From Flavobacteriaceae bacterium (GTDB taxonomy: Bacteria > Bacteroidota > Bacteroidia > Flavobacteriales > Flavobacteriaceae): 32,916 nt of DNA. Shown piece after piece: positions 1 through 32,916 of this stretch. A model generated the notes under the pieces. The model was not told the DNA's origin, ran no database searches, and was given only the letters and a program-made list of their open reading frames with translations. The stretch's first letter is position 1; the number at the start of each line of letters is the position of its first letter. Location of the stretch: the NCBI GenBank assembly GCA_021647835.1, contig JAKITY010000009.1, positions 1-32,916 of the forward strand. Reading direction: 5' to 3'. The position numbers and the translations under genes were made by a program.

Positions 1-468
1 CACACCAATTAAAGGAAGTAGTATTGTAATAATTAAAAATGGAATTCCTAATAAATTGACCTCGTTACCTTTTGCTAATTGAATGATTTCAAAAATAATT
101 ATAGCAAAAATAATTTGACAAAATAAATTTGTAAAGCGAACAACTCTAGTGCTTAATCTATAATTTTTTAAGGCATTGTCTTCTGTGATATTTATTTTGT
201 AATTATGAATATGAGGATATTTATTTATAAAAAAGACACCTGTAAATATTGCAACACCAATAGCAGGAAGAATCCACAAGGTTATTTTGTCTCCAAAACT
301 ATCTGCTTCTCCATTTGCGTTAAAGTGTGTAGCAATGGTTTGTGGTAAATCTGAGTAAACCATTATTGTATAAACTACCATTAGTATTAGTAATGTGGCA
401 GATATTAAATCTACAATAATATCTATTGGCTCTAAAGACAGATCTATTTTTGGTCTATTGGTTTTCAT
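1..468 (-). CDS. DUF1648-like membrane protein, C-terminus truncated by window edge
   Basis: Not in ORF track. Manual reverse-strand translation from CAT at 466-468: MKTNRPKIDLSLEPIDIIVDLISATLLILMVVYTIMVYSDLPQTIATHFNANGEADSFGDK..., open to base 1. The 'LPxxIxxHFNxxGxxDxFGxK' pattern is DUF1648-like. Confidence 0.8.
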   Translation of the reverse strand, partial: MKTNRPKIDLSLEPIDIIVDLISATLLILMVVYTIMVYSDLPQTIATHFNANGEADSFGDKITLWILPAIGVAIFTGVFFINKYPHIHNYKINITEDNALKNYRLSTRVVRFTNLFCQIIFAIIIFEIIQLAKGNEVNLLGIPFLIITILLPLIGV

Positions 469-478
469 CTTGATTTAC

Positions 479-640
479 TTATCTGTTTTTATCTCGCTCA
501 AAAATAATTAAGTGACGATTTACAATACTTATTTCTTTTACGACCCAACCTTCTCTTGCATGATTGTTTAAAACGTCTTCTAACTTTTTTACTGTATTTC
601 TAAAACCTAATGAAGGTGCTACTACTTTATATTCTTTCAT
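479..640 (-). CDS. Small DUF4177-like protein (53 aa)
   Basis: Not in ORF track. Manual translation MKEYKVVAPSLGFRNTVKKLEDVLNNHAREGWVVKEISIVNRHLIIFERDKNR*. The 'LNxHAxEGW' pattern resembles DUF4177. Start overlaps the upstream gene by 4 nt. Confidence 0.75.
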   Translation of the reverse strand: MKEYKVVAPSLGFRNTVKKLEDVLNNHAREGWVVKEISIVNRHLIIFERDKNR

Positions 641-828
641 GTATCTATATCTTTATCCTCTTTTTTATTAAAAATTGTATATGCAATTATTACTCCAAGA
701 AGTGTTCCGATAAAAGAGCCATAAACAACTCCTATTGCTACATCATTAATAACTGCTCCAATTATAGTTCCGAAACTTGTGCCTAATGCACTACCAATTG
801 CAATACTATATATTTGTTTTTTATTCAT
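637..828 (-). CDS. Small glycine-zipper-like membrane protein (63 aa)
   Basis: ORF track; two hydrophobic segments rich in GxxxG; tightly packed between same-strand genes. Confidence 0.7.
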   Translation of the reverse strand: MNKKQIYSIAIGSALGTSFGTIIGAVINDVAIGVVYGSFIGTLLGVIIAYTIFNKKEDKDIDT

Positions 829-829
829 T

Positions 830-1690
830 CTAATGACTCAAAGTTCCTGTATTTAAAACTGGAGAAACCTCTTTATCTCCACATAAAATAACCATAAGAT
901 TACTTACCATTGCTGCTTTACGTTCATCATCTAAATCTACAATTTGTTTTTTGCTTAGTTCTTCTAAAGCCATTTCTACCATGCTTACAGCTCCTTCAAC
1001 AATTTTATGTCTTGCAGCAACAATTGCTGTTGCTTGTTGACGTTTTAGCATAGCATTTGCAATTTCTTGAGCATAGGCCAAATAGCCAATTCGTGCTTCA
1101 AGAACTTCAATTCCTGCCATTGAAAGACGTTCTGAAAGTTCTTTTTCTAATGCTTGACTAACTTCATTTACACTTGCTCTTAAGGTAATTTCTTCTTCAC
1201 TTCCTTCGTCATTAAAATTATCATAAGGGTATAAACTTGCTAATTTTCGTACTGCAGCATCTGATTGTACACGTACAAAGTTTTCGTAATTATCAACATC
1301 AAAAGCAGCTTTGAATGTATCTTTTACTTTCCAAACAAGGATGGTACTTATCATAATTGGATTTCCTAATTTATCATTCACTTTTACACGTTCACTATCA
1401 AAATTGCTTGCGCGTAGTGAAATTAATCGTTTTTTATAAAAAGGATTTGCCCAATAAAACCCGTTTTCTCTGACTGTTCCTATATATTCTCCGAAGAGTA
1501 GTAATACTTTAGAAGTGTTTGGATTTACCAAGAAGAATCCTGGAATTGTGATGATGAATAATAGTATTGCTGGAATTATTATAAACGGATTTTCTTGTGT
1601 GATTCCATAAACAATAATTACAATAAAGGCTAATAGAGCAAATAACATTAAATAGCCACTTGATGTTTTTATAACTTTTTCTTCTGTCAT
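830..1690 (-). CDS. SPFH/band 7 (prohibitin-like) domain protein
   Basis: N-terminal TM hairpin followed by a typical SPFH region (LLLFGEYIGTVRENGFYWANPFYKKRLISLRASNFDSERVKVNDKLGNPI) and a helical tail. Confidence 0.9.
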   Translation of the reverse strand: MTEEKVIKTSSGYLMLFALLAFIVIIVYGITQENPFIIIPAILLFIITIPGFFLVNPNTSKVLLLFGEYIGTVRENGFYWANPFYKKRLISLRASNFDSERVKVNDKLGNPIMISTILVWKVKDTFKAAFDVDNYENFVRVQSDAAVRKLASLYPYDNFNDEGSEEEITLRASVNEVSQALEKELSERLSMAGIEVLEARIGYLAYAQEIANAMLKRQQATAIVAARHKIVEGAVSMVEMALEELSKKQIVDLDDERKAAMVSNLMVILCGDKEVSPVLNTGTLSH

Positions 1691-1807
1691 GATATGTTTG
1701 ATTTATTACGATATTAAAATGATATCACAAAGATATAATATATTATTTCTATTTTCCAAATATTTTATCAAATTTATTTTTAACTTAGCAAAAATTAAAT
1801 TTTATAT

Positions 1808-2590
1808 ATGAAAACAAAGATTATATACTTACTGATTATTTTAATGACATTTTCTTATCAAGCAAATGCAAAAAAAATATGGGGAGCAAAAGGACATAGA
1901 GTTGTTGGAACAATTGCAGAAGACTATCTAAAACCTAAGACAAAGAGAAAATTACGGAAACTCCTCAAAAGAAAGACTTTGGCTTTTCTATCTACCTATG
2001 CTGATGAGATAAAATCTGACAAACGCTACAATAAGTTTCGAACTTGGCACTATATTAACATGCCTTTAGACGAAGATTACGACCCTTCAAAGGCAAATCC
2101 TAAAGGAGATATGGTAACTGGAATTGAGTATTGTAAGAAAATAATAAAGGATGAAAATTCATCTGATGATGATAAAGCCTTTTATTTAAAAATGCTAATT
2201 CACCTTATAGGAGATTTGCATCAACCAATGCATATAGGACTTGCAGAAGATAGAGGAGGAAACGATTTTAAAGTACAATGGCACTATAAAGACACCAATT
2301 TACATGCCGTATGGGATTTTAGAATAATTGATCGATTTGATATGAGTTATAAAGAATTAGCTGAAAATGCTGATATTTTAACAAGAGATCAAATAAAGAA
2401 ACTACAAGAAGGAACTGTGATAGATTGGGTTAATGAAGTTCATGTCTTATCAAGAGAAGTTTATAAAAGCGCAGAAAAAGGTGAAAACTTACGTTACCGT
2501 TATTCATATAAGTATATGAATGTTGTTCGTTCACAATTACAAATAGGAGGTATTAGACTTGCCAAAGTGTTGAATGATTTGTTTAAATAA
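1808..2590 (+). CDS. S1/P1 nuclease family protein, secreted
   Basis: Signal peptide then WGAKGHRVVGTIAEDYL and HLIGDLHQPMHIGLAEDRGGNDFKV, the Zn-ligand motifs of S1/P1 nucleases. Confidence 0.93.
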   Translation: MKTKIIYLLIILMTFSYQANAKKIWGAKGHRVVGTIAEDYLKPKTKRKLRKLLKRKTLAFLSTYADEIKSDKRYNKFRTWHYINMPLDEDYDPSKANPKGDMVTGIEYCKKIIKDENSSDDDKAFYLKMLIHLIGDLHQPMHIGLAEDRGGNDFKVQWHYKDTNLHAVWDFRIIDRFDMSYKELAENADILTRDQIKKLQEGTVIDWVNEVHVLSREVYKSAEKGENLRYRYSYKYMNVVRSQLQIGGIRLAKVLNDLFK

Positions 2591-2603
2591 TAAAATAGAA
2601 AAA

Positions 2604-2625
2604 CGCTCCATTTGGAGCGCTTTTC
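2604..2625 (+). terminator. Rho-independent terminator-like hairpin between convergent genes
   Basis: CGCTCCATTTGGAGCG followed by a short T-run. Confidence 0.6.
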
Positions 2626-2647
2626 ATGATGGTAACTTAAAGTTTGG

Positions 2648-2989
2648 TTACTTGTCTAAGTTTTTTGTCATATTAAACCCAGCAAATAATCCAATTCCAG
2701 CGGTAGTAAAGATAGTTGCAGGATAAATACTGTCACCTAATGAAGTATAGTGATCTAAAATCGTAGCAAGAAAGATTCCAATTCCAATTCCCATTAAAAG
2801 TAAGGCAACATTCAAGATGAAAACTTTCCATATTGGTGCAGTCTCTCTATTGCCTTTATTAAATATATCTGCTCCAACACCTTTTTCTATAAGTGCCATT
2901 CTTTCTTTATTTCTTGTTGAAAAGAATAGGTAAATGACTCCAAATATTAAACCGAACATTACTGGTATTATAATTACTTCTGATCCCAT
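2648..2989 (-). CDS. DUF6249-like small membrane protein
   Basis: ORF track; TM-rich; 'RNKERMALIEKGVGADIF' pattern seen in this family. Confidence 0.7.
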   Translation of the reverse strand: MGSEVIIIPVMFGLIFGVIYLFFSTRNKERMALIEKGVGADIFNKGNRETAPIWKVFILNVALLLMGIGIGIFLATILDHYTSLGDSIYPATIFTTAGIGLFAGFNMTKNLDK

Positions 2990-3126
2990 GATTGTCTTTT
3001 TTAATGATTAATTTTAATGTTTTACGATAATATGACTTTAATAACTTCGTTGGGGTTACAGAAAAAGCAAATTATTATTTTTCCTGATATAATTGTAACC
3101 TTTTATAATGTAATATAGTCTTACTA

Positions 3127-3711
3127 TTGATGGCACATAATAATGACGATTATTATATAGAAAAAACTCTAAAAGGAGATACAAATTCTTTTGGTATCTT
3201 GGTAGAAAGATATCAAAACTTAGTATTTTCTTTGGCTATTAAAATGTTGAAGAATAGAGAAGAATCAGAAGAGGTTTCGCAAGATACATTTATAAAAGCA
3301 TATAAATCATTAAAAAGTTTTAATGGCGAATCTAAATTTTCTACTTGGATATATAGAATTGCGTATAATACATCTTTAGATAGGATGAAAAAGAATTCGA
3401 GATTCAATAACTCTATAGAAATAGATAATATTCCATCGAAGGATATTCAATTAACAGATACTATTTTTGAAGGAATAGAAAGAAAAGAGCGAAGTGAAAT
3501 AGTACAACGATGTATGAACCAATTACCAGAAGATGAACGTGTCATTTTACACTTATTTTATTTTGAAGAGTTAAGTTTGAAAGAAATAGGAACTATAGTT
3601 TCAATAACTGAAGGGAATGTGAAAGTAAAATTATTTAGAGCGAGAAAGAAATTATTTAGTATATTTAAAGAGTCAGTTTCATCTGAAATTTATAGCAATT
3701 ATGAACGATAA
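3127..3711 (+). CDS. ECF RNA polymerase sigma factor (sigma-70 family)
   Basis: Region 2 (FGILVERYQNLVFSLAIKMLKNREESEEVSQDTFIKAYKSLKSFNGESKFSTWIYRIAYN) and region 4 (LPEDERVILHLFYFEELSLKEIGTIVSITEGNVKVKLFRARKKL). Confidence 0.95.
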   Translation: MMAHNNDDYYIEKTLKGDTNSFGILVERYQNLVFSLAIKMLKNREESEEVSQDTFIKAYKSLKSFNGESKFSTWIYRIAYNTSLDRMKKNSRFNNSIEIDNIPSKDIQLTDTIFEGIERKERSEIVQRCMNQLPEDERVILHLFYFEELSLKEIGTIVSITEGNVKVKLFRARKKLFSIFKESVSSEIYSNYER

Positions 3712-4108
3712 AGAAAGAGATTTATTAGATGATTTTACTAATAAATTGGTGAAAGAATTACCTTCTGAACAACCTTCGTCAGCATTATTAAACAATGTGA
3801 TGAATGCTGTAAATAATATAAAAGTAAAAGAAAATGAAGTCTGGAAACCTTTAATTTCTACTAAAGGGTGGTTTTTGATTATTGTTTCAATAATTAGTTC
3901 AATGTTTATGCTTTTAAAAACAGAACCAATAAAATCACCTGAATTCGTATCAAAAATTGATGCAAGTAAACTGTCAAACTTATTCTCATTTGACTATTCG
4001 TTAAATTTCACAACATCTAATACTGTAATTTACGGATTCCTATTTTTTGCAATAATGATGACAATTCAGATAGTTTATCTTAAGAACTACCATAATAAAC
4101 AGTTTTAA
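3701..4108 (+). CDS. Hypothetical membrane protein, probable anti-sigma partner of the upstream ECF sigma
   Basis: 11-nt overlap with the sigma gene, two TM segments, cytoplasmic acidic N-terminus. Confidence 0.6.
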   Translation: MNDKERDLLDDFTNKLVKELPSEQPSSALLNNVMNAVNNIKVKENEVWKPLISTKGWFLIIVSIISSMFMLLKTEPIKSPEFVSKIDASKLSNLFSFDYSLNFTTSNTVIYGFLFFAIMMTIQIVYLKNYHNKQF

Positions 4109-4110
4109 AC

Positions 4111-7100
4111 TTACTCTAAAGTTAAAATCAAATCATCTTGCATTACCATTTTACCTCCAGTTAAAGAAACAGATTTTACCTTTCCGCTTTTGGTAGCAGT
4201 AACTGTAGTTTCCATTTTCATAGCTTCAATTACAAATAAAGGGTCGTTTTCTTTTATTTTATCTCCTTTTTTGACCAATAGCTTATAGAGCAATCCTTGT
4301 AAAGGCGCTCCAATTTCATTGTCATTATCGGCATCAACCTTAGTGTTTTCAATTTTTTCAATTTTTAGCGATTTGTCTTTTACGTCAACAGATCTATTTT
4401 CACCATTCACTTTAAAGAAAACAGTTTTTATGCCTTCTTCATTGGCGCTTCCAACAGATAAAAGTTTTACTAAAACTGTTTTTCCTGGTTGAATTTCAAC
4501 TAAAATTTCCTCACGAATATCCATTCCATAAAAGAAATTTTTTGTTGGTATTGTTGCCAAGTTCCCATATTCTTTATAAATTTTATGTGCTTGCTCAAAA
4601 ACTTTAGGGTATAAACTATAAGAAAGGAAATCTTCAAACTCAATAGGTCTTGTAAACCCCTTTTGAAATTTTTTCTCAAAAATTTTATACGCAACATCAA
4701 AATCAACAGGTTCTAAATGTGCATTTGGTCTATTTTTATAAGGTTTTTTATCTCTTAAAATTATTTTTTGAAGTTTCTTTGGGAATCCGCCTACAGGTTG
4801 ACCCAAATCACCTTTGAAAAAACTAATTACCGATTCAGGAAAAGAGATTTCATGACCTTTTTCCATTACATCATTTGGAGTTAAATTATTGGTAACCATA
4901 AATATTGCCATATCTCCAACAACTTTCGAACTTGGCGTAACTTTCACCAAGTTTCCAAACATATTATTTACTTCTTCGTACATTTTTTTGACATCACCAA
5001 ATCGATCTCCAAGACCTAAAGCAGTTGCTTGCGGACGTAAATTTGAGTACTGTCCTCCAGGAATTTCATGCTGAAAAACTTCGGCAGTTCCTGATTTTAA
5101 TCCAGATTCAAAAGGATAATAATATTCTCTAATATCTTCCCAATAATTTGAGAATTGATTTAATGTATTTAAGTCAAAATCATGAAAACGCTCATGATGT
5201 TTCAACATTTCTACAATCGAATTAAAATTTGGTTGTGAAGTTAAACCAGATAATCCGCCAAGGGCAACATCAACAACATCAACGCCATTTTCTATGGATT
5301 TTAGATAGGTTGCAGATTGTAAAGAAGAGGTGTCGTGTGTGTGTAAATGAATAGGGATACTTACCGCATCTTTTATCGCAGGAATCAATTCTGCAGCAGC
5401 ATAAGGTTTTAAAAGTCCTGCCATATCTTTAATGGCAATCATATGTGCGCCAGCGTTTTCTAAATCTTTTGCAAGTTGCGTATAATATTTTAGATTGTAT
5501 TTGGTATTATTTTTGTCTAATAAATCTCCTGTGTAACTAATCGCTGCTTGTGCAATTCCACCAGTTTGATTTCGCACGTATTTGATGCTTGGCTCCATTG
5601 CTTTTACCCAATTTAAGGAGTCAAAAATTCTAAAAATATCTACACCATTTTCCCAAGATTTTATAACAAATTTTTCTATTAAATTATCAGGATATGCTTT
5701 GTAACCAACTCCATTTGAGCCTCTTAATAGCATTTGAAATAAAATATTTGGAATTGCTCTACGAAGATCTCTCAAGCGGGTCCAAGGGCTTTCGTGTAAG
5801 AAACGTAAACACACATCAAAGGTTGCTCCTCCCCAAACTTCCATGCTAAATGTGTTTGCATGATTTTTAGCAAAACTTTCTGCAACTTTATACATATCAT
5901 AAGTTCGCATACGAGTTGCTAACAAAGATTGATGTGCATCTCGCATTGTAGTGTCAGTAAAATGAATTTTGTTTTCATCTTTAAGCCAATTACAGAATTT
6001 TTCTGCTCCCATTTCGGTAAGCATGTCTTTTGTTCCCTTTGGATATTCAGATAGATGGTTGTATGTCGGTATTTTAGGGGTTCTAAATTCTTTATTTTTA
6101 TCGATAAATTTTACATCAGTATTTCCGTTTACGATAACTTCACCTAAATATTTAGTCAATTTTGTGGCTCTATCTTGTGATAATTTTATTTTGAATAACG
6201 AAGGTGTATTTTGAATAAAATTGACCGTTACTTTGCCGTCAATAAAAGTTTTATGCTGAATGACATTTTGTAAAAAACGGATATTTGTTTTTACACCTCT
6301 GATTCTAAATTCTTTCAAGGCTCTTACCATTTTACGTGTTGCTCCATCGAGAGTTCTGCCATGAGCAGATACTTTGACTAACATTGAGTCAAAAAACGGA
6401 CTTATTTTTGCCGATTGATACACGCTTCCTGCATCCAATCGAATACCCATTCCTGCGGCACTTCTATAAGTGCTTATAGTACCATAATCTGGAGTGAAAT
6501 TGTTTTCAGGATCTTCAGTTGTAATTCTACATTGTAAAGCAAAACCATAAGTTCCTAGCGATTCTTGATTATAAATCTTTATTTGTTTGCCATTCAGTTT
6601 GTAATTTCCAGCAATAAATATTTGCGTTTTTACCAAGTCAATTCCAGTAACCATTTCGGTAACAGTGTGCTCAACTTGTATTCTTGGGTTTACTTCAATA
6701 AAATAAATGGTGTCATTTTCATCAACCAAAAACTCAACAGTACCAATATTATTGTAATTTACTTCTTTGGCAATGTCAATGGCATACTTATAAAGACTTT
6801 GTTTGACCTTATCAGAAACATTGAAAGAAGGTGCAATTTCAACTACTTTTTGATGACGCCGTTGTACCGAACAGTCACGTTCGAATAAATGTCGAATGTT
6901 ACCATGATTGTCAGCAACTATTTGAACTTCAAGATGCTTTGGATTTTCAACATATTTTTCGAGAAACATAGTATCATCACCAAATGCGTTTTTAGATTCA
7001 TTTCTTGCAGAATCAAAGTTCATTTCTAAATCTTTAGGAACTCTTATGATACGCATTCCTCTTCCGCCTCCTCCAGAAGCGGCTTTTAGCATCAACGGAT

Positions 7101-7563
7101 AACCTATTTTACTGGCTTCGGATAAGGCAATTTTTAGAGATGTAAGTTTTTTCTTGTTACTTTCAATAATTGGAACATTACATCTTACTGCTATTTTTTT
7201 AGCAGTAATTTTATCTCCAAGTGCGTCCATTACTTCAGGTCTTGGTCCTATAAAAACGATGTCATTTTCTGCACATTTACGAGCAAATTCTGAGTTTTCT
7301 GACAAAAATCCATATCCTGGATGAATAGCATCTACGTTTTTATTTTTCGCAAGGTTGATAATTTCATCAATATCTAAATAAGGTTTTAAAGGCTGATTTT
7401 CATTACCTATTTGGTAAGATTCATCTGCTTTATAACGATGTTGAGAGTATCTATCTTCGTAAGTAAACATGGCAACAGTTTGGATGTTAATCTCTGTGCA
7501 TGCTCTTAAGATTCTAATAGCAATTTCTCCTCTATTAGCAACTAATATTTTTTTAATTTTCAT
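4111..7563 (-). CDS. pyc: Pyruvate carboxylase (biotin carboxylase, carboxyltransferase, biotin carrier)
   Basis: 1150 aa; BC domain (KILVANRGEIAIRILRAC), CT domain (FTDTTMRDAHQSLLATRMRTYDM), biotinyl motif EAMKMET near C-terminus. Confidence 0.98.
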   Translation of the reverse strand: MKIKKILVANRGEIAIRILRACTEINIQTVAMFTYEDRYSQHRYKADESYQIGNENQPLKPYLDIDEIINLAKNKNVDAIHPGYGFLSENSEFARKCAENDIVFIGPRPEVMDALGDKITAKKIAVRCNVPIIESNKKKLTSLKIALSEASKIGYPLMLKAASGGGGRGMRIIRVPKDLEMNFDSARNESKNAFGDDTMFLEKYVENPKHLEVQIVADNHGNIRHLFERDCSVQRRHQKVVEIAPSFNVSDKVKQSLYKYAIDIAKEVNYNNIGTVEFLVDENDTIYFIEVNPRIQVEHTVTEMVTGIDLVKTQIFIAGNYKLNGKQIKIYNQESLGTYGFALQCRITTEDPENNFTPDYGTISTYRSAAGMGIRLDAGSVYQSAKISPFFDSMLVKVSAHGRTLDGATRKMVRALKEFRIRGVKTNIRFLQNVIQHKTFIDGKVTVNFIQNTPSLFKIKLSQDRATKLTKYLGEVIVNGNTDVKFIDKNKEFRTPKIPTYNHLSEYPKGTKDMLTEMGAEKFCNWLKDENKIHFTDTTMRDAHQSLLATRMRTYDMYKVAESFAKNHANTFSMEVWGGATFDVCLRFLHESPWTRLRDLRRAIPNILFQMLLRGSNGVGYKAYPDNLIEKFVIKSWENGVDIFRIFDSLNWVKAMEPSIKYVRNQTGGIAQAAISYTGDLLDKNNTKYNLKYYTQLAKDLENAGAHMIAIKDMAGLLKPYAAAELIPAIKDAVSIPIHLHTHDTSSLQSATYLKSIENGVDVVDVALGGLSGLTSQPNFNSIVEMLKHHERFHDFDLNTLNQFSNYWEDIREYYYPFESGLKSGTAEVFQHEIPGGQYSNLRPQATALGLGDRFGDVKKMYEEVNNMFGNLVKVTPSSKVVGDMAIFMVTNNLTPNDVMEKGHEISFPESVISFFKGDLGQPVGGFPKKLQKIILRDKKPYKNRPNAHLEPVDFDVAYKIFEKKFQKGFTRPIEFEDFLSYSLYPKVFEQAHKIYKEYGNLATIPTKNFFYGMDIREEILVEIQPGKTVLVKLLSVGSANEEGIKTVFFKVNGENRSVDVKDKSLKIEKIENTKVDADNDNEIGAPLQGLLYKLLVKKGDKIKENDPLFVIEAMKMETTVTATKSGKVKSVSLTGGKMVMQDDLILTLE

Positions 7564-7579
7564 AGTGTTGATAGTTTAG

Positions 7580-8641
7580 TTATCGGATTATATATGGATT
7601 TATATTTTCGTAATTCCGTTTTATAAAATTAAGGGCACTTGAAACAATTTCACCCATATTTTTTGATCTTCTAAAACAGATATCTTTGGTTAAATCGAAT
7701 AATTCATCTTTTAATTCTTTAATTTTTGAAGGTGTAGAAAGAGTGTCATTCTTCATGCAATCTAATAAATCACTCAGTCTATCATATTCACTTGAGGCTC
7801 TTTTTGCCAATAATGAGCGTTCTTCATTTTTATATTGCTCCATAGATTCCTCTTGCAATAAATCTAAAGTCATATGTACAATTTTATTATTCTCTTTTAA
7901 AAATTGAGGTTTATATACTTTAGAATTACCTTCAAAAGATTGTTGGTCAAAGTCAATGGCTCTAATTCTGTAATCTATCCTGTCAAAATCATGCGTTATT
8001 ACAAACACATAATTATATGAGCGCATATCGCCAAGAAGCCTAATAAAACAACGTTCGTTAAACTTTACAAATTCTTTAGCAATAGCCATTTTATCTTGAT
8101 CCGAGCAATTGTCAAGATTTTCATTAATAAATGTATCTCCAGGAATTCCAGAAATATGTTCTTCAATAATAGTATCACCATGAACTAAAAAGTTGATATG
8201 ATTTGGTGAAAGGATATGTTCTAATTCCAAGCCATAAATACGCGAAGCATCGGCTTTTTTGATATATAAATAGACATAATTATCATTGAGAATATTTCTT
8301 ACTTTTATTCTAAATGGTTTTGTGTTTCCAAAGGTGCAAAAGTCAATGGCGTCAATGGTAATATACTGTAAGGCCTCATCACTACCATCAGCATGTAAAA
8401 TAGTGTACATGCGTTTTAGACTCATTTCTATTTCATTGCGTTCATGTTCGGCAAAATATGTACTAATCCATAGAGTATCATTTCCATACTTGTCATAAAT
8501 CTCAACAGCGCCTTGAAAACGCAATAAATCTTCATAATAAATAGGAATTTTTATGTTTCTGCTATGTTCGGTTAAATAATCAGATAACTGCTCATTTATA
8601 GGATACGCAGGTTTCTTCTTTGACATCAATTTTTTATCCAT
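7580..8641 (-). CDS. Conserved hypothetical protein, possible kinase-like fold
   Basis: 353 aa; LLGDMRSYNYVFVITHDFDRIDYRIRAIDFDQQSFEG resembles the 'GDxxxxN...xDFD' layout of kinase-like/phosphotransferase active sites. Confidence 0.6.
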   Translation of the reverse strand: MDKKLMSKKKPAYPINEQLSDYLTEHSRNIKIPIYYEDLLRFQGAVEIYDKYGNDTLWISTYFAEHERNEIEMSLKRMYTILHADGSDEALQYITIDAIDFCTFGNTKPFRIKVRNILNDNYVYLYIKKADASRIYGLELEHILSPNHINFLVHGDTIIEEHISGIPGDTFINENLDNCSDQDKMAIAKEFVKFNERCFIRLLGDMRSYNYVFVITHDFDRIDYRIRAIDFDQQSFEGNSKVYKPQFLKENNKIVHMTLDLLQEESMEQYKNEERSLLAKRASSEYDRLSDLLDCMKNDTLSTPSKIKELKDELFDLTKDICFRRSKNMGEIVSSALNFIKRNYENINPYIIR

Positions 8642-8742
8642 TCTATCTTTGTGAAAAAGTCGTTTTAAAGATAGTAGGAATTTATTGATAAAACAAAAAA
8701 CGATGCAAGTAATAAATTTATAGGTGCTGTTTTAATACTTTT

Positions 8743-10041
8743 TTATTTTTCAGTATAACTAACCCTTAAAATTATATAACCTAGAACGCCAGAAACTAAT
8801 GAGCCTATTATAATTCCGACTTTTGCTGAATCAATATTTATGGAGTTACCATGAAAGGCTAAGTTATCAATAAAAATGGACATAGTAAATCCAACACCTG
8901 CAATTGCTGCAATACCAATTATTTGTTTAAAGTTAACTGCTTTTGGTAATTGTGTAATTTTTAATTTTATACCTAAGTAAGAGAATAGAGCAACACCAAT
9001 AAATTTACCTGCAAATAGGCTAATAGCAATATTCATAAGTAGTGATGTGTCATAATTAGAGTTGGCACTAATTTTAACTCCAGCATTTGAAAGTGCAAAT
9101 ATTGGAAGGATAAAATATGCTGCCCAATCATGTAGAGTGTGTTCTAAATGTTGTAATGGCGATCGAACTTTGAATGTTAAATCTTCTAGATTATCAACAA
9201 GTACAAGTTGTTTTTTTGTAAGTAAACGGTTGTTTTTTTTATCGGATGAAGTGGCTATTTTAGTAGAGAGGATTGTTAGTTTTTTTGAATAAGATTTAAT
9301 ATCAACACGTTGTCTAATAGGGATTGTAAACGCTAATAAAACTCCTGCGATTGTTGGATGTATTCCAGATTTTAAAAATAAAAACCAAATGATTATTGTA
9401 AAGAAAACGCTTATTTCTTTGGTGTATTTATCTTTGTAAGAAAGTAAAACTAAAATACCTAAGAGTATAAAGGCGTATAAAATTAGCATCCAATAAATGG
9501 TTGAACTGTAGAAAATTGCGATGACTAAAACTGCGGCAATATCGTCAATAATGGCAAAGGCTGTTAAAAATAATTTTAGGCTTAACGGAACTCGCTTTCC
9601 AAGTAAACTCAAAATTGCTAAAGCAAAAGCAATGTCTGTAGCCATAGGGATTCCCCAACCTCTTGTTGTTTCAGGGTTTTGATTGAGAATTAAATATAAA
9701 GCGATTGGTACAATAACACCTCCTAAAGCAGCAATAAGTGGAAATGCCATTTTTTTCATAGAATTTAATTCGCCAATTAACAACTCTCGTTTTAATTCTA
9801 ATCCTATCAAAAAAAAGAAAATAGCCATCAATCCATCATTAATCCAAAGGATTAATGGCTTCTTTAATTCAAAATCTTGAAAACTTATCCCAATTTTATA
9901 CTGCCATAAAGTTTCGTAAGAACTTGCATACGGAGAGTTGGCCCAAATTAAGGCAATAATTGTTGCTCCAAAAAGCAGTATTCCACTAAGGCTTTCGACT
10001 TTTACAAATTTTTGAAATGGTGTTAAACTTCTTTTTAGCAT
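8743..10041 (-). CDS. nhaA: Na+/H+ antiporter NhaA
   Basis: KPLILWINDGLMAIFFFLIGLELKREL, GWGIPMATDIAFALAILSLLG and LFLTAFAIIDDIAAVLVIAIFY are characteristic NhaA motifs. Confidence 0.97.
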   Translation of the reverse strand: MLKRSLTPFQKFVKVESLSGILLFGATIIALIWANSPYASSYETLWQYKIGISFQDFELKKPLILWINDGLMAIFFFLIGLELKRELLIGELNSMKKMAFPLIAALGGVIVPIALYLILNQNPETTRGWGIPMATDIAFALAILSLLGKRVPLSLKLFLTAFAIIDDIAAVLVIAIFYSSTIYWMLILYAFILLGILVLLSYKDKYTKEISVFFTIIIWFLFLKSGIHPTIAGVLLAFTIPIRQRVDIKSYSKKLTILSTKIATSSDKKNNRLLTKKQLVLVDNLEDLTFKVRSPLQHLEHTLHDWAAYFILPIFALSNAGVKISANSNYDTSLLMNIAISLFAGKFIGVALFSYLGIKLKITQLPKAVNFKQIIGIAAIAGVGFTMSIFIDNLAFHGNSINIDSAKVGIIIGSLVSGVLGYIILRVSYTEK

Positions 10042-10106
10042 ATAATTTAGTACGGCTTTTTCACCTATTTATTATTGTTTATAGTCACAAAGGTACGAAT
10101 TATTGT

Positions 10107-10805
10107 TTAAAATTTATGATGAAGACTTAATTGAACCTGACCTTTACTTAAATTATTAGTTGTTTGTTCCATATAACCAAGTTGCATTTTCATTTTTTTT
10201 GATAATACATAGCCAAAAGCACCATAAGTTCTATTGACAGCAAATATTTCTACAGTATTATCATCGCCAATATTTCTCTCTCCATTTAAAAATATTTCAT
10301 TATATAATGATAAATAAACAGTTCCTTTATCCATCTCTTTTTTGTTAAGAGGAATAGTTAGAAATAAATTATACCTGTAACGAGTTCTAAAATCTTGATT
10401 TTCTATAAACCTTTGTTCGTATCTAAATCTATGTTTTAAGTAAACTCTACGTCCTATTTTTTGAGGTAAAACAATTTCTTGATAAATACGGCTTTCTGTT
10501 TTTGTATCATTACTGTCTCCATAAACTCCAGAGGTAATGTGTCCGTAACCTAAAGCAAATTTAATATTTGCATTTTTAGGTTTATAAGTTACTGCACCTC
10601 TTAATAATAGTTGTTGTAAATCGCCAATTGCGTTCCAATTTCTATATTGCACATCACCTTGCAGTCCAAATGGACTATCTTTTATGTCTGTATTCCATAA
10701 ATACATATACCAAGAACCTGATTTGTTTTCATCTACTTGTGCTACTATATTTGATGTTAAAAAGAAGCAAAATAAAAAGGATAAAATTAGATGTGTATTT
10801 TTCAT
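10107..10805 (-). CDS. DUF2490 domain outer-membrane/periplasmic protein
   Basis: Signal peptide; beta-strand-rich; RVYLKHRFRYEQRFIENQDFRTRYRYNLFLTIPLN is typical of DUF2490. Confidence 0.85.
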   Translation of the reverse strand: MKNTHLILSFLFCFFLTSNIVAQVDENKSGSWYMYLWNTDIKDSPFGLQGDVQYRNWNAIGDLQQLLLRGAVTYKPKNANIKFALGYGHITSGVYGDSNDTKTESRIYQEIVLPQKIGRRVYLKHRFRYEQRFIENQDFRTRYRYNLFLTIPLNKKEMDKGTVYLSLYNEIFLNGERNIGDDNTVEIFAVNRTYGAFGYVLSKKMKMQLGYMEQTTNNLSKGQVQLSLHHKF

Positions 10806-10818
10806 TTATTAAAATTTA

Positions 10819-10853
10819 AAAAGCAATAAAATTGAAATAATTTTATTGCTTTT
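10819..10853 (-). terminator. Hairpin between carbonic anhydrase and DUF2490 genes
   Basis: 15-bp perfect stem AAAAGCAATAAAATT-GAAAT-AATTTTATTGCTTTT. Confidence 0.65.
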
Positions 10854-10874
10854 ATATTATTATATAACTAGTTT

Positions 10875-11693
10875 TTAATTAGATTGTCCAACAGTTCTAC
10901 CATTTAAAGGCATAATTGGTCTATAGTTACTATTTAATATTTTTGAAAATTGTGCTATTTGTTCTTTTGATGCAGTTAAAGGTGTTTTTAACACGTGCCA
11001 GTTAACTACTTCTGAACAAGGTGGTGTTGTTAAAGACCCTTGATAATTGTAATAATTTTTATCCGAAGGAAATAGACTTAGAACATCCACCATATCTTCT
11101 GATTTGAATTCTCCTTTTGATGTAGGAAACTTATCTAAATATTTGGAAAATAATTTATTGGGTTTGCCTTCTTCAAACATCATACCTAATACTGCATACT
11201 CTGTAGCAGAATGCTGGTGTACAAAATGAACTTCTATAGGATAATACTTGCCATTAATAGTATGTTCACTTTTTGCGTGATAATGAAATTGTAATAATTT
11301 ATAATCCTTACCATTTAAATCTACTGTGTTTTCTCCAGTAATATTAAATTGGACAGTATGTCCATTATTAACAATGTTTATTGCTGATTTTGCATAATTA
11401 AATTTTGGAGCTACTAACTTACTTTCTTTAGAAATGTTTGAAGTCACAATATTAATTGGTGATTGTGATTTCCCACCACAATCAGCAAATCCATCACATA
11501 AGTCTTTCCAATTTTCTGGGCCTTTTTCACCTTTGTGGTGCGACCAATGCACTTCGTTACAGTCTTTTTTGGAAACCTTAAGAGACTCTTCGACTTCAGG
11601 TTTAGGAGTTTCTGCTTTTTTGGTTTCATTTTTACAAGAACCAAAAAGCATTAATACTGTTACAATTGCGATTACATTTAGTGTTTTTTTCAT
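10875..11693 (-). CDS. Alpha-carbonic anhydrase, predicted lipoprotein
   Basis: Lipobox-like LMLFGSCKN; SPINI, QFHYHAKSEHTINGKYYPIEVHFVHQH (zinc ligands), YNYQGSLTTPPCSEVVNW. Confidence 0.97.
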   Translation of the reverse strand: MKKTLNVIAIVTVLMLFGSCKNETKKAETPKPEVEESLKVSKKDCNEVHWSHHKGEKGPENWKDLCDGFADCGGKSQSPINIVTSNISKESKLVAPKFNYAKSAINIVNNGHTVQFNITGENTVDLNGKDYKLLQFHYHAKSEHTINGKYYPIEVHFVHQHSATEYAVLGMMFEEGKPNKLFSKYLDKFPTSKGEFKSEDMVDVLSLFPSDKNYYNYQGSLTTPPCSEVVNWHVLKTPLTASKEQIAQFSKILNSNYRPIMPLNGRTVGQSN

Positions 11694-11714
11694 TTTTGTT
11701 ATTATTTATTGTGA

Positions 11715-12383
11715 TTAAGAAATTAGTTTAAAAATTAATTTGTTGTAAAAATTTGATATTGAATCTTTATTTTTTTTTGTATCTGTTAATGATGGTAAAT
11801 GTTCGGAATAATAGTGCTGTTGTTGTGCCCCTTCGATAACTGTTGTAATCAGCATATGTGGATATTCAAAAGTAGGATTCACCTCTAATATTAATGTTGA
11901 AACACGATTTATTACATCTTTATAAGATTCAAAATAGCCTTTTTTATTTTCAATATCTACATCAATAGAATGATATGCTTTTACTGATTCGGTAATAATA
12001 ATTTTATTGAGTAATACTTCATTTACATAAGAAAAGGAATTGTCAATCAAAATAGGTTTTGTGAGGATGTCAATAGCGTTTTTTAATTTTTCTTCTGACG
12101 ATTTTATATTGAGCGTAGCCAAAGCAATTTTATAAACAGTCCAACTCCAATACCAACTTGTAAGATAAATAAGGAGCATGTGCTTGTTGTTAAAATACCG
12201 ATATACTGAACTTTCTGGTGAATTGATTTTTTGACTTAATTTTTTAAAAGTAAATTTTTCAAAACCAATTTCATTAATGAGTTCAATGCTATATGTAATG
12301 ATATTTCTACCTAAATCTGAGGAGTCAGGGTCTTTAGTGTAGAGCACAGAGTTTATAGTGATATTGATGTTTAAATCAATCAT
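11715..12383 (-). CDS. TetR/AcrR family transcriptional regulator
   Basis: N-terminal HTH: IITYSIELINEIGFEKFTFKKLSQKINSPESSVYRYFNNKHMLLIYL. Confidence 0.9.
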   Translation of the reverse strand: MIDLNINITINSVLYTKDPDSSDLGRNIITYSIELINEIGFEKFTFKKLSQKINSPESSVYRYFNNKHMLLIYLTSWYWSWTVYKIALATLNIKSSEEKLKNAIDILTKPILIDNSFSYVNEVLLNKIIITESVKAYHSIDVDIENKKGYFESYKDVINRVSTLILEVNPTFEYPHMLITTVIEGAQQQHYYSEHLPSLTDTKKNKDSISNFYNKLIFKLIS

Positions 12384-12456
12384 GTAATATTAGTTTATGC
12401 AAATATAATAGTATTACTATCATTCGCGCAAATATTACTGTTGTTTTTTTAAAATA

Positions 12457-12487
12457 AATAAGCCGCTCCTCTTTGGAGCGGCTTATT
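12457..12487 (-). terminator. Terminator downstream of htpG
   Basis: 13-bp perfect stem AATAAGCCGCTCC-tcttt-GGAGCGGCTTATT. Confidence 0.75.
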
Positions 12488-12519
12488 CTAAATTGTTTAA
12501 AATTATAACAGTTTAAAAT

Positions 12520-14430
12520 CTATTTCACCATTTCAAAACTACGCTTAATAAATTCGGTCAATTCTTCGCCGTGCAATAGGTTTTGCGATAATTTTGCCAA
12601 ATCAAATGTTTGTTTGATTAAACGCTCTTGCTTTTTAGCAGTTTTAGTGTTTAGAATTTCGTTGACCAATTCATTATTAGTATTTACAACTAAATTATAC
12701 ATGTCGGGGAAATTACTCATTCCCATCATTCCGCCACCGCCACCAGACGCTTGCATTTCTTTCATTCTACGCATAAATTCTGGTTGCGTAATAATAAAAG
12801 GATTGGCGTTAGAATCCATTGCTTCTAACTGAATTGTATAAGTTTCTTTTGGAATATTGGTTTCTAATACTGTTTTTAATTTTTCTTGCTCTTCATCGGA
12901 TAATTTAGAGATTTTTACCTCATCTTTTTTAATCAAATTATCAATATGATCGCCATCTACACGTACAAAAGAAATGTTTTCTTTACTCGTTTCTAATTTC
13001 TGAATTAAATGAGAAACAATAGGAGAATCTAATAATAATACTTCATATCCTTTCTCTTTTGCAGTCTGAATATAACTGTGTTGTGTTTTCTTGTCAGATG
13101 CGTATAAAACTACCGTTTTACCGTCTTTATCAGTTTGATTTTCTTTGATTTTTTCTAATAACTCATCAAAAATAAAATAACTGCCATCAACTGTTGGATA
13201 CAGCACAAATTTATCGGCTTTTTCAAAGAATTTATCTTCGGATAGCATTCCGTATTCAATAATAATTTTAACATCTTCCCATTTTTCTTCAAATGCTTTT
13301 CTGTCATTTTTGAATAGACTTGCCAATTTGTCTGCCACTTTTCTAGTGATATAAGACGAAATCTTTTTTACGGCAGCATCTGTTTGTAAATAACTACGAG
13401 ATACATTTAATGGAATATCTGGAGAATCTATAACGCCACGAAGCATTTGTAAAAAATCTGGCACAATTCCTTCTACATTATCCGTTACAAATACTTGATT
13501 TTGATACAATTGGATTCTATCTTTTTGAACATCTATATTTTTGCTAATTTTAGGAAAATATAAAATTCCTGTTAGATTAAACGGATAATCAACATTCAAA
13601 TGAATATTAAATAAAGGCTCTTCAAACTGCATTGGATACAACTCTCTATAAAAAGATTTGTAATCTTCGTCTTTCAATTCACTTGGTTGTTTTGTCCACG
13701 CAGGATTTGGATTGTTAACAATATTATCTACGTTTATTTTTTTCTGAGATTCCGTAGTTTCTTTGCCGTCTTTATCTTTTGTAGTTTTTGGCGTATGCTT
13801 TGGGTCATTTACCTCTTTTGTTCCGAATTTAATCGGAATTGGCATAAACTTATTGTATTTTGATAAGAGTTCTTTAATTCTTGCTTCTTCTAGAAACTCT
13901 GTAGAATCATCATCAATATGTAAAACAATTTCTGTTCCTCTTTCTTTTCTGTCCGTTTCTTCAAGTGTGTATTTTGGACTTCCATCGCATTCCCAACGCA
14001 CTGCTTTAGTTCCTTTTTTGAATGATTTTGTAAAGATTTCAACCTTTTCAGCAACCATAAATGCGGAGTAAAATCCAAGACCAAAATGTCCAATGATTCC
14101 AGTATCTGCGTCTTTATATTTTTCTACAAATTCTTCTGCTCCCGAAAAGGCTACTTGATTGATGTATTTTTCTACTTCTTCGGAAGTCATTCCAACTCCT
14201 TGATCTATAATTCTAAGTTGTTTTTTCTTTTTATCAATTTTCACTTCAATCATTGGAGTGCCAATATCGCCTTTAACTTCACCAAGTGTAGAAAGGTGTT
14301 TTAGTTTGAGCGTTGCATCCGTTGCATTTGAAATTAATTCTCGTAAAAAGATTTCATGATCTGAATACAAGAATTTTTTTATGATAGGAAAAATATTTTC
14401 TGCTGTTACATTAATGTTTCCAGTTGCCAT
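12520..14430 (-). CDS. htpG: Molecular chaperone HtpG (Hsp90)
   Basis: 636 aa; FLRELISNATDATLKL, IGHFGLGFYSAFMVAEKV, LPLNVSRSYLQ-type motifs. Confidence 0.98.
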   Translation of the reverse strand: MATGNINVTAENIFPIIKKFLYSDHEIFLRELISNATDATLKLKHLSTLGEVKGDIGTPMIEVKIDKKKKQLRIIDQGVGMTSEEVEKYINQVAFSGAEEFVEKYKDADTGIIGHFGLGFYSAFMVAEKVEIFTKSFKKGTKAVRWECDGSPKYTLEETDRKERGTEIVLHIDDDSTEFLEEARIKELLSKYNKFMPIPIKFGTKEVNDPKHTPKTTKDKDGKETTESQKKINVDNIVNNPNPAWTKQPSELKDEDYKSFYRELYPMQFEEPLFNIHLNVDYPFNLTGILYFPKISKNIDVQKDRIQLYQNQVFVTDNVEGIVPDFLQMLRGVIDSPDIPLNVSRSYLQTDAAVKKISSYITRKVADKLASLFKNDRKAFEEKWEDVKIIIEYGMLSEDKFFEKADKFVLYPTVDGSYFIFDELLEKIKENQTDKDGKTVVLYASDKKTQHSYIQTAKEKGYEVLLLDSPIVSHLIQKLETSKENISFVRVDGDHIDNLIKKDEVKISKLSDEEQEKLKTVLETNIPKETYTIQLEAMDSNANPFIITQPEFMRRMKEMQASGGGGGMMGMSNFPDMYNLVVNTNNELVNEILNTKTAKKQERLIKQTFDLAKLSQNLLHGEELTEFIKRSFEMVK

Positions 14431-14614
14431 ATTGTTTTGTTTTTAAAGTTTTAATTATTGATAAGTAGTAGTCAAAAAAAATACCAAAAGATGTTGTTGT
14501 GACAAGATGACAGGGAAAAGGAGATAAAAGGTGTATGGTTAAGGATGATAGTTGTTTTGAATTACGAATTCGAATTTATTTAGTAAATTTGACATAACAA
14601 AATGAAAATAAAAT

Positions 14615-15616
14615 ATGTATAGTTCAAAAATAACAGGATTAGGATTTTATGTTCCTGACAATGTGGTAACAAATGATGATTTGTCTAAGATTATGGATAC
14701 AAATGACGAATGGATTCAAGAAAGAACAGGAATTAAAGAACGGCGATGGATTCCAGAAGGATCAGATGACACATCTGCAGTTATGGGAGCCAAAGCAGCA
14801 AAAATTGCTATTGAACGTGCTGGATTGACATCTAAGGATATTGATTTTATTGTTTTTGCGACACTAAGTCCAGATTATTTTTTTCCAGGATGTGGTATCC
14901 AAATTCAAGAAATGCTTGAGATGGATACTGTTGGAGCAATTGATATTCGAAATCAATGCTCAGGGTTTGTATATGCCCTTTCTACAGCCGATCAATTTAT
15001 AAAAACAGGAATGTATAAAAACATTTTGGTGATTGGAGCAGAATTTCATTCAAATGGATTAGATAAAACAACTCAAGGAAGAGGAGTTACAGTAATTTTT
15101 GGTGATGGAGCAGGAGCAGCAGTTTTGACACGAGAAGAAGATACTACTAAAGGTATACTTTCAACGCATTTGCACAGTCAAGGTGCTTATGCCGATAAAT
15201 TGATTGTGGAATCACCGAGTATAAGAAATTGGGTGCCAGAATTAATGGCGAATCCTAAAGATACTTCATATTTTCCAGAAATGGATGGCAAGTTTGTGTT
15301 TAAAAATGCAGTTGTACGATTTAGTGAAGTGATTAATGAAGGTTTAGAAAAAAATAATTTAACGGTAGATGATATTGATATGCTAATTCCACATCAAGCA
15401 AACTTAAGAATTTCACAATTTATTCAACGTAAATTTGGACTATCGGATGATCAAGTGTTTAATAATATCCAAAAATATGGTAACACGACAGCAGCATCTA
15501 TTATTATTGCATTGACTGAAGCGTGGGAAAAAGGTAAAGTAAAAGACAATAACTTAGTTGTTTTGGCAGCCTTTGGAAGTGGTTTTACTTGGGGATCTGT
15601 GATTATTCGTTGGTAA
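14615..15616 (+). CDS. 3-oxoacyl-ACP synthase III family protein (KAS III / FabH-like)
   Basis: ITGLGFYVPDNVVTNDDLSKIMDTNDEWIQERTGIKERRW; catalytic-site context DIRNQCSGFVYAL; DMLIPHQANLRI; AAFGSGFTWGS. Confidence 0.95.
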   Translation: MYSSKITGLGFYVPDNVVTNDDLSKIMDTNDEWIQERTGIKERRWIPEGSDDTSAVMGAKAAKIAIERAGLTSKDIDFIVFATLSPDYFFPGCGIQIQEMLEMDTVGAIDIRNQCSGFVYALSTADQFIKTGMYKNILVIGAEFHSNGLDKTTQGRGVTVIFGDGAGAAVLTREEDTTKGILSTHLHSQGAYADKLIVESPSIRNWVPELMANPKDTSYFPEMDGKFVFKNAVVRFSEVINEGLEKNNLTVDDIDMLIPHQANLRISQFIQRKFGLSDDQVFNNIQKYGNTTAASIIIALTEAWEKGKVKDNNLVVLAAFGSGFTWGSVIIRW

Positions 15617-15624
15617 AAAAAACA

Positions 15625-15659
15625 GGAAGGCTCTATATCGTAATGATATAAAGCCTTCC
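15625..15659. terminator. Bidirectional terminator between convergent genes
   Basis: GGAAGGCT-c-TATATC-gtaat-GATATA-a-AGCCTTCC, one internal mismatch. Confidence 0.75.
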
Positions 15660-15683
15660 AAATCAACTTAACTAAAACTAAGT

Positions 15684-18119
15684 TTACATGAAGCCTCCGC
15701 CTCCTTGAGTTTCATTATTATCTCTGTTTTTTCTACGTAATGCTTTGTTTTTTCCACCTCCAAATCGGTAAGCAAATCCAATATATGCAGTTCTACTTTC
15801 CCAGTTAAACTGTCCTTCTCTAACAAAAGGGTCGGTAGAATCAAATTTGAAACGCATTCCTTTAAAAATATCATTCACTCTAAAGTTAATAGTTCCTTTT
15901 CCTTTCAATACTTTGTAGCTTGAGCCGAGATTAATCATACTCATACTTTTCCTGTTAAATTGGATGCCTTCTCTTGGTCCTCTATACATTGCAAATAATT
16001 GAAAATTCAACTTTTTTGAAGCCTTAAAACTATTACTTACACGCATATTAAAAGCATTTGCACGAACTTCTCTTCCTAATGATTGTTCTACTTGCGAGTA
16101 ATAATCCATACTTGCATTTACACGCCACCATTTTGCCAACTTATAATTGCTAGATAGTTCAATTCCGTATCTATTGGTATTATCAAAATTCAAATAACTT
16201 AAAATAAGCGCCTCTTCATTTAAAGGATCTATAGACGATTGTCTAGAAATATCATCATTTACACGTCTAAAAAAAGTACCAAAAGTAATAGAACCTTTCT
16301 TTAAATCTCTTGTATAATTCACTTCAAATGAATTGGTAAATTGAGGTCTTAATTCAGGGTTTCCAACAGAAGTAACCAAAGGCGTACTCCATTGTCTAAT
16401 TGGATTTACCTGTCGTATCGAAGGTCTATCAACTCTACGACTATAACTAAATTGCCATTGGTTTTTATCGGAAGGAGTATATGTGAAAAATGCCGAAGGA
16501 TAGATACTGAAAATCTCATCTTCAATATTTTCCGTTGTATTGTCTATCAGTCTTGAAAATGTACCATTTATTTGATATTGCTCAATACGTGCTCCTAATT
16601 GCATTGATATTTTTTCAAATTTATGAGCGTAGTTTATATATCCCGAATAAATATCTCTATCATAATCAAAGCCAACATCTCCAATAGGTGTCGTTCCGCT
16701 TATGTTCCCAAAAGCATCATAGGTATAGTTGTGTTGATCGGATAGGTTTCTGTTTTCTGTTTTATCATTTCTAATTTCAAAACCGATTTCTAATTTTATA
16801 TCTTCTGAAATCGGATTGGTATAATCTAAATTTATAAGTGTGTTACTTCTATCATTTGGAATGTCATTAAAATAATTATTTACATTATTTGAAGGGTCTA
16901 TAAGATCACTAAAATTAGCATATTCCGAAGAGTAAGTATCTGTATAAGTTGCTTCAAATTCTATTTCGTGTCCTTCTTTTTCAAAAGTTCGCTTGTAGTT
17001 AAAATTATATGTTCCCGATTCGGTATCGGTAATTGCATCATTTGGAGCATCAATAAGTAAAACGCCACCTTCTGAAATTTCCGAACTTCCTTCAGCATCA
17101 CGGTTCGACCTGTTTTGTGTTGTGTATAATGAAATGGTATTTTTGTCATTAATATAAATATCTGCACCAAATTTTAACAAATGTGAAGCGCTTTCGTTAT
17201 TAAAAATAAAGGCTTGATTGTTTATAAAAGTTCCTGTATTTGCCACATTTCCAAAGTTATTTCGTTTACCAGCATTATAACCATAGTTCGTAAAAAAGTT
17301 TACTTTTCCAGTTTTATAATTCATGTTAATAGAACCATTAAAACGTGTATTAATTCCTTGTGTAACTCCAGTATTTATATTTCCGTTAAAACCTTGATTG
17401 GCATTTTTGTGTAAAATAATATTAATAATTCCACTCATTCCTTCAGGATTGTATTTTGCGGAAGGATTGGTAATCAGTTCTATTTGCTTAATAGATGTTG
17501 AAGGTATTTGTTGTAATAACTGTGCAGTACTTATGTTTGCAGGCTTTCCGTCTATTAAAACACGTACATTTTCATTCCCTCTAAGACTTAAGTTTCCTGT
17601 TTGAGAATCTACACTTACCGATTGTACGTTGTTCAATAATTCGGAAGCAGTTGTACCCGCAGAAGTTAAATCTTTACCAACATTAATTACTTTTCTATCA
17701 ATTTTTTGGACAACTGTTGATGTTTCAGCAATAATTACAACTTCATCTAATTGAGAAGCATCAACGCTTAAACCGACTGTTCCTAAATCATGTTTAGATG
17801 ATTTTCGAGAAAAAGAGATTTTTTTCACTTCCGTTTTATAACCTATAAATTGTATTTCTATCGTGTTTTCTCCTGTCGGAATTTGCTTAATTTCAAATAA
17901 CCCTTTCTCATTGGTAATTCCTCCTGTAAGAATCGCATCTTTTGCGTCTTTAATTACAATGCTTACATAGGGTAACTCTTCTTGAGTAGATGCATCGACT
18001 ACTTTTCCTGTTATTACTCCAATTTTAGGAGATTGTGCGAATAAAGAGATACTTATTGTAAGTATAAAAGTTGTTAGTATTTTTTTCATATGTTTAGATT
18101 TCATCTTTTGGATTTGCAA
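15684..18119 (-). CDS. TonB-dependent-receptor-type outer membrane beta-barrel protein with CarboxypepD_reg-like N-terminal domain
   Basis: GVITGKVVDASTQEELPYVSIVIKDAKDAILTGGITNEKGLFEI; plug (ASELLNNVQSVSVDSQTGNLSLRGNENVRVLIDGKPA); barrel strands. True start is probably the internal MKKILTTF after MQIQKMKSKH. Confidence 0.93.
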   Translation of the reverse strand: MQIQKMKSKHMKKILTTFILTISISLFAQSPKIGVITGKVVDASTQEELPYVSIVIKDAKDAILTGGITNEKGLFEIKQIPTGENTIEIQFIGYKTEVKKISFSRKSSKHDLGTVGLSVDASQLDEVVIIAETSTVVQKIDRKVINVGKDLTSAGTTASELLNNVQSVSVDSQTGNLSLRGNENVRVLIDGKPANISTAQLLQQIPSTSIKQIELITNPSAKYNPEGMSGIINIILHKNANQGFNGNINTGVTQGINTRFNGSINMNYKTGKVNFFTNYGYNAGKRNNFGNVANTGTFINNQAFIFNNESASHLLKFGADIYINDKNTISLYTTQNRSNRDAEGSSEISEGGVLLIDAPNDAITDTESGTYNFNYKRTFEKEGHEIEFEATYTDTYSSEYANFSDLIDPSNNVNNYFNDIPNDRSNTLINLDYTNPISEDIKLEIGFEIRNDKTENRNLSDQHNYTYDAFGNISGTTPIGDVGFDYDRDIYSGYINYAHKFEKISMQLGARIEQYQINGTFSRLIDNTTENIEDEIFSIYPSAFFTYTPSDKNQWQFSYSRRVDRPSIRQVNPIRQWSTPLVTSVGNPELRPQFTNSFEVNYTRDLKKGSITFGTFFRRVNDDISRQSSIDPLNEEALILSYLNFDNTNRYGIELSSNYKLAKWWRVNASMDYYSQVEQSLGREVRANAFNMRVSNSFKASKKLNFQLFAMYRGPREGIQFNRKSMSMINLGSSYKVLKGKGTINFRVNDIFKGMRFKFDSTDPFVREGQFNWESRTAYIGFAYRFGGGKNKALRRKNRDNNETQGGGGFM

Positions 18120-18214
18120 AAGTATGATGATATGACGACAAGTAAACTATAATGTTACGAACGTTAACATCACTTTAACATACCTTTAACAGAAGAGATA
18201 AATTTATTGAGAGT

Positions 18215-19129
18215 TTATAATTCGAAAGTTAACCCTTCGACTGCCAATTCAGTATTTAGAAAGATTTCTCGCGCTTCGGTTTTAAAAGGTTCAATGTCTT
18301 TATATCTACTAGAATAATGTCCGATAATTAACTTGCTAACATTGGCGAGTTTGGCAATTTTTGCGGCTTGTTTTGTTGTGCTGTGCTTTGTAGTTTTTGC
18401 AAGGTCTTTTTTATCGTTAAGGAATGTGGTTTCGTGGTATAATAAATCTACATTTTTGATAAATGGCACAATATTTTCTTTGTAGGAAGTATCACTACAA
18501 AATGCATAACTCAATGGTTTTGAAGGGTTGTGAGTTAAATTTTTATTTGGAATTGTTTCTCCATTTTCTAATGTATAATCTCTACCATTTTTTAAGTTTT
18601 GATAATCACAAATTTCAATTTCAGCGTGTTTTTTAATTGCTGATATATTTAATTTGCGTTCGCCAATCTTTTCTTTAAATAAAAATCCATTTGTATAAAT
18701 TCTATGACTTAACGGAATTGTATAAATTTCAACCTTTTTATCTTCATAAATCAATTCGCTTTTGTCAGATGTAAGTTCATGAAATTCTATTGGATATCCA
18801 GCGAAAGACTGCGATAATCTAAGTTGTGTTACAATAAATTCTTTAATCCCTCTTGGACCATATACATGTAGTTTTGTGTCTCTATTTAGCAATCTAAATG
18901 TAGAGATTAAACCAATCAATCCAAAAACATGATCGCCATGTAAATGAGAGATAAAAATGTGTTTGATTTTAGAAAATTTTATTTTGTATTTTCTGAGTTG
19001 TACTTGTGTTCCTTCACCGCAATCAATCAAAAAATGGCGATTTTGTATTTCAAGAAGTTGTGATGTTGGATGTGCAGAAGTTCGAGGTGTAGCACTATGA
19101 CACCCTAAAATTGTTAATTTTAGGCTCAT
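18215..19129 (-). CDS. rnz: Ribonuclease Z
   Basis: GCHSATPRTSAHPTSQ, CGEGTQVQLRKYKIKFSKIKHIFISHLHGDHVFGL, HETTF, HST; 304 aa. Confidence 0.96.
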   Translation of the reverse strand: MSLKLTILGCHSATPRTSAHPTSQLLEIQNRHFLIDCGEGTQVQLRKYKIKFSKIKHIFISHLHGDHVFGLIGLISTFRLLNRDTKLHVYGPRGIKEFIVTQLRLSQSFAGYPIEFHELTSDKSELIYEDKKVEIYTIPLSHRIYTNGFLFKEKIGERKLNISAIKKHAEIEICDYQNLKNGRDYTLENGETIPNKNLTHNPSKPLSYAFCSDTSYKENIVPFIKNVDLLYHETTFLNDKKDLAKTTKHSTTKQAAKIAKLANVSKLIIGHYSSRYKDIEPFKTEAREIFLNTELAVEGLTFEL

Positions 19130-19473
19130 CGAATTACGAGTCTTTTGGAAATAATTTCTTCGTCAGTTTGTATAGAGTAAATATAAATTCCTGAAACTAA
19201 ACCATCTCTATAAAAAGGAATACTGTTATTTCCTTTTTTTGAGTTAAATCTATATGTGTAAACGGTTTTTCCAAGTAAATTTTTGACAATCAATAGCACT
19301 TTTTGATCTTTTTTATTATAAAAATAAATTTGAGTATAATCCGTAAAAGGGTTTGGAGATGAAGTTACTTTTAAAATCGTTTTTTGATTTACGGCATTTT
19401 TCTCTTGTGTTTGCTGAGCAAACGCAGATACATAAATAAAAAGTAATGTTATAAAAAGTATTTTTTTCATCAA
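19126..19473 (-). CDS. Short secreted protein consisting almost only of a T9SS type A C-terminal sorting domain
   Basis: Signal peptide (MMKKILFITLLFIYVSAFAQ) then VTSSPNPFTDYTQIYFYN...GNNSIPFYRDGLVSGIYIYSIQTDEEIISKRLVIR, a typical T9SS CTD pattern. Confidence 0.85.
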   Translation of the reverse strand: MMKKILFITLLFIYVSAFAQQTQEKNAVNQKTILKVTSSPNPFTDYTQIYFYNKKDQKVLLIVKNLLGKTVYTYRFNSKKGNNSIPFYRDGLVSGIYIYSIQTDEEIISKRLVIR

Positions 19474-19485
19474 TAAATAATGTTT

Positions 19486-19821
19486 TTAAAAGCCCATTAA
19501 ATCTCGCTCAATCGCATCCATTTCTAATGTGTCAAGAGCCTCAACCATTGTTGGAACAACACTTATTTCATCTGGTACATCATCAATCTCAATTCCTGAT
19601 ATTATTAATACAAATGATGTGCCGTTTTCACGTTTTTCGGTTGCTATATCCAAAAATAATAAAATTTCAGAAGCATTAATGTTAAAATTTTCAGAAAAAT
19701 TAATAAGTACATGTTCGTTTTTTAGCTTTGCGATTTCTTTAGAAAGTGAATCGTAAAAATTACCCGTAGATTTTTCGGTTGGAGTTAGTATTGTGTATGC
19801 TTCTTTTTTATCTATTTGCAT
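19486..19821 (-). CDS. STAS-like small protein
   Basis: 111 aa; HVLINFSENFNINASEILLFLDIATEKRENGTSFVLIISG fits a STAS/anti-sigma-antagonist-like alpha/beta fold; adjacent to rnz. Confidence 0.6.
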   Translation of the reverse strand: MQIDKKEAYTILTPTEKSTGNFYDSLSKEIAKLKNEHVLINFSENFNINASEILLFLDIATEKRENGTSFVLIISGIEIDDVPDEISVVPTMVEALDTLEMDAIERDLMGF

Positions 19822-19823
19822 AA

Positions 19824-20753
19824 TTATCTTTTTATTTGTTGTGCTAATAAATAAATAACTGCCATTCTAACAGCAACACCATTTTCAACTTGATTTAAGA
19901 TGATTGATTGATCTGAATCTGCAACATCACTGGTGATTTCAACACCTCTATTTATTGGTCCTGGATGCATAATTACAATTTTCTTGCCAAGATTGTCTAA
20001 GATTTGTTTATTGATACCAAATAGCTGTGTGTATTCTCTTATAGATGGAAAATAACTCACATCCATTCGCTCGTGTTGCACTCTAAGAACATTAGCAACA
20101 TCACACCATTCTAAGGCTTTTTTTAGATTGTTTTCAACTGTTACGCCTAAACTTGCAATGTGTTTTGGAATCAACGTAGTTGGTCCGCAAACTTTTATTG
20201 CTGCACCTTGTAGTTTGAGTGCAAAAATGTTTGAAAGAGCAACTCTTGAGTGTAAAATATCACCAATAATCACGACTTTTTTACCTTTTACACTACCCAA
20301 TTTCTCTCTGATAGAGTAGGAGTCAAGTAAGGCTTGCGTTGGATGTTCATGTGTTCCGTCTCCTGCGTTAATTATCTTTGCATCAATGTGTTGTGATAAG
20401 AAAACTCCTGCGCCAACATTTGGATGACGCATCACAACAATATCAACTTTCATTGACAAAATATTGTTTACAGTATCAATAAGTGTTTCACCTTTTTTTA
20501 CTGATGATTGGCTTGCAGAAAAGTTAATAATATCTGCTGAAAGTCTTTTTTCAGCCAATTCAAAAGAGAGTTTTGTGCGTGTACTGTTTTCAAAAAATAA
20601 ATTAGCAATAGTAATATCTCTAAGCGAAGGTACTTTTTTAATTGGTCTATTGATAACTTCTTTAAAATGATCAGCAGTTTGAAAAATCAACTCAATATCT
20701 TCTCTTGTAAGATATTTTATTCCGAGTAAATGTTGCACGCTTAACTGACTCAT
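19824..20753 (-). CDS. pyrB: Aspartate carbamoyltransferase catalytic subunit
   Basis: FFENSTRTKLSFELAEKRL, HPTQALLD, VLRVQHERM, MHPGPINRGVEI. Confidence 0.98.
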   Translation of the reverse strand: MSQLSVQHLLGIKYLTREDIELIFQTADHFKEVINRPIKKVPSLRDITIANLFFENSTRTKLSFELAEKRLSADIINFSASQSSVKKGETLIDTVNNILSMKVDIVVMRHPNVGAGVFLSQHIDAKIINAGDGTHEHPTQALLDSYSIREKLGSVKGKKVVIIGDILHSRVALSNIFALKLQGAAIKVCGPTTLIPKHIASLGVTVENNLKKALEWCDVANVLRVQHERMDVSYFPSIREYTQLFGINKQILDNLGKKIVIMHPGPINRGVEITSDVADSDQSIILNQVENGVAVRMAVIYLLAQQIKR

Positions 20754-20754
20754 T

Positions 20755-21297
20755 TTAATCGCTTTTTATTAAATAAATGACATCTTCTCCTTCTTGTTCT
20801 TTCCATTTTACAGCAACTTTTTCATTATTGATGACATCAATTTGCCGTCCTTTATAATTTGGTTGAATAGGTAAATGACGGCTAAATCTTCGATCAATAA
20901 GTACTAAAAGTTCAATTTTAGTAGGTCTTCCAAATGCTTGAATTGCTGATAATGCTGCGCGGATACTTCGTCCGGAATAAAGTACATCATCAATAAGTAC
21001 AACGTTTTTATCTTCTATCGTAAAATCAATATTAGTTTTATTTGCTTCAAGAGGCTCATCTCTACGGCGAAAATCATCACGATAAAAAGTGATGTCTAAA
21101 GTTCCTGATTTGATACTCTTAATCGCATACTCATCTTTTAAGATTTGCGTCAATCTATCAGCAAGAAAAACTCCACGAGGTTGCAAGCCAATAAGTACGG
21201 TATTAGAAAAATCGTTGTAATTTTCGATTAGCTGACATGCCAATCGATGTAAAATTATATGAATTTCAGTTGAGTTAAGTAAAATTTTCTGATTCAT
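20755..21297 (-). CDS. pyrR: Bifunctional pyr operon regulator/uracil phosphoribosyltransferase PyrR
   Basis: LIGLQPRGVFLADRL, VVLIDDVLYSGRSIRAAL. The ORF track starts at a TTG codon (21327); the in-frame ATG at 21297 (MNQKILLNS) is the better start because the TTG lies within a TAnnTTTG promoter-like box. Confidence 0.95.
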   Translation of the reverse strand: MNQKILLNSTEIHIILHRLACQLIENYNDFSNTVLIGLQPRGVFLADRLTQILKDEYAIKSIKSGTLDITFYRDDFRRRDEPLEANKTNIDFTIEDKNVVLIDDVLYSGRSIRAALSAIQAFGRPTKIELLVLIDRRFSRHLPIQPNYKGRQIDVINNEKVAVKWKEQEGEDVIYLIKSD

Positions 21298-21422
21298 AAG
21301 AGTTGCCAAACCTTGTTTGGAGTACAAATATACATATTGTTAATTAAATTGTTAAAAACAAATCCATTATTTATTTAAAAAAGAAACTTCTTACAGTACT
21401 TTTAAAATGTAGATTCAAGCCT

Positions 21423-22814
21423 ATGCAACAAAACTTTAATAAGAATAATAAATTGTCTCTTTCGAAATTCGAATCGATGTTGAAGACCAACAATGTTTAT
21501 TTTTTTGATGCGACAGAATTTGAAGGAATTATTCATTATTACTTAGATACTGGTCGTCAATCGTTGGCAGATAAGGCAATTAAACTTGGTTTAGAACAGC
21601 ATCCATCTTCAATAAGTTTAAAATTATTACTTGCCGAACTTCATGTTTTTAATGATAATCTTGAAAGAGCAACTACAATTTTAAATGAAATAGAAGCAAT
21701 TGAGCCTAACAATGAAGAGGTATATATTCAAAAAGCGAGTATTCTTTCTAAAAAAGATGATCATAAAGGAGCAATTGAGTATTTAAAAAAAGCGTTGATG
21801 TTTGCTTCAGAAGAGGCAGATGTTTTGGCGTTATTAGGAATGGAATACCTGTATTTAGATAATTTTGATAGCGCTCGTTTAAACTTTGCAAAATGTTTGG
21901 ATGTAGATTTTGATGATTATTCGTCTTTATATAATGTTATTTATTGTTTTGAAATGCAAAATCAACATCAAGAAGCAATAAAGTATTTGAATGATTTTAT
22001 TGATAAAGATCCATATTCAGAAGTTGCTTGGCATCAATTAGGAAGGCAATATTTTGTCTTAAAACAGTATAATGATGCTTTGAGAGCCTTTGATTATGCA
22101 GTTATTATTGATGAATATTTTGTTGGTGCATATCTTGAAAAAGCAAAAGCACTCGAAAAATTAAATAGAGAAGAAGAGGCAATTGAAAACTATCTTATCA
22201 CTAATGAATTGGAAGATCCAACAGCATTTTCATATTATAGAATAGGCGAGTGCTATAGTAAAATGGAAAATAAAGATTTATCAGTTCAGTACTATAAAAA
22301 AACAGTAAAAGAAGATCCTTTATTAGACAAAGGCTGGCTTGCATTGACAAAGTTATATTATGACGATAAAAATTATCAAAAATCATTGTATTATATCAAT
22401 AAAGCAATAGAAATTGACGATACAAATACGCTTTATTGGCGTATGTATTCTGAGATAAATTTGAAATTAAATTTATTTGAAGAAGCAGCAAACGGTTTTT
22501 ATAATTGTATTGCTAATGGAGATGAAAACCTCGATATTTATATGGGTCTTTCAGATGTTTTAAACTTTATTGGCGAGTTTGATGATTCGTTATTAGTGAT
22601 GTCTCAAGCCATAGAAATATATCCTCATCATGCAGAAGTTGAATATAGAATTGCGTGTTTGTGTTATGTTTTAGGGAAAAAATCTGATGGCGAAAAATTC
22701 TTACAAAAAGCCTTAAAGACAGACTATGAATACCACAGCGTTATGAAAGAAGTATTTCCTTCTGTTTTTGAAATAGACAGTGTTTGTGCTATAGTTTTGT
22801 CTTTTAAAAATTAA
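21423..22814 (+). CDS. Tetratricopeptide repeat protein
   Basis: Multiple TPR units across 463 aa, e.g. AWHQLGRQYFVLKQYNDALRAFDYAVIID. Confidence 0.95.
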   Translation: MQQNFNKNNKLSLSKFESMLKTNNVYFFDATEFEGIIHYYLDTGRQSLADKAIKLGLEQHPSSISLKLLLAELHVFNDNLERATTILNEIEAIEPNNEEVYIQKASILSKKDDHKGAIEYLKKALMFASEEADVLALLGMEYLYLDNFDSARLNFAKCLDVDFDDYSSLYNVIYCFEMQNQHQEAIKYLNDFIDKDPYSEVAWHQLGRQYFVLKQYNDALRAFDYAVIIDEYFVGAYLEKAKALEKLNREEEAIENYLITNELEDPTAFSYYRIGECYSKMENKDLSVQYYKKTVKEDPLLDKGWLALTKLYYDDKNYQKSLYYINKAIEIDDTNTLYWRMYSEINLKLNLFEEAANGFYNCIANGDENLDIYMGLSDVLNFIGEFDDSLLVMSQAIEIYPHHAEVEYRIACLCYVLGKKSDGEKFLQKALKTDYEYHSVMKEVFPSVFEIDSVCAIVLSFKN

Positions 22815-22871
22815 TTTTTCCTTTAAAATTATTTGCGGTAAAACCCTTGTAGTTTCTTCATAAAGAAAATG

Positions 22872-22879
22872 TACATTTG
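22872..22879 (+). promoter_or_regulatory. Candidate Bacteroidota -7 box (TAnnTTTG) upstream of DUF368 pair
   Basis: TACATTTG, with a TTG at 22847-22849 about 22 nt upstream. Confidence 0.5.
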
Positions 22880-22897
22880 TAGAACAACAATATACAG

Positions 22898-23824
22898 ATG
22901 CAAAACAGAAATTTTTTAGATTACCTTATTATTACTTTAAAAGGAGCGGCTATGGGAGCAGCAGATGTAGTTCCAGGAGTTTCTGGAGGTACAATTGCTT
23001 TTATTTCAGGAATTTACGAAGAACTTTTAGAATCTATTGCTTCTATAAGTTTTGGTACCTTAAAATTGTTGAAAACAGATGGAATTAAAGCAGTTTGGAA
23101 ACAAGTAAACGGCAATTTTTTAGCTTCTTTATTGCTTGGAGTACTTATTAGTGTAGTTTCATTGGCCAAATTAATCTTATGGTTACTCGAAAACCACCCA
23201 ATATTAGTATGGTCTTTTTTCTTCGGATTGGTTTTGGCAAGCATCTTATATATAGGAAAACAAATCACAAAGTGGAATATTCCAACAGTTATTGTACTCC
23301 TTTTAGGAGCAATTTTAGCGTATTGGATTACAACATTAGAACCATTAGTAACCGATGATGCTTCGCCAATATATTTATTTTTTTCGGCAGCAATAGCAAT
23401 TTGCGCTATGATTTTACCGGGAATTTCTGGTTCATTTATTTTAGTGATTTTAGGCGCATACAAGCCAGTTTTTGAGGCGATAAATAATAGAGACATTAAG
23501 TTATTAGCAATTATTGGCGCAGGAGTTGTTGTAGGTTTGTTAACTTTTTCACGACTAATAAAATGGCTTTTTAATCATTATAAGAATATGACATTGGCTG
23601 TTTTAACAGGATTTATTTTAGGCTCGTTAAATAAAATTTGGCCTTGGAAAGAAACATTAACTTGGCGTACCAATTCTCACGGAATTCAAGTGCCAGTTAA
23701 TGAACAAAGTATTTCTCCTTTTTCATTTGATGGAGAAAGTCAATTAATGTTTGCAATTATTCTTGCAATCATAGGATTTTTAATGATTCTTGTTTTAGAG
23801 AAAATTGCTGTAAAAAATGAGTAA
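22898..23824 (+). CDS. DUF368 domain membrane protein (polyprenyl-phosphate transporter family), copy 1
   Basis: GAAMGAADVVPGVSGGTIAFISGIYEELL; ICAMILPGISGSFILVILGAY. Confidence 0.93.
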   Translation: MQNRNFLDYLIITLKGAAMGAADVVPGVSGGTIAFISGIYEELLESIASISFGTLKLLKTDGIKAVWKQVNGNFLASLLLGVLISVVSLAKLILWLLENHPILVWSFFFGLVLASILYIGKQITKWNIPTVIVLLLGAILAYWITTLEPLVTDDASPIYLFFSAAIAICAMILPGISGSFILVILGAYKPVFEAINNRDIKLLAIIGAGVVVGLLTFSRLIKWLFNHYKNMTLAVLTGFILGSLNKIWPWKETLTWRTNSHGIQVPVNEQSISPFSFDGESQLMFAIILAIIGFLMILVLEKIAVKNE

Positions 23825-24827
23825 AGAACGCAACTTTATTGATAAATTATTATTGTTTCTGAAAGGGCTTTTGATGGGAGCAGCCAATAAAGTTCCAGGA
23901 GTTTCTGGAGGTACAGTTGCCTTTGTGCTTGATTTTTATGAAGAACTTATTTATTCCTTTCAAAAAATAAATGGAAAAGCTTTAAAATTACTTTTCAGCG
24001 GACGATTCAAATCTTTTTATCAATATATAAACGGACAATTTTTAATACTTGTAATGACTGGAAGCATGTTCAGTTTTTTTAGTATTTCTATTTTACTAGA
24101 TTACTTCATTCGTAATTACGAACTCTATGTTTGGAGTGCTTTTTTCGGAATGATTTTGGGTTCTATTTATTATATATGCAAAGATTTTAAATGGACTAAA
24201 ACAAGTGGAATTGTAACTGTAATAGGTGTAATTATTGGGGTTTCTATTAGTTTGATGAATCCAGCGAAAGAAAATGATAACCTTTGGTTTGTCTTTTTTT
24301 GCGGAATGGTTGGTGTTGCAGGAATGACACTTCCAGGACTTTCAGGCTCATTTATTCTCATACTTTTAGGAAATTATGTGTTACTTTTAGTAGATTCTGT
24401 AACGATGCTGTACAAAACAATAACAGATATTTTTTCTGGAAATTTTGATTTTTTAAAAGATGCTGTTCGTATGCGATATTTAAAAATTATTGCCACTTTT
24501 ACGGGAGGTTCTGCTTTTGGACTGGTTTTTACTTCACATATTTTAGGCTATGTTTTAAAACGATGGAATCAAATTGTAACTGCTGTAATTATAGGATTTA
24601 TAACAGGTTCTTTAGGGATTGTTTGGCCTTGGAAAAGAGAAGTTTATAAACTTGAAAACGGAATTATTTTACATGATATTAATGGTGATAAAGTGATTGA
24701 AAACTATCAAAGATATCTTCCTAATATAGCGATTTCTGAAACTTGGATTGCAATTGTTTTTATTTTATTTGGAATAGGATTGTTATTGTTTTTAGATCTT
24801 TATTCAAAGCGGAAAAATAAAATTTAG
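23817..24827 (+). CDS. DUF368 domain membrane protein (polyprenyl-phosphate transporter family), copy 2
   Basis: GLLMGAANKVPGVSGGTVAFVLDFYEELI; VAGMTLPGLSGSFILILLGNY; overlaps copy 1 by 8 nt. Confidence 0.93.
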   Translation: MSKERNFIDKLLLFLKGLLMGAANKVPGVSGGTVAFVLDFYEELIYSFQKINGKALKLLFSGRFKSFYQYINGQFLILVMTGSMFSFFSISILLDYFIRNYELYVWSAFFGMILGSIYYICKDFKWTKTSGIVTVIGVIIGVSISLMNPAKENDNLWFVFFCGMVGVAGMTLPGLSGSFILILLGNYVLLLVDSVTMLYKTITDIFSGNFDFLKDAVRMRYLKIIATFTGGSAFGLVFTSHILGYVLKRWNQIVTAVIIGFITGSLGIVWPWKREVYKLENGIILHDINGDKVIENYQRYLPNIAISETWIAIVFILFGIGLLLFLDLYSKRKNKI

Positions 24828-24828
24828 G

Positions 24829-25578
24829 ATGACTGATAAAAAGAAATTTGGATTGATTGGTAAAAATATTTCGTACTCTTTTTCAAAAGGATATTTTCTC
24901 AATAAATTTAAAGAATTAAAGTTAGATAATTATTCATTTCGTAATTACGACTTGCCAGAAATTTCCGAATTCCCGTTTATAACATACCATAAAGAAGAAG
25001 AATTTGGAGGTTTTAATGTGACGATTCCTTATAAAGAATCAATAATTAAATATCTTTCAAGTCTTGATGATGATGCGCAGAAAATAGGAGCAGTAAACAC
25101 CATTAAAATCACTAATGACAATCAATTAATTGGCTTTAATACAGATGTTTATGGTTTTGAAAACTCACTAAAACCATTGTTAAAATCACACCATAAAAAA
25201 GCCTTAATACTTGGTACAGGAGGCGCTTCAAAAGCCATTGCCTTTGTATTAGATAAATTAAATATCCATTTTCAATTTGTTTCTAGAAATCCAATTTCAG
25301 AGAATAGTATTTCTTATAAAAACATATCTAAAGAAACAATTGAAGAACATCAATTAATAATTAATTGTACGCCTTTGGGAACACACCCAAACATTCAAGA
25401 TTGTCCTGACATTCCGTATGAATTTCTGACTGATAAGCATTTTTTGTATGATTTAAGCTATAATCCTTCAGAAACGGAGTTTTTGAAAAGAGGCAAAAAA
25501 CAAGGCACAACTATCAAAAACGGATTAGAAATGCTTGAACTACAAGCAGAAAAATCTTGGAAAATCTGGAATTCTTAG
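24829..25578 (+). CDS. aroE: Shikimate dehydrogenase
   Basis: FGLIGKNISYSFSKGYF, GGFNVTIPYKESI, IGAVNTIK, GFNTDVYGFENSL, ALILGTGGASKAIAF; C-terminus LELQAEKSWKIWNS. Confidence 0.96.
   Translation: MTDKKKFGLIGKNISYSFSKGYFLNKFKELKLDNYSFRNYDLPEISEFPFITYHKEEEFGGFNVTIPYKESIIKYLSSLDDDAQKIGAVNTIKITNDNQLIGFNTDVYGFENSLKPLLKSHHKKALILGTGGASKAIAFVLDKLNIHFQFVSRNPISENSISYKNISKETIEEHQLIINCTPLGTHPNIQDCPDIPYEFLTDKHFLYDLSYNPSETEFLKRGKKQGTTIKNGLEMLELQAEKSWKIWNS
25552..25577 (+). repeat. 26-bp direct repeat copy 1 (3' end of aroE), left boundary of cassette
   Basis: AAATCTTGGAAAATCTGGAATTCTTA, identical to 30540-30565. Confidence 0.95.
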
Positions 25579-25586
25579 TTTTTGTA

Positions 25587-25619
25587 AGTGATAGGATGAC
25601 TTCAAGTCATCCTATCACT
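25587..25619. terminator. Strong palindrome between convergent aroE and HTH gene
   Basis: AGTGATAGGATGACTT-c-AAGTCATCCTATCACT, 16-bp perfect arms. Confidence 0.75.
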
Positions 25620-25629
25620 ATAATAATAA

Positions 25630-25845
25630 TCACTCCAACTCCCTAAAAAACTCTTCTAAAGTCATTTGATGCGCATCTAACACACGCAAAAAAGTACGAA
25701 TGGTAAAGTTTGTGCCTTTTTCCATACGCCAATATTGTACACGTGGTATTTTATGTTCCCAAGCAAAAAACTCATGACTTCCATATCCTTTATCAATACG
25801 CAATTCTTTAATGTGCTTTGCTATTTTAATAATTCTCTCATCCAT
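25630..25845 (-). CDS. Small XRE-like helix-turn-helix protein (71 aa)
   Basis: IAKHIKELRIDKGYGSHEFFAWEHKIPRVQYWRMEKGTNFTIRTFLRVLDAHQMTLEEFF resembles an XRE HTH. Confidence 0.8.
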   Translation of the reverse strand: MDERIIKIAKHIKELRIDKGYGSHEFFAWEHKIPRVQYWRMEKGTNFTIRTFLRVLDAHQMTLEEFFRELE

Positions 25846-25950
25846 TATACAAATATCTTTGTATTCACCAAAACAGAAACATCATAAACAATGTACTTAT
25901 ATATGAGTTTCATATAAGAAATATTTTATATATTCGTATTTTAATCAGAA

Positions 25951-25985
25951 TAGTCAAGGTTTCACTTTGAGTGAAGCCTTGACTA
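25951..25985. repeat. Palindromic element
   Basis: TAGTCAAGGTTTCACT-ttg-AGTGAAGCCTTGACTA, 16-bp arms with one G/T-type mismatch. Confidence 0.8.
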
Positions 25986-25997
25986 AAAAAATAAAAA

Positions 25998-26048
25998 AGA
26001 CCTCACAGGTTTTACTTGTCCGCCTTTGGAGGAAAACCTGTGAGGTCT
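25998..26048. repeat. Long palindrome of the type dispersed in Bacteroidota genomes
   Basis: AGACCTCACAGGTTTT-(19 nt)-AAAACCTGTGAGGTCT, 16-bp perfect arms, 20 nt before the next start codon. Confidence 0.85.
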
Positions 26049-26068
26049 AACTAAAAAAAGTAAAACCT

Positions 26069-26410
26069 ATGAAAACCCTAAAACAATTAGAGCGCTTACG
26101 GAAAATACACCAATATATAAAAGCCTCAAATGCTGGAACACCAAAAGAGTTTGCAAGTAAACTCAACATAAGTGAAAGCCAATTGTACAACGTATTGGAA
26201 GACCTGAAAATAAAAGGGTTTCCTATTGTGTATTCTCGTACAGAAAAAACCTATCTATATAATAATGAATGCGAATTAGAAATTCATTATTCTGTAGAAC
26301 TACTCACAGCACAAGAAAAAATAAATATTGCAGGTGGAACTATAGAAAATTTCTTTACTCCAATGCAATTAGAGTGGACAGGTTTACATTCGCAGTATCA
26401 AAGCAATTAA
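26069..26410 (+). CDS. HTH (HTH_11/DeoR-like) DNA-binding protein, putative regulator of the cassette
   Basis: KQLERLRKIHQYIKASNAGTPKEFASKLNISESQLYNVLEDLKIKGFPIVYSRTEKTYLY, a winged-HTH pattern. Confidence 0.8.
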   Translation: MKTLKQLERLRKIHQYIKASNAGTPKEFASKLNISESQLYNVLEDLKIKGFPIVYSRTEKTYLYNNECELEIHYSVELLTAQEKINIAGGTIENFFTPMQLEWTGLHSQYQSN

Positions 26411-26455
26411 AATGTGCACATTTTTAAGGTTTTGATAGGCATTGTGAATTTCAAC

Positions 26456-26531
26456 GTCATTGCGAGCAAAGCGAAGCAATCTCATAAATATAAAGAGATT
26501 GCCACGGTTTTAAAAAAAACCTCGCAATGAC
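26456..26531. repeat. REP/MITE-like element with nested inverted repeats
   Basis: Outer GTCATTGCGAG/CTCGCAATGAC (11 bp) and inner GCAATCTC/GAGATTGC (8 bp); 76 nt. Confidence 0.85.
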
Positions 26532-26584
26532 ACAAAAACTTTACAAGCCAAAAAACAAATTATTAAATTAAAATTTTTAACTTT

Positions 26585-26791
26585 ATGAAAAATTTAGAAA
26601 ATTACGGTGTTCAAGAAATGAATGCTATGGAAATTAGAAATACTGAAGGAGGATGGGTGTCAGAAGTTTTAAGGGGCCTTGCATATATAGCCGCTATCGC
26701 TGCAGCTGCTAATGATTTATGTGGTCAATGTATCACTGAAGCAATTGCTTCAAGTGATTCTAGTCTTGGAGGATCAAGACAATTTGAATGA
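26585..26791 (+). CDS. Double-glycine-leader bacteriocin/peptide precursor (68 aa)
   Basis: Leader MKNLENYGVQEMNAMEIRNTEGG, with hydrophobic residues at -12 and -7, E at -8, GG at -2/-1. Core WVSEVLRGLAYIAAIAAAANDLCGQCITEAIASSDSSLGGSRQFE. Same strand as an HlyD and C39-ABC exporter. Confidence 0.85.
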   Translation: MKNLENYGVQEMNAMEIRNTEGGWVSEVLRGLAYIAAIAAAANDLCGQCITEAIASSDSSLGGSRQFE

Positions 26792-26804
26792 TAATACTTA
26801 GCAT

Positions 26805-26842
26805 TACATCAAAATAAATTGATTGTAATTTATTTTGATGTA
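26805..26842 (+). terminator. Hairpin directly after the precursor gene (terminator/attenuator)
   Basis: TACATCAAAATAAATT-gattgt-AATTTATTTTGATGTA, 16-bp perfect arms. Confidence 0.75.
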
Positions 26843-26859
26843 TATTTAAACACTATGTT

Positions 26860-27015
26860 ATGAAAATAAGAATTACCCTTTATATATTAATTATAATTAT
26901 AAGTTTATCATATCTATTGAATATCGATTTTCCTTTAAGAAAATATTTTTTAATTTTATTTATTATTATTTCTTTATTCTTAGATTTTGCTCTCACTTAT
27001 TTTAAAAAAAAATAA
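26860..27015 (+). CDS. Small two-TM hydrophobic protein (51 aa), candidate immunity protein
   Basis: Below ORF-track size cutoff. Manual translation MKIRITLYILIIIISLSYLLNIDFPLRKYFLILFIIISLFLDFALTYFKKK*. Sits between the precursor and the exporter genes. Confidence 0.65.
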   Translation: MKIRITLYILIIIISLSYLLNIDFPLRKYFLILFIIISLFLDFALTYFKKK

Positions 27016-27023
27016 CTCCTGCC

Positions 27024-27048
27024 TTTGTTGGTGTTTTTCACCAACAAA
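27024..27048. terminator. Hairpin upstream of exporter operon
   Basis: TTTGTTGGTG-ttttt-CACCAACAAA, 10-bp perfect arms. Confidence 0.6.
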
Positions 27049-27182
27049 AATCAAACAATTTTAATCTGGATATAGGTATTAAAGTATGCTAGGATAGCAT
27101 CTAAAACAAAACTCATAAAAGATGTTTCGTTTATGAAATAAATACTACATTAGCAATTCATTTAAAAATTGCTAAACCCTAA

Positions 27183-28346
27183 ATGAAAAATATCTTTCCA
27201 AAAGAGATTATAGAAAATACTATTGAAGTACACCGTTTTAAACACTCCGTAAAGAGTAAAATCATTTACAGTATTTTACTCTTGAGTATTTTGAGTATTG
27301 GTGCTTCATTACCTTATGTGTCTTTAGATATTTACTCTTCATCTCAAGGTATTTTAAAATCAGAAAAAGAAAGAAATCAAATCACATCGCTGTATTCTGG
27401 TAGAATAGAAGCAATTACTATCAAAGAGAATGACTATGTAAAGAAAGGAGATACATTACTTGTTATTAATAATTCTGTTGGTAAAGAAAAACAAGACTTG
27501 CTTTTAAATCAGTTAGAAGAAACACGTTTATTTGTACATGATTTAAATTACTTGTCACGTAATAATTGGATTCGACAAGATTCGCTACAATCATTTTTAT
27601 ATCAAAAAGAGTATTTGCAATACTTACAAAAACTACGAGAATTACAAACACACTATACTAAAAATAAGCGAGATTTTATCCGTCAAGAAAAACTCTATAA
27701 CAAAGATGTAATCGCAAGGGTAGAATATGAAGAAAGTAAATATAGTTATGATTTGGCAGTTGGTAATCTCAGCCATTTTAAGAAACAACAGCGCAATCAA
27801 TGGCAATCTTCATTAATTCAACAGCGTAACAAAGCCGATGAATTAGAAAGTAGTTTGGCGCAAATGCAAGAAGAGCAAAATAATTATATTATTACAGCAT
27901 CTATTACAGGTACAATACAGAGTTTAAAAGGTTTGGAAGTTGGAAATTTTATTGCTTCAGGCAGTCCTATTGCTGAAATTTCTCCTGATACCGATTTAAT
28001 TGTAGAGTTTTATATAAAACCTTCAGATATTGGATTACTTAAAGAAAATAGTGCTGTTAAATTTCAAATAGATGCTTTTAACTACAATCAATGGGGAATG
28101 GCGACAGGAAAAATAGTGAGTATCAATAAAGATATTTCTATAATCAATAATGTGCCGCTATTTAGAGTGATTTGCTCTCTTGACCAAAAAGAATTACAAC
28201 TAAAAAATGGTTTCAAAGGAAAATTTAAAAAAGGAATGACTTTAAACGCTCGTTTTTTTGTGGTCAATCGTACTGCATTTGAATTGCTATATGACAAGGT
28301 TGATGATTGGTTTAATCCGAGTAAATCAGTTGGCAGTATTCAGTAA
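27183..28346 (+). CDS. HlyD family secretion/membrane-fusion protein
   Basis: N-terminal TM, lipoyl/barrel-sandwich pattern (SGRIEAITIKENDYVKKGDTLLVIN; ITASITGTIQSLKGLEVGNFIASGSPIAEISP), coiled-coil middle. Confidence 0.95.
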   Translation: MKNIFPKEIIENTIEVHRFKHSVKSKIIYSILLLSILSIGASLPYVSLDIYSSSQGILKSEKERNQITSLYSGRIEAITIKENDYVKKGDTLLVINNSVGKEKQDLLLNQLEETRLFVHDLNYLSRNNWIRQDSLQSFLYQKEYLQYLQKLRELQTHYTKNKRDFIRQEKLYNKDVIARVEYEESKYSYDLAVGNLSHFKKQQRNQWQSSLIQQRNKADELESSLAQMQEEQNNYIITASITGTIQSLKGLEVGNFIASGSPIAEISPDTDLIVEFYIKPSDIGLLKENSAVKFQIDAFNYNQWGMATGKIVSINKDISIINNVPLFRVICSLDQKELQLKNGFKGKFKKGMTLNARFFVVNRTAFELLYDKVDDWFNPSKSVGSIQ

Positions 28347-28378
28347 ACAGTTAAACACATCAACAATTAAACAATTTT

Positions 28379-30541
28379 ATGGCAAAAACAACCCTAAAAC
28401 AACACGACATTACAGACTGTGGAGCAACCTGTTTAGCATCTATAAGTGCACATTATAAATTAGAACTTCCGATTGCACGAATTCGACAATATGCAGGAAC
28501 AGACAAAAAAGGCACCAATGTTTTAGGCTTGATTGAGGCAGCACAAAAATTGGGTTTTGAAGCCAAAGGTGTCCGTGGAGATTTAGAAAGTTTGTTTAAA
28601 ATACCAAAACCTGCCATTGCACATGTTATTGTAAAAGAGCGTTTACAGCATTATGTAGTTATCTATAAAGTTGATAAGAAGTACATTACAATTATGGATC
28701 CAGGAACAGGAAAAATCCATAAAAAGACACACGTAGCGTTTAAAGAAGAATGGACAGGCGTGTTGGTTTTATTACTTCCAGATGAATCCTTTGAAAAAGG
28801 GAATGAAAAAGTATCTATTCTAAAACGTTTTTGGTTTTTACTAAAACCTCACAAGTTTGTATTGATTCAAGCATTGGTTGGTGCTATTATTTATACACTT
28901 CTTGGCTTGTCAACATCTATTTATATTCAGAAAATAACAGACCATGTATTGGTTGGCGGAAACACAAAACTACTCAACTTATTGAGTATTATTATGCTTG
29001 GTTTATTATTCATACAAGTGTTGATTGGTGTTTTTAAAGATATATTTCTCATCAAAACAGGACAACAGATTGATGCTCGACTTATTTTGGGCTACTACAA
29101 GCATTTACTAAAATTGCCACAACAATTTTTTGATACAATGCGTGTTGGAGAAATTATTTCAAGGATTAATGATGCTGTAAAAATCAGAGTATTTATCAAT
29201 AGTACATCATTATCATTGACCGTAAATTTCTTTATCGTCATTTTTTCTTTTGCTCTGATGTTTAGTTATTATTGGAAATTGGCACTAATAATGTTAGCAA
29301 TTATTCCAGTCTATATCCTTATTTATTGGATTACAAATAGATTGAACAAAAAAACAGAACGTAAAATAATGGAACGCTCTGCCGATTTAGAAAGTCAATT
29401 GGTAGAATCTTTGAATGCTGTTGGTACAATCAAGCGTTTTGGCTTGGAAGATTTTGCGAATATTAAAACGGAAACACGTTTTATTAGTTTGTTACATATT
29501 GGTTATACATCTGCAATGAATAGTATTTTTAGCGGAACGTCTTCTCAAACAGTATCTCGTTTTTTTACAATTATATTATTGTGGAGCGGAACTTATTTTG
29601 TGATAGATCAAGAGATTAGTCCAGGAGAATTGATGTCTTTTTATGCGATTATAGGATATTTTACAGGCCCAATTTCAAGTTTGATTGGTGCAAACAAGAG
29701 TATTCAAAACGCTCTAATTGCTGCTGATAGGTTATTTGAAATAATGGATTTAGAACGTGAGGAAACTGAAAATAAGTTTAAATTAACGGCTGATAAAATT
29801 GATGATATTTCGTTTAAAAATGTAAAATTCCGTTATGGAACGAGAGTTGAAGTGTTTAATGATTTTAATTTGACAATAAAAAAAGGAGAAATCACAGCAA
29901 TTGTTGGTGAAAGTGGTTCTGGAAAATCAACTTTAATTTCTTTATTACAAAATATGTATCCATTGCAAAGCGGAAATATCAGTATTGGAGATATTGATTT
30001 AAAATACATCGAAAACAAAAGTTTGCGAGAGTTGGTAAGTGTTGTACCTCAAAAAATAGATTTATTTGCAGGAAATGTGATTGATAATATTGCTGTTGGA
30101 GATTTTTATCCAAATATGGAATTGATTTTATCAATTTGTAAAAGCATTGGTATTTTAGAGTTTATAGAAACACTCCCAAATAGTTTTAACACTTATTTAG
30201 GCGAGAACGGAGCAACACTTTCTGGCGGACAAAAACAGCGTATTGCTATTGCAAGAGCACTTTATAAGCAGCCTGAAATTTTAGTTTTAGATGAGGCAAC
30301 ATCTTCATTAGATAGTACTTCTGAAAATTACATTCAAAAAACAATACAGAATTTAAGAGCAAAAAGCAAAACTATTGTAATTATTGCACATCGTTTAAGC
30401 ACTGTTATAAATGCAGATACAATTGTAGTTTTAGATAAAGGAAAAGTTCTAGAACAAGGAAATCACAAAGTGCTTTTTAATAAAAAAGGACATTATTATA
30501 ATTTATGGAAACAACAAATGCCAGTTTTTGATGAGCAATAA
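28379..30541 (+). CDS. Peptidase C39 domain-containing ABC transporter (PCAT bacteriocin exporter)
   Basis: C39 peptidase (KQHDITDCGATCLASISAHY...RLQHYVVIYKV...IMDPGTG), TM domain, Walker A GESGSGKST, signature LSGGQKQR, Walker B ILVLDEATSSLD. Confidence 0.97.
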   Translation: MAKTTLKQHDITDCGATCLASISAHYKLELPIARIRQYAGTDKKGTNVLGLIEAAQKLGFEAKGVRGDLESLFKIPKPAIAHVIVKERLQHYVVIYKVDKKYITIMDPGTGKIHKKTHVAFKEEWTGVLVLLLPDESFEKGNEKVSILKRFWFLLKPHKFVLIQALVGAIIYTLLGLSTSIYIQKITDHVLVGGNTKLLNLLSIIMLGLLFIQVLIGVFKDIFLIKTGQQIDARLILGYYKHLLKLPQQFFDTMRVGEIISRINDAVKIRVFINSTSLSLTVNFFIVIFSFALMFSYYWKLALIMLAIIPVYILIYWITNRLNKKTERKIMERSADLESQLVESLNAVGTIKRFGLEDFANIKTETRFISLLHIGYTSAMNSIFSGTSSQTVSRFFTIILLWSGTYFVIDQEISPGELMSFYAIIGYFTGPISSLIGANKSIQNALIAADRLFEIMDLEREETENKFKLTADKIDDISFKNVKFRYGTRVEVFNDFNLTIKKGEITAIVGESGSGKSTLISLLQNMYPLQSGNISIGDIDLKYIENKSLRELVSVVPQKIDLFAGNVIDNIAVGDFYPNMELILSICKSIGILEFIETLPNSFNTYLGENGATLSGGQKQRIAIARALYKQPEILVLDEATSSLDSTSENYIQKTIQNLRAKSKTIVIIAHRLSTVINADTIVVLDKGKVLEQGNHKVLFNKKGHYYNLWKQQMPVFDEQ

Positions 30542-30565
30542 ATCTTGGAAAATCTGGAATTCTTA
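30540..30565 (+). repeat. 26-bp direct repeat copy 2 (aroE 3'-end remnant), right boundary of cassette
   Basis: Identical to 25552-25577. Reads AAA TCT TGG AAA ATC TGG AAT TCT TAA = KSWKIWNS* through 30566; overlaps the PCAT stop codon. Confidence 0.95.
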
Positions 30566-30596
30566 ATTTCTGATAGTATCTACGCAACTTTTTAAG

Positions 30597-30604
30597 TATT
30601 TTTG
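30597..30604 (+). promoter_or_regulatory. Candidate -7 box (TAnnTTTG) upstream of the DUF349 gene
   Basis: TATTTTTG, followed immediately by the palindrome TATCTATA-ag-TATAGATA (30605-30622). Confidence 0.4.
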
Positions 30605-30672
30605 TATCTATAAGTATAGATAAAACAATGATTGGAAATGTAAGTTTTTGTTTTGTTTATGACTAATTTTAA

Positions 30673-32613
30673 ATGGATCCCTTAAACATTAATAAGATGT
30701 TAGATACAAATGATGGTAATCTTCAAGACCTTAATGAAGAAGTAGAAGCAACAAATACTGAAGTTGCTAAAAAAGAAACTCCAACAGCAACAGTTGAAGC
30801 GGCTTCGGTTTCTGATGAGAAATCAGAAATTAAAGTTGTAGAAGAGATTGAAGAAAAAATTGCTAAATCTTCTGAAAAAGTAGAAGAACACAAAGAAGAT
30901 GAAATTCCTAATTATGAGGGAATGTCACTTGAAAAGCTTGTAGAGAGTTTTGATAAATTGTATAAAAACAATCCTATTCAAAAAATAAATAAGCAAGCAA
31001 ATGCTATCAAAAACTCATTTGATGCTCAATTTTCAAAATTATTAGCAGAAAAGAAAGCAGCCTTTTTAGAAGAAGGTGGAGAAAGTATCAATTTTAGTTA
31101 TTCCAATCCGTTGAAAAATCAATTCAATGGTTTGATTAAGGACTTTCGTGATACACGTACAAAATATTATAAAAATTTAGAATCTGAATTAAAAGACAAT
31201 CTTGAATTGCGCTTGAGTGTTATTGAGCAATTAAAAGATTTGATTGAAAATGCGGAGCCAAAGACGATGTATAATAAGTTTCGTGATATTCAGGGAAGAT
31301 GGAAGCAAATTGGACCCGTAGTAAGAGAACGATATAATGATACTTGGAAAACTTTTCATCATCATGTAGAGCGTTTTTATGATTTGCTACACATGAGTAA
31401 TGATTTTAGAGAGTTGGACTTCAAACATAATTTGGAAGAAAAACTAAAGTTAATCATTCAAGTTGAAACGCTTTCAGAAAATGAAGATGTTAATTATGCG
31501 TTTAAACAATTGCAGATTATACATAAAAGATGGAAAGAAGAAATTGGACCTGTTGCTCGCGATTTTAGAGATGAGATTTGGGACAAGTTTAGCGCCGCAA
31601 CAAAAAAAATACATGATAAACGACATGAAAACTTCAAGAAATTAAGAGGGAAATACGAAGAAAATATAGTTAAAAAATTAGAAATAATTGCAAAGATTGA
31701 TGCTGTAGATACATCTAGAAATAGTAAGCATAGTGATTGGCAACAAAGTATAAAAGTGATTGAAGCTTTGCGAGAAAAATTCTTTAAAGCAGGTAATGTT
31801 CCAAAGTCAGAGAGTGATAAAATTTGGAATCAGTTTAAAGAAGCAACACGGAAGTTTAATCGAAATAAAAACTCTTTTTATAAGAATATTAAAGGTGTTC
31901 AACAAGAAAATCTTGATAAAAAGATGAAACTTGTTGAGAAAGCAGAATCTTTGAAAGATAGTGAAGATTGGAAAGAGGTAACTGAAGTGATGAAAAAAAT
32001 CCAAGCAGATTGGAGGAAAATCGGGCATGTGCCAAGAAAATATTCTGATAAGATTTGGAACCAGTTTAAAGGTGCTTGCAATCACTATTTTGATAGATTT
32101 CATACGTATCAAAATGCTGGAAGTACTGAAGAGCAAGAAATTTTTGATAAGAAAAAATCATTGCTTGATATCATAAGCAAAGAAGTAGAAGCAAGCGGTA
32201 AAATTGACTTAGATAACGTCAAGAATTACATTAAGGACTGGCGTTCTTTAGGCAGAGTTCCTCATAGTATGCGCCATATTGAAGTTGAATTTTCAAAAGT
32301 AGTTGATCAACTTTTCTCTAATCTTTCTATTGATCATAAGCAAAAAGAGATGATAAAGTTTGAGAATCAAATGGAAGGTTTGTTGGCTCAAAATAATTTA
32401 CGAAAATTAGATGGAGAACAAATATATATTAGAAAGAAAATTGATGAATCTTCTCGTGAAATTCAACAATTAGAAAATAATATGAGCTTCTTTGCTAATG
32501 CAAAAGCAGATAATCCGTTATTGAAAAATGTTGTCAAGAACTTAGAAAATCACAAAAATAATTTAGAGGTCTTTAAATCTAAATTGAGTTATTTGTCTAG
32601 TTTAGATTATTAG
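30673..32613 (+). CDS. DUF349 domain-containing protein
   Basis: Repeated helical units, e.g. RDIQGRWKQIGPVVRERYNDTWKTFHHHVERFYD and MKKIQADWRKIGHVPRKYSDKIWNQFKGACNHYFDRF. Confidence 0.93.
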   Translation: MDPLNINKMLDTNDGNLQDLNEEVEATNTEVAKKETPTATVEAASVSDEKSEIKVVEEIEEKIAKSSEKVEEHKEDEIPNYEGMSLEKLVESFDKLYKNNPIQKINKQANAIKNSFDAQFSKLLAEKKAAFLEEGGESINFSYSNPLKNQFNGLIKDFRDTRTKYYKNLESELKDNLELRLSVIEQLKDLIENAEPKTMYNKFRDIQGRWKQIGPVVRERYNDTWKTFHHHVERFYDLLHMSNDFRELDFKHNLEEKLKLIIQVETLSENEDVNYAFKQLQIIHKRWKEEIGPVARDFRDEIWDKFSAATKKIHDKRHENFKKLRGKYEENIVKKLEIIAKIDAVDTSRNSKHSDWQQSIKVIEALREKFFKAGNVPKSESDKIWNQFKEATRKFNRNKNSFYKNIKGVQQENLDKKMKLVEKAESLKDSEDWKEVTEVMKKIQADWRKIGHVPRKYSDKIWNQFKGACNHYFDRFHTYQNAGSTEEQEIFDKKKSLLDIISKEVEASGKIDLDNVKNYIKDWRSLGRVPHSMRHIEVEFSKVVDQLFSNLSIDHKQKEMIKFENQMEGLLAQNNLRKLDGEQIYIRKKIDESSREIQQLENNMSFFANAKADNPLLKNVVKNLENHKNNLEVFKSKLSYLSSLDY

Positions 32614-32617
32614 AAAG

Positions 32618-32677
32618 CATAAATTAATTCATAAAAAAACTCTCAGAAATGAGAGTTTTTTTATGAATTAATTTATG
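32618..32677. terminator. Very long palindromic terminator downstream of DUF349
   Basis: 27-bp perfect arms CATAAATTAATTCATAAAAAAACTCTC-agaaat-GAGAGTTTTTTTATGAATTAATTTATG. Confidence 0.85.
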
Positions 32678-32697
32678 AGTTTGATTATTCAACTTAA

Positions 32698-32916
32698 GAC
32701 CGTTGCAAGGTAAAAAAGTTACAATTTTTTACAAAAAAAATCATTTATTTTACTGATTATAAGTTAATTAAGTCGTATATTTGATTATGAAAATACACAA
32801 ACAACCTACTTTAGCAGACAGTATTTGCGATTTACGTAAAAGAAAAATAAAAACAGTATTTTTCAGTCAAATTAACACCATTATAGATTGGGATACTATT
32901 TCAAAAATAATAGATG
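32698..32916 (+). mobile_element. Probable left end of an IS5-like insertion sequence, truncated by window edge
   Basis: Transposase-like ORF near the edge; GACCGTTGCAAGG at 32698-32710 is a candidate terminal inverted repeat (the right end is not visible). Confidence 0.5.
32787..32916 (+). CDS. IS5-like transposase, N-terminal fragment (window edge)
   Basis: MKIHKQPTLADSICDLRKRKIKTVFFSQINTIIDWDTISKIID; 'INxxIDWxxIxKIID' resembles IS5-family N-termini. Preceded by TATATTTG (32776-32783). Confidence 0.7.
   Translation, partial: MKIHKQPTLADSICDLRKRKIKTVFFSQINTIIDWDTISKIID

Follow-up and report, generated by a model that had tools for sequence, protein, structure and literature searches.

The peptide encoded at positions 26585..26791 of the analysed DNA is interpreted here, with a probability of roughly 0.7, as a class II microcin-like bacteriocin of Flavobacteriaceae, whose immunity protein would be the 51-aa membrane protein encoded just downstream. 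A bacteriocin with its immunity protein was the best explanation because the pairing of peptide and partner is conserved despite differing gene order, and because a C39 transporter and an HlyD adaptor are encoded in the same cassette. The core of the putative bacteriocin is probably unmodified. The window (the whole 32,916-nt stretch of DNA that was analysed) belongs to an incomplete MAG of the Flavobacteriaceae (69% complete, assembly of 2.03 Mb), in which the precursor gene is single copy. A literature search returned no characterised peptide of this type for Flavobacteriaceae. The analysis defines a putative toxin–immunity pair that is testable in this family, and shows that the emphasis on the CxxC motif of the peptide, however tempting, was misplaced.

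The precursor and its relatives

The ORF (+ strand, ATG start) encodes a precursor of 68 aa, MKNLENYGVQEMNAMEIRNTEGG (leader) followed by WVSEVLRGLAYIAAIAAAANDLCGQCITEAIASSDSSLGGSRQFE (core). The double-glycine leader takes up residues 1–23 (26585-26653), leaving a core of 45 aa, residues 24–68 (26654-26788). The hallmarks of the leader profile were all present in the precursor, with E16 at -8, the hydrophobic I17 at -7 and GG (residues 22-23) at -2/-1. An Ala-rich stretch, the sequence C46-G-Q-C49 (26720..26731, + strand), a second GG at residues 62-63 and a missing YGNGV box were found just as the first-pass annotation had described them, and its view that this is a GG-leader core peptide of a type other than pediocin-like was supported. 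AlphaFold, run on the single precursor sequence, predicted one long helix, with pLDDT of ~95 at residues 31-50 and >90 in the mid-core. None of the Pfam bacteriocin models reached its cut-off on the precursor, and no relatives of the peptide were found in the plasmid and viral collections. A PDB sequence search with the peptide gave chance matches only, and neither Rfam families nor tRNAs were found when the window was scanned.

When the precursor was searched by tblastn, its leader family was detected in 22 of 400 Flavobacteriaceae genomes at E<=0.01, the best match outside the window's own genome being 9.4e-8. Most matches ended near the GG. The gathered precursors have MKNLENYGVQELNAKEI.ET.GG in common and are almost wholly different beyond it; the cores are hypervariable, with several different ones per cassette. 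Besides HlyD, the family's cassettes encode the small HTH protein also seen in the window and a PCAT (peptidase-containing ABC transporter) that is 60–82% identical to that of the window. In the Sinomicrobium cassettes (L006, L037, L049, L100, L102, L108 and L109), GG precursors are arrayed in numbers of up to seven, and the same leader precedes another core type consisting of Gly/Val-rich repeats (LLGGLDGVL.LVTGVVGTVVG...LLGGLLGGL).

Against TIGR03949, the model for lactobin A/cerein 7B, the window precursor scored 17.2 bits (E 0.0033; residues 10-47), below the curated cut-off of 21.5, and 16 of 36 family precursors matched this model at E<=0.01. These matches, together with the presence of at least two precursors in many sister cassettes, could be taken to mean that the peptide acts as part of a pair, in a class IIb bacteriocin of the lactobin A/cerein 7B type whose second peptide is encoded elsewhere or has been lost. 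This is unlikely, however, as the window cassette has one precursor only, the window genome has nothing that corresponds to the additional precursors co-encoded in the cassette of the closest homolog (L084, below), and the GxxxG motif is absent from the core.

The closest homolog came from a leader-pattern scan of named genomes. It is encoded at L084:3969-4172 (L084 being JADGEA010000251.1 of the Flavobacteriaceae MAG BB24), with 54% identity over the full length, including both leader and core, and its core is WWVPVIRGLAYLALIAVAYHDATCDGSDHFEGMDNSLGGSRPFE. This is the one close homolog of the core (n=1); the weaker relatives L035, L115 and L085 were aligned by eye and by their common partner gene. 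Similarity to the helical part of the window core is seen in the cores of L035 (DWVTVLRVIAYALTIAANF...) and L115 (FWPLLRRIILAVAAAHEASGCEG...); that of L085, which ends in NSLYGAQPFY, bears a weak likeness to the window core. L035 has a GTG start and a leader ending in EG instead of GG, and the start codon of L115 is uncertain. A core-only search of the family (400 genomes) and a search at the order level with a two-row core profile (388 genomes) found nothing convincing beyond the window, and a core-pattern scan of genome contigs found no matches.

Between the window and L084, dN/dS was ~0.46 for the leader and ~0.66 for the core, both rough values from a single pair. On the evidence of these comparisons the ORF is not a chance ORF, since its leader matches an independent flavobacterial family, it has a full-length homolog, and genes for a C39 transporter and HlyD share its cassette. 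The alternative of a decaying pseudogene or spurious ORF could draw on the incompleteness of the MAG, on a ~90-bp repeat element in the 5' leader region that is absent there in L084, and on decayed HTH copies beside the homolog in L084. Nevertheless, the leader, core, partner, transporter and adaptor are all intact, and with full-length homology and dN/dS <1 this alternative is highly improbable, being largely refuted by the homolog.

The hydrophobic helix pointed out at first pass recurs in the homologs: the pattern V[LI]R.[LI]AY...IA was found in the window, L084 and L035, and the N-terminal helix defined by it is kept in L084 and in two or three weaker relatives. The C-terminal LGGSRQFE (26765..26788, + strand) corresponds to SLGGSRxFE in L084 and to a loose SLYGAQPFY in L085. 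As the tail is conserved in L084, SLGGSRxFE is probably functional, as part of the active peptide, and it does not resemble a processing site. The second GG within it had been suggested as an alternative cleavage site, which was not supported: the leader profile matches the first GG alone, and a cut at the second would release SRQFE only.

Nor was a conserved CxxC supported as a disulfide, metal site or modification handle, the roles suggested for the cysteine pair at first pass. Of 103 leader-family cores, that of the window was the only one with a CxxC; Cys is absent from 75 of the cores, single in 20 and present twice in 8. One Cys occurs in each of L084 and L115 and none in L035 or L085, and neither a thiol oxidoreductase nor a modification enzyme is encoded in the cassette or insert. 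The spacing by itself is unremarkable, since two random Cys in 45 residues would be three apart ~4% of the time. When the core was compared with its homologs, the helix was kept and the LGG tail was found in the closest of them, and it was the CxxC that was not conserved.

A bacteriocin whose Cys pair forms an essential disulfide or modification, and which in this respect resembles bacteroidetocins or other Bacteroidota peptides with Cys, would agree with the presence of CxxC in the window. Bacteroidetocins share the phylum, the GG leader and the PCAT, have at least two Cys and appear to be disulfide-bonded (PMC6671954). With CxxC in a single core, at least two Cys in just 8/103, one or no Cys in the homologs, a cassette without the corresponding enzymes and a leader of 23 aa instead of 15-16, this explanation is quite improbable. 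A disulfide is possible in the window copy; judging from the Cys content of the relatives, it cannot be their common mechanism. The CxxC would be a peculiarity of the window copy, not needed for the mechanism held in common.

Partner protein and export genes

The cassette is a five-gene set on the + strand, encoding the HTH protein, the precursor, the 51-aa membrane protein, an HlyD-type adaptor and the PCAT. The 51-aa protein (26860..27015), the candidate immunity protein, was predicted to form two helices and has two hydrophobic maxima. In L084, the gene after the precursor homolog encodes a homolog of this protein (37% identity over 51 aa), for which dN/dS was ~0.31, again a rough value from a single pair. 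With a profile of these two sequences, additional copies were detected in L085 and L115 and, with a weak match, in L035; in all three the gene lies downstream of a GG-type precursor. The same partner of 51-53 aa was found after the peptide in the window and four relatives (256 bp downstream of the precursor in L085), even with differing gene order, which is HTH-peptide-2TM-HlyD-PCAT in the window and HlyD-PCAT-HTH-peptides-2TM in L084.

Homologs of the partner with no recognisable precursor nearby were also observed in genomes of the family (L189:1483-1656, L190:1462-1629 and L191:1489-1665). Immunity genes often occur as orphans. In sister cassettes, PF02517 (CPBP/Rce1-like) proteins adjoin the precursors, and this group includes some known bacteriocin immunity proteins (PlnI, PlnP).

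The interval between the precursor and partner genes (26792..26859, + strand) is predicted to form an RNA hairpin with a 17-bp stem (-16.3 kcal/mol, z -4.7). A hairpin of other sequence occupies the same position in L084 (-20.2, z -4.2). Such a hairpin is as expected if the peptide is made in excess of its partner.

Downstream of the partner follow the HlyD-type membrane fusion (adaptor) protein of 387 aa (27183..28346, + strand) and the PCAT of 720 aa (28379..30541, + strand), which matched TIGR01193 above the cut-off. The PCAT contains Peptidase_C39, ABC membrane and ATPase domains. Read from the sequence, its C39 triad is intact, with DCG (C14), HYV (H91) and MDPG (D107) in the usual places. 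OEP/TolC-like proteins are present in the window genome.

From these features we infer a path of cleavage, export, killing and immunity. The C39 domain of the neighbouring transporter would recognise the MKNLENYG..EI...EGG leader and cut after GG23, and the 45-residue core would exit via the PCAT, the HlyD adaptor and a chromosomal TolC-like channel, the last of these being suggested by the family. The conserved W/V..V[LI]R.[LI]AY...IA segment may form a helix with its site of action on or within the membrane of related target cells, and the SLGGSRxFE tail may serve a function such as receptor or immunity recognition. The two-helix membrane protein would protect the producer as the cognate immunity protein.

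Regulator, palindromes and insertion site

The small HTH protein of 113 aa (26069..26410, + strand) is conserved in these cassettes, and its family was found in 50 of 400 family genomes. Its C-terminal part contains a leader-like segment, SVELLTAQEKINIAGG. The tails of 70 members of the HTH family, which are related proteins and not independent cases, were scored with the leader profile ignoring the GG itself; the best leader-like stretch was then followed by GG in 35/70 and by AG in 12/70. The scores of the tails were above those of shuffled tails, but well below those of true leaders.

An inverted repeat, TATCAAAGC..GTGCAC..GGTTTTGATA (26397..26437, + strand), overlaps the HTH stop codon and is a candidate operator. 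Palindromes of this kind, centred on GTGCAC (CAAAAC..GTGCAC..GTTTTG), were located between the HTH gene and the precursor in the window, in L084 (2938-2976 and 3898-3936), L035, L098 and L100. Two further repeats were observed in this part of the window. A REP-like palindromic element of ~90 bp (CATTGCGAG..CTCGCAATG type) lies just upstream of the precursor at 26445-26540; it is the sole exact copy in the assembly and is missing from the corresponding position in L084. The other, a long hairpin (GACCTCACAGGTTTT..AAAACCTGTGAGGTC) at 25998-26048, is an interspersed repeat with ~11 occurrences across the assembly.

The net charge of the core is -3, and most bacteriocins are cationic. The charge, the regulator in the same cassette and the conserved palindrome between regulator and precursors would suit a peptide that is not a toxin but is secreted as a biofilm factor or as a signal akin to a quorum-sensing pheromone, controlling the HTH regulator or the cassette. 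GG peptides have such roles elsewhere, as in the Synechococcus biofilm proteins (PMC4997328) and the pneumococcal PCAT peptides (PMC7018657). A role of this kind is nonetheless improbable here, though less so than an essential Cys pair: the cassette has no gene for a histidine kinase or peptide receptor, the cores are hypervariable with several different ones per cassette, and a small membrane protein (also found as an orphan) accompanies the peptide, with CPBP proteins beside the precursors of sister cassettes. The bacteriocin with its immunity protein is the preferred reading.

The genes aroE and that encoding a DUF349 protein are adjacent in 11 congeners, and ~5.0 kb lie between them in the window. 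By this comparison, the cassette is an insertion between the two genes. It is bracketed by an exact direct repeat of 26 bp, of which the left copy (25552..25577, + strand) forms the last codons of aroE and the right copy (30540..30565, + strand) is continued by the sequence found after aroE in the congeners. Direct repeats, ranging from 22 to ~380 bp, bracketed ~9 of ~38 complete cassettes, which besides the window were L041, L042, L043, L050, L090, L093, L104 and L114. In seven repeat-bracketed cassettes, the repeat overlaps the 3' end of the adjacent host gene, and these are different genes. The window insert contains no gene for a recombinase. Integration of a circle by a single crossover would fit, as would the action of a recombinase in trans.

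At the left end of the insert, a small XRE/HTH-like ORF of 71 aa (25630..25845, - strand) had no Pfam match. A close copy was found at the same place in L093 (3546-3761, - strand), abutting the host stop codon. Small opposite-strand XRE-like genes at the insert end beside the intact host gene were also seen in L050 (7384-7770, - strand) and L104 (3521-3715, - strand).

Tentatively, and with considerable doubt, the cassette could be a new kind of mobile unit for bacteriocins that enters behind host genes, leaves a 3'-end copy of variable length and has no recombinase of its own. In the same proposal, the leader mimic of the HTH protein would possibly be bound or cut by C39, coupling transcription of the peptide to export. 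Taken together, the hypervariable cores, the leader-like regulator tail and the 3'-end duplications of target genes may point to a common route for the exchange of antagonistic peptides and the control of their export, of which no description was found in the literature. The surroundings of the peptide, namely the insertion and the regulator tail, are more surprising and novel than the peptide itself.

Comparison with known peptide systems

The peptide resembles the pediocin-like class IIa bacteriocins in its GG leader and C39 transporter; it differs from them in having an Ala-rich single helix, and the pediocin-like assignment was rejected as the YGNGV box is missing. With lactobin A/cerein 7B (class IIb, TIGR03949) it shares a GG leader followed by an Ala/Gly-rich hydrophobic helix, the weak match covering residues 10-47. 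In contrast to that type, it has a single precursor and Gram-negative export with HlyD, and its score with TIGR03949 stayed below the cut-off (17.2 against 21.5 bits).

Bacteroidetocins (class IIf) have leaders of 15-16 aa and two or more Cys, and come with a thiol oxidoreductase but without an immunity protein (PMC6671954). The window peptide is like them in its origin from Bacteroidota, its GG leader, its C39 PCAT and the length of the mature peptide, which is ~42-48 aa in bacteroidetocins (PMC6671954). It is unlike them in its leader of 23 aa, in a CxxC that is not conserved in the family, in lacking a thiol oxidoreductase and a 5-TM protein, and in a cassette that includes HlyD and a candidate immunity protein. 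A bacteroidetocin assignment was rejected on the length of the leader and on the absence of thiol oxidoreductase and multi-TM genes from the insert.

Class II microcins consist of a GG pre-peptide and a small adjacent immunity protein, with a PCAT, MFP and TolC; their leaders are 15-18 aa, their cores 60-90 aa and their immunity proteins 51-216 aa in length (PMC10233263). The window system agrees with those of the microcin V type in its Gram-negative producer, the GG leader, the C39 PCAT with MFP and the chromosomal TolC-like channel, and its adjacent small membrane protein falls within the size range of the immunity proteins. It departs from them in that the core has no sequence similarity and measures 45 aa against 60-90, the leader is 23 aa against 15-18, and the cassette belongs to Flavobacteriaceae instead of Enterobacterales and is without siderophore-attachment genes. 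As the lengths of leader and core are outside the range reported for class II microcins (PMC10233263), the peptide is named microcin-like and not a microcin.
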